From the NCBI GenBank assembly GCA_001443365.1, contig LDXL01000008.1, positions 1 through 64,000 on the forward strand: DNA of 64,000 nt. Direction: 5' to 3'. Origin of the DNA: Thaumarchaeota archaeon CSP1-1 (lineage in GTDB: Archaea; Thermoproteota; Nitrososphaeria; Nitrososphaerales; Nitrosopumilaceae). The translations under genes were made by a program, and so were the position numbers. The notes below the pieces were generated by a model. That model had not been told where the DNA came from. It searched no databases and was given only the letters and a program-made list of their open reading frames with translations. Of this stretch, positions 1 to 64,000 are shown piece by piece; position 1 is the stretch's first letter; each line of letters starts with the position of its first letter.

Positions 1-305
1 ATTCCAAAAACAATTCCACCTAGTGCTGCAATGTAAATTTGTGCAAAGAATGCTTGGCCAGGAGCAGTTTGAATTAATTGAACTTGATCAGGCACCAGTT
101 GCTGTTTCATATAATTGGTAATTTGTGCAGCAATGTTGTCAAGTGGATCTGGCGTCGGGTAATAAAGGGCAATCCCATTAATTTCAATTGGTGTTAAATG
201 AAAAGTCAGAATAAAAACAGTGATGATTCCAACCACAATTGCAATTCTCAAAATGCGAGCTCTTAGCTCATCAAGATGTTTGGCAATTTCATGAATCTCA
301 GACAT
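1..305 (-). CDS. tatC: TatC, twin-arginine translocase subunit (5' part only)
   Basis: Reading leftwards from the ATG at 303-305 gives a protein starting MSEIHEIAKHLDELRAR followed by a hydrophobic segment and a soluble loop. The short N-terminal helix with H-x-x-E-L-R-x-R before the first membrane span is the typical TatC start. TatC is the polytopic membrane receptor for folded twin-arginine substrates. Only about 100 residues are in the window; the rest lies beyond base 1. The family call rests on the N-terminus alone. Confidence 0.8.
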   Translation of the reverse strand, partial: MSEIHEIAKHLDELRARILRIAIVVGIITVFILTFHLTPIEINGIALYYPTPDPLDNIAAQITNYMKQQLVPDQVQLIQTAPGQAFFAQIYIAALGGIVFG

Positions 306-336
306 CTGAGACTATTTTACAGTAAACTCTATTTAT

Positions 337-801
337 CTACTTGGTAGGAATCGGCAAGAGTTTCTCTTCTGGCAATCCTGCGTCTTTTTGCTCTTTTTCT
401 GAGATGTCTAGGAATTCAATTGTAATTACTGCTTTTGTATTGAATTTGGATTCTAATTCCTTTGCCAGCTCTGCAATTTCTTTTCCAGAATAGATCTCTT
501 TTGAATCTTTAAGAAAAACACGTTCTCCTTTTTCCATGTCTTTTCCACCAAATTTCTTTTTAAGAAATTTTGTGATTTCTGGCACCTCTTTTCGTTCTAT
601 GTTGTTATAGTAAAATGTAATTCCTTTAATTGGAGTATAATCAAAAGGCGTTCCATTTCTATAAAGAAATACCCCAATAAAAATAGCATCTTCTTCTGGT
701 TCTCTAGTGCATTTTATTTCCCAAAGTAGAACTTTGCTTGTATCATAGGTTAGCTTTTCTACTTCATCAATTGTTAATTTCCAGTATCTGCATCTAGTCA
801 T
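337..801 (-). CDS. Conserved-looking hypothetical protein, 154 aa
   Basis: A 154-residue soluble, charged protein with no signal peptide or membrane span. I do not recognise the family. The centre is Lys/Glu-rich (KKKFGGKDMEKGERVF around residues 80-97) and the C-terminus ends LLPIPTK. It lies 31 nt upstream of tatC on the same strand, so the two may be cotranscribed, but nothing in the sequence suggests a Tat role. Confidence 0.7.
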   Translation of the reverse strand: MTRCRYWKLTIDEVEKLTYDTSKVLLWEIKCTREPEEDAIFIGVFLYRNGTPFDYTPIKGITFYYNNIERKEVPEITKFLKKKFGGKDMEKGERVFLKDSKEIYSGKEIAELAKELESKFNTKAVITIEFLDISEKEQKDAGLPEEKLLPIPTK

Positions 802-908
802 ACAAATCCAACAATTTTACTGCTATAAATTGGTTAAAAATTTTAATTAATTTTTCCTACCTGACATACTCGATGAAGGTATTTGCTAGTGTGTTGGCTA
901 CTTTTTAT

Positions 909-1844
909 TTAATTCGAGGGTAGAATAGTGAAAGATTTTCCAATAAACTCTTTAGTTGGAATTACAATGCCTTCGTTTCTATCATTTGTAACTATGATGT
1001 GTAATGTACCAACTGAAGTTATTGTGCCTGTGACATCTCCGATTTTTATTTTCTGACCCACCTTAAAGATTGAGCGATGATTAGCTGCCCCTGCTATAGC
1101 TGCTGGGAGCACATCTTTTAGAGTAAATCCCAAGCCAACTGCAATTGCTGCACCAATGGCAACAGCAATGCTCCAAGCAAATGCAGATACTAGTATTGGT
1201 ATTATTGATTCTCCAATTCCTAATTGAGTAATAGCAACTGCAAAGATTATTCCATACATTACCACTTTGATGCCTGTAATGACATACCTTGCATTTCCAA
1301 AGCCGTGGCTTACGATTTCTTGATCAACCCATTTAATGACAAATTTAACAATAATAATAGAGCCAATTATTAGAATTAGAACAAATGCCAACAAATTTGG
1401 AATCCATAACCACAAGTCAGTCAAAGCCGTGCTAAGTTCTACAAATTGAAGTGCGTTTATGGCTGCAACAATAAAGAATATGTAAACAAACCATTTGATC
1501 GTAGCTGCAATGAGCTTGGCAGAGTTTAATTTATTGGAAGAAAGATCAAGTATTTGCGAGTCAGCATTTTTTTGAAAGTCAACTTTTTGTAATATTTTTG
1601 TTGCTGCTTTTTCTACCCCTCTTCCAACAAGCTTTCCTGCTACTAGTCCAATTATCAATAAGATAACAGCTGCAACTATTTTTGGAACAGACTCTGCTAC
1701 ATTATTTGCAAATGTAGTAAGCCCCTCAGTAGCAGGCGAGTAAAATTGGTTTACGCTTTCCTGAGCATACGCAAAGCCTGTGCCAGATATAACTAAAATG
1801 AAAACTGCTGATAATATCATTGTGTTAATTCTTAATTTTTGCAT
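909..1844 (-). CDS. MscS-family mechanosensitive ion channel
   Basis: 311 residues. An N-terminal hydrophobic stretch (about 9-27, ending near FAYAQ) looks like a signal peptide. It is followed by at least four hydrophobic spans (roughly 53-73, 112-135, 142-168, 190-245). The last span is the Gly/Ala-rich pore helix typical of MscS (AFAWSIAVAIGAAIAVGLGF), followed by a short beta domain (VGQKIKIGDVTGTITSVG) that matches the MscS middle domain. The large MscS C-terminal domain is missing, so this is a short MscS. Its role would be tension-gated solute release in the cytoplasmic membrane. Confidence 0.85.
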   Translation of the reverse strand: MQKLRINTMILSAVFILVISGTGFAYAQESVNQFYSPATEGLTTFANNVAESVPKIVAAVILLIIGLVAGKLVGRGVEKAATKILQKVDFQKNADSQILDLSSNKLNSAKLIAATIKWFVYIFFIVAAINALQFVELSTALTDLWLWIPNLLAFVLILIIGSIIIVKFVIKWVDQEIVSHGFGNARYVITGIKVVMYGIIFAVAITQLGIGESIIPILVSAFAWSIAVAIGAAIAVGLGFTLKDVLPAAIAGAANHRSIFKVGQKIKIGDVTGTITSVGTLHIIVTNDRNEGIVIPTKEFIGKSFTILPSN

Positions 1845-1871
1845 TCTCTAAATCGGCGTTGTTGGATCGGC

Positions 1872-1880
1872 ATATTTATA
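1872..1880 (-). promoter_or_regulatory. TATA-like element of the MscS gene
   Basis: On the minus strand TATAAATAT lies about 28 nt before the ATG at 1844, the distance expected of an archaeal TATA box serving a leaderless or nearly leaderless transcript. It partly overlaps the left arm of a 9-bp inverted repeat (ACTCATCGA at 1880-1888, TCGATGAGT at 1917-1925). Confidence 0.45.
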
Positions 1881-2115
1881 CTCATCGAAACATTTGTTCT
1901 ATTAGGGATCTTATTATCGATGAGTGACTTGATTATTTCTAGCTTAATTTTTGTGGACATTTAAAGTAAGTTTGAATGTTTGTAAGTTAAACAAAGTCGA
2001 TAAATTTTCTGTTATACATTTAATTCTACATCGTTAACCTATTTGAAAAAATCATTTACAAAAATCTCTCATAAAATTAAATCTATAAATGAAATTTAAG
2101 ATCATCTTATAACTC

Positions 2116-2132
2116 AGTATGACGTACATACT
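2116..2132. promoter_or_regulatory. Dyad AGTATG-N5-CATACT, likely operator of the RHH gene
   Basis: A perfect 6-bp inverted repeat with a 5-bp spacer ends five bases before the start codon of the small RHH protein. RHH repressors usually bind short dyads at their own promoter, so autoregulation is a reasonable inference. Confidence 0.4.
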
Positions 2133-2137
2133 TTAAG

Positions 2138-2293
2138 ATGGGAATAAGAGTAACAGTTGTACTTGATCAAAGTAATGTAGAAAAGCTACGTGGAATTCAA
2201 GCCAAACTAATCAAAAACTCCACTAAATCTGTTAGCTTTTCAAATGTACTAAATCAAGTTGTAGAAGAAGGACTAAGAAAATTTAAACCATAA
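2138..2293 (+). CDS. Small ribbon-helix-helix DNA-binding protein, 51 aa
   Basis: ATG at 2138 opens a 51-residue protein beginning MGIRVTVVLDQSNVEKLRG and ending in EEGLRKF plus two residues. A short beta strand (RVTVVLD) followed by two helices is the RHH (CopG/Arc/MetJ-like) pattern, and the 61-residue protein at 8724-8909 has the same layout (RITIILDDDIVKKLR). It probably acts as a dimeric transcription factor. It lies 91 nt upstream of purS, with a dyad just before its own start. Its target is unknown. Confidence 0.65.
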   Translation: MGIRVTVVLDQSNVEKLRGIQAKLIKNSTKSVSFSNVLNQVVEEGLRKFKP

Positions 2294-2384
2294 TAATTAA
2301 GATTCTTTATCACTTTAATTCTCTAGTTAATTCTAAATGAAAATTTCCAATAGATATAATATGCTTTAACTTAAAAGCAAAATC

Positions 2385-2645
2385 ATGTCATTATATACAG
2401 TTCATGTTATAATTGAAAATAAACCAGGCATTAGTGATCCAGAAGGTGAAACTATATTGAAGGATCTTGTTCTAAAAGGTAGTTATTCGTCGGTAAAAAA
2501 AATACGTTCTGCAAAGATGTTAAAATTTAAGATAAATGAAAAAAATAAGGCACTTGCAGAAAAAAAAATTCAAAAACTATGCGATGATCTTCGAATTTAT
2601 AATCCAATGGTAAGCAAAATTACGATAGAGGTTTTTGAGGATTAG
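2385..2645 (+). CDS. purS: PurS, formylglycinamide ribonucleotide amidotransferase small subunit
   Basis: 86 residues, the usual PurS length. It has the family's beta-strand start (YTVHVIIENKPGISDPEGET) and the core KGSYSSVKKIRSAKMLKFKI. PurS bridges the glutaminase PurQ and the synthetase PurL in step 4 of de novo purine synthesis (FGAR to FGAM). A TATA-like GATATAATAT lies about 25-33 nt before the ATG. Its stop codon overlaps that of the convergent CBS gene by 2 nt. purQ and purL follow beyond that gene, so purS is a separate transcription unit. Confidence 0.93.
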   Translation: MSLYTVHVIIENKPGISDPEGETILKDLVLKGSYSSVKKIRSAKMLKFKINEKNKALAEKKIQKLCDDLRIYNPMVSKITIEVFED

Positions 2646-3064
2646 GATTCATCTGATAGAATATTTTCTACTGTGCCTTCAATTAACAACCTACTTCGTA
2701 AAAATCCTACCAAATCAGTCTGAGTGATTACTCCTACAAGATTCTCATTTTCTAGAACTAAAAGTCGACGTATATTGTTATTTAGCATTTTTTGTACAGC
2801 ATCCTCAATATCAGTTGATGGTTCAACCCATCTGAATTTATAAGACATAATATCCTTGAGAGGAATTTTTGAGGCTTGCTTATCTTCTGATGTTATCTTT
2901 AGAAGAAAATCCTTTTCTGTTACCACGCCGATCGGCTTTCCATCTTTTACGATTACTAAGAAACTAATACCCTTTTTAGAAATTAGCTGTGCTGCTTCAA
3001 GAGCCGTTTTATTATACTCTATAGTAATTACATTTTTTTGCATAATATCTCGTACTTGTACCAT
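2642..3064 (-). CDS. Two-CBS-domain protein
   Basis: 140 residues made almost wholly of two CBS repeats (about 1-60 and 70-130), each with the G-V-(V/I)-T-x-x-D motif (GVVTEKDFL and GVITQTDLV). Stand-alone CBS pairs bind adenine nucleotides or similar ligands and act as energy sensors, often on partner proteins. It sits on the opposite strand between purS and purQ and is read divergently from purQ. Control of purine synthesis by nucleotide levels is a tempting idea from context only. Confidence 0.85.
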   Translation of the reverse strand: MVQVRDIMQKNVITIEYNKTALEAAQLISKKGISFLVIVKDGKPIGVVTEKDFLLKITSEDKQASKIPLKDIMSYKFRWVEPSTDIEDAVQKMLNNNIRRLLVLENENLVGVITQTDLVGFLRSRLLIEGTVENILSDES

Positions 3065-3142
3065 GTCAATTGATGTTATTGATTCAAATAAAAATGGTTT
3101 TACGTGCTTTGATTTTAATAACGCATATCACTTAAGAAAACT

Positions 3143-3823
3143 GTGAAAGTCGGGGTCGTTGTTTTTCCTGGCAGTAATTGTGATCGCGATATGTATCACG
3201 TTCTTAGCGATGTTTTTAAAATTGACACTCAATTTTTTTGGCATGAAAAAAAACTCCCAAAAAACCTAGATGCAATTATACTTCCTGGAGGATTTTCATA
3301 TGGCGACCGACTTCGAGCAGGAGCTATTGCTGCTCACAGTCCTGTAATATCTGATGTCAAAAAATTTGCTTCTCATGGTATGCCAATATTGGGTGTCTGC
3401 AATGGATTCCAAATTTTAGTAGAAGCCGAGTTATTGCCAGGTGCTTTATTGAAAAATAATTCGTTGAATTTTATGTGTAAATGGACAAATCTCATAGTTG
3501 AAAATAATAGTACCCCATTTACTAACAAATTAAAAATGCACCAAAAAATCCCAATACCTATTGCAAACGGTGAAGGAAGATATTACGCAGATGGAAAAAC
3601 CATAAATCTACTTAAAAAAAATCACCAAATTGTTTTTAGATACGCTGATGATGTAAATGGTTCTACATTAAGGATAGCAGGAATATGTAACAAAGAAGGA
3701 AATGTAGTTGGAATGATGCCTCATCCAGAGCGTGCAACAGAACCTGAAATTAACCCAATAGACTCTAAACCTGCCTCATTAATTTTTGAATCTCTTCTAA
3801 ATGCCATTGGTGTGACACAATGA
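3143..3823 (+). CDS. purQ: PurQ, FGAM synthase glutaminase subunit
   Basis: 226-residue class I glutamine amidotransferase that supplies ammonia to PurL. The start is GTG (3143). Visible motifs are the N-terminal VVFPGSNCD, the oxyanion strand LPGGFSYGD, the nucleophile Cys86 in GVCNGFQ and the catalytic His/Glu in MPHPERAT near residue 197. The stop overlaps the purL start (ATGA), indicating translational coupling. It heads the purQLF operon. Confidence 0.95.
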
Positions 3824-5984
3824 GCCTCGCAAAACAAGAATCTATTTATCTTGAAAAAAAAATTGGTCGTAAACCCACTTCAACTGAATTTCAAATAGTA
3901 GCAGCCGAATGGTCTGAGCACTGTTCTTACAAATCATCAAAAAAACACCTCAAGATGCTACCAATGAGTGGCTCTATGTTATTTCTGAAAAGGGCTATGA
4001 CTCTGGAGTCCTAGATGTTGGTGAAAATTACGTTGTAACAGTGCATATTGAAAGTCACAACCATCCATCAGCTGTTGAACCATTTGGAGGGGCAGCAACT
4101 GGTGTTGGTGGTGTAATAAGAGATATTCTATCAGCTGGGACTAGACCAATTGCAATACTTGATGGTTTGCGTTTTGGAGATATCGAAAAAGATCCTCATG
4201 CTAGATGGCTTTTCAAAAATGCAGTATCAGGTATTGCCGATTATGGGAATTGTTTAGGCATTCCAACAATTGGAGGGGAAGTAGAATTTGATAACTGTTA
4301 TGCTAACTATGCATTAGTTGATGTTGCTGCTATAGGATTTGGTAAAAAGGATAAACTGATAAAAAATAGAGCAATCAAAGGAGATCTAGTTGTCTTAATT
4401 GGCGGTCCTACTGGAAGAGATGGAATAGGTGGTTCTCAATTTGCTTCAGATTCATTAGAATCAGAAAATAGATCTGCAGTCCAAATACCTGATCCTTTCA
4501 TTGAAAAATTAATTATTGAAGCAATTTTGGAAGCAAGAGATCAAAAATGTATCAAAGCAATGAAGGACCTTGGCGGAGGTGGCTTGTCTTGTGCTGTTTC
4601 TGAGACTGCAGATTCCCTTGGTGTAGGAATAGAATTAGACGTAAATCAAATTCATACAAGAGAGTCTAATATGAAGCCAGATGAAATTATGGTTTCTGAA
4701 TCTCAAGAAAGAATGCTGATAATTACTGACAAGAAAAAACTAAATACACTCAAAATCATTTGCAAAAAATTTCGTATTCAATGTTCTGTAATAGGCAAAG
4801 TAAAAACGGATAGTTTAATGCAAGTGAAAAAAGGGGCAAAAATTTTGGCTGCCTTACCTACCAAGATTGTTGCAAACGCTCCACTACTTGATAGACCATC
4901 AGCTATCCCTAAATATCTTAATAAATTACAAAAAGAGCCATTTCTAAAAACACCAACAAATTTTTCCAACATTTTACTGAAAATGATTTCTAGCCCAAAC
5001 ATTGCAAATAAAAGATGGGTCTACGGTCAGTATGATCACGAAGTTGGAATTCGGACAGTAATCAAACCAGGTAACGATGCTTCTGTCTTAAGACTTGATA
5101 ATGGGAAATTCCTCGCAGCAAAAATTGATGGAAATCCCAAACACTGCTATATCGACCCAAGACAAGGCGCAATAGGATGCTTTGAGGAAGCATGCAGAAA
5201 TGTAGTATGTACAGGTGCTACCCCAATTGGCATGGTTGATCATCTACAATTTGGGAATCCTGAAGATCCTGAAATTTTTTGGACTTTTTTGGAATCCCTG
5301 AAAGGCATAACTGATTTTGCAAAAAGTTTCAAAATCCCATGTGTTGGCGGAAAGGTTAGTTTTTACAATGAAACTCCTAAAGGTCCTATCAAACCAACTC
5401 CGTTAATTGGGATATTAGGTATTATCGAAAAACATCCCCTTCGTCCACTCCAAATATCAAATGATGATGTTCTTGTAATTGTCGGACAAACAAAAAATGA
5501 GTTGGGAGGCTCTGAATACATTGAATACATACATGGATTAATCGGTGGCAGATGCCCGGAGGTTGATTTTAAGGCCTCAAAGCAAAATATGGAGACGATT
5601 TTAGAGGTAATTAGAAAAGATATTGTAAAATGCGTTCACGATTGCTCAAAAGGTGGTTTGGCAATTGCAGTTTCTGAACTATGCATGATTAATAATATTG
5701 GATGCAAGATTTCTTTAGAAAAAATCCCCTCTGAAAAACTACAGACTGATCGATTACTATTCTCAGAAAGTCATTCTAGATATCTTGTTGTTGTAGAGAA
5801 AAAAAATCTAAAGAACGTTCAGAATATTTTATCTAAGAAAAAGGTGCAGTATAATGTGATAGGAAATTTTGGAGGGTCAAAAATCATAATTGAAAGAAAT
5901 TCAAAAAAGATTGCAAATCTAAGAGTTGATAAGGCTAGATTAAAGTGGATGAACTCATTAGAGGAATTGGTATTGCATGGTTAA
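3820..5984 (+). CDS. purL: PurL, FGAM synthase large subunit, with apparent -1 frameshift
   Basis: PurL converts FGAR, ATP and ammonia to FGAM. The N-terminal frame (3820-4014) carries [16 protein letters not shown] and then runs into TAG at 4012. The remaining 640 or so residues ([47 protein letters not shown]) continue in the -1 frame, which is open from at least 3942. Its reading [20 protein letters not shown] fills the gap missing from the first frame. One lost base (or a lost 4-base repeat unit) near 3960-3964 explains it. An in-frame A-AAA-AAA run at 3939-3945 would also permit ribosomal slippage. A sequencing error, a real mutation or programmed shifting are all possible. Overlaps purF by 8 nt. 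Confidence 0.88.
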
Positions 5985-7410
5985 GGAAAATTGTGGAGTC
6001 GTAGGGGTATTCAGCTTAGATGGTTCAAATGTAATACCTATGGTAATTGATTCACTTCGTGCTTTACAACATAGGGGTCAAGAAGCCTGGGGTCTAGCAA
6101 TTCCAAAAAAAGATCCCATGAAAAAAATTGGTCTTGTGTCCGCATCTGCTTCAGAATTTAAAAAAATCTCAGAAGAATATGCCTCCCCAGCAGCAATAGG
6201 TCATGTAAGATATTCTACAATTGGAAAAAGCAATTTAGAGAACGCACAACCGCTTAAAGTCAAAGATCTTTGTGTGGCACATAATGGAACAATCTCAAAT
6301 GTAGAAGAACTCTCAAATCTTGTAGGGGGTTGCACTTTTACTCCACAAAATGCAAGTGATACTCTTGTGGCAGCTCAGCGTCTTGTATCTTTGATTTCAG
6401 AAACAGGAAAACTTTCAAGCGCTCTTTCAATCCTCAAAAATGAAATGATTGGATCATATTGCTTTACTTTCTTATCTGATGATAATTCTGTTTATGCTGC
6501 ACGAGACCCGAAAGGTTTTAGACCTATGGTTTTGGGACAAAAAGAAGAAAATAACTCTTACATCGTGGCATCTGAATCCTCAGCTTTGTCAGCTGTTAGT
6601 GCAAAATTGATTAGGGATGTAAAACCCGGCGAACTAATCAAATTCAGTAAAAATGGAATGGAGACAGAAATGTTTTCAGATGCTAATACTAGGTGTCATT
6701 GTTCCTTTGAATTTACTTATTTTGCTCATCCGACAAGTAAAATGGAAGGAACAAATGTGTACATGGCAAGAAAGAGAATAGGCCAATATTTGGCACGAAA
6801 ATTTCCAATCAAAGATGCAGACATGGTTATCCCAGTTCCAGATTCTGCTAGGCCAGCAGCATTAGGTTATGCTCAAGAACTAGGTATTCCATTTGATGAG
6901 GGTCTCTTAAAAGATCGCTATAGTAAGAAAGGGCCTCTTAGAAGTTTTATCGAACCCCACCAAAGCGATAGAATTGAAATTAATCGCTGGATTTTTCCTA
7001 TAACTGAGATTATTGATGGGAAACATGTTGTCGTCATAGACGACAGCCTAGTACGTGGTACGAGCTCCAAAGCAATTATCAAAGCGTTAAGAAGAGCTGG
7101 AGCAAAAAAAATTAGCATGGTAATTACATATCCACCAATTAGATTTCCCTGTTATGCAGGAATTGATTTTCCATCTCAAGAAGAATTGGCAACTTATGTA
7201 GACGGCAAGGATGTTACTCTGGAGCAGATCACTGAAAAGGTACGCTCCGACATTGGTGCCGATTTCCTTGGATACAATGATTCTGAAAATCTTGCAAATG
7301 CAATAGGTATTCCTCATGACTCAATGTGTTTTACATGTTCTACTGGAAACTATGACTCATTAGGAATAAAGCCTTTATTTAAAACAAGAATTGAGATGAA
7401 GGGCGAATAA
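5977..7410 (+). CDS. purF: PurF, amidophosphoribosyltransferase
   Basis: 477 residues; first committed step of purine synthesis (PRPP plus glutamine to phosphoribosylamine). The N-terminus [12 protein letters not shown] implies removal of a five-residue propeptide to expose the nucleophile Cys6. The glutaminase domain (QHRGQEAWGLA, GHVRYSTIG) is followed by the phosphoribosyltransferase domain with the PRPP motif VVIDDSLVRGTSS near residues 350-362. Cysteines in CHCSFEF, FPCYAG and CFTC match the ligand pattern of the 4Fe-4S (Bacillus-type) enzymes, so an iron-sulfur form is likely. It overlaps the end of purL. Confidence 0.95.
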   Translation: MVKENCGVVGVFSLDGSNVIPMVIDSLRALQHRGQEAWGLAIPKKDPMKKIGLVSASASEFKKISEEYASPAAIGHVRYSTIGKSNLENAQPLKVKDLCVAHNGTISNVEELSNLVGGCTFTPQNASDTLVAAQRLVSLISETGKLSSALSILKNEMIGSYCFTFLSDDNSVYAARDPKGFRPMVLGQKEENNSYIVASESSALSAVSAKLIRDVKPGELIKFSKNGMETEMFSDANTRCHCSFEFTYFAHPTSKMEGTNVYMARKRIGQYLARKFPIKDADMVIPVPDSARPAALGYAQELGIPFDEGLLKDRYSKKGPLRSFIEPHQSDRIEINRWIFPITEIIDGKHVVVIDDSLVRGTSSKAIIKALRRAGAKKISMVITYPPIRFPCYAGIDFPSQEELATYVDGKDVTLEQITEKVRSDIGADFLGYNDSENLANAIGIPHDSMCFTCSTGNYDSLGIKPLFKTRIEMKGE

Positions 7411-7411
7411 A

Positions 7412-7657
7412 ATGGAAATTGCGTATGTTTTAGTTAAAAGTGAGATCGCACATGAAATGGAGGTATTAAATGAAATTCTAAAACTTGATGGAGTAAAAGA
7501 GGTAAAAGGAACATTTGGGCTCTATGACATTTTCGTTAAAATTGAAGCATCTTCAAGCACTGAAATTCAAAATATAATCACCAAAAAAATTCGACATCTC
7601 AAACACGTAATTTCTACTAGTACTCTTTCAGTAATCCCAGAACAGGGTGGCACCTAA
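7412..7657 (+). CDS. Stand-alone Lrp/AsnC-type ligand-binding (RAM) domain protein
   Basis: 81 residues with the RAM-domain alpha/beta pattern (AYVLVKSE, LKLDGVKEVKGTFGLYDIFVKIE, TSTLSVIPEQ) and no helix-turn-helix. Such single-domain proteins bind amino acids or other small molecules as oligomers and may partner with full Lrp proteins. It starts 2 nt after the purF stop, so it belongs to the purQLF operon and may report a metabolite of that pathway. Two relatives lie at 59112-59572. Confidence 0.8.
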   Translation: MEIAYVLVKSEIAHEMEVLNEILKLDGVKEVKGTFGLYDIFVKIEASSSTEIQNIITKKIRHLKHVISTSTLSVIPEQGGT

Positions 7658-7824
7658 CTCGAATCTTTTTGTTTACCACTTTTCCGTAAAAATCTATTTA
7701 TTATAATTCACATTAACATATAATATTCTTATAATATCTTTATCATTTTTTTAAATATTTTAGTAAATTACCACTTTGGAACTAAAATTTTACAATTTGA
7801 TCCAGATTCGATATAAGAATCACC

Positions 7825-7838
7825 GATCTATAAAGATC
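7825..7838. promoter_or_regulatory. Dyad GATCT-ATAA-AGATC between TATA box and start of the TrmB-type gene
   Basis: A perfect 5-bp inverted repeat ends one base before the ATG at 7840. A TATA-like GATATAAG lies at 7810-7817. A dyad between TATA box and start site is where a repressor would block transcription, so this may be an autoregulatory operator. Confidence 0.35.
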
Positions 7839-7839
7839 T

Positions 7840-8727
7840 ATGAATGAAGCCGAAAAATCAATCAATATTCTCAATTCTAGCCCTGATTCTAAATTATATG
7901 AATACAAATTAGGAATTGAAAGAATTACTATGGAATTAGTAAAATTTGGTTTAACAAAAACACAAGCAAAGGTTTTCATATATTTGGGCAAATACGGTTC
8001 AAAATCCTCCCCTGAAGTATGTAAAGATCTCAAATTGCCACGAACTGAAACATATCATGTACTTAATGAGTTGACCAATCGCGGGATTGTAGTTAGCGAA
8101 TTTTCTTATCCAACTAAATTTTCAGCCATACCTATGGAGAAAGCAATCTCTACTATGGTAAAAACTGAACAAACAAAGATTGGAATGTTAGCAGAAAAAG
8201 AAAAAGAGATCACGCAGTTATGGCATCAGATTCCCTGCTTTTTTACTAAATCTAATGAACCAGAGTGCGAAAAATTCCAAATGCTTCAAGGTTCATCAAG
8301 AATTCATAGTAAAATGCAGAATATGATTTCAAACTCTAAAATTGGTTGTAAATTATTATGTGGTGCAAAGGATCTTTCAAGGTTTTATTATTCAAATTTG
8401 ATTGAAATATTTGAGGCCTCCTCCTCGAATATGAAATTATTAATTTCATCAGATGTCCTTGTTCCTCATTTAATCCAAAACATGAATAAATCAAGTATAA
8501 GATCTTGGCCAAAAAATATGGCAAAAAATCAATGTTTTCTTTTAAAAGATGATGATGAATTATTAATTTTCTTGAGAAATGCCAACTTTCCGACTAGAAA
8601 CATTTTTGCTTTTTGGACTAATTCCAAATCCCTAATTGATTCGATTTGCCTTCTTTTCGATTATTCTTGGGACCACTCAAAACCAATTAAACAAGCAAAT
8701 TTAATAATTTCTGAGTTAGGTAACTAA
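7840..8727 (+). CDS. TrmB-family transcription regulator (paralogue of 52116-52985)
   Basis: 295 residues. Residues about 35-100 form a TrmB-type winged helix (LTKTQAKVFIYLGKYGSKSS, then EVCKDLKLPRTETYHVLNEL). A helical linker (EKEKEITQLW) and a C-terminal ligand or effector region follow. TrmB proteins are archaeal sugar- or metabolite-responsive regulators, but no sugar-binding signature is obvious here. It is closely related to the product at 52116, and both sit beside pur genes. The 3' end overlaps the convergent RHH gene by 4 nt. Confidence 0.82.
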   Translation: MNEAEKSINILNSSPDSKLYEYKLGIERITMELVKFGLTKTQAKVFIYLGKYGSKSSPEVCKDLKLPRTETYHVLNELTNRGIVVSEFSYPTKFSAIPMEKAISTMVKTEQTKIGMLAEKEKEITQLWHQIPCFFTKSNEPECEKFQMLQGSSRIHSKMQNMISNSKIGCKLLCGAKDLSRFYYSNLIEIFEASSSNMKLLISSDVLVPHLIQNMNKSSIRSWPKNMAKNQCFLLKDDDELLIFLRNANFPTRNIFAFWTNSKSLIDSICLLFDYSWDHSKPIKQANLIISELGN

Positions 8728-8909
8728 TCCTTTTCTTTTTTTAGATATTCATTAAGAGCTTCTTTAATTACACTAGTAAGAGTAACAGAACTGGTTGTTC
8801 CCATCAACAATTTTGCCTGTCGCTTTCGAAGTTTTTTTACAATATCATCATCTAGTATTATGGTAATCCGATGACCATCCATTTTTGATTCTAACATCCC
8901 AGATTTCAA
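8724..8909 (-). CDS. Ribbon-helix-helix protein, 61 aa
   Basis: 61 residues. RITIILDDDIVKKLRKRQAK is the RHH beta strand plus first helix, and SVTLTSVIKEALNEYLKK the second helix. The first 11 residues (MKSGMLESKMD) may be extra, with translation starting at Met10. It is probably a dimeric DNA-binding repressor. The region upstream on its strand (8951-9006) holds two inverted repeats that could be its operators. Confidence 0.72.
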   Translation of the reverse strand: MKSGMLESKMDGHRITIILDDDIVKKLRKRQAKLLMGTTSSVTLTSVIKEALNEYLKKEKD

Positions 8910-8950
8910 TTACTCCTAATCCTCATTAACCTAATCAAAACACTAAATTT

Positions 8951-9006
8951 TTACTATTTTTGATAGTAATTAAGGTAAAGATTGTTCTTGTTTTCATTAC
9001 CTAATT
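8951..9006. promoter_or_regulatory. Two nested inverted repeats upstream of the RHH gene
   Basis: TTACTAT (8951-8957) and ATAGTAA (8963-8969) form a perfect 7-bp dyad with a 5-bp spacer. AATTAAGGTAA (8968-8978) and TTACCTAATT (8997-9006) form a second dyad with one bulge. They lie in the divergent gap between the RHH gene and the membrane-anchored protein at 9115 and are candidate binding sites. Confidence 0.3.
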
Positions 9007-9114
9007 AAGAAATTATGAAGTAAATATAATATGTGAACTAAGTAATCCAAGTTTTAAGACACTTTAGTCATTATTACAAGTAATTTTAAAAGTCATACAC
9101 TACTCTTAGTTTTA

Positions 9115-9501
9115 GTGACAACATATAAGATGCTTATAGGATTAGGAGTAGGCGTAATAGCTGTTTTAGGTCTAGTTGTAGGTCTATCTTTATCGAAGGG
9201 CTCTATTGCCTCTCAAGAATACGAAATTTTTGTCGACCCATTTAAGGATGAACAAGACCTCTTTGTCATGGCTAGAGTAACAATTCAAAACACAGGAAAT
9301 AGTCCATTAACCAATGTCCGAGCAAATTTTGGTGGTGGTGATATTCAAGAACTTGGAACATTAAAACCAGGTCAAAAAATCATTATATCTCCACCCCCTG
9401 AAAATGATATGGAATTTGTGATGGTGACTTCCGATGAGGGAGTTTTTGTCAGCAAGGCCTACAGGACTCCAATCAAAATGCCTGGAATGATGGGCTCTTA
9501 A
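9115..9501 (+). CDS. Membrane-anchored beta-sandwich-like protein, 128 aa
   Basis: A GTG start gives one N-terminal hydrophobic span (about 6-27, MLIGLGVGVIAVLGLVVGLS). An extracellular-looking domain of about 95 residues follows, rich in beta strands (LFVMARVTIQNTGNSPLTNV, LGTLKPGQKIIIS). The N-T-G-N-S-P-L-T-N pattern resembles CARDB/FxLYD-type immunoglobulin-like folds. ATG at 9130 is an alternative start. Function unknown; the protein is probably tethered to the outer face of the membrane. Confidence 0.65.
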   Translation: MTTYKMLIGLGVGVIAVLGLVVGLSLSKGSIASQEYEIFVDPFKDEQDLFVMARVTIQNTGNSPLTNVRANFGGGDIQELGTLKPGQKIIISPPPENDMEFVMVTSDEGVFVSKAYRTPIKMPGMMGS

Positions 9502-9606
9502 AAAAATACAATGAATTCAATGATGATATGGGTATACATCTATGAATATTATGGTGAAACGTGAAAAACAGGCAATCATATCTACCAGGCTCAGGTTATC
9601 AAAGAA

Positions 9607-9714
9607 ATGAAAGAAATATGCAAACGCTGTAAGAAGAAAAAAGAGTTAGCAACCTCAAAACCAAGACTATGCCATGATTGTGTAATTGCCGAAGGCAAGA
9701 AAATGCAAGAATAG
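9607..9714 (+). CDS. Cys-rich zinc-binding microprotein, 35 aa
   Basis: ATG at 9607 opens 35 residues with paired knuckles C-K-R-C (5-8) and C-H-D-C (22-25) separated by a Lys-rich loop, a minimal zinc-ribbon layout. No family recognised. It is one of about ten such microproteins in this window. Confidence 0.5.
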   Translation: MKEICKRCKKKKELATSKPRLCHDCVIAEGKKMQE

Positions 9715-9782
9715 AAAGAAAATTAATAATGTACTAAATCTGCAAACTATTAATTCCTAGTTTAACGTAAGATATTTCATAT

Positions 9783-9932
9783 ATGAAGAAAATTATACGG
9801 CAAAAGAACAAAAATAACCCAACCAAGCCTGAAAATCAAATGAAAAAGGAATATCAAGAATCCTATGAAGAACTAAAGAAATCAATCATAAGAAAACAAG
9901 AAAGAGAATCGAGAGAAGAATCAAAAGATTAG
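9783..9932 (+). CDS. Highly charged small ORF, 49 aa
   Basis: 49 residues, strongly Lys/Glu/Arg-rich with a helical, coiled-coil-like second half (MKKEYQESYEELKKSIIRKQ). It has a clear ATG and ends before the purC promoter region. There is no recognisable family; low complexity makes the coding call tentative. Confidence 0.35.
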   Translation: MKKIIRQKNKNNPTKPENQMKKEYQESYEELKKSIIRKQERESREESKD

Positions 9933-10032
9933 ATTCAAAATTCTTTTTGCAGTCAAAATTAGGTTTCAAAATTCATAATTCCTAGGAGGATCTATGTCTT
10001 AAGAAAAAGATCCCTTATTCATAGTCAAAAAC

Positions 10033-10044
10033 AATGCACTAAAA
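10033..10044 (+). promoter_or_regulatory. AATGCACTAAAA element shared with purK promoter
   Basis: AATGCACTAAAA ends 25 nt before the purC ATG. The identical 12-mer occurs on the minus strand at 51785-51796, ending 22 nt before the purK ATG. The position fits a BRE/TATA region, so this may be a shared core promoter or an overlapping operator. An inverted repeat GGATCT/AGATCC lies further up at 9988-10013. Confidence 0.35.
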
Positions 10045-10069
10045 TGATATTAAGAATTAGATTTTATAG

Positions 10070-10894
10070 ATGAAATTTCTTGCATCTGGAAAAGTAAAGG
10101 ATATTTATGATTTAGAAGATGGTAATCTTCTTTTTCTGTTTAGCGACAGAGTATCAGCTTATGATGTAAAATTTAAAGAGGAAATCCCAAAAAAAGGTGA
10201 AATACTATGTAAATTCGCAGAATTTTGGTTTAATGAATTAGATGTGCCAAACCATTTTGTTAGGACAGAATCAAAAACAGGAATTATAGTAAAAAAAATG
10301 AGTATGCTTCCCATCGAATGTGTCGTACGAGGTTATTTTTATGGAAGCCTTGTAGGTAGATGGAAAAATGGTGAGGTAAATCTACCTGAAAATTTTAATG
10401 CTGAACTTGCAGCAAAACTACCTGAACCTATTTTTGATCCTACGACAAAATCAACTCACGATGTTGCTGTAGACAAAAACCGTGCAGTAGAATTGAATCT
10501 TGTTACAAATGAAGAGTTTGACTGGCTATCTAAGACATCAATTCAAATCTACAAAAAAATGGTAACAATTGCTGATTCTGCAGGCTTTATACTGGCAGAC
10601 CTGAAATTAGAATTTGGTAAACTCGATGGTAAGATTATTCTTGGAGACTCCATTGGTCCCGACGAGTATCGTTTGTGGCCAAAAGATTCCTATTCTATTG
10701 GAAAAATTCAGGAGTCATACGATAAGCAATTATTGCGTGACTGGTTAACCAATAATGGTTATCAAAAAAAATTCGATGAGGCACGTGCAAAAGGAAAAGA
10801 GCCAGTAGCCCCTACAATACCTGATAATTTAATAAAAAAAATGACCGAGAGGTATGTTATTGCCTATGAACGTTTTACTAAAAAATCCATATGA
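10070..10894 (+). CDS. purC: PurC, SAICAR synthetase
   Basis: 274 residues; ligates aspartate to CAIR using ATP. Motifs seen are the N-terminal [20 protein letters not shown], the SAICAR signature [14 protein letters not shown], and LKLEFGK followed by [14 protein letters not shown], where substrate and nucleotide bind. The length is intermediate between the short bacterial and longer archaeal/fungal enzymes. It is monocistronic, separated from purF by regulators and small genes. Confidence 0.95.
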
Positions 10895-11190
10895 CTCAAT
10901 TTTTCATTTTAATCAAATACTCAATTTTATGTTTTTAGGCCTGAAAATGCATGGGGGTGCCACATGTTGGCCAATTAGCTCCCTGCCAATAGAATTATCA
11001 AATAATTTCGTATTGCTTCTAATTTGATGAATATGCAATCATATAAATAATTTTATTACAATCTTCATAGTAGTGTATCTAATTAAGGTTCAACCAGTAG
11101 AGCATAAATAATAATAAAAAAAAATTAATGCGAATAGACAAAAAAATATGATATAACGATCTTTTAGCTTACATTTTAATTCAAAACTAC

Positions 11191-11703
11191 ATGTCTACAT
11201 TATTGGAGAAACCAATTAAGATTAATAGAATTGTCACTTCGAATATCCAGCAAGCCAAAGCAATTGAGGATCTGACTAGGTCAAAAATTCTAAAAATTTT
11301 ATATAAAAAACAATTTACTGCCGACCAAATTTTAGAAGAATTGAAAAAAACTGGATACAATAAAGCACTAACTACAATCCGCCACCATCTAGATATTTTA
11401 AAAATTTCAGGTCTAATCGAACTAGTGAAAATTCAAGAATCTAGAGGAGCCATAACAAAATTTTATGGAACCTCAACTAAGCTTTTAGAGTATGAAACTC
11501 CTGAAGATTTTGAATCAAAATATGCAACCTTAATCAAAACAACATCTGGTAAAATTGAAAACCTTGTGAAAAATATCTCTCAAAAAACTGGTTTAAAAAC
11601 AAAAAATCATAAGGTTGAGGAAAACGAAAATTATAATCAATATCTTTTAATGGAAATTGTAAATCGTGCACTTACTAATGTTTTAGAAAAATCTAGCTCT
11701 TAA
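11191..11703 (+). CDS. ArsR-like winged-helix transcription regulator
   Basis: 170 residues. About residues 22-100 form a winged helix (AIEDLTRSKILKILYKKQFT, then TTIRHHLDILKISGLIELVK) with the R-H-H-L-D recognition helix common in archaeal ArsR-like proteins. The C-terminal 70 residues are Lys-rich and helical. Ligand and target are unknown. The 296-nt gap upstream shows no other gene; it carries a weak hairpin around GCCA/TGGC near 10961-10973. Confidence 0.75.
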   Translation: MSTLLEKPIKINRIVTSNIQQAKAIEDLTRSKILKILYKKQFTADQILEELKKTGYNKALTTIRHHLDILKISGLIELVKIQESRGAITKFYGTSTKLLEYETPEDFESKYATLIKTTSGKIENLVKNISQKTGLKTKNHKVEENENYNQYLLMEIVNRALTNVLEKSSS

Positions 11704-11713
11704 AATTCAAAAA

Positions 11714-12130
11714 CTAAATAATCTCAATAGAAAAAACCCCCCTTGTTTTTGGGTTTTGTAAAATCTGCACTAATTTTCTTGGAATAGAATCGCTAGCCTT
11801 GTCACAATTTACTGCTAAAGTTCTGGGGCACACGTAATTGCTTTTTCGTAAAACAATATCATTTGGATCTGAGCAAATTAGATCTTGATGCCCTTTTCCA
11901 TTAATTTTAAAGGTATACCCATTTACGTTAATTGAAAAAATTACAATCGAATTTGGATCTTTTAATTTTTTTTTAATTTTATTTGGAATCTCTCTACATC
12001 CGCATTTTGCGCCTACTCCAATAATACAATCTCCACTTGGTGTAAGGTTAGTCTCCTTTGTAATTTCAATTGTATTTTTATGAATGGATCTAATATTTTC
12101 ATGACCAGTAAAAGGAATTTCAAAATGCAC
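11714..12130 (-). CDS. DUF371 family protein
   Basis: 138 residues matching the archaeal DUF371 pattern: F-x-G-H-x-N-x-x-x-x-H-x-x-T at the N-terminus (FTGHENIRSIHKNTIEIT), L-T-P-x-G-D-C-I-I-G-V, and a C-terminal R-T-L-A-V-N-C-D-K-A-S element. The function of the family is not known. It faces the upstream regulator convergently and is divergent from psmA. Confidence 0.8.
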   Translation of the reverse strand: MHFEIPFTGHENIRSIHKNTIEITKETNLTPSGDCIIGVGAKCGCREIPNKIKKKLKDPNSIVIFSINVNGYTFKINGKGHQDLICSDPNDIVLRKSNYVCPRTLAVNCDKASDSIPRKLVQILQNPKTRGVFSIEII

Positions 12131-12170
12131 AAATTGAACATGACTAGACTTAAATTAAACTTTCAAAACA

Positions 12171-12920
12171 TTGAAGATTGACTTGCTACCTGCACAACAA
12201 GGATATGATAGGGCTATTACTGTTTTTTCCCCTGACGGGAGATTGTATCAAGTTGAATATGCTATTGAAACTGTACGACGTGGGACAATTGCTGTTGGTA
12301 TCAAAAGTAAAGATGGAATAATTATAGCTGTAGAAGAGAAACCACGTAAGCTACAGATTTCAGATACGGCTCAAAAAATATTTCAAATCGATGATCACGT
12401 GGGAGTTGCAGCAGCTGGTTATATTCCAGATGCAAGAAGTCAGGTTGATAATGCAAGATTTTTCTCTCAAAGTAACAAACTGATTTATGATGAATCAGTT
12501 GATGTTGAAACAATCGCAAAACACCTGGCAGATCAGTGTCAACAATTTACTCAATATGCCGGAGTACGTCCTTTTGGCGTTGCTTTAATTCTTGGGGGTG
12601 TTGATTCTGGAGGAAGCCAACTATACTTGACTGATCCAAGTGGAACTTACATTTCTTATGACGCAGTTGCAATTGGTTCAGGTTCTGATCAAGTTACAGA
12701 TTTTCTTGAAAAAAATTACAAAGCAGATATTTCTCTTCAAGACGCTGCTATTTTGGCAACTGCATCAATTTACATTGCTAGTGAAGAAAAAGAAGGTTCT
12801 CAACACATCAAGATGTCTCAAATCAAAGCCGCCACAAAATCCTTTGAGATAATTTCTGACGAACAGATTGCAAAATTTGCAAAAACTGCATTAGAAAGAT
12901 ACCCTTCTGAAAAAAGTTAG
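12171..12920 (+). CDS. psmA: Proteasome alpha subunit
   Basis: 249 residues; structural outer-ring subunit of the archaeal 20S proteasome. YDRAITVFSPDGRLYQVEYA is the alpha-type signature helix that gates the pore. The ORF opens with TTG at 12171; no earlier in-frame ATG is usable. The catalytic Thr of beta subunits is absent, as expected. Gap to the next gene is 35 nt. Confidence 0.95.
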   Translation: MKIDLLPAQQGYDRAITVFSPDGRLYQVEYAIETVRRGTIAVGIKSKDGIIIAVEEKPRKLQISDTAQKIFQIDDHVGVAAAGYIPDARSQVDNARFFSQSNKLIYDESVDVETIAKHLADQCQQFTQYAGVRPFGVALILGGVDSGGSQLYLTDPSGTYISYDAVAIGSGSDQVTDFLEKNYKADISLQDAAILATASIYIASEEKEGSQHIKMSQIKAATKSFEIISDEQIAKFAKTALERYPSEKS

Positions 12921-12955
12921 CAACGGTATTATTATAATTAAAATTTAGTAATTAC

Positions 12956-13777
12956 ATGAACATTTCAATCGCAATCCCTGACTCGTCTTTATCCGATGAA
13001 ATAACTCAGAAAGAAAAATCCAGTAAAATTTCAAGAATAGCTAGAGCATGCGCAATTTTTCAAGTAGATGAGATCTTCATTTACCACGAAACTTTGGGTG
13101 AAAAAAGTGATGCAATGCTTATGTCGACAATTTTAAAGTACTTAGAGACTCCACAATATTTTAGAAGATATCTATACCCAAAAATGGATTTACTAAAATA
13201 TTCAGGAATTTTATACCCATTAAAAATTCCAAGTCACAGTAATATCGTAGATCCTCGAAGAATTAAAATCGATGATGTTAGAGAAGGACTTGTTGTTTCA
13301 GTAAAAGGGAAAAAATTTGTTGATGTAGGAATAAAAAATCTAATATCATATTTTGGGAAAGCGGATATTGGCCAACGTATTACAGTGCAATTCAAATCTG
13401 AATATCCAAATTTCTCAGTAAAAGAAATTTTAAAAGATAACCTCAAAGATTATTGGGGGTACAAAGTAAAAGAAAGAGGAAATCTTTTTTCAACACTTTC
13501 TTCTTGGGATGGTCAAATTATTCTCACATCAAGAAAAGGCAAAATAATATCACAAGAATTTTCAAAATGGTTCTTAGAAAGTAAAAAACCAACTCTCGTT
13601 GTTTTTGGTTCCCCCGAGAGAGGTCTTCATGAAATTTTAGGAGGCAAAATTCATCAGATTCAAAATTCAAAAATTTTGAACTTCTTTCCAAACCAAGCTA
13701 CAGAAACAGTTCGCCTTGAAGAAGCACTGATTGGTGTACTTTCAATTATTAACATATTTCAGACGCGTCAAATTTAA
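12956..13777 (+). CDS. SPOUT-class RNA methyltransferase (DUF171 / C9orf114-like)
   Basis: 273 residues. It resembles the archaeal/eukaryotic RNA-methyltransferase family with a SPOUT catalytic fold split by an OB-like insert. N-terminal ISIAIPDSSLS and ARACAIFQVDEIFIY, an insert around VREGLVVSVKGKKFVDVGI, and the C-terminal knot region VVFGSPERGLHEILG with NFFPNQATETVRLEEALIGV are visible. The last is the SAM-binding trefoil knot. The probable substrate is rRNA. It lies between psmA and the ribosomal operon. Confidence 0.82.
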   Translation: MNISIAIPDSSLSDEITQKEKSSKISRIARACAIFQVDEIFIYHETLGEKSDAMLMSTILKYLETPQYFRRYLYPKMDLLKYSGILYPLKIPSHSNIVDPRRIKIDDVREGLVVSVKGKKFVDVGIKNLISYFGKADIGQRITVQFKSEYPNFSVKEILKDNLKDYWGYKVKERGNLFSTLSSWDGQIILTSRKGKIISQEFSKWFLESKKPTLVVFGSPERGLHEILGGKIHQIQNSKILNFFPNQATETVRLEEALIGVLSIINIFQTRQI

Positions 13778-13799
13778 TATAAAAAATCATGTATTAGAT

Positions 13800-13910
13800 A
13801 TGATTAAACAAAAAAAATTTCTTCTTTTTGCAATAATTACAGGGTTAGTAGGTATTGTTGTTGGTTCTATTACAATTTTATCTTTATTAGAAAATTTGTT
13901 AAACCCATAA
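13800..13910 (+). CDS. Single-span membrane microprotein, 36 aa
   Basis: 36 residues: MIKQKK, then about 24 hydrophobic residues, then LENLLNP. This looks like a small single-pass membrane protein in a gap otherwise used as promoter region of the ribosomal operon. No family recognised. Confidence 0.4.
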   Translation: MIKQKKFLLFAIITGLVGIVVGSITILSLLENLLNP

Positions 13911-13959
13911 AAGATTATTTTTATAAAATTTCGAGGCAAACTTTGAAATTTTTAGTAGG

Positions 13960-13967
13960 TATATAAT
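13960..13967 (+). promoter_or_regulatory. TATA box of the ribosomal protein operon
   Basis: TATATAAT lies 27 nt before the rpl3 ATG, with AT-rich sequence upstream. It is the best-matching archaeal TATA box in the window and fits a short-leader or leaderless transcript for the long ribosomal operon. Confidence 0.55.
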
Positions 13968-13994
13968 GGGGTTAACGACTTTTTCCGTTTATCC

Positions 13995-14984
13995 ATGGGT
14001 CATCGAAAACGTAGTCAGCCACGTAGAGGTAGTCTTGCATATCTCCCCAGAGGCCGAGCTAAAAGTTTTGAGGCCAGAATACGTTCTTGGCCTACAATAA
14101 ATTCTGATGAGCCAAAACTATTAGCACATGCCGGTTTCAAGGCGGGCTGTGTTCAACTTGTCACCATTGATGATCGAGATAAAACCCCAAACGCTGGAAA
14201 ACAACTTGTTAGTCTTGGAACAGTTATAGTTACTCCTCCGTTATTTGTAGTTGGAATACGTGGATACTCAAAAGACAATTATGGTCTTCAAGCTGCTTTT
14301 GACATTTATGCAAAAGATTTACCAAAACATTTTTCCAGATTATTAAAATTAAAAACTGAGGGTAGCAATTTAGAAAAAGTTGAAAAACATCTTGGCAACA
14401 TACAAGAGATTTACGCAATAGTTGGAATTACCCCAACTACAAATCTTGATCAAAAGAAACCCTATATTTTTGAGGCTGCTGTAAAAGGCGGTGACATTAA
14501 AAAGCAATTTGAATTTGTAAAAAGTTTCTTAGGCAAAGAAATGAAAATTGATCAAGTCTTTGAGACCGGCGTCAGTGTTGATGCAGCAGCAATAACTAAG
14601 GGAAAAGGATGGGAAGGCCCTATCACCAGATGGGGTGTAAAAAAGAAACAACACAAATCACGAAAGAGTGTAAGAGAAGTTGGTTCACTAGGTCCAATTT
14701 CTCCTGCAAGTATAATGTATACTGTTCCAAGAGCCGGACAACGAGGATTTCATCAAAGAACTGAGTATAACAAAAGAATCATGATAATGAGTAACACAGA
14801 AAAAAATGAAGTAAAAATTAACCCGGAAGGTGGTTTCAAACATTTTGGTTTGGTTAATGGTGACTTTGTTATTGTAAAAGGTTCAGTTCCAGGAACTTAT
14901 AGACGCCTGATAAAATTAAGAACACAAATTCGTAACGTGCCTTCTAAAATTCTTAAACCCCACATACTAGAGGTCGTTTTATAG
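13995..14984 (+). CDS. rpl3: 50S ribosomal protein uL3
   Basis: 329 residues, archaeal/eukaryotic-type long L3. MGHRKRSQPRRGSLAYLPRG is the classic start. Later GITPTTNLDQKKPYIFE and the loop around QRGFHQRTEYNKR, which reaches toward the peptidyl-transferase centre, are visible. It is first in a 16-gene operon; the stop overlaps the GTG of rpl4 by one base. Confidence 0.96.
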   Translation: MGHRKRSQPRRGSLAYLPRGRAKSFEARIRSWPTINSDEPKLLAHAGFKAGCVQLVTIDDRDKTPNAGKQLVSLGTVIVTPPLFVVGIRGYSKDNYGLQAAFDIYAKDLPKHFSRLLKLKTEGSNLEKVEKHLGNIQEIYAIVGITPTTNLDQKKPYIFEAAVKGGDIKKQFEFVKSFLGKEMKIDQVFETGVSVDAAAITKGKGWEGPITRWGVKKKQHKSRKSVREVGSLGPISPASIMYTVPRAGQRGFHQRTEYNKRIMIMSNTEKNEVKINPEGGFKHFGLVNGDFVIVKGSVPGTYRRLIKLRTQIRNVPSKILKPHILEVVL

Positions 14985-15796
14985 TGAAAGTTCAAACATT
15001 AACAACTAGTGGTTCGAAAGAAAATGAAATTGAATTACCTAGAGTATTTTCTACCCCATTCCGAAAAGATCTTATTCAAAAAGCAGTAGTATATCTTAGC
15101 TCACATAAATTTCAAAAACAAGGACGACATCCAACAGCAGGAATGGATGTAGTAGCAAGGTCAAATGATCCTCCAACCGGTCACGGTTCAGCTAGAATAG
15201 CTCGACTTCGTGGTGGAGGTGGTGGACGTCAGGGTCAAGGAGGCGGTGTAGCATCAACAAGAGGCGGAAGGCAAGCACATCCTCCAACTTCTGAAAAAGT
15301 CATTTTCAAAAAACTAAATAAAAAAGAAAATAAATTGGCACTTTGTTCTGCAATAGCTGCTACCTCCTCAAAACAAATCATAAAATCACGTGGCCACATA
15401 CTAGAAAAAATAGCATCATTTCCTTTAGTCGTTTCAGATGACATTGAAAAAGTTTCAAAGGCAAGCGAAATGAAAAAAATTTTTGAAGCATTGAACTTAA
15501 CACAAGACATTGACAGACTCCTATCCAGAAAAGCTCGTAGTGGAAAATCTGCATTGAGGGGAAGGGCATCCAAAGTAGGAAAAAGCATATTGTTTGTAAC
15601 AAAGGACTCTACAAATCTCTCAAAAGCTTGCGGTTCATTTCCAGGAGTTGAGGTGTGTTCAGTAAAGAACCTAAGTGTTCTGGATTTAGCTCCTGGAGCA
15701 GTTCCAATAAGATTGACCGTTTATTCTAAAAGTGCCATCGATGAGATTTCTAAAATTAAATCTCCACACCTAGAACTTATGGTGAAATTAAAATGA
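14984..15796 (+). CDS. rpl4: 50S ribosomal protein uL4
   Basis: 270 residues, GTG start overlapping the rpl3 stop. The loop TGHGSARIARLRGGGGGRQG (with flanking Gly/Arg-rich residues) is the extended uL4 finger lining the exit tunnel. SKARSGKSALRGR-like and LDLAPGAVPIRLTVYSKSAI segments match archaeal L4. Overlaps rpl23 by 4 nt. Confidence 0.95.
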   Translation: MKVQTLTTSGSKENEIELPRVFSTPFRKDLIQKAVVYLSSHKFQKQGRHPTAGMDVVARSNDPPTGHGSARIARLRGGGGGRQGQGGGVASTRGGRQAHPPTSEKVIFKKLNKKENKLALCSAIAATSSKQIIKSRGHILEKIASFPLVVSDDIEKVSKASEMKKIFEALNLTQDIDRLLSRKARSGKSALRGRASKVGKSILFVTKDSTNLSKACGSFPGVEVCSVKNLSVLDLAPGAVPIRLTVYSKSAIDEISKIKSPHLELMVKLK

Positions 15797-16059
15797 ATAT
15801 TGACGAAGCCTCAAAAATCATCTTAAAACCGTACATTACTGAAAAAACATTTGCTATGGTAGAAAATGAACAAAAAATTTGTTTCATTGTGGCTGCTGAT
15901 GCTGCAAAACCAAAAATCGTACAAGCAGTTAAAACATTATACAATGAAACTGTACTTGATGTCAATACTGCAAAAACGGTTTACGGCAAAAAGGCATTTG
16001 TTAAATTTGAATCAATTGACAAAGCACGAGATTTGGCAACAAAGATAGGAATGCTATAA
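15793..16059 (+). CDS. rpl23: 50S ribosomal protein uL23
   Basis: 88 residues. ILKPYITEKTFAMVENEQKI and FIVAADAAKPKIVQAVKTLY are the typical uL23 segments at the tunnel exit where SRP and nascent-chain factors dock. Start ATG overlaps the rpl4 stop. In most archaea rpl2 would follow, but here a 44-nt gap leads straight to rps19. Confidence 0.95.
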   Translation: MNIDEASKIILKPYITEKTFAMVENEQKICFIVAADAAKPKIVQAVKTLYNETVLDVNTAKTVYGKKAFVKFESIDKARDLATKIGML

Positions 16060-16103
16060 TATGGTCCTGAAATTCTCTCTATTTGCAACTAAGGTGAAAG
16101 ACA

Positions 16104-16499
16104 ATGGTTAAAAAATTTGATTATCAAGGAATCGATTTAACAGAATTAGAGAAAATGCCGATGGAAAAACTTTTTCAGTTATTTCCAGCACGAGCTCGAA
16201 GATCACTTACCAGAGGAATTACCGATAGTAAAAGAAAATTAATTGAAGAGATAAAGTTAGCAAAGGCCGGCAAACTAAAGAATCCAGTAAGAACTCACCT
16301 TAGGGATTTGATAATTTTGCCTTACATGGTTGGTGTGCAAGTAAATGTTTTCTCAGGAAAAGAATTTGTAGCTGTCAATATTTCTCCAGAAATGATAAGT
16401 CATTATCTAGGTGAATATGTTATTACAAATAAGAGAGTCTCACATGGTGCCCCCGGCGTAGGTGCATCTAGATCTAGTCTTTACGTTCCATTGAAGTGA
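16104..16499 (+). CDS. rps19: 30S ribosomal protein uS19
   Basis: 131 residues, archaeal-type with an N-terminal extension. VRTHLRDLIILPYMVGVQVN and the C-terminal GEYVITNKRVSHGAPGVGAS match uS19 at the 30S head. Confidence 0.95.
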   Translation: MVKKFDYQGIDLTELEKMPMEKLFQLFPARARRSLTRGITDSKRKLIEEIKLAKAGKLKNPVRTHLRDLIILPYMVGVQVNVFSGKEFVAVNISPEMISHYLGEYVITNKRVSHGAPGVGASRSSLYVPLK

Positions 16500-16505
16500 T
16501 TAATT

Positions 16506-16964
16506 ATGGGCAAATTCAAGTACGCTTTTCAAAATTTTGATCCAACTAGACATGTGAGAGCCTCCTTACGAGAAAAACAAATTTCACATAAACATGCTCG
16601 TGAAATTGCTGTAGCAATTAAAGGCCTCTCTCTAGAAAAAGCAAGGGATTATCTACAAAATGTAATATCAATGAAACGAGCCGTTCCATTTAGAAGATAC
16701 AAAACGCAAGTAGGTCATAAATCTGACCCAGGAGTAATGTCTGGACGATATCCACAGAAGTCTGCCACTGAATTTCTTAAACTGCTTGATAATTTAGAAT
16801 CTAATGCAGAATACAAGGGAATGGATTTAGATAGACTCAAAATTATTAACGCAACAGTTCACAAAGGAGTATTGATAAAAAGATTCATCCCAAGAGCCAT
16901 GGGAAGAGCTACGCCAAAAAATAATGTCTTAACTCATGTTGAACTTGTAGCTCAGGAGGCTTAG
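16506..16964 (+). CDS. rpl22: 50S ribosomal protein uL22
   Basis: 152 residues. [40 protein letters not shown] and C-terminal [13 protein letters not shown] are archaeal uL22 hallmarks; the beta-hairpin lines the exit tunnel. It starts 6 nt after rps19. Confidence 0.95.
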
Positions 16965-16966
16965 AA

Positions 16967-17752
16967 TTGTCAGCTGTAAAAAATGTACTCAAAGATAATT
17001 ACAACATGATGTTACTCAAAGATTATCTGAGAGAAAAAATCAAAGATGCTGGATTTTCTGATGTTGAAATTTCAAAAACACCTGTAGGAACACGCATTGC
17101 CTTACATGTTACACGACCAGGAATTGTAATCGGACGTAAAGGAAGTGGTATAAGGGAATTAACTGAAGTCCTTGGAACAAAATTTGGTTTAAAAAATCCT
17201 CAAATCTCTGTAGTTGAAATTGCTAAGCCTGAACTCTCTCCAAATGTAATGTGTAATAGATTAGCTTCTCATATTGAACGAGGCACTGCATTCAGACGAG
17301 CAACTATGTGGACCCTTCAACAAATTATGGAAAATGGTGCAATGGGAGTTCAAATTACAATTTCTGGTAAACTTCGAGGTGACCGTTCTGCCTTTGAAAA
17401 ACACTCCGTTGGTATTTTACCAAGAGCTGGTCATCACGCCGAAGTAATAGTTGCTGAGGATATTGCCCATGTAAAAACCCCCATGGGTCTTATTGGAATT
17501 AGAATTAGAATCGCAATAAAAGAAAAACTTATCCCTGAATTTGAATTTAAAGATAAATCTAAAAAAGCTAAACAAAAACAAAAAGAGGAAATCATAGTTA
17601 AGGTAACCGCAGATAAACCTGTCTCTACAATAAAAGTAGAGACAGAAGCGGAAAGAAATGCAAGAACTGAAAGTGAGCAAATTGAACTTGAAGCAAAGAA
17701 AATTGCAACTCTTGAAACTTTAGAAGAAGAAGAGGAGAAATTTAAAGCATGA
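16967..17752 (+). CDS. rps3: 30S ribosomal protein uS3
   Basis: 261 residues from a TTG start. The KH domain ([19 protein letters not shown]) and the S3 C-domain ([20 protein letters not shown], with [19 protein letters not shown]) are followed by a Lys/Glu-rich tail of about 65 residues that is longer than in many homologues. Overlaps rpl29 by 4 nt. Confidence 0.95.
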
Positions 17753-17952
17753 CAAGAATAAAAATGAAAACTGTACGAGAGCTAAACGAAAATGATCTAC
17801 ATGATAGATTACAACAACTTCGTTCAGATCTTACAAAACTTAAGGTAGATTCAGCAAAGGGAACACTTCGTAAGGAAAGCGGAAAGATAAAACCCCTGAG
17901 AAGAGATATAGCAAGAATCATGACTAGATTAAATGAGATGAAGAAAAAATGA
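17749..17952 (+). CDS. rpl29: 50S ribosomal protein uL29
   Basis: 67 residues, two-helix protein: [20 protein letters not shown] and [20 protein letters not shown] match uL29. Overlaps both neighbours by 4 nt. Confidence 0.93.
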
Positions 17953-18215
17953 TAACATCTGAAAATATCTCTATCCATGAAATGATAGGATTAAAAACAG
18001 AAATTTGCGGTTCTCCGAATCATCAGATTATAGGATTAAATGGTACTATTGTTGATGAAACTAAATCAATGTTAATATTAAACACCAAGAATGGATTCAA
18101 AATGATACCAAAAAAACAAAACACTTGGAAATTTTATGCAGAGGATCAAGAAATTACACTTTATGGTTCTTTCCTTGAAAAACGCTCATATGATAGATTG
18201 GGAACAAAAATATGA
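17949..18215 (+). CDS. rnp1: Ribonuclease P protein component 1 (Rpp29)
   Basis: 88 residues with the Sm-like Rpp29 fold: HEMIGLKTEICGSPNHQIIG, IVDETKSMLILNT and the C-terminal LEKRSYDRL. It binds the specificity domain of RNase P RNA with Rpp21. Placement between rpl29 and rps17 is the standard archaeal arrangement. ATGA overlap at both ends indicates coupling. Confidence 0.92.
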   Translation: MITSENISIHEMIGLKTEICGSPNHQIIGLNGTIVDETKSMLILNTKNGFKMIPKKQNTWKFYAEDQEITLYGSFLEKRSYDRLGTKI

Positions 18216-18535
18216 CAAGAAATATCGGCATCCCAGTTACTGCCCCAAAAGAAGAGTGCACTGATAAACATTGCCCATTTCATGGTTCTCTTAGTGTACG
18301 AGGAAAATTATTTGAGGGAAAAGTTGTTAGCGCTAAAGCAAAAAATACCATTGTATTGCAAAAAGAATCCCCTCTTTATTTTAGTAAATTCAAACGATAT
18401 GCTAGAAGTAAAAGCACAATTCATGCTCATATACCATCATGTATTGATGTTAAAGAAGGCGATTCGGTTATAACTGCTGAATGTAGGCCTGTATCAAAAT
18501 CTGTTTCTTTTGTTGTAGTGGAGGTTAGAAAGTAA
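18212..18535 (+). CDS. rps17: 30S ribosomal protein uS17
   Basis: 107 residues, OB-fold. The N-terminal [20 protein letters not shown] carries the archaeal C-x4-C-P-x-H element. [36 protein letters not shown] and [20 protein letters not shown] match archaeal uS17. The stop overlaps the rpl14 start. Confidence 0.95.
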
Positions 18536-18969
18536 TGTCACAGGGTAGAAGTCGTGGAAAGGCAAAAGGAGTTCAGGAGTTTAGACCTTATGTTACAAGA
18601 GTTCTACCTGTTGGCGCTCGAATTAATTGTGCAGACAATACTGGCGCAAAAATATTAGAAATAGTTATGGTTCAAAAATTGAAAACACGTTCATCAAGGT
18701 TACCTGCAGCAGCAGTTGGTGACTTTGTAAATGTAGTAGTAAAAAAAGGTCCTGCAGAATTAAGAAAACAAGTTTATGGTGCAGTAGTGATTAGACAAAA
18801 ATACCCAGTTCGCAGACTAAACGGCGTTAGAGTAATTTTTGAGGATAATGCGGGAGTTCTTGTAACTCCTGAAGGAGAAATTAAAGGGACTGACATCAAA
18901 GGACCTGTGGCAGCTGAAGCATCTGAAAAATGGCCAAGAGTAGCTAGTCTTGCATCTATGGTGGTATGA
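18535..18969 (+). CDS. rpl14: 50S ribosomal protein uL14
   Basis: 144 residues. [40 protein letters not shown] and a C-terminal [20 protein letters not shown] match archaeal/eukaryotic uL14 at the subunit interface. Confidence 0.95.
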
Positions 18970-19437
18970 TTGAAGCCGACAAAAATTAGAAATCAACAAA
19001 TCTATAGAGCAACTTATGCTATAAGGAGCAAACAAATTTCAGGATCTCTATCAAAAGAACTTAGAAAAAAATATGGAAAGCGAAGTATTCGAATAAACGT
19101 CGATGATACCGTTAGAATAATCCGTGGAGAATACAAAGGTATTGATGGTAAAGTTACAAAAATTTCTACAGAAAAAAGCGGTGTGGCAATTGAGGGAATT
19201 AAAAAGGAGAAACTTAAAGGAGAGAAAATTGATGTTTACATTCCTTCTTCAAATGTCTTGATAATTGGACTTAACACTGATGATCATTGGCGTAAAAGTA
19301 AGTTAGAAGGTCACAAACCTAAAGCCACATCAAAAGAAACTAAATTAGAAAAATCAAAAGAAACTAAATTAGAAAAACCAAAAGAAACTAAATCCAAGAA
19401 ATCAAGTAAACTAAAAACTAAGGAGACTAAAGATTAG
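18970..19437 (+). CDS. rpl24: 50S ribosomal protein uL24 with Lys-rich repeat tail
   Basis: 155 residues, TTG start directly after the rpl14 stop. The core has the KOW motif (VRIIRGEYKGIDGKVTKIS) and the archaeal element YIPSSNVLIIGLNTDDHWR. From about residue 113 the C-terminus is a tandem low-complexity repeat (KETKLEKS, KETKLEKP, KETKSKKS), an extension beyond the normal fold that may bind rRNA. Confidence 0.93.
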   Translation: MKPTKIRNQQIYRATYAIRSKQISGSLSKELRKKYGKRSIRINVDDTVRIIRGEYKGIDGKVTKISTEKSGVAIEGIKKEKLKGEKIDVYIPSSNVLIIGLNTDDHWRKSKLEGHKPKATSKETKLEKSKETKLEKPKETKSKKSSKLKTKETKD

Positions 19438-19439
19438 AA

Positions 19440-20156
19440 ATGGTAAGCATATCTGGTAGCAAGAAACTCAAACGACAAATGGCTCCAACTTTTTGGGGAA
19501 TAACAAGAAAAGATAAACGATTTGTGGTCACCGTCAAACCAGGCCCCCATCCTAAGAATAACTCAATTCCCACTGCAGTACTTTTACGTGATACTTTAAA
19601 ACTCGTAACAACATTACGAGAAGCAAAATCTACCATTTATGATGGCAAAGTTACTATTGATGGCATCAAACGAAAATCACTACATCATGGAATAGGCCTA
19701 ATGGATGTAATAGAATTAGAAGGAGTTTCAGACACTTATCGTCTTGTTCCACAAAAGGGTCATGTACTTAAACCCCTTAAAATTAATGATTCCGAGAAGT
19801 CAAAAAAATTAGTTAAAGTAACAAGTAAAACTACAATCAGAAATGGTAAAACTCAGATTGGATTTCATGATGGCCGTTCACTTATTTCTGATACTATAGT
19901 AAATGTTGGAGATTCGTGTTTAATGCAGGTACCTGAACAAAAAATTCTTGATGTTATAAAATTAGAAAAAGGTTCGCATGTTATAGTAACTCGTGGAGTA
20001 AATACAGGACAAGTAGGTTCTGTTGAAGATATCAAAGAAGGGACATTTATTTTACCAAAGCGTGTACTGGTTGCATTAGGTGAACGAAAAATTGAAATCC
20101 CTACAACTCTTGTTATGGCAGTCGGAAAAGATAAACCTATAATTCAAATTAATTGA
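19440..20156 (+). CDS. rps4e: 30S ribosomal protein eS4
   Basis: 238 residues, archaeal/eukaryotic S4e. It has an N-terminal S4-like RNA-binding part (GPHPKNNSIPTAVLLRDTLK), the central domain and a C-terminal KOW-like VIVTRGVNTGQVGSVEDIKE. Ends TTGA overlapping the rpl5 reading frame. Confidence 0.95.
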   Translation: MVSISGSKKLKRQMAPTFWGITRKDKRFVVTVKPGPHPKNNSIPTAVLLRDTLKLVTTLREAKSTIYDGKVTIDGIKRKSLHHGIGLMDVIELEGVSDTYRLVPQKGHVLKPLKINDSEKSKKLVKVTSKTTIRNGKTQIGFHDGRSLISDTIVNVGDSCLMQVPEQKILDVIKLEKGSHVIVTRGVNTGQVGSVEDIKEGTFILPKRVLVALGERKIEIPTTLVMAVGKDKPIIQIN

Positions 20157-20161
20157 TAAAA

Positions 20162-20683
20162 ATGGCGCAACAAACTCAAAATAAAATGAAAGAAATAAGA
20201 CTTGAAAAGGTCGTCCTTAATATGGGTGTTGGAAAATCTGGAGATGCAATAGAAATTGGGAAAAAAGCCTTAGATCAAATTTCTGGAAAAAAATCATGTG
20301 GAAGAAATGCAAAAGCAACCCAGAGAGATTGGGGTGTTAGAAAAGGAGAACCAATTGGAGTCGCAGTAACAAGTAGAGGAAATGACGCAACATCACTTCT
20401 CAAACGACTTTTAGATGCAAAAGGCAATCAAATCAAAGCCTCCTCCTTTGATAATTTTGGAAATGTATCTTTTGGAATTTTAGAACATATTGATATTCCA
20501 GGAGTCAAATATGATCCAAAAATAGGAATTCTTGGTCTTGATGTCGCCGTATCTCTCACTAGACCAGGGTTTAATATTAGATTTCGAAGTAAACATAAGG
20601 CCAAAATTGGAAAATCACATAAAATTACAGCTGATGAAGCTAAGGAATTCCTAACACGAGAATTTGGAGCAAAGATGGTGTAA
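20162..20683 (+). CDS. rpl5: 50S ribosomal protein uL5
   Basis: About 173 residues from ATG 20162; an in-frame TTG at 20153 overlapping the rps4e stop would add MIK. IRLEKVVLNMGVGKSGDAIE, RNAKATQRDWGVRKGEPIGV and GLDVAVSLTRPGFNIRFR match archaeal uL5, which contacts 5S rRNA. The stop overlaps the start of rps14. Confidence 0.94.
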   Translation: MAQQTQNKMKEIRLEKVVLNMGVGKSGDAIEIGKKALDQISGKKSCGRNAKATQRDWGVRKGEPIGVAVTSRGNDATSLLKRLLDAKGNQIKASSFDNFGNVSFGILEHIDIPGVKYDPKIGILGLDVAVSLTRPGFNIRFRSKHKAKIGKSHKITADEAKEFLTREFGAKMV

Positions 20684-20862
20684 TGGCCAAAGACAGATCT
20701 TATGAGTATACAGGTAGAAAAAAACATACATTTGGAAGAGGCTCTCGTTGGTGTAAGAGATGTGGCGATTATACGGCAGTTATCCAAAAATACGACCTCT
20801 TTATCTGTCGAAGGTGTTTTAGAGAGGTAGCTGTTTCCTTGGGATTTAAAAAAAATATGTGA
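20683..20862 (+). CDS. rps14: 30S ribosomal protein uS14, zinc-binding type
   Basis: 59 residues (MAKDRSYEYTGRKKHTFGRG start) with C-x2-C at Cys24/Cys27 and C-x2-C at Cys42/Cys45, the zinc-ribbon ligands of archaeal uS14. ATG overlaps the rpl5 stop by one base. The expected position between rpl5 and rps8 confirms it. Confidence 0.93.
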   Translation: MAKDRSYEYTGRKKHTFGRGSRWCKRCGDYTAVIQKYDLFICRRCFREVAVSLGFKKNM

Positions 20863-20875
20863 GTATGAGAAGAAA

Positions 20876-21268
20876 ATGCCAGCAACTAATGTTTTAGCAA
20901 ATCTGTTTGTAACCTTATACAACACCGAAGCAAGAAGGAAAGGTGAGTGTATTGTTATCCCAACTTCAAAATTAGCAACTAAGGTTCTGACAACATTGGA
21001 AAAGGAAGGTTACATTGGAAAATTCGAACATATCGAAGATAAACGTGGAGGCAAATTCAAAATTAACCTCTTAGCAAAAATTACAAAATGTGGTGCAATT
21101 ACTCCTAGATTTAAAGTGAAAAAAACTGAATATTCAGAATGGGAACAACAATATCTGCCATCATACACAAGAGGTATGCTTCTAGTTACTACCAATCAAG
21201 GTGTGATGTCACATCATGATGCTGCCAACAAAGGGATTGGAGGGTTCTTGATAGGGTATGTCTACTGA
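20876..21268 (+). CDS. rps8: 30S ribosomal protein uS8
   Basis: 130 residues. The N-terminal NVLANLFVTLYNTEARRKGE and the C-terminal LLVTTNQGVMSHHDAANKGI with GGFLIGYVY are archaeal uS8. It overlaps rpl6 by 11 nt, the largest overlap in this operon. Confidence 0.95.
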   Translation: MPATNVLANLFVTLYNTEARRKGECIVIPTSKLATKVLTTLEKEGYIGKFEHIEDKRGGKFKINLLAKITKCGAITPRFKVKKTEYSEWEQQYLPSYTRGMLLVTTNQGVMSHHDAANKGIGGFLIGYVY

Positions 21269-21815
21269 TCAAACCGAAAATTTTGAAACTTCGATAGACA
21301 TACCTGACAAAGTTACTGTCACTCTAAAAAAGAACATGCTTGCCGTATCTGGACCACTAGGTAAAACATTCAAAAATTTTAGAAAAATTCCTGTTTCCTT
21401 AGAGGTAAAAGATAACAACATTTCAATTAAGACTAGTGGAAATAGAAAAAAAGAATATGCAATTTTAAACACTGCAAAATCTCTTATTAGAAATCTTTGT
21501 GAGGGAGTAATTGATGGCTATACAATCAAAATGAAAGTAGTTTATGCACACTTTCCTATTACAGTAAAAACTAAAGATACTGAAGTTATTATTGAAAACT
21601 TTCAGGGGGAGAGAGCCGCTAGAAAAGCAAAAATTCACGGCCAAACCAAGGTTGTAGTCAAGGGCGATGATATCATTTTAACTGGTCCCGTTTTATCTGA
21701 AGTAAGTCAGAGTGCAGCAGAAATTGAGCAAAAATCCAAAATCAAAAACAAGGATCACAGAGTTTTTCTTGATGGGATCTATATCTACTCAAAATCAAAG
21801 GGTATTGAAAAATAA
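21258..21815 (+). CDS. rpl6: 50S ribosomal protein uL6
   Basis: 185 residues; two alpha/beta repeats. IDIPDKVTVTLKKNMLAVSG, KNFRKIPVSLEV and FQGERAARKAKIHGQTKVVV match archaeal uL6. It is the last ribosomal gene here; rpl32e, rpl19e, rpl18 and rps5, which follow in many archaea, are absent. Confidence 0.95.
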   Translation: MSTDQTENFETSIDIPDKVTVTLKKNMLAVSGPLGKTFKNFRKIPVSLEVKDNNISIKTSGNRKKEYAILNTAKSLIRNLCEGVIDGYTIKMKVVYAHFPITVKTKDTEVIIENFQGERAARKAKIHGQTKVVVKGDDIILTGPVLSEVSQSAAEIEQKSKIKNKDHRVFLDGIYIYSKSKGIEK

Positions 21816-21847
21816 TTATTTATTTTCGACACATTATCTGAATCTTT

Positions 21848-22135
21848 ATGCCACTTGATCCTGAATTCAAAGATCAGACGAGTAAGCTGATTAAAGATAC
21901 CTTAGACCTTTACAAAAATGCAGGAGCCTCACCAAGAATCGGAGATGTCTGGAAATGTGAAAATATTGGAGATTTTTTATGTGGATTTTTCGTAGGTGAG
22001 ATGGTAGGTTCTGCTTTGAGCGCCTTTCAAGTATATCATCGAAGAGAGCCTACTCCTGATGAACATATGGAAATTGTTGGCTTGGTTGAAAATTTTACTG
22101 AAGAAATTCGAGAATTTTTTGCAAAATTTAATTGA
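21848..22135 (+). CDS. Hypothetical protein, 95 aa
   Basis: 95 residues, helical and acidic, with a Gly-rich centre (DFLCGFFVGEMVGSALSAFQ) and a C-terminal VENFTEEIREFFAKFN. No family recognised. It follows rpl6 by 32 nt and may be its last cotranscribed gene. Confidence 0.7.
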   Translation: MPLDPEFKDQTSKLIKDTLDLYKNAGASPRIGDVWKCENIGDFLCGFFVGEMVGSALSAFQVYHRREPTPDEHMEIVGLVENFTEEIREFFAKFN

Positions 22136-22203
22136 TTGTACATTTTCTGTCTAAAACTTGCTTAGTAAGGATTAAATCGCTATTGCCAAGGTACAAACCT
22201 GTT

Positions 22204-22277
22204 GCCGCCCTAGCTCAGCGTGGTAGAGCGTCGGACTGTTAATCCGTTGGTCGTCAGTTCAAGTCTGACGGGCGGCG
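22204..22277 (+). tRNA. tRNA-Asn (GTT)
   Basis: Cloverleaf: 7-bp acceptor GCCGCCC/GGGCGGC, D arm GCTC/GAGC, anticodon loop CTGTTAA (anticodon GTT), T arm GTCAG/CTGAC with loop TTCAAGT, discriminator G. The first pair of the anticodon stem (27:43) is a T-T mismatch. No intron. CCA is not fully encoded. Confidence 0.95.
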
Positions 22278-22286
22278 CATTCATTA

Positions 22287-22308
22287 TTTCTAAATTCGAA
22301 TTTTGAAA
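22287..22308. repeat. 22-bp palindromic element, copy 1
   Basis: TTTCTAAATTCGAATTTTGA plus AA: 10 of 11 arm positions pair. The exact reverse complement occurs at 25960-25981, and a copy with two changes at 25891-25912. This one lies 10 nt behind tRNA-Asn. It may act as a terminator hairpin or a binding site. Confidence 0.55.
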
Positions 22309-22398
22309 TATAGAATGTTAGAACCATTTGGTTTACTGGATTAGACAGTATAGATCTAATATCTGATCGCAGATTAGGAACAATGCAGGAGGTTTACA

Positions 22399-22650
22399 TT
22401 GGCCAGAACTAGGAGGGCCAATAGATATTGTGTTGATTGTGGTGCAAGATTGGTATACTATCCTCGATTATCCAATCCAAAAGCTCCGAACGAACACCGC
22501 GTTCTAGTATATGCTTGTCCTGACTGTACTGATGACTTTGATAGACCTAAAATGTTTTCCATTAGAAGAAATCACGTAGAAGACCCATTAGAAACAGTAG
22601 AAATCGAGATTAACCAGGTACGAAAAAAATCAGACATATCTCAAAACTGA
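22399..22650 (+). CDS. Zinc-ribbon protein, 83 aa
   Basis: A TTG start with GGAGG 8-12 nt upstream gives 83 residues with C-x2-C pairs at about 11-14 (YCVDCG) and 40-43 (ACPDC), a zinc ribbon, followed by an acidic tail. The basic start (ARTRRANR) and ribbon suggest nucleic-acid or ribosome binding. No named family recognised. Confidence 0.7.
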   Translation: MARTRRANRYCVDCGARLVYYPRLSNPKAPNEHRVLVYACPDCTDDFDRPKMFSIRRNHVEDPLETVEIEINQVRKKSDISQN

Positions 22651-22709
22651 ATTTTTAGAAAAATTTATTGATGTTGACAGGTTTGTGAAAGCAAAATTGG
22701 TGTTCATAA

Positions 22710-22934
22710 ATGAATTTTGAGAAAAAAAGAAGCAATTGGTGGTTCTTATTGCCAATCTTACTTGGTTTGATTGGGGGCATCATAGCATTTTTTGTACTAA
22801 AAAGAGATGATCCCAGAAAAGCCAAAAACTGTCTTTACATAGGTATCGTGCTTTTTGTGATTGGAATTGTAATTAATCTTGCAATTTTTGGGTTAGCAAT
22901 CCCACTCGAAAATGGTATTGGCGTTAATTTGTAA
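22710..22934 (+). CDS. Two-span small membrane protein, 74 aa
   Basis: 74 residues. The N-terminal NFEKKRSNWW is followed by two hydrophobic helices (about 12-29 and 41-66) joined by a short charged loop (KRDDPRKAKN). The hairpin layout W-W-F/L-L-P-I-x-x-G-x-I-G-G resembles small archaeal two-span families. Function unknown. Confidence 0.65.
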   Translation: MNFEKKRSNWWFLLPILLGLIGGIIAFFVLKRDDPRKAKNCLYIGIVLFVIGIVINLAIFGLAIPLENGIGVNL

Positions 22935-23345
22935 CGCTACTATACTCATTGAGTATTATTCACAAAAGCTAAACCCCCCTATTATGAACTATGATCTATG
23001 AAGAATACGATTTTTTCAAAAACCGGTTTTTAGAGGGGGGGTTTAACCTTTGTTCCTAATTATTGCAGCCATGAGTCAAACCACCAAGATATCTCAGCTA
23101 GACATGTATGATCTTTTTTTGATAGGAATGAAAGCTCAACCCCACATTTTTGCCTAGTTTTTTGGTAATCCTTGGGAAATTCTTGTGGTTTTTTTACCAG
23201 AATAATCCATTCTACTTTTACCAAAAATCTAGACTTCTAAGTCCATAATGGGTATATTTCAATTATTCAATATTATCTAGATGATTAAATTAGAAACTAC
23301 TATGATGGTTTTGATATTACTTTTTGGAGGAATTAAAATTTGAAA
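22935..23345. other. 411-nt gap with a C6/G6 inverted repeat and a 14-bp palindrome
   Basis: No convincing gene. TAAACCCCCC (22970-22979) and GGGGGGTTTA (ending 23045) form a 10-bp inverted repeat about 55 nt apart. Between them lies the perfect palindrome AAAAACCGGTTTTT (23018-23031), directly before the G-run. A 28-codon ATG frame at about 23071 (MSQTTKISQLDMYDLF start) is too short to support. GGAGG at 23325-23329 is a ribosome site for the next small ORF. Confidence 0.5.
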
Positions 23346-23462
23346 ATGAAGGATTGGTGGGAAAATTCACTATATTTAGCTGCAAATAGGTATGATTACA
23401 AGATCTCAAAAGAGCTAAATTTCATAGCCAAAAGTATACAAAGAAAAAATAGTAATTCGTAG
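23346..23462 (+). CDS. Small ORF, 38 aa
   Basis: 38 residues (MKDWWENSLYLAANRYDYKI start) preceded by a clear GGAGG about 16 nt before the ATG; an in-frame TTG at 23340 gives better spacing. It is amphipathic, without Cys. Next gene follows after 17 nt. No family recognised. Confidence 0.45.
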   Translation: MKDWWENSLYLAANRYDYKISKELNFIAKSIQRKNSNS

Positions 23463-23479
23463 AATTTTCGTGTTTAATA

Positions 23480-23671
23480 TTGGGTAAAATTAGATGTAAA
23501 TGCTCCAAATGTGAATGTCAAGAAGAGTTTGAGATTATAGACCAAGAACAGCTTCTAAATGCAATACAGCATGGAAGACTAAATCCAAAACAAATTGAAT
23601 TTGCTAAAAAGCGAATAGGTAACATGGTCTGTGAACGATGTTTTGCTGGAAAACATTGTACATCTACCTAG
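23480..23671 (+). CDS. Cys-rich zinc-binding protein, 63 aa
   Basis: 63 residues from TTG. The N-terminal CKCSKCECQ and the C-terminal C-E-R-C-x4-H-C frame a helical middle (QEQLLNAIQHGRLNPKQIEF). Four to seven Cys and His could bind one or two zinc ions. Probably translated with the preceding 38-residue ORF. Function unknown. Confidence 0.65.
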   Translation: MGKIRCKCSKCECQEEFEIIDQEQLLNAIQHGRLNPKQIEFAKKRIGNMVCERCFAGKHCTST

Positions 23672-23728
23672 GATTTGAAGAAAAAGAAGGTATCAATAAG
23701 GTGTCCTAGATACTAAGAAACGTAGATT

Positions 23729-23854
23729 ATGACCAAGTTTAATCCGTTTGATTCCAATTACAAGGGGATAACTGGCTGGATGAATCGAAAAATAATGCTC
23801 TATCTAGGTCTAGGCCTTGCTCTACTAATCATCTATAGATATTTTCTAGAATAA
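23729..23854 (+). CDS. Single-span membrane microprotein, 41 aa
   Basis: 41 residues: a polar N-terminus (MTKFNPFDSNYKGITGW), then one hydrophobic helix (IMLYLGLGLALLIIY). It ends one base before the convergent cyclase gene. No family recognised. Confidence 0.45.
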   Translation: MTKFNPFDSNYKGITGWMNRKIMLYLGLGLALLIIYRYFLE

Positions 23855-23855
23855 T

Positions 23856-24617
23856 CTAGTTTTTTCTAGATACGGAATAAACTGGATACATGTACTTCAT
23901 CCCAACAGAACATGAATTAATCATTTGGTATTGATAATTATGAATTTTTTTCACAGTCCTATACATATCACTTCCAATGACTATGGCATTTTTTTCTGCA
24001 ACATGATTAATTTTCGTACACATGTTAACAGGTGTACCAAAAACATCTATGGTTGAAGAATTATTAGTCTCCATAATGCTGACTTCGCCATAATCTGCAC
24101 TTATACGATAGTCGAGAGATGGTAATTTTTGTTTTTTAAGAATATAATTTATATTTTCATGCTCTTCTGTCATTTTCAAACAACATTCTAAACAATTCTT
24201 AAAGTCATAACTCTTAGATGATTCTGATGAATCTGGAAAATAAAACAGAAGACTATCTCCAATATTTTTAATAACAAACCCCCCATGTTTCTCAACAATT
24301 TGTGCCATAGAATTTAAAAAAATCTCATAATATTTTGATAGTTTTTGCTGTGTAAGGGAAGCAGAGATTTTTGTAGAATTCACAATATCTACCAAGCAAA
24401 CACAATAATTTTGAGAAGTCTCCAAAAAATTTACCACGTAGTGTGGTGTTTCAGGATTTAACTTTACCACATCTATGACGGAATTCTTTCCCCTTGTAGT
24501 TGAATGAACATTTTTCAAGTGTTGATTTACTTCATCTTTAGAAGGAAAACTCTTCCCACAATAGTAACATTGACTCTTAGTCGAATGTTTTTCTAAATCC
24601 GTCATGTCTGAAATCAT
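23856..24617 (-). CDS. C2H2 zinc finger fused to class III nucleotidyl cyclase
   Basis: 253 residues. Residues 17-38 form a C2H2 finger (Cys17, Cys20, His33, His38; CYYCGKSFPSKDEVNQHLKN). Residues about 70-250 form a class III adenylate/guanylate cyclase domain: metal Asp77 (LVDIVNSTK), Asp121 and substrate Lys117 (IKNIGD), Asp191 (IDVFG). The Lys/Asp pair points to ATP. Transition-state Asn198 is present, but the usual Arg four residues on is Lys202. No membrane span; a finger on a cyclase is unusual. See the second cyclase at 56435-57295. Confidence 0.85.
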   Translation of the reverse strand: MISDMTDLEKHSTKSQCYYCGKSFPSKDEVNQHLKNVHSTTRGKNSVIDVVKLNPETPHYVVNFLETSQNYCVCLVDIVNSTKISASLTQQKLSKYYEIFLNSMAQIVEKHGGFVIKNIGDSLLFYFPDSSESSKSYDFKNCLECCLKMTEEHENINYILKKQKLPSLDYRISADYGEVSIMETNNSSTIDVFGTPVNMCTKINHVAEKNAIVIGSDMYRTVKKIHNYQYQMINSCSVGMKYMYPVYSVSRKN

Positions 24618-24751
24618 TTAAAAATACTATATGAACATGCTGAGCAAAATTTTGAACATGAAACATCTTATGATCTCATTTTTTTTACCTTTATTCTCTT
24701 TTAATCTCATTTTTTGTACTTAAAAATTTCAATAAAATGAACAATTGATTT

Positions 24752-25204
24752 TCAAAATGTCTTAGTGATAAATTGATAGGTTTTCTCACTCATTTCAGTT
24801 ACTTGTCCTAGAGCATAATGCACAACTTCTTGGGTAAATTTTTCCACATTGTCTAAAACCAAATAAACTCCGATAACGACTTTGCCGTCTTCTTTGAAGA
24901 TCTTATGAATTGCATGTATAGAGTCACAAAAACCCTTTACTAAATTTTTGAATTTTTCTTGTTCTGAATTAGTTAATTTGTTATATCTTGCAGTTTGTGG
25001 ATTTCGAAGGAAAACTTTACCGCTTAGAACTATTACTCCTAATTGCTTTTTAGGCTCAAAAATTTCAATTGGAATTCTAAATGAGCCAATATCTTTAATC
25101 AAAATGCGAAAAGTATCTTCGTCACTTTTTACAGCTTTGAATGCATAATTCTCGTGCACTAACCATCGTTCAACATTATCGCGAAGCTTATTTGTACTAC
25201 TCAT
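24752..25204 (-). CDS. DUF2299-like protein, 150 aa
   Basis: 150 residues, soluble alpha/beta. An N-terminal RDNVERWLVHENYAFKAVKS and hydrophobic strands (RILIKDIGSFRIPIEIFEPK, LGVIVLSGKV) are followed by two long helices. The pattern resembles the archaeal DUF2299 (YbjN/SecB-chaperone-like) group, an assignment from memory of the pattern. Function unknown. Confidence 0.6.
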   Translation of the reverse strand: MSSTNKLRDNVERWLVHENYAFKAVKSDEDTFRILIKDIGSFRIPIEIFEPKKQLGVIVLSGKVFLRNPQTARYNKLTNSEQEKFKNLVKGFCDSIHAIHKIFKEDGKVVIGVYLVLDNVEKFTQEVVHYALGQVTEMSEKTYQFITKTF

Positions 25205-25523
25205 GTGTTACATGTAATTTTGTTCCTAAAATATGTATTATACTAACAAATGAACAATGAGGCGATCTATTTTTTGTAAAACTATTTTACAAATAGATTT
25301 ATCAAAAAAAAAATTGTAGAGTGTTATGAATAACAAAATGACGTTTATTGTTCGTGTTTTGTACAATTCCTAGAGTAAACAAACATACTAGTGTAACACA
25401 ACATTACACTTTAGTTACATTTGTCAACTTTTTCGATCAATTTTTAGTCAAAATATTGCATAATTTACACTAAAACTTCTGACTTGCACTACATAAGACG
25501 TAATAGAATACGAACAAGAAACA
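25205..25523. promoter_or_regulatory. Divergent intergenic region with three inverted repeats
   Basis: No ORF. It holds TTACATGTAA (25208-25217, perfect 10-bp palindrome), TTTGTAAAA/TTTTACAAA with a 3-nt loop (25273-25293, extended by ATCTAT/ATAGAT to 25265-25298), and AGTGTAA/TTACACT with a 7-nt spacer (25390-25410). This density of dyads between divergent genes suggests a regulated promoter region. Confidence 0.45.
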
Positions 25524-25691
25524 ATGGCAGCATCAAGAGCTAAAAGAAGTGCTGCAGCAAAAAAAGCTGCACGCACTAGAAAAAGAAATGCGGCATTGAA
25601 AGCAGCAGCAAGAGCAGCTTCTAGACGAAGATCTGCAAGAAGATCCGCACGACGAACAGTCAGAAGAGCAGCACGACGAAGACGTCGTTAA
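25524..25691 (+). CDS. Arg/Ala/Lys-rich basic protein, 55 aa (possible nucleoid protein)
   Basis: 55 residues made almost wholly of Ala, Arg, Lys and Ser (MAASRAKRSAAAKKAARTRK start; RRAARRRRR end), with no acidic residues. The composition resembles histone H1 tails, bacterial HC1-like proteins and protamines, so DNA or RNA compaction is a fair guess. It has its own long upstream region with dyads and a T-rich terminator-like tract (25704-25720), indicating a monocistronic, controlled gene. No homologue is named with confidence. Confidence 0.6.
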   Translation: MAASRAKRSAAAKKAARTRKRNAALKAAARAASRRRSARRSARRTVRRAARRRRR

Positions 25692-25703
25692 ACTGCCCAA
25701 CCC

Positions 25704-25720
25704 TTTTTTTCTAACTTTTT
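25704..25720 (+). terminator. T-rich tract after the basic protein gene
   Basis: Seven T, then CTAAC and five T, 13-29 nt behind the stop codon. Archaeal termination often uses T-runs without a hairpin. Confidence 0.4.
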
Positions 25721-25731
25721 AATTCAACATC

Positions 25732-25869
25732 ATGATAATTATTATTACTAATGCATCATTAATTGTAACCGGAATGACAAACCTTGGAACATTTTTGGTT
25801 TTCTTAATGAGAACAAAGAATCTTTTCCATCATTTTGATTCGATACTATTTACTATATCTCTAATATGA
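25732..25869 (+). CDS. Possible hydrophobic small ORF, 45 aa
   Basis: 45 residues with a hydrophobic start (MIIIITNASLIVTGMTNLGT) and a second hydrophobic end (SILFTISLI). It could be a two-span microprotein or chance. No ribosome site seen. Confidence 0.25.
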   Translation: MIIIITNASLIVTGMTNLGTFLVFLMRTKNLFHHFDSILFTISLI

Positions 25870-25890
25870 TTACACTTGTTGATCATAATG

Positions 25891-25912
25891 TTTCTAAACT
25901 CGAATTATGAAA
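25891..25912. repeat. 22-bp palindromic element, copy 2 (two mismatches)
   Basis: TTTCTAAACTCGAATTATGA plus AA differs from the copy at 22287 at two positions. It lies 69 nt before copy 3 in the same orientation as copy 1, in the convergent gap between the basic protein region and the PPOX gene. Confidence 0.5.
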
Positions 25913-25959
25913 TATTCATTTTGACTCTTGTAAAATTCCCATGTATTAATAAAGTAATG

Positions 25960-25981
25960 TTTCAAAATTCGAATTTAGAAA
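25960..25981. repeat. 22-bp palindromic element, copy 3
   Basis: TTTCAAAATTCGAATTTAGA plus AA is the exact reverse complement of copy 1. It sits 6 nt beyond the 3' end of the PPOX-family gene, a position fitting a transcription end or a protein-binding barrier between convergent genes. Confidence 0.55.
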
Positions 25982-25986
25982 TATAA

Positions 25987-26403
25987 TTATTTATTCAAAT
26001 CTTGATTCATCTTCAATTCGGGAAGGACATATACCTTCTCCGGCAGAATTTTAAAGATAATCCTTTTTTCCCCTGGTTGGCGAAACGGATAATTGTCTTT
26101 TCCCATGTATTTTTTTGTAAGCATGTTTGCATGTTGGTAATCATAGTCTGGAATGATTTCTATAACTTTGCCTTGAATAGTAGTCATGTTAAGCGGATTG
26201 TTTTGATCAACAGCAGAAACCGCAACACGAGGATCACGTAAAACATTTTTGTGTTTAAGTCTGCCCTCTGCAGTATTTACCAAAATATGTTCATCTTCAT
26301 AATTTGCCCAAACTGGGGACAGTTGAGGTGAACCATCCTTCATAATTGTAGCAATAAACACTAAATTACTCCCTTCAAAAAGTTTGACTGCTTTATCATT
26401 CAT
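25987..26403 (-). CDS. PPOX-class (pyridoxamine-phosphate-oxidase-like) flavin/F420 protein
   Basis: 138 residues. The FMN-binding split-barrel pattern is clear: NLVFIATIMKDGSPQLSPVW, ILVNTAEGRLKHKNVLRDPR and VAVSAVDQNNP. These features are typical of small PPOX-class enzymes that use F420 or FMN, and thaumarchaea make F420. Substrate unknown. Confidence 0.8.
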   Translation of the reverse strand: MNDKAVKLFEGSNLVFIATIMKDGSPQLSPVWANYEDEHILVNTAEGRLKHKNVLRDPRVAVSAVDQNNPLNMTTIQGKVIEIIPDYDYQHANMLTKKYMGKDNYPFRQPGEKRIIFKILPEKVYVLPELKMNQDLNK

Positions 26404-26422
26404 TTATATCATTTTTCTAAAA

Positions 26423-26737
26423 TTAATCTCTCCAAATATTAGGAAGTTTTTCTATTTTTTCAATAATTTCAAGTGCAGTATCATCATCTCTATTTTGTAT
26501 AGCTACAGAAAAATCATACCCAAGTAATCTTGCTTCAGGAGTTAGCTCATCAATATTTTGTAAATCATTTCCTTCGATTCTTATTCTTTCTCCTAAAGCA
26601 CACATCTTCCAATTATCTGATAGTTCTTGATGCTCATGATTTAGTTGTTCTTGTAACCATTTTCGCCATTGAGTCAATTCTATTTTGTTAATTAGCTGTT
26701 CAGTCTTTTGACTGTAAATAACACGAACCATGCACAA
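26423..26737 (-). CDS. Hypothetical protein, 104 aa
   Basis: 104 residues, charged and helical, with three Trp in the first half (QWRKWLQEQLNHEHQEL, DNWKMCALGER). No family recognised. Met1 or Met3 could start. It is 19 nt upstream of the PPOX gene on the same strand and may be cotranscribed. Confidence 0.6.
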   Translation of the reverse strand: MCMVRVIYSQKTEQLINKIELTQWRKWLQEQLNHEHQELSDNWKMCALGERIRIEGNDLQNIDELTPEARLLGYDFSVAIQNRDDDTALEIIEKIEKLPNIWRD

Positions 26738-26772
26738 TTATTCATTATCTGGTACTTTAGTATTTTCCTAAA

Positions 26773-27156
26773 TCACAAAGCTAATGTTTCTATATTTTCA
26801 TTCATGGATAGCCCAAAATCTAAAATGTATTTTTTAAGATCATCAATGCATTTTTTAGGAACTGCTATACAAAAAGGCAAATAAGTGCGTGTTACCCCAG
26901 TCTTTAACATTACAGTATTTCCAAAATCTTCAAACTGTTCTCTTGTACGATCACTTGAAAGATGATCACATGTTTTTGCTTCCCCAATATGATAAAAATC
27001 CTCATCAGGTTTTTGTGCAATTACATCAGGTTCATGATTTCCAATAGTTTCACATTTTTCAAATCCATCATATGCAGCAGAAATTATTTTTAATCCCTTT
27101 GACTCAAAATGATCTATTATTCCTTTTACCAATTTTTTATGTTCATTATCATTCAT
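26773..27156 (-). CDS. PD-(D/E)XK nuclease-like protein, 127 aa
   Basis: 127 residues. The central HEPDVIAQKPDEDFYHIGEA followed by KT gives Asp44 and Glu59-x-Lys61, the PD-(D/E)XK catalytic pattern. The N-terminal helix (KKLVKGIIDHFESKGLKIIS) would supply the early Glu. Such small domains occur in Holliday-junction resolvases, restriction-like and tRNA-processing enzymes. Substrate unknown; the fold call is from motif pattern only. Confidence 0.6.
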   Translation of the reverse strand: MNDNEHKKLVKGIIDHFESKGLKIISAAYDGFEKCETIGNHEPDVIAQKPDEDFYHIGEAKTCDHLSSDRTREQFEDFGNTVMLKTGVTRTYLPFCIAVPKKCIDDLKKYILDFGLSMNENIETLAL

Positions 27157-27851
27157 TTACCAACACAAAAATTACAAAGATAAAATACTATTTAAAAAAC
27201 TGGTATGTAAATGTGATCGAATCTAAATACATCAAATATTATTATAATTCGTCTTAGCTAAAGGACTTTCCATACTTTGAACCAAAACTCTACATATTGT
27301 GTGGTATTTTCTTATTTAGACATTGATTAAACATGTATTTACAATATTATTCATTAAACAGAATAAAAATTTTAGATAATCTAATTTACATTTAGATGAT
27401 TTAATAGAACATAGCAACGGAACTTAAAGCCGACAACGGGAGTATATCGGCGACAGTTCCAGCTGCTAATTGAATATCATGAGACTTCAAGTGATTTGTA
27501 TATTGTAGTGCGTAGTTTTTGATCAAACAGTCTTAATTGGCTCACCTCAAGAAACTCATAGAAAATCGTTTATTATGGAACAGTTCATTACTCCCACAGG
27601 GTCCAAATGCCCAACATTCTCATTCCTGGTAGATCTGGCGAATTTTTATTAAAAATTCGATAAAATGATAGGGATTCTCCTCAGCTTAACATGTGAAAAG
27701 AAAAACTAATTTTTCCATTAGCGATCTTTTTATACTATCATCATTATGGGTAGCCTTTTCAATACGATCTGTAAGAATAGAAATATCAACCTATTTGATT
27801 GTTAAATCAAATTTAGCATGAATTTTTTAACAATGTGAAATAACAAATATT
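27157..27851. other. 695-nt gap with a long hairpin and a perfect 21-nt palindrome
   Basis: The longest gene-poor stretch here. It holds TTAGAT-A-ATCTAA (27372-27384), a long hairpin at 27413-27467, and the perfect palindrome CGAATTTTTATTAAAAATTC plus G (27639-27659). A 41-codon TTG frame runs on the minus strand from 27526 to 27401, and another short open piece lies just upstream in another frame. Together they look like decayed coding sequence, but no family is recognisable. Confidence 0.4.
27413..27467. ncRNA. Candidate structured RNA or hairpin
   Basis: AGCAACGGAAC pairs with GTTCCAGCTGCT (one mismatch, one bulge), and inside it GCCGA (27429-27433) pairs with TCGGC (27447-27451). The local GC content is above the surrounding gap. 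Strand is unclear. On the minus strand the same bases form the end of a 41-codon open frame, so a coding origin is a competing explanation. Confidence 0.3.
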
Positions 27852-28193
27852 GTGGTAAAACAACAAATCGAATTAACAACTTCAAAGACACCAGACGACG
27901 CACAACTAAAACAATTAAAAGAATATTTTAAAGAAATGCCAATTGAAGAAATCCTAGCAGGACTAAAATTTGCAAAAAATAGATGGACTGCAAAGGATGC
28001 GGGTGTACTTAAAGTAGGAAGAAAAAGCATCATACAAAAAGAAGTTCATTCAGTTACATCAGAGCAAGCTCAATGGAGACTAAAGAACTGGAAAATGATG
28101 ATTGCAAATTACAGAAGACGTGGATACAGTTACCCTACAATATCTCGGATTAAGAAGATTCTGATACAGAAAAGCAAAAAAAGATCTAGATAG
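27852..28193 (+). CDS. Basic hypothetical protein, 113 aa
   Basis: 113 residues from GTG. The N-terminal half is helical (LKQLKEYFKEMPIEEILAGL), the C-terminal half strongly basic (NYRRRGYSYPTISRIKKILI, ending KKRSR). It could bind nucleic acid. It overlaps the 3' end of the convergent CdvB-like gene by 8 nt. No family recognised. Confidence 0.65.
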   Translation: MVKQQIELTTSKTPDDAQLKQLKEYFKEMPIEEILAGLKFAKNRWTAKDAGVLKVGRKSIIQKEVHSVTSEQAQWRLKNWKMMIANYRRRGYSYPTISRIKKILIQKSKKRSR

Positions 28194-28866
28194 AATAAGT
28201 TTGTTTTCTTTCAGCTAAAATATCTTCTGGAAGATTGGAAGGAATATCTGGAATGTTTTCTTTGGTTTGTCCTTCGATTACTGCTTGTGCTTCTTCTAAG
28301 ATTGCTACTGTATCTGCACTACCTTCTCGTGATAATATGCTGGTTTCTTGTTGTGCCATAGCTGAGCCCGATAAAACATCTCCTAATATCTTTGAGAGAT
28401 CTTGCATAGATGAGTTTGCTTGTGGCATAATTCCGCCCAAGGAAACTCCTAAACCTTTAATGACAGACATGCATGGGCTTAGTGTCACTACAACATCTCC
28501 TAACTCTGATACTGTGTTAAGTCTAATGTTGATTTGTTCCATGGAAAGCTTTGCATTACTTACCATATTATTCATTTTTCTAATTTCTTGAAGCTCAATT
28601 GCGTATGCTTTTGCATAAGAATGGTTATTGGATCTTTGAGCCTGAACTATTTTTTGAAATATATGATCATGTTTTTTTTGAAGTTTTTCAGAAATATCGC
28701 CTAATTTACTAATTTGAAGCTCTAATTTTTTTTGAGCATCCTCTATTTTATTTTTAATTGGAGCATCTGGCTTGACTTTGCCAAAAACCTTTTGAGATAA
28801 TCCGACACCTTCGTTTTTACTCCAATTATCTGTAAGCGAACCCAAATTTTTTCCAATTAGACTCAA
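28186..28866 (-). CDS. cdvB: CdvB-type ESCRT-III protein (Snf7 family)
   Basis: 226 residues with ESCRT-III order. A basic N-terminal segment (GKNLGSLTDNWSKNEG) is followed by a long helical hairpin (KNKIEDAQKKLELQISKLGD, then KHDHIFQKIVQAQRSNNHSY), the A-x-E-L-x-x-I-R-x-M helix (about 85-100) and an acidic C-terminal helix (ADTVAILEEAQAVIEG). CdvB proteins polymerise at mid-cell and constrict the membrane with CdvA and the ATPase CdvC. It lacks an evident winged-helix tail, so it fits a shorter CdvB paralogue. cdvA and cdvC are not in the window. Confidence 0.85.
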   Translation of the reverse strand: MSLIGKNLGSLTDNWSKNEGVGLSQKVFGKVKPDAPIKNKIEDAQKKLELQISKLGDISEKLQKKHDHIFQKIVQAQRSNNHSYAKAYAIELQEIRKMNNMVSNAKLSMEQINIRLNTVSELGDVVVTLSPCMSVIKGLGVSLGGIMPQANSSMQDLSKILGDVLSGSAMAQQETSILSREGSADTVAILEEAQAVIEGQTKENIPDIPSNLPEDILAERKQTYSI

Positions 28867-28940
28867 AAAATTTGTTTTAAACTACTCTGTACCTAGAGTA
28901 TGTGTCACTCTAGTTACAATGATCGGTGGTTACAATAATT

Positions 28941-30050
28941 TCAACCAAAGGTTAAGGTGTATATTTCAAAACCTGGGTTAGATACGATAATTTCTAAGGT
29001 ATGGAGAGTGGCTTCATCTGATTTGATAATATTGTACAATCCAGCCTCCACGATGTGAATCTCTCCAGAAACAACATCACTGCCAGCATATTCTGATGTA
29101 ATTGGCTTTCCATCAATGAAAATACTCAGCTTAGCTTCATTAGCAGCTACTATGTTAACTTCCTTTGCAAAGTATGGGAGTTTAATTATCCCTTCATCTG
29201 AAACAAGCTCCATACTTCCTTCCAAGTTTTTCCATGTTCCACCTAGATAGTAATTATGTAATTGTAACTCTTCAGGAATGACATATTCTACATCATTTCC
29301 TGGGATAAACCCTTCAGCATTACCTAACTGATTTCGTCCAGGAGTGAAATTGTATCCAAAGTATAATTCAGGGGTTCTCAAACTTGTATGTTCAAATTCC
29401 TTAATTGCCACAAGAGGTTCTGCAGCTGCAACATTGAGTCCCAATTTAGTTGCCCGTTCTTCTAAAAGTTCTTGAATCACTTTTTCTGTCTGTTCATATT
29501 CTCCCTCTCCAATGTGATCATAGCGAATGTATCCTTCGCTATCAGCAATGTATTTTCTTGGCCAATATCTATTTTCAAAGGCTTTCCAGGTTTTCATCTC
29601 ATTATCCATAACAACTGGATACCTAATTCCATTTTTGTCAACTGCCATTTTTACATTGTTTAGATCCTTTTCAAATTCAAATTCAGGGGAATGTACTCCA
29701 ATAATTAACAAACCATCATCAGCATATTTTTCATTCCATGCAGTAATGTACGGAATAGTTCTTATGCAATTAATACAGCTATAGGTCCAAAAATCATATA
29801 GTACAACCTTTCCTTTGATTTCTTCTGATAGTTCCTCTGGCGTGGTATTGATATAATGCGCAATTCCTACCAAATCAGGTGCAATTTTAAAACTACTTTT
29901 ATCTAATGTGTCGATTGATGATTGTTTCTCGATTTCAGTTGTTATAGGCGTCTGAGATGTTTCTAATGAAGAAAACCCTAGGCTTAAACCTGTAACTCCA
30001 CCAACTATCATTATACCAAATATGATTGCAGTTTTGATTTCTGTTTTCAT
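28941..30050 (-). CDS. DipZ/TlpA-like membrane-anchored thioredoxin with C-terminal beta domain
   Basis: 369 residues. One N-terminal span (about 8-27) is followed by a TlpA-like thioredoxin domain (about 55-200) with active site WTYSCINCIR (Cys92, Cys95), PYITAWNEKYADDGLLIIGV and the cis-Pro region YWPRKYIAD. The C-terminal 160 residues form a beta-rich domain (LHNYYLGGTWKNLEGSMELV) like that of DipZ proteins. It would act outside the membrane in disulfide reduction or isomerisation. It starts 4 nt after the ccdA-like gene, its likely electron source. Confidence 0.87.
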   Translation of the reverse strand: MKTEIKTAIIFGIMIVGGVTGLSLGFSSLETSQTPITTEIEKQSSIDTLDKSSFKIAPDLVGIAHYINTTPEELSEEIKGKVVLYDFWTYSCINCIRTIPYITAWNEKYADDGLLIIGVHSPEFEFEKDLNNVKMAVDKNGIRYPVVMDNEMKTWKAFENRYWPRKYIADSEGYIRYDHIGEGEYEQTEKVIQELLEERATKLGLNVAAAEPLVAIKEFEHTSLRTPELYFGYNFTPGRNQLGNAEGFIPGNDVEYVIPEELQLHNYYLGGTWKNLEGSMELVSDEGIIKLPYFAKEVNIVAANEAKLSIFIDGKPITSEYAGSDVVSGEIHIVEAGLYNIIKSDEATLHTLEIIVSNPGFEIYTLTFG

Positions 30051-30054
30051 ATGA

Positions 30055-30804
30055 TCATCCCAATTGTATCAAATCATTTAGAAGTGGAAAGTTTGCAATA
30101 TACGCTAACTGGTTTGTTAAGACTAAAACTCCCAAAATTATTATCAAACAGCCAATGATAATAGAATAATACTTGAGATGCTTGCTCATAGCTCGAATTA
30201 CTCCAGTTGCTCTTGAAAAAAACACTCCGATTAAAATAAACGGAATTCCAAGACCTAAAGAATAAGCTAATAAGAGATTAAACGAAGCGACTGGAGTGGC
30301 AGCAGCTAAAGTTAGAATTGTTCCTAAAATTGGTCCTACACATGGTGTCCATCCAGCTGCAAAAGCTAAACCAAACAAAAATGATAATGGATAACTTGCT
30401 TTCTCTCTCTTTGGAATGAATTTTTTTTCAATATTTAATGATCTGAATTTTGTTGTTAATAGTAAAAATAACCCAAATCCAATAATTATGATTCCTCCGA
30501 TTTGATTAAAACCAGAAATTAATTCACTAGATACGCTCCCAAGTGTACTGTTAATAATTACTCCTAATGCTGAAAAAACTATTGAAAAACCTAATACGAA
30601 AAATATTGTATTGAGAATAATATTAGTTCGATTTACTAAAAGCGATTTAGTTCCATTTTTTTGATTAAATTCAGAAATTGTTGTTCCTGAAATATAGGCC
30701 AAAAACGCTGGGATCATGGGCAATATGCATGGGGCTACAAAAGAACCTAGTCCTGCTAATGCCGCCACGGCTAAAGTTACTTCCGACATGAAGATAACTC
30801 GCAA
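30055..30804 (-). CDS. ccdA: CcdA-type thiol-disulfide membrane transporter
   Basis: 249 residues with six predicted spans. The conserved Cys-Pro elements are seen: FVAPCILPMIPAFLAYISGT in span 1 and GWTPCVGPILGTIL in span 4. CcdA/DsbD-beta proteins carry reducing power from cytosolic thioredoxin to outside partners, here the adjacent thioredoxin-like protein. Possible starts are Met1 or Met6 (MSEVTLAVAALAGLG). Confidence 0.88.
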   Translation of the reverse strand: MRVIFMSEVTLAVAALAGLGSFVAPCILPMIPAFLAYISGTTISEFNQKNGTKSLLVNRTNIILNTIFFVLGFSIVFSALGVIINSTLGSVSSELISGFNQIGGIIIIGFGLFLLLTTKFRSLNIEKKFIPKREKASYPLSFLFGLAFAAGWTPCVGPILGTILTLAAATPVASFNLLLAYSLGLGIPFILIGVFFSRATGVIRAMSKHLKYYSIIIGCLIIILGVLVLTNQLAYIANFPLLNDLIQLG

Positions 30805-30885
30805 GTTTTTTTATTAAAACTTCTTCCAAATTCATTCATATTTTATCCAATTCGTTTTTATCCAGGCATACTCCGCTTTTTCAAT

Positions 30886-30990
30886 ATGAATAAGCGATTT
30901 ATCATAGTTGGCATAATTTTGGGGGCAGCTCTGGGAATTGTTTTTTTCGCTGGTTCACCAATGTTTGGTGGATTTGACAAACTTCGATGA
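30886..30990 (+). CDS. Single-span membrane microprotein, 34 aa
   Basis: 34 residues: MNKR, a hydrophobic helix (FIIVGIILGAALGIVFFA), then GSPMFGGFDKLR. It lies in the gap between ccdA and bioF and ends 1 nt before the bioF stop. No family recognised. Confidence 0.45.
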   Translation: MNKRFIIVGIILGAALGIVFFAGSPMFGGFDKLR

Positions 30991-30991
30991 T

Positions 30992-32122
30992 CTAAACAAT
31001 CTCAAATTTTCTAGCAGCAGATTCAAAAACATCTAGAGCATTTTCAATTTGATTTTTAGAAAGCCATGCAGTAACTGAAATTCTTATTCTTGCTTTGTTG
31101 TGTGGTACTGTTGGATACCTTATAGGTTGTGCGTAAATTCCTTTTCTAAATAAATATTTTCCAAACTCTAGAGCAATTTTTTCTTTTCCTATAATTATTG
31201 GGATGATGTGAGTTGTTGAACTAAAATTATATCCAATCTGTTTTAGACCTGAAGAAAGAAATTTTACATTTTTCCAAAGCTTCTTCCTTTGTTTTTCTCT
31301 GTTTGAATTAAATTTGTTTAGTGAATGTTCTACAAGAAATGAAGGAAGGGCAGAAGTATAGATAAAAGATTTTGATTTATTTATGAGAAGATCAATGATA
31401 TTTCTTTGTGTTGCAACATAGCCTCCAAAAGACCCTAACCCTTTACTGAGACTGCTCACATACAAATCAATTTTTTTTGCCACATCAAAATGATTTGGAG
31501 TCCCTTTTCCATCTCTTCCTATTGTAAAATCTCCATGCGCATCATCTAAAATTGTAATGGCATTTTTCTTTTCAGCAACTTCGGTTATTTTTTTGAGATC
31601 TGCAAAATCTCCATCCATGCTAAAAATCCCCTCCGTTAGTACAAATTTTCTTTTGTTACTATGGTTTAGTTTAGATGATAAATCATCTATATCATTATGT
31701 TTGTAGATTAAGACTTTGGCACCAGTAATCTTACATGCCTCGATAATACTTGCATGGTTTAGCTCATCACTTATGATCAAATCATTTTTTTCAATTAAGG
31801 TGGATATTGCACCAATATTTGCCATGTACCCTGTTGGGAAAATCAACGATCCTTCTTGAGACTTGTGTTTTGCAAGTTTTTTTTCTAAAATCTGGAAAGA
31901 TACATCATTTCCTGAAACAAGCCTTGAGCTAGATTGCATTTGACCAGATAAATTGTTTGAAATATGAATTCCAAGATAGTCATTTGAGCACAAATTAAGG
32001 AGACTCTTATTTCTAATGATAATATATGGTCCATTTACATGCACATATCGCATTTCTCTGTAAAGATCTTCTTTCTTAATTTTGTCTAACTGGTTATTGA
32101 CAAAAGCCAGCTTAGGCTTCAA
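30992..32122 (-). CDS. bioF: BioF, 8-amino-7-oxononanoate synthase
   Basis: 376 residues, alpha-oxoamine synthase family. PLP-dependent condensation of pimeloyl thioester with alanine. LCSNDYLG, the GSLIFPTGYMANIGAISTLI loop, DDAHG (193-197) and the PLP Lys227 in SSLSKGLGSFGG are visible. A glycine C-acetyltransferase role cannot be excluded from sequence, but overlap with bioB (11 nt) supports BioF. Confidence 0.92.
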   Translation of the reverse strand: MKPKLAFVNNQLDKIKKEDLYREMRYVHVNGPYIIIRNKSLLNLCSNDYLGIHISNNLSGQMQSSSRLVSGNDVSFQILEKKLAKHKSQEGSLIFPTGYMANIGAISTLIEKNDLIISDELNHASIIEACKITGAKVLIYKHNDIDDLSSKLNHSNKRKFVLTEGIFSMDGDFADLKKITEVAEKKNAITILDDAHGDFTIGRDGKGTPNHFDVAKKIDLYVSSLSKGLGSFGGYVATQRNIIDLLINKSKSFIYTSALPSFLVEHSLNKFNSNREKQRKKLWKNVKFLSSGLKQIGYNFSSTTHIIPIIIGKEKIALEFGKYLFRKGIYAQPIRYPTVPHNKARIRISVTAWLSKNQIENALDVFESAARKFEIV

Positions 32123-33095
32123 GATTTATCTTTCTAATCATTTCGAGGTCTTTTTTCATTTCATTTCCACCAAGAGTCAAATATCCAGAACTAATTATCC
32201 CATTTGCACCACTTAACAAAAGTTTCTCCCCATCATCGTCTAAGTTTACTTCTCGTCCTCCAGAAATTTTTATTATTGATTTTGGTAAAAGAAATCTAAT
32301 CACAGCGAAGGTTCTAAGAATTTCATCAATGGGAAGAGGTGTTTGTAATTCTAATGGGGTTCCTGGTATTGGTACTAACAAATTCATTGTAACTTCCTCT
32401 GGATTTAATTTTGCTAGATCTAGAATTAATTCTAGTCTTTGTTCTCGTGTTTCCCCCATTCCTATTATCCCCCCAGTGCAAAGCTCAAGACCAGCCTCTC
32501 TTGCTATCTTTAAGGTGTTTACTCTGTCTTGGTATGTGTGGGTTGTACAGATTTCAGGAAATTTAGATCTAGCTGTTTCTAAATTATGATTGTATCTCTT
32601 TACTCCCAATTTTTTTAGCTGATTTGCTTGGTATAAAGTAAGAAAACCAAGACTACATTCAACACTGATTCCTACTTTATCATTGATTTCCTCAATGATG
32701 TTACAAACTTTTCTAAAATCAGAATCTGTAGGCTCCCTCCAAGCTGCCACTAAACAATAAGAATGTGCTCCTTCGTCAAGTGCTTTTTTTGCTTGTATTA
32801 CTACTTCCTCTTTAGAAAGTAATTGATAATCATCAATGTTTGTATTAAAGAAAGCAGATTGCCCACAAAAAGAACAGTCTTCACTACAATAATTTTTCTT
32901 AATGTTAGATAATTGTTCGACATCTACTGTATTGCCTTGGAATTTTCTTGTAATCTTATTTGCAGAGTCAGATAATGTTTTTAACTCAGATTTTGAAATG
33001 TTTAGGAGTTTTTTAGCCTCAATATCTGTTAAAGCCTGACCTGAAAAAACTTTATTTTGGCATTCTATGACAAAATGATATTCTGAACTCATCAA
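32112..33095 (-). CDS. bioB: BioB, biotin synthase
   Basis: 327 residues, radical SAM. The 4Fe-4S motif C-x3-C-x2-C is Cys70, Cys74, Cys77 (NYCSEDCSFCGQS). Later VECSLGFL, HNLETA and the GGREVNL region hold residues of the 2Fe-2S cluster and substrate site. It inserts sulfur into dethiobiotin. First gene of bioBF, divergent from bioAD. Confidence 0.95.
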   Translation of the reverse strand: MMSSEYHFVIECQNKVFSGQALTDIEAKKLLNISKSELKTLSDSANKITRKFQGNTVDVEQLSNIKKNYCSEDCSFCGQSAFFNTNIDDYQLLSKEEVVIQAKKALDEGAHSYCLVAAWREPTDSDFRKVCNIIEEINDKVGISVECSLGFLTLYQANQLKKLGVKRYNHNLETARSKFPEICTTHTYQDRVNTLKIAREAGLELCTGGIIGMGETREQRLELILDLAKLNPEEVTMNLLVPIPGTPLELQTPLPIDEILRTFAVIRFLLPKSIIKISGGREVNLDDDGEKLLLSGANGIISSGYLTLGGNEMKKDLEMIRKINLEA

Positions 33096-33134
33096 TTTTT
33101 AGCCCTAAAATGGGTTAATTAAGATTTTAGAAGC

Positions 33135-33162
33135 GTTAACCTTACTAAAATGAGAGGTTTAC
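33135..33162. promoter_or_regulatory. BirA-like biotin operator
   Basis: GTTAACC (33135-33141), 14 bases, then GGTTTAC (33156-33162): the half-sites and spacing match the BirA operator described across bacteria and archaea. It sits between the divergent bioB and bioA starts, where one site could control both units. Biotin-protein ligases with a DNA-binding domain are the known readers. Confidence 0.65.
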
Positions 33163-33198
33163 CTTTTTTTATTACTTGATATTATTAAGATAAAATAG

Positions 33199-34533
33199 AT
33201 GCAAAAAATGAAACAAAAGAGTTCGGTTTGGCATCCAAATACACAGATGCAAGAATGGGATTACTTTGATAAAATCGTCAAAGGTAAAGGAATGTGGCTA
33301 ATTGATTCCAAAGGAAATAAACTCCTTGACGGCGTTGGGAGCATGTGGTGTAATGTTTGGGGACACTCTAAAAAAGAATTAATCAACGCAATTATTAGAC
33401 AAACAAAAAAAATTCCACATTCTTCACTCTTTAATCTAACAAACGAACCAGCTGAGGACCTAGCTAAGAAACTCATTAAAATCTCACCTAACATGAATAG
33501 AGTATTTTATTCTGACAACGGTTCAACTGCAATGGAAATTGCTTTTAAATTAGCATTACAATATTGGAAAAATTATGGACATGATAATAAAACCAAACTT
33601 GCAACCCTGGAAAATGGATATCACGGTGATACTTTTGGCGCAATGTCAGTAGGATACGTGCCAGAATTTTTTTCAAAATTTAAGGAACAACTTTTTTCTA
33701 CCACTCAAGTTCCAGTTCCAAATAGATATAGACTACCTCCAGGTTTTTCATTTGATGATTATCAACAACATTGCTTAGGAAAAATTGAAACGTTATTTTC
33801 AATTAACAACAAAATTGCAGCCTTTGTTATGGAAAGTGGTGCACAAGTAGCTGGTGGAGTAATCATTTATCCCCCAGGATTTCAGAAAAAAATTAGCAAG
33901 TTATGTAAAAAATATGATATTCTTTTGATTCTAGATGAAGTTGCAACAGGTTTTGGTAGATTAGGTTCCCTTGTACAATATTATGCACAAGATAGTGTGC
34001 CAGATATCGTAGCATATGGTAAAATGTTAACTGGTGGCTATCTGACAATGGGTGCCACGCTAACAACTAAAAAAATCTACGACTCCTTTTTGGGAGGATT
34101 TAAAGAAATGAAACACCTCTTTCATGGGCATACATTTACTGGAAATCCCATAGCAGCAGCAGTGGCAATTGAAAATCTTAAACTTTATGAAAAAAATAAA
34201 CTGATAAAAAAAATCCAGAATACATCTAAAATTTTTGAAAAACGAAGAGATGAATTAAATCAGTTGAATTTAGTAGGCGATGTAAGAAATAAAGGAATGT
34301 TAATGGGAATAGAACTGGTAAAAAATAAGAAGCAAAAAACTCCAATTTCTCCAAAAAAATCAATTAACAAGATAATATTTGATGAGGGCAAAAACAATGG
34401 CATTTACTTGAGAACCTTGGGAAACATAGTGATGTTAGTGCCTCCGTTAGCAATTTCTACAAAGGAATTAGATCTTCTCATAGACCGTACAATTTTGACA
34501 ATAAAAAAGACTGAAAAAAAATATGACTTGTGA
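33199..34533 (+). CDS. bioA: BioA, adenosylmethionine-8-amino-7-oxononanoate aminotransferase
   Basis: 444 residues, class III aminotransferase. SVWHPNTQMQEWDYF is the BioA start; YSDNGSTAMEIAFKLALQYW and the PLP region LDEVATGFGRLG with Lys275 (AYGKMLTGGY) follow. It transfers the amino group of SAM to KAPA. A TATA-like element just before the ATG lies behind the BirA-like site. 28 nt to bioD. Confidence 0.94.
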   Translation: MQKMKQKSSVWHPNTQMQEWDYFDKIVKGKGMWLIDSKGNKLLDGVGSMWCNVWGHSKKELINAIIRQTKKIPHSSLFNLTNEPAEDLAKKLIKISPNMNRVFYSDNGSTAMEIAFKLALQYWKNYGHDNKTKLATLENGYHGDTFGAMSVGYVPEFFSKFKEQLFSTTQVPVPNRYRLPPGFSFDDYQQHCLGKIETLFSINNKIAAFVMESGAQVAGGVIIYPPGFQKKISKLCKKYDILLILDEVATGFGRLGSLVQYYAQDSVPDIVAYGKMLTGGYLTMGATLTTKKIYDSFLGGFKEMKHLFHGHTFTGNPIAAAVAIENLKLYEKNKLIKKIQNTSKIFEKRRDELNQLNLVGDVRNKGMLMGIELVKNKKQKTPISPKKSINKIIFDEGKNNGIYLRTLGNIVMLVPPLAISTKELDLLIDRTILTIKKTEKKYDL

Positions 34534-34561
34534 AACCTTAATCAAGCAAACAGAGTGATTC

Positions 34562-35251
34562 ATGCTGAAATCTTATTTTATAACCGGTACTGATACTGAT
34601 GTTGGAAAAACCTATGTAACGGCAGGAATTGCCGCTGCAATGAAAAAAATGGGGATAGACTTTGGAATAATGAAGCCTTTTGCTGCAGGGACTGTACAGA
34701 ATAGAGGCTACAAATCACAAGATGTACAACTACTTTCTAAGGCAGCACAAGTAAACGATGCTGAGGAATTAGTTAATCCGTATTTTTTTCCAATTCCTGC
34801 TTCGCCCTTTACTGCAATGCAAAATCTTGGGCTTGAAATTGATATTAAAATTGTATTAAATAGCTTCAAAAAATTATCTACAATGCACGATGTTTTGTTA
34901 GTTGAAGGGATAGGTGGCATAATGACTCCAATACTGAAGAATTATTTTGTAACCAATTTGATAAAAGAAATGGATTTAGAAACAATCATAGTTACTAGCT
35001 CACGTATTGGAACAGTTAACCATATAATTATGACAATCAAAATGTGTCAAAATTATGGAATTAAGGTTCGTGGCATAATTATAAACAATTTAAATTCCAG
35101 TGGGTATCCTACCCATGATCTTAAACGAGATATTGAAGAGTTAACGGAAACCCCTGTAATTGGTTCGATTCCATACATTAAAGACTTCAATTTAGAAAAA
35201 ATTTCACAAATTATTACAAATAAAATTGATCTTAAATCACTAACTCTATAG
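34562..35251 (+). CDS. bioD: BioD, dethiobiotin synthetase
   Basis: 229 residues. P-loop GTDTDVGKTYV at about 8-18, a KPFAAG substrate element near 39-44, and VEGIGGIMTPI. It forms the ureido ring of dethiobiotin using ATP and carbon dioxide. Completes bioA-D with bioB-F; no bioC/H or bioW is seen, so the pimeloyl source lies elsewhere. Confidence 0.93.
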   Translation: MLKSYFITGTDTDVGKTYVTAGIAAAMKKMGIDFGIMKPFAAGTVQNRGYKSQDVQLLSKAAQVNDAEELVNPYFFPIPASPFTAMQNLGLEIDIKIVLNSFKKLSTMHDVLLVEGIGGIMTPILKNYFVTNLIKEMDLETIIVTSSRIGTVNHIIMTIKMCQNYGIKVRGIIINNLNSSGYPTHDLKRDIEELTETPVIGSIPYIKDFNLEKISQIITNKIDLKSLTL

Positions 35252-35267
35252 AAAATTTAAAAATAGC

Positions 35268-35504
35268 TTAGGATTTAATGATTTTAAATTTACTTTGTTT
35301 TCTTGAAGAAAGAAACTCAGTTATGTCATCTAAAATTTTAGTAAACGAACCATCATAGTTATCAATATGATACGTTCTACTTTTCATTTGTAAATCGGTA
35401 CTTAAAACTAGCCAAATGTTTTCTTTTGCAGTTTGAATTTTCTCTTCTGTGATCTTGGCTAATTCTTGATATAGTAAATCTTTAACTGAATAATCTATTT
35501 CCAT
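35268..35504 (-). CDS. Hypothetical protein, 78 aa
   Basis: 78 residues, soluble and charged (DYSVKDLLYQELAKITEEKI start, KQSKFKIIKS end). No motif recognised. It lies 12 nt downstream of the HMG-CoA synthase gene on the same strand and may share its transcript. Confidence 0.6.
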   Translation of the reverse strand: MEIDYSVKDLLYQELAKITEEKIQTAKENIWLVLSTDLQMKSRTYHIDNYDGSFTKILDDITEFLSSRKQSKFKIIKS

Positions 35505-35516
35505 GAAATTAAAATC

Positions 35517-36911
35517 TTATTCATTAAAGATGTATCTTCGTTCGCCTCTGCTTTCAGCTACCGTTTTTACATCTACTAGGATAAATTCTTCCTTTCCATC
35601 AAGAATGCTTTCAGTAGGACTACGTTTATTCTCATGAATTTCTTCATATTCTTTGTGGCTTAATTTCTTTCTTGGTCCAAGCTCTGCCTCTAAATTCATG
35701 TCTTTAACAACCTCTTTGTATTGTGGCTGAATGACGCCACTGAAGACCATGGCACTACTTCCACTTCCATAAGAACCAAATCCAAAACGTTTTCCCTCAA
35801 GCTCAACTCCTTTTTGGAATTCAAACTCTAGAGCACTTCTAAAACCAAGATATAATGAAGCGGTGTAAAGATTTCCTATCATTTTAGATGCGATTAAAGA
35901 GCTGGCAATTTTTGATTCATAAATGTCTTGAAACTCTTCTGTTTTTGTAAATAGTTTTGTAAATTCGTGGTCTTTTGCCATGAACTCAGCATCACCAAGA
36001 ACTGACTCTATTGTACCACGTGGATCCTTTGGAACCGGTTCTTCCATCCCTACTTTCTCAATAATTTTTTTCCACCGTGGTAATCCTCTCCATTCATGTC
36101 TCACTAGATACGCTAGTGCCTTTTTGCCCATGTTACTATATGGAAGGTGCATGCAAATATAATCAATGTAATCTAAAAAGGACTCTCCTTCCTTTAGCTT
36201 GATAATGCCTCTATCTAATGCCTTTTTCTTATAGGCCATAAGTGCGCTTTTAACTTGAATTAGATAAAGCAAGTTAGAATATTGACCATGAACAATAGGT
36301 GTTTCCTTTCCAAATGGTCTGTAAAAATCGTATTCGTCCTTGATAGAAGTTGAGGTAACTTTTGGATCAAACGAAAGTAACCTTGGTTTATCATTTAGAA
36401 GCATTGCCAATGCACCTGCCCCTTGAGTTAACTCCCCACTCGAACCTAAATCATACTTCGCAATATCTGAAACCACTACCAAAGCACTTTTGCCTTCAGC
36501 TTCCCCAGCTCTTATCCAATTTGCGTTATCATACAAAGCATATGAACCACTTACACATGCAAATTTTGTTTCTACTCCTCCACAATGCTCAAATGATTCG
36601 CTACCGTAAACTTGCTCAAGCATTCCAATAACATATGAGTTCATTGCTTTTGATTCGTCAAATGATGATTCTGTAGAAACATAAAGTCGACCTATGTCAT
36701 CAGGAGACAGATTATTTTTTTTCATAACCCTCAGGCATGCATTTGCTGCCAAGCATGCTGGATCTTGATTGGTATCAACCATGGCCATTTGTGATATGCC
36801 TAGTCCTCTTACCAGTTTAGCCGGATCTACGCCTCTAGCACTGGCAAAATCAGCTGCATCTACGTATAATCTAGGAATGTAAATTCCTATATCGTCAATT
36901 CCAGCTGCCAT
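35517..36911 (-). CDS. Hydroxymethylglutaryl-CoA synthase
   Basis: 464 residues. Condenses acetyl-CoA with acetoacetyl-CoA to HMG-CoA, entry to the mevalonate (archaeal lipid) pathway. Catalytic Cys119 in KFACVSGSYALY, Glu81 in STESSFDESKA, and His in YICMHLPYSNMGKK are present; GSYGSGSSAMVF is the C-terminal signature. Archaeal enzymes often work in a complex with thiolase and a DUF35 protein; here that pair lies at 43038-44470. Confidence 0.93.
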   Translation of the reverse strand: MAAGIDDIGIYIPRLYVDAADFASARGVDPAKLVRGLGISQMAMVDTNQDPACLAANACLRVMKKNNLSPDDIGRLYVSTESSFDESKAMNSYVIGMLEQVYGSESFEHCGGVETKFACVSGSYALYDNANWIRAGEAEGKSALVVVSDIAKYDLGSSGELTQGAGALAMLLNDKPRLLSFDPKVTSTSIKDEYDFYRPFGKETPIVHGQYSNLLYLIQVKSALMAYKKKALDRGIIKLKEGESFLDYIDYICMHLPYSNMGKKALAYLVRHEWRGLPRWKKIIEKVGMEEPVPKDPRGTIESVLGDAEFMAKDHEFTKLFTKTEEFQDIYESKIASSLIASKMIGNLYTASLYLGFRSALEFEFQKGVELEGKRFGFGSYGSGSSAMVFSGVIQPQYKEVVKDMNLEAELGPRKKLSHKEYEEIHENKRSPTESILDGKEEFILVDVKTVAESRGERRYIFNE

Positions 36912-37021
36912 AAGCTAGCCATCTCCAATTCGTACATAAAGGTATTGGGCCTAATCTGCATCACAAATAAGGCAAGATTCGCCTATTTTTATAATTTTTT
37001 TAAAAATATCATGAAAATCTA

Positions 37022-37792
37022 TTATTTTGCTAATTCGTATTCAAATATTCTCTGGAAAGATTCGTAAGGTTGCGCTCCAGGGATCTTTGTAATTTGGTTA
37101 TCCGGACCTATAATAAAAAATCCAGGAGTTCCAGTAAGGCCTAGAGTTCTAGCATCATTGTTACTTGAAGTTACTAACTGATCGTATTTCTTTTCTACCA
37201 TGCATTTGACAAAGCTTTCCTCATTTAGTTCAATAGACTGGGCAAATTTCAATAAATTCTCAGATGAAGCCCAATCATTGTTTTCACCACCCCAATTATT
37301 GTATAATGTATCATGATATTCCCAAAATTTGCCTTGCTCCTTGGCACAATGAGCAGCATTGGCAGCAGCTATGGAATCAGGACCGATAATTGTAAAATCT
37401 TTAAAAATAATCTTTACTTTACCAGTTTCTACATAATTTTTTAAAATAGCTGATTCTGTTTCATTGAAAAATTTATGGCAAAAGAAGCACTGATAGTCTC
37501 CAAATTCAACAAGTGTTATTGGGGCATTCTCATCTCCAAGATATGGTGATGCATTAGCTGTAAACAAAGACAAGGTAACTTCTTGGTTCTCTTGGTTTGG
37601 AGTTTTTTCTTCAAATTGTAGTTCTGGATTAGTATCTATTACATTCATTGCCAAAAACACTGAAATTATTGAAACTATGGCAATCCCTGCTCCAATCCCT
37701 AAAGAAGGCCCATGCAATCCACGTGTAGTTTTAGGCTGAGATTGGATAGGCATCTCAGCAGCATTGTCTGAAGATGATTCGTCCATATTCAA
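37022..37792 (-). CDS. DsbA-family membrane-anchored disulfide oxidoreductase
   Basis: 256 residues. A cytosolic tail of about 32 residues and one span (about 33-52) precede a thioredoxin_4/DsbA domain with active site CFFC (Cys102, Cys105) after ITLVEFGDYQ. NAAHCAKEQGKFWEYHD and the cis-Pro GLTGTPGFFI complete the fold. It probably oxidises or isomerises disulfides in exported proteins. Thaumarchaea carry many such proteins. Confidence 0.87.
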   Translation of the reverse strand: MNMDESSSDNAAEMPIQSQPKTTRGLHGPSLGIGAGIAIVSIISVFLAMNVIDTNPELQFEEKTPNQENQEVTLSLFTANASPYLGDENAPITLVEFGDYQCFFCHKFFNETESAILKNYVETGKVKIIFKDFTIIGPDSIAAANAAHCAKEQGKFWEYHDTLYNNWGGENNDWASSENLLKFAQSIELNEESFVKCMVEKKYDQLVTSSNNDARTLGLTGTPGFFIIGPDNQITKIPGAQPYESFQRIFEYELAK

Positions 37793-37866
37793 ATACGATT
37801 CTTAATAGGATTAATTTAGTTCTTTGTTTGTGTAATGTAAATAAAAGGTAAAAGTTTAGAAACTAT

Positions 37867-38919
37867 ATGAAGAAAGTTTTTGTCAACGGTTATGGTTCTA
37901 TCGGTAGCAGAATCGCACAATTCATCAAAGATGATTCTGAAATTGAAGTTATTGGCGTTGGAAAATATTCTCCTGATGAAAAAGTGAATATGGCAATATC
38001 TAGGGGCTTTTCGGTATATGTACCTGAGAAAAAACAGGATTTGTTTAAGAATTACAAAATTTCTGGAACAATAGAAGATGCGATATCTGATTGTGATTTA
38101 GTAATTGATGCAGCTCCTTCAGGCCATGGATTTCTAAATAAAAAAAATCTATACGAGCCAAAAGACATAATGGCTATTTATCAAGGTGGTGAAACAATTT
38201 ATGGAGAAAAAGCAGTATCTGATTTGCTGTTTAACTCACGTGTAAATTACAAACAAGCAATTGGGAAAAAACACGTCATGCAAGGAAGTTGTAATGTAAC
38301 AGGGATGGGAAGAATTTTGCAACCACTTCGAGAAAAATATAATGAGCGATTGCTTAGATTTGATGTCATACTAGTACGACGATGGGCTGATCTGGAACAG
38401 ACAGATAAAGAAGTAAAAGATACCATCGAATGGTCAGAGAATCCACATCATGGAGATGATGTGAAAAGCTACATGGGAAAAGATACGCCATTATTTTTGC
38501 GTGCAATAAAAGTACCAACCAGACAAATGCACCTACATATACTAGATGTGCGTTTTAAAGACACTGCCCCAAGGCCATCTGAATTTTTAGAGACATTCAA
38601 AAATGAGTATGGTGTTGCTACATTGTATACCGCGAAAGGAACAAAGGAAGTTCGTGACTATGCAGATTCGATGAAGTTTAGCTTTAAAGATACTAACATG
38701 ATTCACATCCATGCAAACATGATAGAATCCATTGGAGACACTGTCAAAATGATGTACTCTGATGATCAAACAGGAATAGTGATTCCAGAAAACCATCTAT
38801 TAATGCAAGCAATGCTATTTCAAAAAGAATACAAAGATGCATTCAAACATACTGAAGAATTATTCCACATGGATGAAAAGAAAAAAATCTTAGAGGAACA
38901 CTTTTCTCTAAAAAAATAA
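37867..38919 (+). CDS. gap: Archaeal (type II) glyceraldehyde-3-phosphate dehydrogenase
   Basis: 350 residues. The Rossmann start KKVFVNGYGSIGSRIAQFIK is followed by catalytic Cys142 in QGSCNVTGMGR and DTIEWSENPHHGDDVKSYMG. The sequence matches archaeal phosphorylating GAPDH rather than the bacterial class. In autotrophic thaumarchaea it mainly serves gluconeogenesis. Divergent from the DsbA-like gene. Confidence 0.93.
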   Translation: MKKVFVNGYGSIGSRIAQFIKDDSEIEVIGVGKYSPDEKVNMAISRGFSVYVPEKKQDLFKNYKISGTIEDAISDCDLVIDAAPSGHGFLNKKNLYEPKDIMAIYQGGETIYGEKAVSDLLFNSRVNYKQAIGKKHVMQGSCNVTGMGRILQPLREKYNERLLRFDVILVRRWADLEQTDKEVKDTIEWSENPHHGDDVKSYMGKDTPLFLRAIKVPTRQMHLHILDVRFKDTAPRPSEFLETFKNEYGVATLYTAKGTKEVRDYADSMKFSFKDTNMIHIHANMIESIGDTVKMMYSDDQTGIVIPENHLLMQAMLFQKEYKDAFKHTEELFHMDEKKKILEEHFSLKK

Positions 38920-39044
38920 CATCATTAAATTCTTTCAATTCTATATTAAAGACACCATGTTTTTCGAATAATTTATTTTCTTTAAAGTAATTATTAAGGT
39001 TTAATATACGATTTTTAAATTCCTGTTTATTCTTAATTAATTAA

Positions 39045-40382
39045 TCACTGCTTTGGTGGAATAGCAAATCTGTTGTTAGGATTATTATGATAATCTACAG
39101 GTAACATCGCATCTTTTTGTCTGCCTGTTAAAATTCCAATTACCACATCATCTTTTTTAATTATTTCTTCTTGGATTAATTTTCTAATTCCCGCTGGGAC
39201 TGAGCCTGAGGCCATTTCACAATCAAACCCATTTAGTCCTACTATAGACATACCATCTAACATTTCAGAATCGGAAACTTGGGTAACAACACCATTTGTA
39301 AAATCTAATGCTCTTAATCCTTTGAGAATGTTTGATGGTCTACCAATTTGAATTGCAGTAGCCTTAGTCTTTGGTCGAATTCCCTTTTTATCTAAAAACG
39401 CATAATATCTCTGAATTAATTCAATGTCTGGTCTGCCTTTGTTCCATCGTAATTTTGTTTCTTCAAATTTCCCATTATACAAATCATACAATGTACTTGC
39501 CCCTTCAGCATTTACAACAGCAATTCGTGGAATTTTTTTAATCCATCCCCATTCGTATAATTCTATTAAGCATTTTCCACAGCTTGATGTATTTCCTAAA
39601 GCCCCTCCAGGATAAACTATCCAATCCGGAGCTTCCCAGTTTTGATTTTCTAATGCTCTAAATGGAATAGTTTTCTGACCTTCTATTCTAAATGGATTGA
39701 TTGAATTTACAGTGTATCCTCCATATTTTTTTGCGTCTTCTAGAGATTTTGAAAATGCATCATCAAAATTTCCATCGACTTCAATTATTTGAGCACCAAA
39801 CTGATATGCTTGGCTTAGCTTACCAGGAGCAATTTGCCCAGCTGGAATGTATACATCACATTCCATATTTTCATTAGCAGCATACATCCCAGCAGCTGCA
39901 GATGTATTGCCAGTTGACGCACATACTATTTTTTTTGCATTGACAAGCTTTGCATGAGTTACAGCAGCTGCCATTCCATTGTCTTTAAATGAACCACTTG
40001 GATTGTAGCCTTCTGGTTGAAGTAACAAATTATCATTAGGTATTTCTAGGAACTCAGCAACCCTTGACATATGGTAAGGTTTTGACTGTCTTCCCTCAGC
40101 TCCATCTAGCGATACTAAGTGTTGAGAGCATTCTTCTAAATTCCCTGTATCGATTTCACAAAAATTCAATAACTCTCGAAAGCGCCAGACTCCACTTTCA
40201 TTAAATATACTTCCTTGAGGATTACGTCTACTATAGAATAATTCTTTTAGTGCGCGTGAAGGATTTTTTTTATATTTGACATCCAGTAAATGTCCTTTCC
40301 TACACTCTAAAATCCCTGATTTTATAGCATACTCTAAGCCACACTGAGGATCTATACATTTTAGATATGCATTATCTTGCAA
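39045..40382 (-). CDS. thrC: Threonine synthase
   Basis: 445 residues. N-terminal Cys-rich segment (Cys9, Cys14, Cys27, His31) resembles a zinc ribbon seen in some archaeal ThrC. PLP Lys133 in NPSGSFKDNGMAAA, CASTGNTSAAAGMYAANENM and the phosphate loop GGALGNTSSCGKCL are clear. Converts O-phosphohomoserine to threonine. The far gene ilvA (53897) uses the product. Confidence 0.92.
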   Translation of the reverse strand: MQDNAYLKCIDPQCGLEYAIKSGILECRKGHLLDVKYKKNPSRALKELFYSRRNPQGSIFNESGVWRFRELLNFCEIDTGNLEECSQHLVSLDGAEGRQSKPYHMSRVAEFLEIPNDNLLLQPEGYNPSGSFKDNGMAAAVTHAKLVNAKKIVCASTGNTSAAAGMYAANENMECDVYIPAGQIAPGKLSQAYQFGAQIIEVDGNFDDAFSKSLEDAKKYGGYTVNSINPFRIEGQKTIPFRALENQNWEAPDWIVYPGGALGNTSSCGKCLIELYEWGWIKKIPRIAVVNAEGASTLYDLYNGKFEETKLRWNKGRPDIELIQRYYAFLDKKGIRPKTKATAIQIGRPSNILKGLRALDFTNGVVTQVSDSEMLDGMSIVGLNGFDCEMASGSVPAGIRKLIQEEIIKKDDVVIGILTGRQKDAMLPVDYHNNPNNRFAIPPKQ

Positions 40383-40509
40383 CGCTGATACGATAGCTCA
40401 TAGTAATTTAAATTTAAAATGTATTAATTCAAAATTTCATTAAGCATGCCAATTTTTGTTCATAAAATACCAAACTTTTAGATTGGTTATTTTTACTTTA
40501 GAGATAACT

Positions 40510-40884
40510 TTGATTAATTTTGACAATAATCTAAATGGAGTTCTATCGCGAATCAAAGATTCTTACCAAATACTTGAACATCTAAACGATGTTCCTGGGG
40601 ATTTAGAAATTATTAAAAAAGAACTGGCAAAAATTAATGGATTGTTACAGGTTATTGTTAACAAACTTGAAAACATCGATAATAGTTCTGATAAATATGT
40701 AAAATTATCATCTGCTGCAAAATTTTACTTGCAAAATTACTCTTTTGAAAGAGAAATCGAAACCATGTCGAAGTTATATTCTGACGATCCCAATCGATTA
40801 AAAAATATACGAAATTCAATTCTTGAGTCTCTTCAAGATAAAAAACTAATGGAAAAAGTAGAATCTATAATAGAGAATTCCTAA
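40510..40884 (+). CDS. Hypothetical helical protein
   Basis: About 124 residues from TTG 40510 (the frame is open back to 40456, where another TTG lies). Helical, with coiled-coil-like LEIIKKELAKINGLLQVIVN and an acidic end. No family recognised. Confidence 0.5.
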   Translation: MINFDNNLNGVLSRIKDSYQILEHLNDVPGDLEIIKKELAKINGLLQVIVNKLENIDNSSDKYVKLSSAAKFYLQNYSFEREIETMSKLYSDDPNRLKNIRNSILESLQDKKLMEKVESIIENS

Positions 40885-40896
40885 TATCTTTCATTA

Positions 40897-41004
40897 TTGG
40901 CAAAAGATGAAAATCATTGTGTGATTTGTGGTTGCAAAGATCATAGGTTAATTGGATGTGTTAAACATATGTCGAAAAAATGTAGCTGTTTTGATAATAA
41001 ATGA
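40897..41004 (+). CDS. Cys-rich microprotein, 35 aa
   Basis: 35 residues from TTG with Cys8, Cys11, Cys13, Cys21, Cys29 and Cys31 plus His (HCVICGCKDHRLIG, then CSCF). Zinc binding is likely. It begins 12 nt after the previous gene and resembles in composition the minus-strand protein at 41264-41386. Function unknown. Confidence 0.45.
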   Translation: MAKDENHCVICGCKDHRLIGCVKHMSKKCSCFDNK

Positions 41005-41015
41005 TCTAAATAAGC

Positions 41016-41252
41016 TCAGGGATTACAGAGTTTACAGGATTTTATATCTCCCAATTCTTTTTCAGCCAACGAATATGTTGAAAACCAATGATACTTTGAA
41101 TCATTATTACCATCCTTTAGAAAATCTTGCTCAAAAATTAATTTACAATCTGTATTATGAATTATTGATTTAGTATGTGTAATAATTATCACAAACCCGT
41201 AGTTTGATTCCTTGATATTTCTGAGCTCCTCAATATTTTCTATTTTAACCAT
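41016..41252 (-). CDS. Hypothetical protein, 78 aa
   Basis: 78 residues with a central FVIIITHTKSIIHNTDCKLI and a C-terminal SCKLC. The latter recalls the end of a degraded zinc finger. Preferred over the overlapping plus-strand frame at 40952-41173 because of its amino-acid composition and ATG start, but the choice is tentative. Confidence 0.45.
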   Translation of the reverse strand: MVKIENIEELRNIKESNYGFVIIITHTKSIIHNTDCKLIFEQDFLKDGNNDSKYHWFSTYSLAEKELGDIKSCKLCNP

Positions 41253-41263
41253 AAAGCAAAATA

Positions 41264-41386
41264 TTAATCCTCTTTAGATTTTGGTCCAGATCTAATATGG
41301 AAATTGCTACAGCATTTACATTCATTCTTGATGCATTCCTTTTCAGTATAATGTCCACAAATACCACATTCACAACTTCTATTCAT
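41264..41386 (-). CDS. Cys-rich zinc-binding microprotein, 40 aa
   Basis: 40 residues. Cys5, Cys7, Cys10, Cys18, Cys23, Cys25 and Cys26 with His12 (MNRSCECGICGHYTEKECIK start). Two metal sites are possible. It lies 11 nt upstream of the 78-residue protein on the same strand. No family recognised. Confidence 0.5.
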   Translation of the reverse strand: MNRSCECGICGHYTEKECIKNECKCCSNFHIRSGPKSKED

Positions 41387-41457
41387 AATCAGATAATATC
41401 ATTAACAGAATATAAGGAAAATTGCATATTTTTTTCTGATATTTTACTAAAATGAGA

Positions 41458-41805
41458 TTACTTTTTGGGTTTTGATTTTTTTCTTCCAACCTTTGTAGTA
41501 CGCTTTTTTTCTGCTTTAGGTTCCTTTCCTTGCAGTTCTTTTTCTATTTGAGCTGCTTTGTTGTCTACTACTTTGATAATTTCTTGAATTAATCCATCAA
41601 GGTCGCTATCTGACGCCCTTGGTTCTACCGAGTCTGCAATATCATTAATTGTACTTGAAATCTCGGCACTTACTTGTTCAAAACTTTCAGGATCTTCATA
41701 AGCTGTATTATAAAGAGACTTTAAGCTGTTTACTTGATTGATAATTTGATCTGTTAGTGTAACCCTAAAATCGGTTCCGTTAACTTCAATCTCTTTGGTA
41801 CTCAT
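41458..41805 (-). CDS. Hypothetical protein with basic C-terminal tail
   Basis: 115 residues from ATG 41805 (MSTKEIEVNGTDFRVTLTDQ). The frame is open to a TTG at 41847, which would add 14 basic residues. A helical, acidic middle is followed by a Lys/Arg-rich tail (AEKKRTTKVGRKKSKPKK), a layout compatible with chromatin or ribosome binding. No family recognised. Confidence 0.55.
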   Translation of the reverse strand: MSTKEIEVNGTDFRVTLTDQIINQVNSLKSLYNTAYEDPESFEQVSAEISSTINDIADSVEPRASDSDLDGLIQEIIKVVDNKAAQIEKELQGKEPKAEKKRTTKVGRKKSKPKK

Positions 41806-41894
41806 AGTTAAAATTTTTATTTTCTGTCTTATAGGTTTTTTTGCCAATTATAGCCACGCATGAGCCAATCAAAAATAAGAATAGATCTTAATTT

Positions 41895-42254
41895 CTAAAA
41901 TGTAATGTAATCAAGAGCCGCAGCGTCACTGATTAGAGATGTATGCCTCGAACTTGTTATATACCCATTTTTTATGTCATTTGTAGGTACCCATCTATTA
42001 GTCGAGGTGTAATGACGTTTCTCTTTTAGCTCTCTTTCTATTTCCTGTATGTCAAATTCCCCCTCTTCCACTTCTTGAGTCTCTAGGTGCTTGATAGTAA
42101 CTAAGATTTTGTTAACTTTGACTCTATCCCCAAATTTCCATTTTGAAGGAGTATTTTCATCGGAAACTTCTACAACCTTTATTTTCATTTCTTTTTTTCC
42201 AAAGGTATCGTGACTCACAAGCACTCTTTCATCTACAAATTCTTCAAAGTCCAT
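41895..42254 (-). CDS. Hypothetical protein, 119 aa
   Basis: 119 residues, alternating charged strands (KEMKIKVVEVSDEN, VNKILVTIKHLETQEVEEGE). No motif recognised. Located 21 nt behind the resolvase-like gene on the same strand, possibly cotranscribed. Confidence 0.6.
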   Translation of the reverse strand: MDFEEFVDERVLVSHDTFGKKEMKIKVVEVSDENTPSKWKFGDRVKVNKILVTIKHLETQEVEEGEFDIQEIERELKEKRHYTSTNRWVPTNDIKNGYITSSRHTSLISDAAALDYITF

Positions 42255-42275
42255 ATAGTTAATTGGTGCTCATTA

Positions 42276-42905
42276 CTAAATAATGATTCGGTGCTTTGAT
42301 TTAAAAGGCATCTGGTAGTCTTTTAAAACTAATTTCTGGCGGTTTCCATCTATTATTGCATAGGTTGTACCATCATAGGTACAAACACAATCGATGATTT
42401 TTTCAGATTCATCCCAAACTTTGTAAAACTCTCTGAGTTGTCTATTTTCGTATTTTCCAACCCCTATCCTCTTTTTTGACAAAAACTTGAATGCTAAAAC
42501 AACTTTTCTTGTTTTGTATAATTCAAAGTGGTTCGTCCAATTAAGGCATCGAATTATTTGATCAAAAGGTACCTGGAGTGTAGTGCCAGTACCAGATTTT
42601 GCCTCTATTGTAAAGATAGTACTTTGACTATTATTAACTGCTAAAATGTCGGGAAGTGAGACACTGGGTGAGCCTAATCTGAATGCCTTCCATTCAGATA
42701 ACGCATTGAATCTTTTAACAAGCGTATCCTCCCAATTATATCCTCTCTGTCGTCTTGTCCTTGCAATTTTTTGATTTTGTTTATGAGAACGAATTTTTAA
42801 TTTCTTATGGAATTGGTTCTTCTCTTTAGTTAAACGATTTGAATACGCGTTTTTTGTTATTACTTGTATTTTAGTAGACAATAGCATTAGATCATTTTTT
42901 ACCAT
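42276..42905 (-). CDS. Holliday-junction-resolvase-like (Hjc-type) nuclease
   Basis: 209 residues. After a basic N-terminal stretch (about 1-54) comes RRQRGYNWEDTLVKRFNA with Glu59, then LPDILAV (Asp86) and TIEAKSG (Glu101, Lys103), the E...PD...ExK pattern of archaeal Hjc. Family enzymes cut four-way junctions as dimers. The N-terminal extension and a C-terminal domain of about 90 residues make it longer than typical Hjc (about 140). A later start is possible. Confidence 0.72.
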   Translation of the reverse strand: MVKNDLMLLSTKIQVITKNAYSNRLTKEKNQFHKKLKIRSHKQNQKIARTRRQRGYNWEDTLVKRFNALSEWKAFRLGSPSVSLPDILAVNNSQSTIFTIEAKSGTGTTLQVPFDQIIRCLNWTNHFELYKTRKVVLAFKFLSKKRIGVGKYENRQLREFYKVWDESEKIIDCVCTYDGTTYAIIDGNRQKLVLKDYQMPFKSKHRIII

Positions 42906-43037
42906 ATAGAAGAGCAGGTCATTATACCATTACCAAAGAGTCTTGTAAGGTAATTCCGATTTCCTCAAAATTATCTTTGCATATTAGAGACATTCATGAA
43001 ACTGTAAGGGGCCAAGATTAACATTCTGACTTCAGCA

Positions 43038-43364
43038 TTAAACCAGTGTCATAGTGAAATTATAATTCCTTCCATCTACTTTGCAGGTGTCAAGTTTTAC
43101 CTTTTTTCCAATTTCTGGTTGATTTGAATAGACTTGAAGAGTACCCATAATTCTAATCTTTTTTTCAAATTCTGCTAAACAAAAAAATATATTTCCTTTT
43201 TTAGAATATTCAAGAATTTTCCCAATCCCATCAGATTTTCTCCAATTTACTTTACCGAAGCAAAGACTACAATAATCACTAGGGGGCCATACCACATCCT
43301 TACAAGTAAGGCATTCGGGAATGACAAATTTTCCTTTTTTTAATTCTACTTCAAAAATACTCAT
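43038..43364 (-). CDS. DUF35 OB-fold/zinc-ribbon acyl-CoA-associated protein
   Basis: 108 residues. The rubredoxin-like zinc ribbon C-x2-C...C-x2-C (CLTCKDVVWPPSDYCSLC, residues 18-35) is followed by an OB-fold. DUF35 proteins pair with thiolases and, in archaea, bridge thiolase and HMG-CoA synthase. The start overlaps the thiolase stop by 4 nt, which fits complex formation. Confidence 0.87.
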   Translation of the reverse strand: MSIFEVELKKGKFVIPECLTCKDVVWPPSDYCSLCFGKVNWRKSDGIGKILEYSKKGNIFFCLAEFEKKIRIMGTLQVYSNQPEIGKKVKLDTCKVDGRNYNFTMTLV

Positions 43365-44470
43365 GATTGTAACAGCAAAACAGTAGATGAGGTGGCGGCT
43401 GCAGACATGTTATGAACTAGTCCCACTTTTGCATTTTCAATTTGTCTTTTTCCTGCTGTTCCCTGTAATTGTTGAGTAGTTTCAATTATCTGTGCAACAC
43501 CTGTTGCTCCCAAGGGATGTCCAGTTCCAATCAATCCGCCACGAGGATTAATTTTCCTATCTTCAGTTTCGTATAGAGTTTTTACAAATTTTGCACCATT
43601 CCCTTTTGAAACTAATCCTAGATCTTCTATAGCCATAAGCTCACAAACTGTAAACGCATCATGAATCTCTGCTATGTCTATATCAATAGGATCCAAGTGT
43701 GACATATCAAATGCAATTTTTGCGGCTTCCCGAGTAGAACTCATGCTTGAAAAATCTTGATTTTTTGTAAAGCTAGCTGATAGTGTTTTTTGTCCTATCC
43801 CATTAATCCAAACTGGGCTGTCTGAATATTTTTTTACAACTTTATCAGAGACAAGTAAAACTGCAGAAGCTCCGCTACACGGTCTTGAACAATCTGACAC
43901 TTTCAGATCATCTGTCAAAATTTTTGAGTTCATCAATTCTTCTACAGAGTAAATTTTGTTTGAATAAGCATTTGGGTTGTCATGTGCATATTTATGATTT
44001 TTTGCTGAGACTGTAGCTAAATCCTCTTCTGTTGTTCCAAATTTTCTTTTGTGTGCTTTGGTAAAAATCGTTCCCCAAAAAATTGGATGCTTAAACTCTC
44101 CGCGAGAATTGTCCCATTCTAAAATTTGTCCTGGACTATTACGTCTTTCCGCACCTACAACAAGAGCAACGTCAGCAAGACCTGAAGCAATATACGAATA
44201 TGCAGATACAACACTATTTGTTCCAGAATTACAGAGACTTTCTACAGTATGAGCTGTTTTTGGTTGAATTCCAGCAAGCTCTGACAAAATTGCAGATAAA
44301 TATTTTGTATTATCATTTGTAGATACTAAAACAGCGTCTATGTCTTTTTGATTCAGGTTTGGATTTTGATCAAACAACGATTTTGTGGCATTAAGAAGTA
44401 ACGATTCAACTGGGATTTCTTCTCTTGAAAATTTTGTAGTTCCATATCCTACTATAGCTATTTTATTCAT
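43361..44470 (-). CDS. Thiolase (acetyl-CoA acetyltransferase, archaeal SCPx-like type)
   Basis: 369 residues. Nucleophile Cys80 in VESLCNSGTNSV, IAEIHDAFTVCELMAIEDLG and the His motif GGLIGTGHPLGATG are present. It would make or cleave acetoacetyl-CoA. In thaumarchaea that reaction serves the mevalonate pathway and the end of the hydroxypropionate/hydroxybutyrate cycle; coupling to DUF35 favours the mevalonate role. Confidence 0.88.
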   Translation of the reverse strand: MNKIAIVGYGTTKFSREEIPVESLLLNATKSLFDQNPNLNQKDIDAVLVSTNDNTKYLSAILSELAGIQPKTAHTVESLCNSGTNSVVSAYSYIASGLADVALVVGAERRNSPGQILEWDNSRGEFKHPIFWGTIFTKAHKRKFGTTEEDLATVSAKNHKYAHDNPNAYSNKIYSVEELMNSKILTDDLKVSDCSRPCSGASAVLLVSDKVVKKYSDSPVWINGIGQKTLSASFTKNQDFSSMSSTREAAKIAFDMSHLDPIDIDIAEIHDAFTVCELMAIEDLGLVSKGNGAKFVKTLYETEDRKINPRGGLIGTGHPLGATGVAQIIETTQQLQGTAGKRQIENAKVGLVHNMSAAATSSTVLLLQS

Positions 44471-45437
44471 TTTCGATCTGAGAAAATGTAGATGCTAGCA
44501 AATTAAAAGATTCGGCTACATCTCCAATTGGATTGAATTGTATAATGGGAAGATTTACTCCAGCTTGGTAAAATCGTTTTAACTTTCTAATACATTCGTC
44601 AGGTGTTCCATATACACAAAGTTGTTCCAACATTGATTCTGTAACTAATTCATGATTAGATCTCAAACCAGATTTATTATACTCCTGATAGATGTTTTTT
44701 GTTTCATTTTTAAATCCATTTTTGGCCAAAAATTCTCTGTAAATTTCACCAACTGAGATGTAAAAGGACAAAGTTTTCTTGACACGTTCTATTGCTTTTT
44801 CTGCATCATTTGACATACAAGTAATTAATTGACAGGAAACATCAATTTCTCGTTTTGATTGCATATGTTTTATAGTCTTTTGAATCTCTGTAATGGGTCT
44901 AAGATAAAATATTACTCCATCTGCAATATGCCAGCAAAGCTCAACCATATTCTGATTTACTGCCGCAAGGTAGATGGGAATTTGTTCTCGTGGTGGTTTG
45001 ATTAATAATGAAAAATTTTTCAGGGAAAATATCTCTCCATCATAATCTATTTTTTTTCCTGATACGATTTTTCTTATAATTTCAACATATTCTCTCATTC
45101 GTAATAGTGGTTTTTCAAATTTGTATCCATGAAATTCTTCAACTATTGGCAAACTACTTGTTCCCAAACCTAAAACCAACCTTCTATCTGATATAGTATC
45201 TACAGTGACAGCACCCATAGCAACAAGTGCTGGACTACGAGAATAGATGTTAATAATCGATGAACCAATTTTTGTCTTCTTCAATCTTTGTGATACAGCA
45301 CTTAGCATTGAGAAATTTTCCATTCCCCATGTTTCAGGAATCCACACCGTATCAGGATTATAATTTGAAAGTGTTGAGGCACAATTCAATACCTGTTCAA
45401 TAGATAAAACTGAACCTAAACTGTATCCTAGCCTCAT
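44463..45437 (-). CDS. LLM-class (F420- or flavin-dependent) oxidoreductase
   Basis: About 324 residues from Met at 45437 (MRLGYSLGSVLSIEQVLNCA); the frame opens 18 nt earlier. Luciferase-like TIM-barrel elements PDTVWIPETWG, RRLVLGLGTSSLPIVEEFHG and REQIPIYLAAVNQNMVELC match methylene-H4MPT-reductase-like F420 enzymes. Overlap with the thiolase gene (8 nt) puts it in the thiolase-DUF35 operon. Substrate unknown. Confidence 0.82.
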   Translation of the reverse strand: MRLGYSLGSVLSIEQVLNCASTLSNYNPDTVWIPETWGMENFSMLSAVSQRLKKTKIGSSIINIYSRSPALVAMGAVTVDTISDRRLVLGLGTSSLPIVEEFHGYKFEKPLLRMREYVEIIRKIVSGKKIDYDGEIFSLKNFSLLIKPPREQIPIYLAAVNQNMVELCWHIADGVIFYLRPITEIQKTIKHMQSKREIDVSCQLITCMSNDAEKAIERVKKTLSFYISVGEIYREFLAKNGFKNETKNIYQEYNKSGLRSNHELVTESMLEQLCVYGTPDECIRKLKRFYQAGVNLPIIQFNPIGDVAESFNLLASTFSQIENE

Positions 45438-45539
45438 AAACAAATAGCACCACATAGGTCAGAAAAATCTATCCATTAAGCAAGAAGTGAATTTTGATTG
45501 AGTTTGACTATTATCAAATTTTCTGTAAAGAGTAAGAAT

Positions 45540-45680
45540 ATGGCATATCAATCAGATGAATCAATACACCCATTTTGGGAACATACGAGTGAATATGCAG
45601 CCAGAAATGAAGATACCTCATTTATGGGAGAAGTTGCCTACGTTTTAGTAACTCTCTATAAATCAGAGATTCCACAATAA
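45540..45680 (+). CDS. Hypothetical protein, 46 aa
   Basis: 46 residues from ATG 45540 (MAYQSDESIHPFWEHTSEYA); a TTG at 45498 would add 14 residues. Acidic and aromatic, without Cys. It follows a divergent gap of about 100 nt. No family recognised. Confidence 0.45.
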   Translation: MAYQSDESIHPFWEHTSEYAARNEDTSFMGEVAYVLVTLYKSEIPQ

Positions 45681-45725
45681 CTGCATATCCAAATTTTTTA
45701 TATTTTTAGATTAGAATGAATCAAA

Positions 45726-46415
45726 TTATTTTGCAACATATTTGATATACTTTCTAGTTTTAATTTCCTTTGAACATTCTTCCATGTCTTTGTATGAATC
45801 AATCGAATACCAAAATATATTTTTAAATTTCATATGCATTAATTTTCCTTTTTTAGCATAATCTGGGAATGTGGTTTTCTCAATATCGCCATTTTTTGGT
45901 AAATCTTTTGTTAGGATTTTAGAAAGATGATAAATTCCTGCATTCATCCAAAGATCTGAAATCTCTTTTTTTTCGTTAAAATTAACCACTTTATCATTTT
46001 TAATACTCATTATTCCAAACTTTGTCTTTAGTGGAATTGCAGCAATTGAATTTTGCTTTTGCTTTAGTTTTTTAATATCAATATCAGTAATTACATCTCC
46101 ATTTACTACAATGAATGATTTTTCATTAATGAAATGTGCTGCCTGTTTTATTGCGCCTCCAGTACCTAGAGGCACTTTTTCTTTTGAAAATCGTATCTTT
46201 ACTCCTAGATTATTTTTTACACAAAGATAATTTTCAATTTGCTCAGTCTTGTAACCTGTGCAAATAATGATATCTTTTATTCCAAATTTTTTCAAATAAC
46301 GTATTTGCCATTCAATGATTGGGATATTATCCAAAGGAATCAAAGGTTTTGGCACATAATCTGTTACTTGTTTTAATCGCTTACCTCTACCACCTGCCAA
46401 AATGATTGCTTTCAT
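45726..46415 (-). CDS. Sugar-phosphate nucleotidyltransferase
   Basis: 229 residues, GT-A-like NTP-transferase. The signature GGRGKRLKQVTDYVPKPLIP (residues 8-27), the VVNGDVITD metal site and NAGIYHLS match NDP-sugar pyrophosphorylases of the RmlA/GCD1/MurU group. It probably makes an activated sugar for glycosylation or surface polysaccharide. The exact sugar cannot be read from sequence. Confidence 0.87.
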   Translation of the reverse strand: MKAIILAGGRGKRLKQVTDYVPKPLIPLDNIPIIEWQIRYLKKFGIKDIIICTGYKTEQIENYLCVKNNLGVKIRFSKEKVPLGTGGAIKQAAHFINEKSFIVVNGDVITDIDIKKLKQKQNSIAAIPLKTKFGIMSIKNDKVVNFNEKKEISDLWMNAGIYHLSKILTKDLPKNGDIEKTTFPDYAKKGKLMHMKFKNIFWYSIDSYKDMEECSKEIKTRKYIKYVAK

Positions 46416-46448
46416 GTTCTATCAAGAATTTTACTTGTCATTAAAACT

Positions 46449-46976
46449 TTAAAAAATATTAATTGTTGCAACTCCAAGATAATACCCAACTCCAGTCAAC
46501 AATGTGCTCCAGGCACATGATCCAATGAATGTAAAAATTAGAAATTTTTTAGGTTTCATATGAAATATTCCTGCAGGTATTGAAACAAGTTCCCGAAGCC
46601 CTGGAACTAATCTTCCTAATAATACTGACTTGTCACCATATTTTTCAAACCATCTATCTGCTTTGGATAATCTTTCCTTGTTTATTTTTGCATATTTCAT
46701 GTATCTTGCAAGCCCAGTTCTACCTAGTTTGAGGGCTATCAAGTATATCACAAATGCTCCAAGTGTTGCCCCGCCCCCTCCAGTAATTCCTACACCAAAA
46801 ACGTGAATTAATGACATTTCGTTTTTCAATACTACATATCCCGCTAAAGGAAAAACCCCCTCACTCGGAATTGGAGGAAAAACAGTTTCAAGAAGTGCTG
46901 CAAAAAATACACCGGGATAGAGATTACTTGAGACTAACGCAATTACCCATTCTATGAATGCCTCGATTTCAGTCAA
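46449..46976 (-). CDS. DedA-family membrane protein
   Basis: 175 residues, TTG start. E-T-x-x-P-P-I-P-S-E (LLETVFPPIPSEGVFPLAGY) and the C-terminal GRLVPGLRELVSIPAG with F-x-x-x-T-x-x-G are DedA/SNARE-associated hallmarks, with 4-5 hydrophobic spans. DedA proteins are proposed lipid scramblases or proton-dependent transporters. Overlaps the end of the upstream microprotein by 8 nt. Confidence 0.9.
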   Translation of the reverse strand: MTEIEAFIEWVIALVSSNLYPGVFFAALLETVFPPIPSEGVFPLAGYVVLKNEMSLIHVFGVGITGGGGATLGAFVIYLIALKLGRTGLARYMKYAKINKERLSKADRWFEKYGDKSVLLGRLVPGLRELVSIPAGIFHMKPKKFLIFTFIGSCAWSTLLTGVGYYLGVATINIF

Positions 46977-47103
46977 TTACTACTTGTTCCGTCAAGTAAT
47001 AATGTAATTCAGTATAACACTCTACACAATAATCATTTTCGTTTGTATGCTGACAATTGTGCATTTTTTTAACATCTTTGCCACATTTAGAACACAAAGT
47101 CAT
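46969..47103 (-). CDS. Cys/His-rich zinc-finger microprotein, 44 aa
   Basis: 44 residues with C-S-K-C (4-7), H15, C17, H19 and C-V-E-C (26-29), a cross-brace-like arrangement (MTLCSKCGKDVKKMHNCQHT start). It is translationally coupled to the DedA gene by an 8-nt overlap. Role unknown. Confidence 0.5.
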   Translation of the reverse strand: MTLCSKCGKDVKKMHNCQHTNENDYCVECYTELHYYLTEQVVID

Positions 47104-47109
47104 TACAGT

Positions 47110-47505
47110 TTACACTGATTTCGATTTTTTTAGTTTTATAGCACCTAGAGCAATGATGAAAGCACCAACTGCTACAAGAGGTCCTGCTTCAGCTATCACA
47201 CTTCTTCCTGATTCTTGCATGGCAGTAGATGGTTCCATTCCAAGAACTACTGCACCTCCAATGAGAATTAATGCTCCGCTAATTATCAACATTATTCCTA
47301 ATCCTCTTGAGTGTTCTTTTCTAGAAATGAAAAATGCAACTATTGGTAAAATTATAGATGGTACCCCTAATCCAATTCCACGCGTCATATGATCAGATCC
47401 CAAAAAGCCTTCTCCAGTTCCTCCACCAGATGCAACATCGGCTCCATAAATTACAAGTAATCCAATAGAAATCCCAGTCAGAATCATTGCTGCCTTTAGT
47501 GCCAT
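47110..47505 (-). CDS. Four-span membrane protein, 131 aa
   Basis: 131 residues with hydrophobic spans at about 5-25, 45-62, 70-90 and 104-125; ends in KLKKSKSV. Gly-rich loop (ASGGGTGEGFLGSD) between spans 1 and 2. No family recognised. 6 nt upstream of the microprotein gene. Confidence 0.7.
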   Translation of the reverse strand: MALKAAMILTGISIGLLVIYGADVASGGGTGEGFLGSDHMTRGIGLGVPSIILPIVAFFISRKEHSRGLGIMLIISGALILIGGAVVLGMEPSTAMQESGRSVIAEAGPLVAVGAFIIALGAIKLKKSKSV

Positions 47506-47607
47506 AATGTTGCTTGTCTTTTCTATAATTAATAAACCCTAAACGTAGTTTGTTTTCAACTTTAGGAACTACTTTAGTACTCTTAGGACTGGCCTTTTAG
47601 ATCATAT

Positions 47608-48690
47608 TTAGAGATTTTTAGGTAGCCTTACCAGAAAAGTCGTAGGATTATTTTTTACAGTTATATTTCCACCATGTTGCTCTACAATACTTTTACAAAT
47701 TGAAAGACCAAGTCCAGTTCCCAACTGTTTGGTAGTAAATAATGGATCAAAGATTTTGGACAAGTTTTGTGGTTCAATGCCATTACCAGAGTCTTCAAAT
47801 GCAATTAGTACATCATTTGCATTATCAATTATACGAATATGTACTTCTCCTTTAGTTTCTACTGCTTGAATAGCGTTAAGTAATAGATTTGTAAATACCG
47901 CCTCGATTTTTCTATAATCACAGTTTATTCTAACATTCTCTTGTTCAATCTTCACTGTGACGTCATTTGGAATAGTTATGCTATCTTTTACAATATTTAT
48001 AATATCTAAAACAGAGTATGGTTGAAGCTTTAGCTCAGACGTCCTAACAAAATCAAGTACATCGTCTACTTGGTGAGACATTCGATTCATTGCTCTACGG
48101 AGCTTTCCATAGTATTGTAGCTTTTCTTCAATTTTTAATTTTGGTTTTGACTCCATTAGCTCAATTGTATTTTTAATAGTTGACAGTGGATTTCTCAGGT
48201 CATGAGCCATTCTTGATGCAAGCTCACCAATTATTGCAAGTTTTTCTGATTTCATCAATTCACTACTTTTCTCATCTACTTGTCGTGAAAGGTAATCTCG
48301 TTGTAGCTCTATCTCTTTTTCTTTTAGAACAACCTTTTCAAGATTATTACGCAGATCTTTTGTAAGTTTTACATTTTCTTCTTTTTGTTTTTGTAATTCT
48401 TTGTTAGCCTGTTCAAGCTCTTCATTTTTTCTACTGAGCGATGAAATTAGATCTTGTAAAAATGTAATCTTTCCTTTCAAATCTGAATTGATTTTGATTG
48501 CACCGCCAAATTGTTCACTAGTTTTTGTTGCAAGCTCTTGAATTTGTGCTGCTCTTTTTTCTAGCTCTGACTTTGCAGCATCTAAATCCTTTAGAGCTTT
48601 CCCTTTAAATCCAATAAATTCTTCTAAAGTTTCAAAATCTGACTTTGAATCCTCAGATGATGATATATTTTCTTCATTCGATGATTGCAA
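47608..48690 (-). CDS. Soluble sensor histidine kinase
   Basis: 360 residues. Residues about 25-150 are coiled coil. HisKA follows with His163 in ELASRMAHDLRNPLS, then HATPase with N-box NLLLNAIQAVE, G1 EDSGNGI, F-box IFDPLFTTKQ and G2 GTGLGLSICKSIVEQHGG. No membrane span and no PAS or receiver domain, so the signal is cytosolic and the coiled coil may be the sensor or a scaffold. No response regulator is adjacent. Confidence 0.9.
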   Translation of the reverse strand: MQSSNEENISSSEDSKSDFETLEEFIGFKGKALKDLDAAKSELEKRAAQIQELATKTSEQFGGAIKINSDLKGKITFLQDLISSLSRKNEELEQANKELQKQKEENVKLTKDLRNNLEKVVLKEKEIELQRDYLSRQVDEKSSELMKSEKLAIIGELASRMAHDLRNPLSTIKNTIELMESKPKLKIEEKLQYYGKLRRAMNRMSHQVDDVLDFVRTSELKLQPYSVLDIINIVKDSITIPNDVTVKIEQENVRINCDYRKIEAVFTNLLLNAIQAVETKGEVHIRIIDNANDVLIAFEDSGNGIEPQNLSKIFDPLFTTKQLGTGLGLSICKSIVEQHGGNITVKNNPTTFLVRLPKNL

Positions 48691-48774
48691 TTCTATACTT
48701 GTTTTTTGTTAAATATTTCGTATTATCTTGTGTTTGTTCTATTAGGACAGACCCATTTTAGTTCAGAATTATTT

Positions 48775-49470
48775 TCAAATAGATTCTAAAAATCTGAATA
48801 TTACATCCCCGTACATTAATTGAATAATTAATCCTCCAGTAATGAATAGCATGTATGGAACTCCTGGGGTTATCCATGTGTTAGGTGTATGGCAAAATTC
48901 GGCGTATTCAGCATGATGTAAAACTAAATTTAATTTTTTGTGTTTGCCAACCTTTTTTTCAATTGAAAAACCAAATTTTGGGTTTTGAGCGCGATATCCC
49001 AAAAACATTGCCATTATACGTTTTCTAGTTGGTTCCTCAAATCCTTCAAAGATATCATGTCTCCTTGCCAATTCTATGAAGTTTCTAAAGAAATTGATAA
49101 ACAACGGACTAATTGATATCAATACTGCATTTGTCAATATTGTAAATGGAGTAATCATTCTATCTGTAAATGAGATTTGTGGAACTAATGCTGCCAAGAC
49201 AATTATTGCAAAGGCATCGGCGCCACCAAAGAGACCAATTCTCCAAATAATTATAGCAACTGGTGCAACTATTAATGAGATTCCAATAGTTATTAGGCTC
49301 TCTGATAAGTTTGGTTCAAAAATCAGTAAGATAGCTGCAATAGCCCCAAAGATAATCCAGACATAATCGCTGATTTCTCTTTTTGTTACATCAGTAAAAG
49401 AAGCATATCCTAACATTCCTATGGCAAGGATAATTCGCAAGTGATTGAGCTCAATAAGTGATTCAATCAT
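48775..49470 (-). CDS. Preflagellin/prepilin peptidase (A24 family)
   Basis: 231 residues, polytopic. The two catalytic aspartates are Asp27 in ASFTDVTKREISDYVW and Asp85 in LFGGADAFA, as in FlaK/PibD/TadV-type peptidases. A cytosolic loop (about 125-200) precedes the last span. It would process class III signal peptides of archaellin or pilin subunits. No archaellum genes are nearby. Confidence 0.85.
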   Translation of the reverse strand: MIESLIELNHLRIILAIGMLGYASFTDVTKREISDYVWIIFGAIAAILLIFEPNLSESLITIGISLIVAPVAIIIWRIGLFGGADAFAIIVLAALVPQISFTDRMITPFTILTNAVLISISPLFINFFRNFIELARRHDIFEGFEEPTRKRIMAMFLGYRAQNPKFGFSIEKKVGKHKKLNLVLHHAEYAEFCHTPNTWITPGVPYMLFITGGLIIQLMYGDVIFRFLESI

Positions 49471-49606
49471 ATTAATCTACAATAAAGAATGAACTTGTTT
49501 ACTATTTAATGACCTGTTTGCGCAATTGCATAAAATTGCATATATCATAAATGAACTATAAAAAATAATAAAATTTGGGGATATGAAGAACGATTCTTTC
49601 ATATCA

Positions 49607-50413
49607 TTATGCCAGTATTTTGTCTACCGGCTTGGCTTTTTTCCACAAGTGTGAACACAGGCTAAACATGTTGTTGATCATCTCTTGAGAGTTTGTGACT
49701 AGAATCGAGTCGTTATCATCGTTTAAGTCCATCGTTTCTTTAATGGAGCCAGACATGATTAATTGACCTCCTTCTTCTACAATCACTCTGCTTTTTGATG
49801 GTAGTTTTCCTACTCTAGTCTCAGTTGCTTTGAGTCTACTGATTAATGGTAATAAACTATCATTTTCTGTATCGGTTAATACCATTACCTGCCCTCCATT
49901 TTTCTTGCATAATGCAATTTTTTCTGGAATTGCAGTGTGATACATTCTTAGAATGTCTTCAGCTGTGGTGACAATGTAGATTGTTTTGGAAGAGTCTTGT
50001 ATCATTTTTCCAATTCGCGAATAAATATTAGAGCGACCTTGGATTATTGATATTGAAGAGATCTCTGAAACCTGTTGTGGTCGGTTTAGATTCTTTAAAT
50101 CCGCGACAATTTTTCGTGAAAGCTTTTGCATCGTAGTAATTTCATCTTCTTTACGTTGAATTACTGATGTCAATGCATCTTCTGGAGAAACTGCCTCGCA
50201 GATGGTAGGGTTTGAAAACGTAGTAGTAATCAATCCCATATCTCGAAGTTTGTTGAGCGACCTGTATGCTTTGCCTCTATCGATTTCGAGTTTAGTAGAC
50301 ATTTTGCCTACTGTCAATGAACCTATTCGTAAAAGGCCCAAATACATGGTAGCATCAGTCTTGTCAAGGCCAAAGTAAGAAAGTTCTGTGAGTAGTTCTT
50401 CTTCTATATTCAT
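49607..50413 (-). CDS. TrmB-family transcription regulator
   Basis: 268 residues. The N-terminal winged helix (LSYFGLDKTDATMYLGLLRI, then KMSTKLEIDRGKAYRSLNKL) with a helical linker and a C-terminal PLD-like domain (SKTIYIVTTAEDILRMYHTA) matches archaeal TrmB. It is more distant from the pair at 7840 and 52116. It is downstream of purK on the same strand with a 191-nt gap. Confidence 0.82.
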   Translation of the reverse strand: MNIEEELLTELSYFGLDKTDATMYLGLLRIGSLTVGKMSTKLEIDRGKAYRSLNKLRDMGLITTTFSNPTICEAVSPEDALTSVIQRKEDEITTMQKLSRKIVADLKNLNRPQQVSEISSISIIQGRSNIYSRIGKMIQDSSKTIYIVTTAEDILRMYHTAIPEKIALCKKNGGQVMVLTDTENDSLLPLISRLKATETRVGKLPSKSRVIVEEGGQLIMSGSIKETMDLNDDNDSILVTNSQEMINNMFSLCSHLWKKAKPVDKILA

Positions 50414-50604
50414 ATCTCTTCACTTTTACCCTCCAATGAAACCTGTATTTTTCCTGCTTGCGCAGAAGTTTTGTTGTTTTTTGTTGTGACCATATTTCCC
50501 AAGTTTGTTAAATTCAGACAAGCTAATCAGTAGCAGTATGTAATATTTCGAACAGACAAAACTACTCATGAATTTTCAAGAAAACAAGAAGCATGATGCA
50601 ATTT

Positions 50605-51762
50605 TTAAACAGGGTCAATAACTATTGATTTTTTTATATTTTCCAGCTTGTTTAACAAAAAATCAATATTTCCAGAATTGTCCAAATCAACTACGTTGAG
50701 ATGACCCAATTTCCTTTTTGGATTTGATTCCTTTTTACCATACATTTTAAGAAAAACCCCTTTTTCAGGAACTATATTGACAGGTTTGTACTCTCCTTTG
50801 AAATTCTTTGGACCCAGAATATTATACATTATAGTAGGGTGTAATAACTCGGTGCTGCCTAAACTTAATCCAAGAATTGCTCGTATGTGTTGCTCAAATT
50901 GGGATGTTTTACTTGATTGTAGTGTATGATGACCCGAATTGTGAACTCGTGGAGCTATCTCATTGATTAGAATCTGATCATTTTTTGTTACGAACATCTC
51001 TATTCCAAAAACACCTGCTCCTTTTAGTACCTCCATTGTTTTTTGTGCAACTTGTTCTGCCTTTTTTGCAATCTCTTTATTCACTCTTGCAGGAGCTATA
51101 GTGATTCGTAGAATATTATCTTCATGTATATTTTCAACTAGAGGATATGTTGCAATTTCTCCTTGAGTATTTCTTGCAGCTATTACTGATACCTCCATCC
51201 TAAAATCAATAAACTTTTCAAGCATCATGCTTTGATCATTAAATTGTTTATATGCTAAAATGAGGTCTTCGTGAGAATTAATCTTAAAGTTCCCTCGTCC
51301 ATCATAAGCGTCTTTTCTGGTCTTCAACAAAGATGGAAAACCAAATTTTTTTATCTTTTGTTTTAAATCATCTAAAGAGTTTATCTCCACAAAATCTGCC
51401 ACTGGTAGTTGATTTTCAGATAGGAATGTTTTTTGAACTAGTTTATCTTGAATTTTTTTTAAAGTATCTGGGGAAGGATTTATCATAGTTTTAGACTCGA
51501 TTGATTTTAGAACATCACTATCTCCGGATTCAATTTCATATGTCAGAATGTCTGATTTTGTAGCAAGTTCAATTATTGCTTTTTCATCTTTAAAATCTGC
51601 AATAATCTGTTTTGCTCCTACTTTAGAAGCAGGACATCCTTTGGTTGGATCTAAAACTATTACTTCTGAAATTTTATCTGGAAATTTCTTTGCAGCTTCG
51701 GTAAGCATCATTCCAAGTTGACCTCCTCCAATTATCCCTAGAACTTTACCTGAATTACTCAT
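50605..51762 (-). CDS. purK: PurK, N5-carboxyaminoimidazole ribonucleotide synthase
   Basis: 385 residues, ATP-grasp. LGIIGGGQLGMMLTEAAKKF start, FPSLLKTRKDAYDGRGNFKI, and NEIAPRVHNSGHHTLQSSKT signature. It makes N5-CAIR from AIR, bicarbonate and ATP for PurE. Both neighbours are TrmB-type regulators. The promoter shares a 12-base element with purC. Confidence 0.95.
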   Translation of the reverse strand: MSNSGKVLGIIGGGQLGMMLTEAAKKFPDKISEVIVLDPTKGCPASKVGAKQIIADFKDEKAIIELATKSDILTYEIESGDSDVLKSIESKTMINPSPDTLKKIQDKLVQKTFLSENQLPVADFVEINSLDDLKQKIKKFGFPSLLKTRKDAYDGRGNFKINSHEDLILAYKQFNDQSMMLEKFIDFRMEVSVIAARNTQGEIATYPLVENIHEDNILRITIAPARVNKEIAKKAEQVAQKTMEVLKGAGVFGIEMFVTKNDQILINEIAPRVHNSGHHTLQSSKTSQFEQHIRAILGLSLGSTELLHPTIMYNILGPKNFKGEYKPVNIVPEKGVFLKMYGKKESNPKRKLGHLNVVDLDNSGNIDFLLNKLENIKKSIVIDPV

Positions 51763-52115
51763 ATTGTTAGGCGTAAATACCCCCTTTTAGTGCATTTGGA
51801 TTATTTGAAAATTTTTAGATGTTCCTCAAATGAGTTTATCGACAAAGAGCAAAAGGGAATGTGCACTCGCATACATGAAAAATCCACTATCTGACGGCAT
51901 AACAAACGTATGATTTGTTCTGCATTTGTTACAAACAATATCCTAATTGGTATAACGAAATAGAAGTAAATGGAACAATTATGTGAATGTAGGTTTTGTA
52001 TTGATGTTAGAAGACGAAAAACTGAGAGAGATATAGATAAATTTTTGTGAACAGACTCTAAAACTTTCTTGTTATACCATTACATCTACTGATACTGGAA
52101 CTGAAATTAACCACT
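51763..52115. other. 353-nt gap upstream of purK
   Basis: It holds the purK promoter (TTTTAGTGCATT at 51785-51796) and two very short frames. One at about 51831 has 27 codons; the other is a 26-codon Cys-rich frame listed separately. GGTATAAC near 51949 and GTTATACC near 52072 form a widely spaced inverted repeat. Nothing else is supported. Confidence 0.4.
51970..52050 (+). CDS. Possible Cys-containing micro-ORF, 26 aa
   Basis: 26 residues (MEQLCECRFCIDVRRRKTER start) with C-x-C-x2-C, then a basic helix. It resembles other Cys-rich microproteins in the window, but length and lack of a visible ribosome site make it tentative. Confidence 0.25.
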   Translation: MEQLCECRFCIDVRRRKTERDIDKFL

Positions 52116-52985
52116 CTAAATTAGTTTTGAGCTAGACCAGATAAAATCAAAAAGTAATCTCATAGAATAAATTAAAGCAGCAGAATCTGTCCACATGGCA
52201 GAAATATTTTGTAGAGACTGAGAATCATTTTTTGTAAAGAAAATCATTTCTTTACTATCTTTCATTACAAAACAGATTTCATCTTTTATGTTAGATGACA
52301 TGCATTTAATTTGTTTTTTATCCATATCTTCAAATATATACATAGTTTTTTCTGTGCATGATGTAATGATTTTTGATTGACATTTCTTAGTTGTTAAATT
52401 ATCTAAAAAATCTGAATGATATAATCGAAGATAATCTTTCTCAGAACCTAAAACAATCATTTCATTTTTTGTTTCTGATATCATCTCTTTTAATTTTGCA
52501 TTAATGGGATTTGATCCTTCTAGCATTTGAAATCTATTCTCTACATCTTCAGTTTTTTCTTTTAAAAACTCAGGTATGCTATCCCAAAGTTTGATTATAG
52601 TTTCTTCATTTTTTTCTAGAGATTTTACTCTTTCTTTTTCCGCATTAACTAATGTCTTGACTGCTTTGTTTAGTTTTAACGCAGAGAATTTTATTGGATG
52701 TCCAAAAGTAGCTAAAACTATTCCTTTCTTTTGTAATGCTGCTAATAGTTGATATGTTTCTGTACGTGCAATTTTTAATGCCCTACAAACCTCGGGCGCA
52801 GTCTTTGAACCATATTTCCCTAAGAAAATGTATACCTTAGATTGATTTTCGGTTAAATCAAATTTTGAAAGTTCCTCTTTGAGTTCATCTGCTGATATCT
52901 TATAATCATGCAGGCTGGAGCCTGAACATGAATCAAATATTGTCTGTTGTGTACCTTCTTTCATTTCCTTCGTGCCGATCGTCAT
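52116..52985 (-). CDS. TrmB-family transcription regulator (paralogue of 7840-8727)
   Basis: 289 residues. The winged helix LTENQSKVYIFLGKYGSKTA with EVCRALKIARTETYQLLAAL is nearly superimposable on that of the 7840 gene (LTKTQAKVFIYLGKYGSKSS), and the C-terminal halves align over the end (MWTDSAALIYSMRLLFDFIW against FWTNSKSLIDSICLLFDYSW). It lies between purK and purE, divergent from purE. Upstream DNA (53030-53054) has GATCGC/GCGATC arms. Confidence 0.83.
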   Translation of the reverse strand: MTIGTKEMKEGTQQTIFDSCSGSSLHDYKISADELKEELSKFDLTENQSKVYIFLGKYGSKTAPEVCRALKIARTETYQLLAALQKKGIVLATFGHPIKFSALKLNKAVKTLVNAEKERVKSLEKNEETIIKLWDSIPEFLKEKTEDVENRFQMLEGSNPINAKLKEMISETKNEMIVLGSEKDYLRLYHSDFLDNLTTKKCQSKIITSCTEKTMYIFEDMDKKQIKCMSSNIKDEICFVMKDSKEMIFFTKNDSQSLQNISAMWTDSAALIYSMRLLFDFIWSSSKLI

Positions 52986-53162
52986 ATCGAAGACATGATC
53001 TTAATATCGTACAGAGGTCAGCTAGTTTTGATCGCTATGATCGTATCTGCGATCTAATCTGTGCCTGACGTTAGTTCAAATAAGCATATTTTTCTTCCGT
53101 AGGAACCACATTTTGTCCTAATATCCATAACACTGAAATTGTTAACCTCTGGCTCTCTTCAT

Positions 53163-53264
53163 ATGCCATTGAGAAAAACTGGAAAACATGAGAGAAAAGC
53201 CGATCAGAGGGCAGCACGCAGACGAAGAAAACAATCCAAAAGCGGAAAAGCGAAAAAAAGATAA
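53163..53264 (+). CDS. Basic microprotein, 33 aa
   Basis: 33 residues, about half Lys/Arg (MPLRKTGKHERKADQRAARR start, KSGKAKKR end). It ends 48 nt before purE on the same strand. Composition suggests RNA or DNA binding; it recalls the larger basic protein at 25524. No family recognised. Confidence 0.45.
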   Translation: MPLRKTGKHERKADQRAARRRRKQSKSGKAKKR

Positions 53265-53290
53265 TTCCTTGCTCTGCATCAAGGTTAAAA

Positions 53291-53309
53291 ACATCACCGG
53301 TTTTGATGT
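53291..53309. promoter_or_regulatory. Dyad ACATCA-N7-TGATGT just before purE
   Basis: A perfect 6-bp inverted repeat ends 3 nt before the GTG of purE; a TATA-like GTTAAAAA lies just upstream. The placement between TATA element and start suggests a repressor site. Confidence 0.35.
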
Positions 53310-53312
53310 AAT

Positions 53313-53894
53313 GTGGTAATACAGTACAACAAAAAACCTCTAGTTGGTATCATTATGGGTTCTAGCTCTGATAGTAGGATAATGCATGGCGCATCTGAAA
53401 TTTTAGACAAATTTAATGTTAAACATGAAGACCAAATAATTTCTGCTCATAGGACACCTACCATGTTAGACAAGTATGCAAAACACGCTGAAAGTAGTGG
53501 TTTTAAGGTAATAATTGCAGGTGCAGGGGGATCTGCCCATTTACCAGGAATGATTGCTTCGCACACCATTATTCCTGTAATAGGTGTGCCAATTCTTGTT
53601 TATAACGATAAACAAGATAAAAAATCTCCAAAATACAAATTCTCAGCATTTAGAGGATTGGATTCTTTTCTATCAATTTCAGAGATGCCTTCTGGTTCCC
53701 CAGTAGTTACAGTGGGTGTTAACAAAGCAGGTAATGCTGGAATCTATGCAATTAAAATTCTTGGAAACGAGTTTGAGGATTTGAAGAAGAAGCTAAAACA
53801 ACATAAACAGAACCAACATCGTTCAGTGTTAAAGGAATCTGCCGAACTAAAAAAAGTAGGTCTTTCCAGATTTGTCAAGAAAAAATTCAAATAA
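53313..53894 (+). CDS. purE: PurE, N5-CAIR mutase
   Basis: 193 residues from GTG. VGIIMGSSSDSRIM (Gly16-Asp20), SAHRTPTMLDKYA and AGAGGSAHLPGMIASHT are class I PurE motifs. It moves the carboxyl group of N5-CAIR to give CAIR, substrate of PurC. A Lys-rich C-terminal tail of about 30 residues (KKLKQHKQNQHRSVLKESAE on) extends beyond the usual end near 160. Not adjacent to purK. Confidence 0.95.
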   Translation: MVIQYNKKPLVGIIMGSSSDSRIMHGASEILDKFNVKHEDQIISAHRTPTMLDKYAKHAESSGFKVIIAGAGGSAHLPGMIASHTIIPVIGVPILVYNDKQDKKSPKYKFSAFRGLDSFLSISEMPSGSPVVTVGVNKAGNAGIYAIKILGNEFEDLKKKLKQHKQNQHRSVLKESAELKKVGLSRFVKKKFK

Positions 53895-53896
53895 TA

Positions 53897-55105
53897 TTAT
53901 GTTAATATTTTGAAATTAATATTTTTTTTCTTTAAATGCTCTGTTAGATTATCTGCATGCTTTTGACCCTCTGTCTCAAGACTCAATGTTACTCCTGCAG
54001 AACCTGCTGGGATGTCTGAGCTTAATCTATCGTGAACAACTTCAACTATGTTTACACTTAGAGAGGCAATCTCATCAACTAATTCCTTTAATGCACCAGG
54101 TTTATCAGGCAATAAAATAAAAATTTTTACTAATCTACCCATTTGAGTCAAACCTTTGGCCACTATTTGACCAAGAAGATACATGTCTACATTGCCTCCC
54201 CCTAGAATTGGAACAACTTTTTTTCCAGGAGACGGTTTTGCTGCAAGTAAATATGCAAGACCTACAGCACCTGCTGGTTCAACTACCATTTTCCCTCTTT
54301 CCATGAGTAAAAACATCGTTTTAACAATATCAGCATCATCTACTAAAACGATATCATCGATTAGGTCTTTAATTATACTGAAAGTTATCTGTCCTGGTTT
54401 TTTTACAGAAATTCCATCCGCTATGGTTATCCCCCCTCCAACTGATTTTAGTTCACCAGATTCTAAGGAATTTTTCATTGCTGGAAATGATTTTGACTGT
54501 ACGCCAATTACTTTGATTTTGGGATTTTTTGTTTTGACTGCTAGTAAAATTCCTGCTGCTAACCCTCCTCCTCCTATAGGTACGTAAATTTCATCAACAT
54601 CAGGTAAATCCTCCAATATTTCTAATCCAATAACTCCTTGTGCAGCAATAACATGTGGATCATCAAATGCATGAATTATGTTAGCTCCTGTTTTTTTTGC
54701 AATTTCTTTAGCTTTGATCCAAGATTCATCATAATTACTCCCTTCCAGAACTACTGTTGCTCCATACCCTCTAGTTGCAGATACTTTTGCAGGTGAGGCG
54801 TTTTTTGGCATCACAATTGTACATGAAATTTTTTCTAAAGAAGATGCGAAAGCTACGCCTTGTGCATGATTTCCAGCAGATGCTGTGATCACTCCTTTCT
54901 TTTTTTCTTCTTCTGTTAAAGATTTTATTTTAAAATATGCCCCCCTTATTTTGAAGGAACCTGTTTTTTGTTGGAATTCAGATTTCAGATAAACCTCAGA
55001 CCCAGTTAATTGGCTGAATATGGGTGAATAAGTAAGTGGTGTTTTCCTAATTTCGTCTCCTCTTTGAGATTGAGCTTTAAGTACATCTTCATATGTGGGG
55101 TTCAT
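53897..55105 (-). CDS. ilvA: Threonine dehydratase (ammonia-lyase) with ACT domain
   Basis: 402 residues. PLP Lys52 in KTGSFKIRGAYFK, ASAGNHAQGVAFASS, and the phosphate loop GGGGLAAGI; C-terminal ACT-like region (KIFILLPDKPGALKELVDEI). The ACT domain implies allosteric control, commonly by isoleucine or valine. It yields 2-oxobutyrate for isoleucine synthesis. Convergent with purE, 2 nt between stops. Confidence 0.93.
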   Translation of the reverse strand: MNPTYEDVLKAQSQRGDEIRKTPLTYSPIFSQLTGSEVYLKSEFQQKTGSFKIRGAYFKIKSLTEEEKKKGVITASAGNHAQGVAFASSLEKISCTIVMPKNASPAKVSATRGYGATVVLEGSNYDESWIKAKEIAKKTGANIIHAFDDPHVIAAQGVIGLEILEDLPDVDEIYVPIGGGGLAAGILLAVKTKNPKIKVIGVQSKSFPAMKNSLESGELKSVGGGITIADGISVKKPGQITFSIIKDLIDDIVLVDDADIVKTMFLLMERGKMVVEPAGAVGLAYLLAAKPSPGKKVVPILGGGNVDMYLLGQIVAKGLTQMGRLVKIFILLPDKPGALKELVDEIASLSVNIVEVVHDRLSSDIPAGSAGVTLSLETEGQKHADNLTEHLKKKNINFKILT

Positions 55106-55212
55106 CTTATTGGTGTTTTAGTTATTGTATTTTAATTATTGTAAAAATCTAGAAAAAACTCGAAAAATTTTAAAATTTGAAATTAAAAACTATACTATTA
55201 CTAGAAAGCTTT

Positions 55213-55300
55213 TATAGTTCCAAACTGATCGATAGGAACTAGTCAAGGGCCTGTATAACTCCCCTAAAGAGGCACCTCGCCTCAGTTTGCAGGTCCTTGA
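55213..55300 (+). ncRNA. Candidate structured small RNA
   Basis: TAGTTCC (55215-55221) pairs with GGAACTA (55235-55241). CAAGGGCCTG (55244-55253) pairs over 10 bp with CAGGTCCTTG (55290-55299). Inside, AACT/AGTT (55257-55260, 55284-55287) and GAGGC/GCCTC (55269-55273, 55279-55283) extend the stem past a left bulge. It is GC-rich within AT-rich flanks. A TATA-like CTTTTATA at 55209-55216 would start a plus-strand RNA near the main stem. The single-hairpin form with ATA directly after the stem resembles an H/ACA guide; a leader of ilvA on the minus strand is the alternative. Confidence 0.45.
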
Positions 55301-55341
55301 TATTTTATATGACTAAAAAATGTTAGATAAAACTCTTTTTT

Positions 55342-56181
55342 TCATAACTTCATAATTTTTATGAACTCATCTAACCTTTCAGATAATTTTTCTTTTACTC
55401 TAACTGGGATCTTTTTTGGATCAAACATTCCTTCCTTGACATTGTTTTTGAAGTGTTCTAAATCAAAACTGCAAAGACATCCTTCTTCTCCTGTAACTAA
55501 TTTTGAATCATCAATTAAGACTGACGTAGTTTGATAGATTTCCATCAGCAAATTATCAAGTTCATTAAACAGTTGTTTTTTTCTTTTAAGAAGATCTTGA
55601 ACGTTACTCTCTGATTTTCCTTCAATTTCTTTGTATATTTTATCCCGTAAGTCATCGTTTTCATAAAAAACCTGGAAAAGATCTTTATGCTCAAGATCTT
55701 TATATCCAATCTCTTTGAGTTTTTCCAAGATATATTGATCGCTATCTTCAGCCAGTTTTGTTTCTGTATTTTTTGTCTTATCAATAATTTCTGCAAGTTC
55801 TTTTTGGTATTCTATTACCTTGTTATCTGGTTTATAGAACAGTAGAACATGAAACTGAATTGACATATGGCATGACAGGAGATAATTTCCTTCTTTCAGT
55901 TCAAATTTGACAAAAATTCGTCTTAAATCCTCATTATTTGTAATAGAAATATCACGTGAAACCCAATCTGGCAAGTTTTTTATTATTTTTTTAAAATATT
56001 CTTGAACAAGTATTGGATCGAAAGTATTCTGTTCTGCTATTGTACTATCTCCTAGCATACCTTTAACAGTAACTGTTCTAGTGAGTTCTTTCATTTTTTC
56101 GAGAAATAGTTTTTGAATGCTTTCGTTTTTATTATTTAATAATTGAATAAATTCATCTGAGGATTTGATGCCAAGACGCAC
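55342..56181 (-). CDS. Hypothetical protein, 279 aa
   Basis: 279 residues, soluble. Mixed alpha/beta N-terminal half (NYLLSCHMSIQFHVLLFYKP), charged helical middle (KELAEIIDKTKNTETKLAED) and a possible metal motif EEGCLCSFDLEHF. No family recognised; probably a lineage-specific gene. Confidence 0.7.
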   Translation of the reverse strand: MRLGIKSSDEFIQLLNNKNESIQKLFLEKMKELTRTVTVKGMLGDSTIAEQNTFDPILVQEYFKKIIKNLPDWVSRDISITNNEDLRRIFVKFELKEGNYLLSCHMSIQFHVLLFYKPDNKVIEYQKELAEIIDKTKNTETKLAEDSDQYILEKLKEIGYKDLEHKDLFQVFYENDDLRDKIYKEIEGKSESNVQDLLKRKKQLFNELDNLLMEIYQTTSVLIDDSKLVTGEEGCLCSFDLEHFKNNVKEGMFDPKKIPVRVKEKLSERLDEFIKIMKL

Positions 56182-56302
56182 ACCTTTTGGAGAGGCTCAT
56201 CTAATAAAATCTTACAGCATATTGGCTAAATACCTGTTTTCATCAGTATCAACCTTTTGATGAAAGACATGATTTTAAATAGGAAATTTGAGGAAATAGT
56301 TT

Positions 56303-56425
56303 ATGGAGGCCGAAAAAATCATCTGCTGGAATTGTAGTGCAGAAATTGTTCAATATTACAATGAAGGTTATAAAGGCAAACGAGCAAGATGCCCAATTTG
56401 TGGTGTAGATTTTCCTCTAGATTAG
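56303..56425 (+). CDS. Zinc-ribbon microprotein, 40 aa, upstream of cyclase
   Basis: 40 residues with CWNC (8-11) and CPIC (30-33), a compact zinc ribbon (MEAEKIICWNCSAEIVQYYN start). The cyclase gene starts 9 nt after its stop, so the two are almost certainly cotranscribed. The other cyclase of the window carries a zinc finger fused to it, which suggests the partners interact. Confidence 0.6.
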   Translation: MEAEKIICWNCSAEIVQYYNEGYKGKRARCPICGVDFPLD

Positions 56426-56434
56426 GAATAAAAT

Positions 56435-57295
56435 ATGACTGAAAATCAAGAAAATTCTAATAATGATTTAATGGAACAACACCCTCATTCAGAATCAAAC
56501 AAAAATTCTACCTCTCAGAAAAACACGCATGATCACAAATCCCTAGATTATGTAGACATTATTCTCAGTAGAAAAGGAACAAAAGTTGTCGATTTAGAAA
56601 CTCTTGTTAAAGAAACTCAAAAAAGATTGTGGGCTGCATTAAAACAAGGTTATGAATATGAATCGACAATAATTGATGAATCTGAAAGATTTCTACGCGA
56701 TCTAGTTTCATCTAGAGTCAATATGATCGTTCTATACGTTGATTTAGTTGGTTCGACTGAGATCACACTTTCCCTGCCTGAAGAAAAGGTAGCAATAATC
56801 ATTAGATCATTTGCTCAAGAAATGTCATCCATTATTATGCAGCACGATGGTTATGTTCTAAAATTTGTTGGTGATGCAGTGATCGGTTATTTTGTTGCTG
56901 AAGCCATGCCACTGCTAGCCACAGACAATGCAGTAAATTGTGCAAAAGCAATGGTAACTGTAGTGGAAAAAGGCATGAATCCAATCTTGAATCAATATGA
57001 TTATCCTGAATTAAAGATAAAGATAGGTATGGATTTTGGACAAAACATCATAGTACGTTATGGTGCTGATAAAGAAAAATCTCATGTGGATATTCTGGGG
57101 CCTTCAATGAATATTGCGTCAAAGATCCAAAATACTGCTTCCCCAAATCAAATTCTAATTGGTGATGATGTGTACATTAGATTGCATCCAGATATACAGA
57201 AACAATTTAAACAAGTTGTTTGGACTCAAACAAACTGGAAGTATCATGATAGAGAAACAGGGAGATTATATCCAGTGTATGCTTATGTAGGATAA
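56435..57295 (+). CDS. Class III nucleotidyl cyclase
   Basis: 286 residues. Low-complexity N-terminus (1-35), a helical linker (about 40-95), then the cyclase domain: Asp103 (LYVDLVGST), Lys143 and Asp147 (LKFVGDAVIGYF), Asp219 and Asn226 (VDILGPSMNIAS). Lys/Asp specificity residues favour ATP. The usual transition-state Arg is Lys230, the same change as in the cyclase at 23856. No membrane span. Confidence 0.87.
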   Translation: MTENQENSNNDLMEQHPHSESNKNSTSQKNTHDHKSLDYVDIILSRKGTKVVDLETLVKETQKRLWAALKQGYEYESTIIDESERFLRDLVSSRVNMIVLYVDLVGSTEITLSLPEEKVAIIIRSFAQEMSSIIMQHDGYVLKFVGDAVIGYFVAEAMPLLATDNAVNCAKAMVTVVEKGMNPILNQYDYPELKIKIGMDFGQNIIVRYGADKEKSHVDILGPSMNIASKIQNTASPNQILIGDDVYIRLHPDIQKQFKQVVWTQTNWKYHDRETGRLYPVYAYVG

Positions 57296-57321
57296 TTATT
57301 TACGAAAAAATTTGGTTATGA

Positions 57322-57471
57322 CTAAACTGTAAATTTTTCAGGACACTCTACGTGTTCGTAATGATGATCTGTAAATTTATCTTGAATTACATAAATTACA
57401 ATTTTATGTAATTCATAGGTACGAATATTTTTTTTGCATTTAAGGCAGTTCTTTCTTCTTAATTCCTTCAT
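57322..57471 (-). CDS. Small Cys-containing ORF, 49 aa
   Basis: 49 residues with C-L-K-C (9-12) and a single later Cys (MKELRRKNCLKCKKNIRTYE start, HVECPEKF near the end), like half of a zinc ribbon plus His. Convergent with the cyclase gene. No family recognised. Confidence 0.45.
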   Translation of the reverse strand: MKELRRKNCLKCKKNIRTYELHKIVIYVIQDKFTDHHYEHVECPEKFTV

Positions 57472-57607
57472 TTCAAAATTAGCGATCTAAGATGTCTATA
57501 AGGATCAGCGATCAGCTCGATCTGACTAGAAATGACTCTAGCTTCACATGTCTAGTTATCAAATGAGTAAAGCAAACAAGAAATAACCCTAAACTAGCAT
57601 AAATCGT

Positions 57608-57994
57608 ATGGATTATTTCAATACAACGAGAATAATGGAGCTTTCAGGAATTCATCCAACATTCGGTATACCAACTTCAATATTTCCTAGGTTCCCACCA
57701 GGAATTTCTCCACCATCTATTGGGATAGTAGACCAAAAACGTTTAAAAGAAAAATTTTTCAAAGATAACGCATCTATGAATTTCAAATTACAAGACTTTA
57801 ATCAAATGTATCAAAAATTTGCCTCTGGATTGTTTGAGGTTGCTTATCCTGCACGACCTCCAGGTCACCCACTGTTCTCAAGATTAGAATCAACAGTTAC
57901 ACTTCAAAATGAGAATAATAAATTAAAAAAAGAAAATATTGATTTCCAAAAACAATTATCTAATAATAAAAAACCGAGTCACATACTTAATTAA
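57608..57994 (+). CDS. Hypothetical Pro-rich/coiled-coil protein, 128 aa
   Basis: 128 residues. A Pro/Ile-rich N-terminal segment (GIHPTFGIPTSIFPRFPPGI), a middle helix, then a C-terminal coiled coil (LQNENNKLKKENIDFQKQLS). The upstream 130 nt hold four GATC tetramers within 40 nt (57483-57525). No family recognised. Confidence 0.6.
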   Translation: MDYFNTTRIMELSGIHPTFGIPTSIFPRFPPGISPPSIGIVDQKRLKEKFFKDNASMNFKLQDFNQMYQKFASGLFEVAYPARPPGHPLFSRLESTVTLQNENNKLKKENIDFQKQLSNNKKPSHILN

Positions 57995-57999
57995 AAAAT

Positions 58000-58209
58000 C
58001 TATAGATATTTCTTATATTTTTTAAAAATATGTTCTATCATGTCTTTTTCTTGAACAGTTAAATTTAATTCGTTAGACGTATCTTTTTGTAATTTTATAA
58101 GAATAGTTCCTAGAAAAAGTCGTTCCTTACTTTCAAAATAATTTTTAGCTTGCGATCCTTGCAATAATTGAATTTTGATAATTACTCCAGGTTTTGTAAT
58201 TATTGTCAT
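58000..58209 (-). CDS. Hypothetical protein, 69 aa
   Basis: 69 residues (MTIITKPGVIIKIQLLQGSQ start). Alternating strands then a helix ending KYKKYL. Divergent from the next gene with 54 nt between starts. No family recognised. Confidence 0.5.
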   Translation of the reverse strand: MTIITKPGVIIKIQLLQGSQAKNYFESKERLFLGTILIKLQKDTSNELNLTVQEKDMIEHIFKKYKKYL

Positions 58210-58263
58210 AGTTTAATTCGTTTTATGATCAATCTTTATTATAGGCTTTTTTCTAGATTTGCT

Positions 58264-58650
58264 ATGCTTAAAACCCCTCAACAAAAATGGAAAGAAGCAA
58301 TCGTAGCTTATAGAAAAAAATGTCAAAAGATTCTTGAGCTTTCAAAATCAATTAGATATGCAGGAATTATTAATGAATATGGTAGAACATTGACTGGAAT
58401 GGTTAGGCCTAATACCATTCCTCTTTGGTCAGCTGAAGAAGTAAAAAATGAATTCTTTATCATTTCTACCTTAATGACATTACGAAAATTATATGCTCAA
58501 AAAGTCGGCGCGCTGGATTTTTTGTTATTATCTCATCCAAAGGTTACAATACTTGCATTTCAAAGAAAAAATATTACATACTATGTTTCAATAGATGTAA
58601 AAACAAAAAATATTGAAAACTTAGTTTCTAAAATAAAAAAGATTCTTTAA
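58264..58650 (+). CDS. Hypothetical protein, 128 aa
   Basis: 128 residues from ATG 58264; the frame is open back to 58168, but that would overlap the divergent gene. Helical N-terminus (QQKWKEAIVAYRKKCQKILE), then strands (GALDFLLLSHPKVTILAFQR, ITYYVSIDV). The alpha/beta layout recalls roadblock/longin-like small proteins, without firm support. Confidence 0.6.
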   Translation: MLKTPQQKWKEAIVAYRKKCQKILELSKSIRYAGIINEYGRTLTGMVRPNTIPLWSAEEVKNEFFIISTLMTLRKLYAQKVGALDFLLLSHPKVTILAFQRKNITYYVSIDVKTKNIENLVSKIKKIL

Positions 58651-59060
58651 ACTGGTGTAAAGCCTTGATATCCTGCAGTTTGTTGGGTTTTATCCTTAAA
58701 TGATGGTTCAAAAAGTGAAACCATATAATCGTCAGGATCTAAAATGATTGCATTTAAGCCCGCATCTCTTTCTACAGGTTCTCTGTAAATTTTAACGCCT
58801 TTTGATTTTAATTCATCTAGTGAAGATTTTAAATCTCCTACCAAAAACCCAAGCATTATCCCATTTTCAACCGAAGTTCCTTGATGTGGTGCAGTCAGCG
58901 ATGCAGGGTGAAGACTAACTAGAGCACCAGTAGAACCCAAATCTACCCAAGTTCGTCTCTGTTGTTTAATTGGCAACCCAATTAATCCGTGATAAAATTC
59001 TACAGATTTATCCAGATCCTTTACAGCAAGTATAACATTTCCAACACGTTTTACATTCAT
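58647..59060 (-). CDS. VOC/glyoxalase-family protein
   Basis: 137 residues. Two beta-alpha-beta-beta-beta repeats: VGNVILAVKDLDKSVEFYHG with LIGLP, and LVGDLKSSLDELKSKGVKIY with LDPDDYMVSLFEP. VOC-superfamily metal enzyme or binding protein; substrate unknown. Overlaps the previous 3' end by 4 nt. Confidence 0.85.
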   Translation of the reverse strand: MNVKRVGNVILAVKDLDKSVEFYHGLIGLPIKQQRRTWVDLGSTGALVSLHPASLTAPHQGTSVENGIMLGFLVGDLKSSLDELKSKGVKIYREPVERDAGLNAIILDPDDYMVSLFEPSFKDKTQQTAGYQGFTPV

Positions 59061-59111
59061 AATATCTTATACTCTAATGTTAAAACTAAAGCCTCCAAGT
59101 TAAATCCTTTT

Positions 59112-59330
59112 TCATTGGACTTCTACCATAGTCTCTGTTCTTTCTACACCACTTATGGTTTGAATTTGAGTTGTAATGGTTTTGATTTCTCCTAGATGTT
59201 CTACATCAATTAATGCTACTGCATCAAATTGACCACTAACTGGAAACGAATCATAAATTGCCTTAATTTTTCTTAGTCTAGCCGCAATGAGTTTTTTTGG
59301 AGATTTTACTAGAACTACTGCTTTTACCAT
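59112..59330 (-). CDS. Stand-alone RAM (Lrp/AsnC ligand-binding) domain protein, 72 aa
   Basis: 72 residues: VKAVVLVKSPKKLIAARLRK, FDAVALIDVEHLGEIKTITT and SGVERTETMVEV, the RAM fold without helix-turn-helix. The start overlaps the upstream RAM gene by 7 nt, so the two probably form hetero-oligomers. Confidence 0.8.
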   Translation of the reverse strand: MVKAVVLVKSPKKLIAARLRKIKAIYDSFPVSGQFDAVALIDVEHLGEIKTITTQIQTISGVERTETMVEVQ

Positions 59331-59572
59331 CCAAGATTCACTTCCACTTCAATTAGGGTCTCAGTAGTTACAATCTCTTTGATTTTTTTAAAATCAATTA
59401 CCATGTTGTTTATTTCATCCATAGAACCTTGTAAGACTACGCTGATGTCTGCCCTGCCTGTGACTATCATTATCTCTCGAATTATCTTCCGTTTTTTCTT
59501 TAGAATTTTAACAACTTTATCGACAGTATTTGGTTTAGTTGTTATCAAACATAGGGCACGCATAATATGCAA
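59324..59572 (-). CDS. Stand-alone RAM (Lrp/AsnC ligand-binding) domain protein, 82 aa
   Basis: 82 residues: RALCLITTKPNTVDKVVKIL, VTGRADISVVLQGSMDEINN and VTTETLIEVEVNLGW. RAM fold only. Coupled to the downstream RAM gene; a third relative lies behind purF. Ligand unknown; amino acids are typical. Confidence 0.8.
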   Translation of the reverse strand: MHIMRALCLITTKPNTVDKVVKILKKKRKIIREIMIVTGRADISVVLQGSMDEINNMVIDFKKIKEIVTTETLIEVEVNLGW

Positions 59573-59626
59573 CTATTACGTAACATTGGTTTATTTACTT
59601 TTGAAATGAACATTAAAAAAATTATT

Positions 59627-59872
59627 CTAATCAGATGATGCCTCTTGAGATCTTGCCTCTTCAAGGTACGCTCTTCGAGCCTCCAATTCTGCATCTTTAT
59701 CTATTTGAATGTCTTCGTCTATAACTACAATTCCTACGTCATCTCCTGCCATCTCATAATCCTTTGATTTTTTACCTTTGGTTTTTGTTTTGGAATTTTT
59801 CTTAGTTGATTTAGAAATAGTTTTTTTAGGTTTTTTTGTAGCATTAATACTTTTAGATTTTTTTCCTGCCAA
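59627..59872 (-). CDS. Bipolar charged protein, 81 aa
   Basis: 81 residues: the first 38 are extremely Lys-rich (MAGKKSKSINATKKPKKTIS), the rest acidic (VIDEDIQIDKDAELEARRAY). It may bind RNA or chromatin with its basic half. Located 126 nt beyond tRNA-Phe. No family recognised. Confidence 0.6.
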   Translation of the reverse strand: MAGKKSKSINATKKPKKTISKSTKKNSKTKTKGKKSKDYEMAGDDVGIVVIDEDIQIDKDAELEARRAYLEEARSQEASSD

Positions 59873-59998
59873 TAAAGACCGGAAGAAAAGGAGGAACGCA
59901 ACGATTTAAAGATTGTGTAGAATCGCATCTCTTATAATTCAGCAATTATGACGCCCCTGGAATATCCTTTTTCCTATAATGCACTTGATAAAACAAAA

Positions 59999-60075
59999 TG
60001 GTGCCGCGGGCGGGACTTGAACGCGCGACAGCTCGGTCTTCAGCCGAGTGCTCTCCCGGGCTGAGCTACCGCGGC
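59999..60075 (-). tRNA. tRNA-Phe (GAA)
   Basis: Minus-strand cloverleaf: acceptor GCCGCGG/CCGCGGC, D arm GCTC/GAGC, anticodon loop CTGAAGA (anticodon GAA) on stem TCGGC/GCCGA-type pairs, T loop TTCAAGT, discriminator A, followed by an encoded CCA (59999-60001). No intron. Confidence 0.95.
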
Positions 60076-60112
60076 ACATCGAAATTCTCCAAAATACAGA
60101 ATTAAAGTGTGT

Positions 60113-60649
60113 CTACGGTTTCCAAATAATGTCCTTAATTCCATCCCTTTTGTTAATAGTTCTGGCAATAACAAAAAGCAAATCAGAAAGTCTATTGAGA
60201 TACTTTTTACATTCATCATTAACTTTCTCTTTTTCATCTAATGAAATTACATTGGTTTCTGCTCGTCTAGTAATTGTTCTTGCCAGATGTAATAGAGATG
60301 CTATCCTATGTCCACCTGGAAGGATGAAATTAGTTATGGGGGGTAGTTCCTTTTCTAACACATCTATATTTTTTTCAAGATTTTCAACCATTTCTGGGGT
60401 AACTCTATTTTTTTTATTAGATAGATCGGGGTTAGATAAATCAGAACCAACCACAAAAAGGCTGTTTTGAATTTTTGTTAATATCATTGTAATGTCATCA
60501 TCAATTTTATCTGAAAGAATTATTCCAATTGTAGCATTAATCTCATCAACTGCACCATAAGCTATAATTCGTAGATTGGATTTTAATACTCGTTTTCCTC
60601 CTTGTAATCCAGTAGTTCCATCATCGCCTGTTTTAGTATAAATCTTCAT
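60113..60649 (-). CDS. pduO: Cob(I)alamin adenosyltransferase, PduO type
   Basis: 178 residues. The N-terminal ATP loop KIYTKTGDDGTTGLQGGKRV, YGAVDEINATIG, FILPGGHRIASLLHLARTIT and RRAE are PduO-family hallmarks. It makes adenosylcobalamin. Thaumarchaea synthesise cobalamin, and the coenzyme serves methylmalonyl-CoA mutase in their carbon-fixation cycle. Confidence 0.93.
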   Translation of the reverse strand: MKIYTKTGDDGTTGLQGGKRVLKSNLRIIAYGAVDEINATIGIILSDKIDDDITMILTKIQNSLFVVGSDLSNPDLSNKKNRVTPEMVENLEKNIDVLEKELPPITNFILPGGHRIASLLHLARTITRRAETNVISLDEKEKVNDECKKYLNRLSDLLFVIARTINKRDGIKDIIWKP

Positions 60650-60700
60650 AGAATAATTATGTAAGTGTAGATTTAATACCTTGTTTTTTATATTTATTTT

Positions 60701-60823
60701 ATGTCTAAGGCTACCTGTCCTTACTGTGAATCAGTTTTTGAAAGTAATGAAGAACTCTCAAAACACATAGATAGAATTCATCATGGTTCTGGTCTATTAG
60801 AGGGAGATTCCAGGAAATTCTAA
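60701..60823 (+). CDS. C2H2 zinc-finger microprotein, 40 aa
   Basis: 40 residues containing a single classical finger: Cys6, Cys9, His22, His27 with spacing C-x2-C-x12-H-x4-H (CPYCESVFESNEELSKHIDR). It closely resembles the finger fused to the cyclase at 23856. It ends 2 nt before the HD-domain gene, suggesting cotranscription. Confidence 0.6.
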   Translation: MSKATCPYCESVFESNEELSKHIDRIHHGSGLLEGDSRKF

Positions 60824-60825
60824 AC

Positions 60826-61353
60826 TTGCTTGAAGATTTTTTCCAAATTATAATTAATTTAAAAAATGTTCAAAGAAAAGGGTGGAAAAATAAACTTGAT
60901 TTAAAAAATTCAGAATCAGTTGCAGATCATAGTTATTCCATGACGTTAATGGCTTTGATTCTTTCTGAAATTCAAGGAATGGATACAAAAAAAATTGTAA
61001 AAATGTCATTACTTCATGACCTTGTTGAATCAGTAGTAGGAGATTTTACTCCTGATGAAATTACAAAATCAAAAAAACAAGATATAGAAAATAATGCTAT
61101 GAAAAAAATTCTTGCTGAACTTCCTAATAATTTAACTGAAGAATATCAGCAAATATGGAATGAATTTCAAATGCACCAAAGCGAAGAATCTGTATTTGTT
61201 CATGAAATGGATAAATTAGAGATGGCCTTTCAAGCAAAAACTTACCTCAATAAAGGATTTCCTAAGGAAAAAATTCAATCATTTATCGATACTGCAAATA
61301 AGGAAATACAAAATAAACAATTACAAAAAATAATGTCAAATTTGTTTCAATGA
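60826..61353 (+). CDS. HD-domain phosphohydrolase (HDDC2/YfbR-like)
   Basis: 175 residues from TTG. Metal-binding motif: His35 (VADHSYSM), His64-Asp65 (LLHDLVE) and a later Asp (VHEMDKLEM, near 129). This is the layout of HDDC2/YfbR 5'-deoxynucleotidases, which dephosphorylate deoxynucleoside monophosphates. Cotranscribed with the C2H2 microprotein. Confidence 0.85.
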   Translation: MLEDFFQIIINLKNVQRKGWKNKLDLKNSESVADHSYSMTLMALILSEIQGMDTKKIVKMSLLHDLVESVVGDFTPDEITKSKKQDIENNAMKKILAELPNNLTEEYQQIWNEFQMHQSEESVFVHEMDKLEMAFQAKTYLNKGFPKEKIQSFIDTANKEIQNKQLQKIMSNLFQ

Positions 61354-61378
61354 TTAAAAACATGCATGTAATAATGAA

Positions 61379-61624
61379 TTGTTAGAAGAAATGTCTGAAA
61401 GAAGTAAGGATGAATTAATTAAAGCCCAAAAAGAAGTCATTGGAATTTTGTTTGAAATAATAAAACGTCTTCAAGCAAATAATGAACTAGACGAAGAATA
61501 TTTTCGATTAATTTCAAACGTAAAAAAGAGTGATATTAATCAAAAAAGGCTAGATGAAATTTTGAAAGAACGAGAAGAAAATGGAAAAATCGTAACCAGA
61601 CTGTTAGAGAAACTTGAAATTTAA
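61379..61624 (+). CDS. Coiled-coil hypothetical protein, 81 aa
   Basis: 81 residues, entirely helical and charged (SKDELIKAQKEVIGILFEII, DINQKRLDEILKEREENGKI). TTG 61379 or ATG 61391 may start. 25 nt behind the HD gene, possibly the same transcript. No family recognised. Confidence 0.6.
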   Translation: MLEEMSERSKDELIKAQKEVIGILFEIIKRLQANNELDEEYFRLISNVKKSDINQKRLDEILKEREENGKIVTRLLEKLEI

Positions 61625-61636
61625 TACAAAAACAGT

Positions 61637-61936
61637 TTAATCACATTTGCAAGAACGTTCATCAGATAATATTCGGAATTTGTTAGCCTGTTCGTATTTT
61701 TCTTGAATATAATGTGCCATGTTTGTTATTCTTATAATTGAATTCTTGTTTTTCCACGTCCCTTCATTTTTAAACCATGATTCAATCTCTTCCACATTAT
61801 AGGTTTCTCCACATTCAAGTATTTTTTTAAAAATAACCTTGATGAATTCTTCATCTTTAGGTTTTAAAGAATTTTTGTTAGTCATCATTGTGGTTATTTC
61901 ATTTAATTGAATGATAACATTATTCGTTAATGGCAT
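61637..61936 (-). CDS. Hypothetical protein, 99 aa
   Basis: 99 residues, helical (DEEFIKVIFKKILECGETYN, VEEIESWFKNEGTWKNKNSI) with C-terminal SCKCD. No family recognised. The fold may be winged-helix-like given the W-F-K-x-E-G-T-W-K-N-K-N-S-I-x-R turn. Confidence 0.6.
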   Translation of the reverse strand: MPLTNNVIIQLNEITTMMTNKNSLKPKDEEFIKVIFKKILECGETYNVEEIESWFKNEGTWKNKNSIIRITNMAHYIQEKYEQANKFRILSDERSCKCD

Positions 61937-62046
61937 TACTTAGTACCTTATTGGTAGGTTTTAAATTATTAAACTAATTTCGTCAAAAATGTTTAGTTTA
62001 TCTTCGATTTTACTCAGATTTCCTAGAAACTATGGTAGTCTAGTTC

Positions 62047-62343
62047 TTAGCCTTTCTTTAGTTTCTTTCGCTTTGTTTTCTTTGGTATATTTTCATCTTC
62101 ATACTCTATTTCTTGTCCACAGAAAGGACAAAAATCAATAGTTTTTACTGAATGTCCTTCATAGGTTATTTGATCAACTATTGCAAACTTACCTTGCTCA
62201 TAGTTCCATCCTGTGAACTTTTTGCAGTAATTTTTGAATTTTTCACAACAAAATTCTGTATCACGTTTTAATGTATAACTTGAATATGTACTATTTTCAG
62301 ATTCTGGATCTTGTAATGTTTCTTTTTTATACAATGCTTTCAT
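62047..62343 (-). CDS. Zinc-ribbon-containing hypothetical protein, 98 aa
   Basis: 98 residues. CCEKFKNYCKKF in the middle and CPFCGQEIEY near residue 72 supply metal ligands; the C-terminus is Lys/Arg-rich (KKTKRKKLKKG). No family recognised. The 267-nt gap to the next gene shows no supported feature. Confidence 0.65.
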   Translation of the reverse strand: MKALYKKETLQDPESENSTYSSYTLKRDTEFCCEKFKNYCKKFTGWNYEQGKFAIVDQITYEGHSVKTIDFCPFCGQEIEYEDENIPKKTKRKKLKKG

Positions 62344-62610
62344 CGTCTATCTAATTTTCTTAATTCCTGTTTTTTCTGAATTAAACTAGAAATTAAGAAT
62401 TTCCAAGTATTTTCATTTTTCATGATCAAACTCTCATCAGCTGGCATCTTGCATGATTTTTGCCGACATGGAGAAAGTCCTAGTAAATGGGTTTTTCATG
62501 TTCTTACTTGAAAAATAATACTGTACTATAGTAATGAAGCCTCTGAATTACAATATTGAACTAGGCAGATAGGTAACATTCTAAGAGGGAAAAACAAAGG
62601 TAAAATGATT

Positions 62611-62715
62611 CTATTCAGATTCCTTCTTACATTGAGGACACCCCAATGTCATTGGGTAATCTCTTTGGTGTTTATTGCAGTAAGCCATATTATCGTCTTT
62701 GGATTTAGATTTCAT
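62611..62715 (-). CDS. Zinc-ribbon microprotein, 34 aa
   Basis: 34 residues (MKSKSKDDNMAYCNKHQRDY start) with Cys13, His16 and CPQC (26-29), enough for one zinc site. Divergent from the next gene. No family recognised. Confidence 0.45.
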   Translation of the reverse strand: MKSKSKDDNMAYCNKHQRDYPMTLGCPQCKKESE

Positions 62716-62764
62716 ATTTGATTATTCAGATTTCCTTAAATTCTTAAACATATTTTAATCCTAC

Positions 62765-63112
62765 ATGCAATACTTTGCTGCACTTAGAATGGGTCAAAAA
62801 AGAGTTCAGGTTGCAAGAGAATATCTTAACAAATTAGCTGATGACAAAGCAATGCCTGCATTGGCTTTGCTTGATAATAAAACAAATGTATGGGAGCCAG
62901 TTGGTGAGGAAAACCTCTATGCCTTTGTTAACGAGTCTTCTGGTTTTGTGTTGACTGACACCAGTGGCTACATTCTTGCTCTATGTGATAAAAATGGGAT
63001 TTCAAAGGCAATAGTACAAGGGGTTTCTAAGGAGCAGAAAGAAAACATAGAAAAAATGCTCAAAGATGACAATATTCCTGAATACAAAGGTAAAGTATCT
63101 CTACCGGTGTGA
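62765..63112 (+). CDS. Hypothetical protein, 115 aa
   Basis: 115 residues, soluble alpha/beta (ARMGQKRVQVAREYLNKLAD-like start, SSGFVLTDTSGYILALCDKN centre). No family recognised. It ends 8 nt before the TIGR00300 gene and is probably cotranscribed with it. Confidence 0.65.
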   Translation: MQYFAALRMGQKRVQVAREYLNKLADDKAMPALALLDNKTNVWEPVGEENLYAFVNESSGFVLTDTSGYILALCDKNGISKAIVQGVSKEQKENIEKMLKDDNIPEYKGKVSLPV

Positions 63113-63120
63113 TATGATCA

Positions 63121-64000
63121 ATGGCTAAATTTTCTCGTGAAATAGAGGTTAGAGGACATCTTATAGATTCCTTGATTCTAACGAAGATTTTTGATGGAGT
63201 AATGGATCTTGGAGGAGAATTTGAGGTACTAAAAATACAAATTGGAAAAAAGAAAAAGGACGAAAGCTACGCCGAACTTCGAATACAAGGAAAAAACCAA
63301 AACCATCTTGAAAGAATCCTTGAACTAGTTTACAGAGAAGGCGCAACTGCAAAAATTCAAAAAGAGGTTAATTTGAAGCCTGCTTCTAAAAATAATGTAA
63401 TACCTGATAATTTTTACAGTACTACAAATAACCATACTCTGATTTTTCTTAAAGGCAATTGGGTTAATGTGGATGACATGATGATGGATAAATGCATCGT
63501 AGTAAAATCAAACAAAGCAAAGTGTACTCCAATTCGTGATGTTAAAAAAGGTGACAAAATTGTTGTGGGAGAAGAAGGAGTCCGAATCATTCCTCCAAAA
63601 AGACCACGTGAGGGTATGAATGTATTTCAGTTTATGGGGGGAAGTAGCTCAAGTGAAAGGCCTACTCAACATATTGCAAAAAAAGTTGCAGAAGATATCT
63701 ACAAAACAAGAAAATTAGGTGGGAAAATTGTTCTTGTTGGTGGACCTGCAATAGTGCATACTGGTGCTGCAGACTCTGTAGCCACATTGATTAGGCTTGG
63801 TTTCATTAATGCATTACTTGCTGGAAATGCATTAGCTGTGCACGATATAGAATATTCTACATTAGGAACTTCTCTTGGAATGAATATTAATGATGGAACT
63901 CTTGCTGTAAGAGGGTATAGAAATCATATGCAAGCAATAAACTCAGTTTTCAAAGCAGGTTCTATAGTAAAAATGGTAAAAAGTAAACAGTTGTCAAAAG
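63121..64000 (+). CDS. TIGR00300-family protein (LOR/SDH-like, archaeal ornithine cyclodeaminase type), 5' part
   Basis: At least 293 residues, running off the window. The N-terminus MAKFSREIEVRGHLIDSLIL, then KIFDGVMDLGGEFEVLKIQI, the RPREGMNVFQFMGGSSSSER segment and the nucleotide-binding-like KIVLVGGPAIVHTGAADSVA match the TIGR00300 family found in archaea and fused in plant LOR/SDH. Members have been linked to NAD-dependent ornithine or related amino-acid conversion. The exact reaction here is inference. Confidence 0.8.
   Translation, partial: MAKFSREIEVRGHLIDSLILTKIFDGVMDLGGEFEVLKIQIGKKKKDESYAELRIQGKNQNHLERILELVYREGATAKIQKEVNLKPASKNNVIPDNFYSTTNNHTLIFLKGNWVNVDDMMMDKCIVVKSNKAKCTPIRDVKKGDKIVVGEEGVRIIPPKRPREGMNVFQFMGGSSSSERPTQHIAKKVAEDIYKTRKLGGKIVLVGGPAIVHTGAADSVATLIRLGFINALLAGNALAVHDIEYSTLGTSLGMNINDGTLAVRGYRNHMQAINSVFKAGSIVKMVKSKQLSK

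Follow-up and report, generated by a model that had tools for sequence, protein, structure and literature searches.

Directly in front of a gene for a class III nucleotide cyclase, the thaumarchaeal genome studied here encodes a zinc-ribbon microprotein of 40 aa. What is this small protein for? An earlier, sequence-only reading had proposed that it binds the cyclase and controls it. The window, i.e., the whole stretch of DNA that was analysed (64,000 nt), comes from an assembly of 1.36 Mb whose named close relatives are Nitrosopumilales/Nitrosopumilaceae. Of its four genes for class III cyclases, the window contains two; a third is on contig C5, and the fourth lies further along the window's own contig, C8. 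The locus contains the following features.

55342-56181, minus strand: gene for a 279-aa protein without Pfam match, divergent from the operon across the shared promoter region; present in 78 of 80 loci of relatives
56275-56281, plus strand: heptamer TTAAATA, similar to a TATA box, 28 nt ahead of the start codon of the ribbon
56303-56425, plus strand: gene for the 40-aa C4 zinc-ribbon microprotein, characterised by invariant Cys, its AlphaFold2 fold and purifying selection
56426-56434, plus strand: gap of 9 nt from the ribbon stop to the ATG of the cyclase
56435-57295, plus strand: gene for the class III nucleotide cyclase (286 aa), above the cut-off of Pfam Guanylate_cyc
57322-57471, minus strand: gene for a 49-aa Cys/His microprotein (CxxC ... 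HHYEHVEC), convergent with the cyclase gene and adjoining its 3' end; present in 73 of 80 loci

The ribbon, its gene and its promoter

The product of the ribbon gene (56303-56425, plus strand) is MEAEKIICWNCSAEIVQYYNEGYKGKRARCPICGVDFPLD. It is a short one-domain protein with two CxxC-type knuckles (C-x2-C-x18-C-x2-C), and its C-terminus reads FPLD here and FPLE in most relatives. The four Cys are invariant in the 37 homologues compared, and so are Y, G, R and FPL. The pooled omega of about 0.14, obtained with synonymous sites near saturation, indicates purifying selection. AlphaFold2 models a confident zinc-ribbon fold (pLDDT 92), and the protein presumably binds zinc. A Pfam search of the ribbon gave zero families above cut-off. 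The nearest folds of the model are the Rpb9 ribbon of RNA polymerase and ZifS, a small zinc-finger protein of Thermus (TM 0.7-0.8 over about 38 residues), both weak matches with E >0.1. The folds are alike, and no sequence relation was seen. Zinc ribbons are too short and too common for such a likeness to imply function.

The coordinates of the two open reading frames (56303-56425 and 56435-57295) agree with the earlier statement that the ribbon ends 9 nt before the cyclase. The claim of cotranscription also held up, on the evidence of a single conserved TATA box located before the ribbon alone. Of 71 loci, 58 have a TATA-like heptamer at -38 to -22 relative to the start of the ribbon, with a peak at -28/-29; at the matching place before the cyclase start, it occurs in none of 72 loci. 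Hence, the ribbon and the cyclase appear to be cotranscribed as a two-gene operon. In archaeal promoters, such a TATA spacing goes with a leaderless or nearly leaderless message, which would start at the ribbon here. TTAAATA is probably the promoter of this (nearly) leaderless two-gene mRNA. In relatives, the median gap between the genes is 10 nt, with all three frames represented, so the pair is not a hidden fusion.

A leaderless first cistron and a short gap would also suit a ribbon ORF that is chiefly a leader, through which translation of the cyclase is coupled, and whose peptide is only a by-product. Nevertheless, the ribbon is under purifying selection, its Cys and its tail are invariant, and related paralogues occur elsewhere without a downstream cyclase. 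A mere leader is therefore highly improbable.

Conservation of the gene pair in relatives

Scanning a single genome of each species yielded 80 loci with the closest cyclases; 71 of these have the ribbon immediately upstream of the cyclase. In a second genome set, it is directly upstream in 44 of the 57 Nitrosopumilaceae genomes having the main cyclase, and in 17 of 22 genera. Absence or distance of the ribbon in most relatives, named by the sequence-only reading as evidence against its proposal, is thus not what the 80 loci and 57 genomes contain. As for the exceptions, the ribbon of locus L064 has lost its fourth Cys, locus L112 holds a decayed remnant, and the others have no remains or unclear ones.

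The conserved adjacency is weaker evidence of interaction than it appears, because the whole gene block is syntenic. Around the cyclase, the 279-aa gene is present in 78 of 80 loci, the 49-aa gene in 73 (76 testable), a 128-aa gene in 71 (73 testable) and the ribbon in 72 (79 testable). A threonine-dehydratase-like gene is also conserved there, as well as the ribbon or better. The ribbon is the least stable member of this block. The argument from adjacency hence stood in so far as the pair is conserved in most relatives; it was weakened by the synteny of the whole block, from which the ribbon has been lost more often than its neighbours. Adjacency alone was rejected as proof of a ribbon-cyclase interaction, the entire block being syntenic. 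The 49-aa microprotein, which has a weak DUF7576 match, usually lies 3-47 nt from the end of the cyclase match and is better conserved than the ribbon.

The two genes can also live apart. In several lineages, e.g., G004, G007, G009, G018 and G021, the cyclase is kept and no ribbon match was found. The cyclase remains intact where the ribbon was lost or has decayed. In genus g15 (G034 and G017), the ribbon has kept as its neighbour the divergent gene, which is 44% identical to that of the window, and has biotin-synthase-like genes downstream. The cyclase orthologue of this genus (54%) is located on a different contig with no ribbon adjoining. No ribbon homologue was found upstream of cyclases of the Nitrososphaeraceae type or of other families of the order.

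Neighbours on either side that are conserved equally or better would be expected if the ribbon had an unrelated function and owed its place beside the cyclase to slow rearrangement of the block in Nitrosopumilaceae. The many ribbons found elsewhere with neither a cyclase nor a regulator adjoining fit such hitchhiking as well. We nonetheless regard it as improbable, since one promoter is common to the ribbon and the cyclase and paralogues of the ribbon adjoin other cyclases far above chance.

The cyclase and the case for direct control

The cyclase matches Pfam Guanylate_cyc with 52.3 bits (curated cut-off 21.9, E 7e-14). It consists of a disordered N-tail of about 35 aa, a helical region and the catalytic domain. 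All 128 distinct main-group orthologues retain the metal residues Asp103 and Asp147 and the adenine-type residues Lys143 and Asp219. At position 226, Asn is found in 112 of them and Ser in 16, and Lys230 occupies the position of the canonical transition-state Arg in all 128. The enzyme is thus like the canonical adenylate cyclases CyaC (1wc1) and CyaB (3r5g) in its fold, metal Asp residues and adenine-type Lys, and unlike them in Lys230; their transition-state Asn-Arg pair is absent. The same replacement of Arg by Lys is present in the aligned BcPycC (7r65) and EaPycC (8jsf), and EaPycC is active (PMC11224242). The enzyme may therefore be active despite Lys230. A dead enzyme was considered and not adopted, as the aligned PycC enzymes carry the same Lys. 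Judging from these residues, we expect the cyclase to be active, with ATP as its substrate.

The relation to Pycsar requires a closer look. The cyclase resembles the PycC enzymes (clades A-E) in that its best fold match is EaPycC (8jsf), and PADLOC PycC profiles give its best defence-profile score (E 7e-33). Thaumarchaeal cyclases may share a branch with PycC. However, the pocket is adenine-type (Lys143/Asp219), unlike the published pockets of BcPycC (Y/D/R), AnPycC (F/K/F) and EaPycC (F/R/Q), and the gene is fixed in a syntenic core block and not in a mobile defence island. No effector with a cyclic-nucleotide receptor (PycTIR or PycTM) adjoins the cyclase; the genes around it encode the ribbon, the 49-aa microprotein and proteins that carry no domain of this kind. 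Membership of Pycsar was rejected on the base pocket and the missing effector.

A Pycsar enzyme does, nevertheless, offer a precedent for direct control. Clade D Pycsar cyclases carry at their C-terminus a fused zinc ribbon that contacts the opposite protomer, and activity is lost when its Cys are mutated (PMC11224242). By analogy, the 40-aa ribbon would bind the adjacent cyclase and control its activity, for instance by helping the dimer to reach its active form, and the free module would play the part that a fused one plays elsewhere. The tight ribbon-cyclase operon in most genera speaks for this role, as do family members adjoining two separate cyclase types. The clade D ribbon, on the other hand, differs from the 40-aa ribbon in ligand pattern and position.

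The sequence-only reading had based its case for binding on the other cyclase of the window (23856-24617, minus strand). Its description of that enzyme was right: a C2H2 finger is fused to the N-terminus. The step from this fusion to an interaction does not hold. The nearest orthologues, in G001 and G003 (same genus, 80-82% identity), start without the finger, yet their upstream DNA is recognisably similar. The simplest reading is that the finger is a recent insertion, found in this genome only. The fused module is thus a C2H2 finger and not a C4 ribbon, and it is limited to one genome; for these reasons, the Rosetta-stone argument fails. No ribbon-cyclase fusion occurs among the ribbon matches in 300 genomes of the phylum. 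A free 40-aa C2H2 microprotein encoded at 60701-60823 (plus strand) is a possible source of the inserted finger.

Coevolution and structure prediction were also used. In a partial mirror-tree comparison, the ribbon-cyclase value (0.11, p 0.06) shows no excess over control neighbours (0.11, p 0.01 with the divergent gene). AlphaFold2 was run on a read-through fusion of the ribbon and the cyclase, with both in one frame, stops written as Gln and 28 in-frame paired relatives aligned. In the model, the ribbon and the cyclase are each good, and the linker between them is disordered (pLDDT 32-40). Its pTM of 0.71 is about that of the cyclase alone, the latter being our own estimate, and, there being no PAE, the model gives no information about docking. 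Neither result lends specific support to direct binding of the ribbon to the cyclase. With these results, a cyclase that is intact after ribbon loss or decay, ribbons that persist away from it and the lack of fusions, control by direct binding is a rather unlikely role for the ribbon, although it is the chief competitor of the role that we prefer.

The wider ribbon family and cyclic-nucleotide signalling

A profile search with the ribbon revealed a wider family with two main types of extreme C-terminal tail, FPLE and W[PA]ES. Matches were obtained in 45 of 300 genomes of the phylum; 43 are Nitrosopumilaceae, and the matches in the other two have E near 1e-3. The family is new, specific to Nitrosopumilaceae and linked to cyclic-nucleotide genes. 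In 27 well-assembled genomes, 15 ribbons were found outside the main locus. For seven of these, another class III cyclase is encoded at most 2 kb away, where 0.11 would be expected with uniform placement. The Poisson probability of this enrichment (3e-11) is merely indicative, as the loci may share ancestry and the clusters could partly be orthologous.

Transcription regulators are frequent neighbours too. Indeed, 11 of the 15 outlying ribbons have next to them, mostly within 110 nt, a winged-helix regulator whose domains are of the HVO_A0261/TrmB/FilR1 type. The orientation of the clusters varies, from downstream tandem in this genus to divergent or convergent elsewhere. Contig C5 of this genome (L148:3319-5145), for instance, has a cyclase, a ribbon with an NWAES tail and a FilR1/TrmB-like winged-helix regulator in succession on one strand. 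A second FPLE ribbon, 74% identical, is located on contig C8 outside the window (L147:3902-4024), flanked by a TFB gene on one side and an Lrp/AsnC regulator on the other; no cyclase is near it. In G033, G048, G008 and G011, a ribbon stands with a regulator and no cyclase is found within 2 kb. Many ribbons outside the main locus adjoin neither, and the main ribbon-cyclase locus has no winged-helix regulator. The relatives of the ribbon are tied to the winged-helix regulator at least as tightly as to cyclases, which argues for a wider regulatory role. The family is thus linked to cyclases as well as to transcription regulators, and one of the two by itself does not account for it.

A small zinc-finger protein with such a role is known from Halobacterium. 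Brz is encoded directly upstream of bop and is required for bop mRNA, and small zinc-finger genes like it occur alongside the Bat-type regulators of the same organism (PMC2253796). Like Brz and the CPxCG proteins of Halobacterium and Haloferax (PMC2253796, PMC11241148), the ribbon is a very small, one-domain protein of zinc-finger type. Its gene, like that of Brz, which controls its neighbour, is directly upstream of and co-directional with the adjoining gene. In contrast to these proteins, the ribbon has a C-terminal FPLE/WPES tail, a link to class III cyclases and a range limited to Nitrosopumilaceae. Its sequence has no match to characterised CPxCG members, and the paralogue on contig C5 reaches only E 0.03 to HVO_0758.

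Our preferred answer, held at slightly less than even confidence, is that the ribbon is a small accessory regulator of the cyclic-nucleotide module, similar to Brz, and not an obligate subunit of the cyclase. The ribbon and the cyclase would be read as one operon from the promoter that immediately precedes the ribbon. The microprotein would serve as a zinc-ribbon contact module that tunes the transcription or the output of the adjoining genes, and it might act together with a winged-helix regulator where one exists. Such a Brz-like role fits the ribbons paired with winged-helix regulators, the ribbon beside TFB and the cyclases that do without a ribbon. The lack of an obvious DNA-binding element in the ribbon and that of a winged-helix regulator in the main locus count against a role of this kind. 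Both the regulatory role and its target are what we infer for the ribbon, and much of this evidence would suit direct binding to the cyclase too.

Downstream of the cyclases, the canonical receptor is missing. The cyclic-nucleotide-binding domain PF00027 (cNMP_binding) was found neither in this genome nor in any of 120 Nitrosopumilaceae genomes, whereas it was found in 10 of 14 control genomes and in all three tested genomes from other families of the order. Each of the surveyed genomes encodes between one and five class III cyclases, whose active sites are conserved. In the library searched, the literature contained nothing specific on a thaumarchaeal cyclase system. For these ammonia-oxidising archaea, a pathway free of CRP-type receptors could be imagined, in which the cyclases would signal via ribbons paired with FilR1/TrmB-like regulators, the ribbon coupling both and the type of tail setting the partner. 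This is speculative, and we consider it quite unlikely.

Nitrosopumilaceae rank among the most abundant marine archaea. The ribbon gene family provides named candidates for cyclic-nucleotide signalling in these archaea, in whose 120 surveyed genomes the canonical receptor domain was not found.
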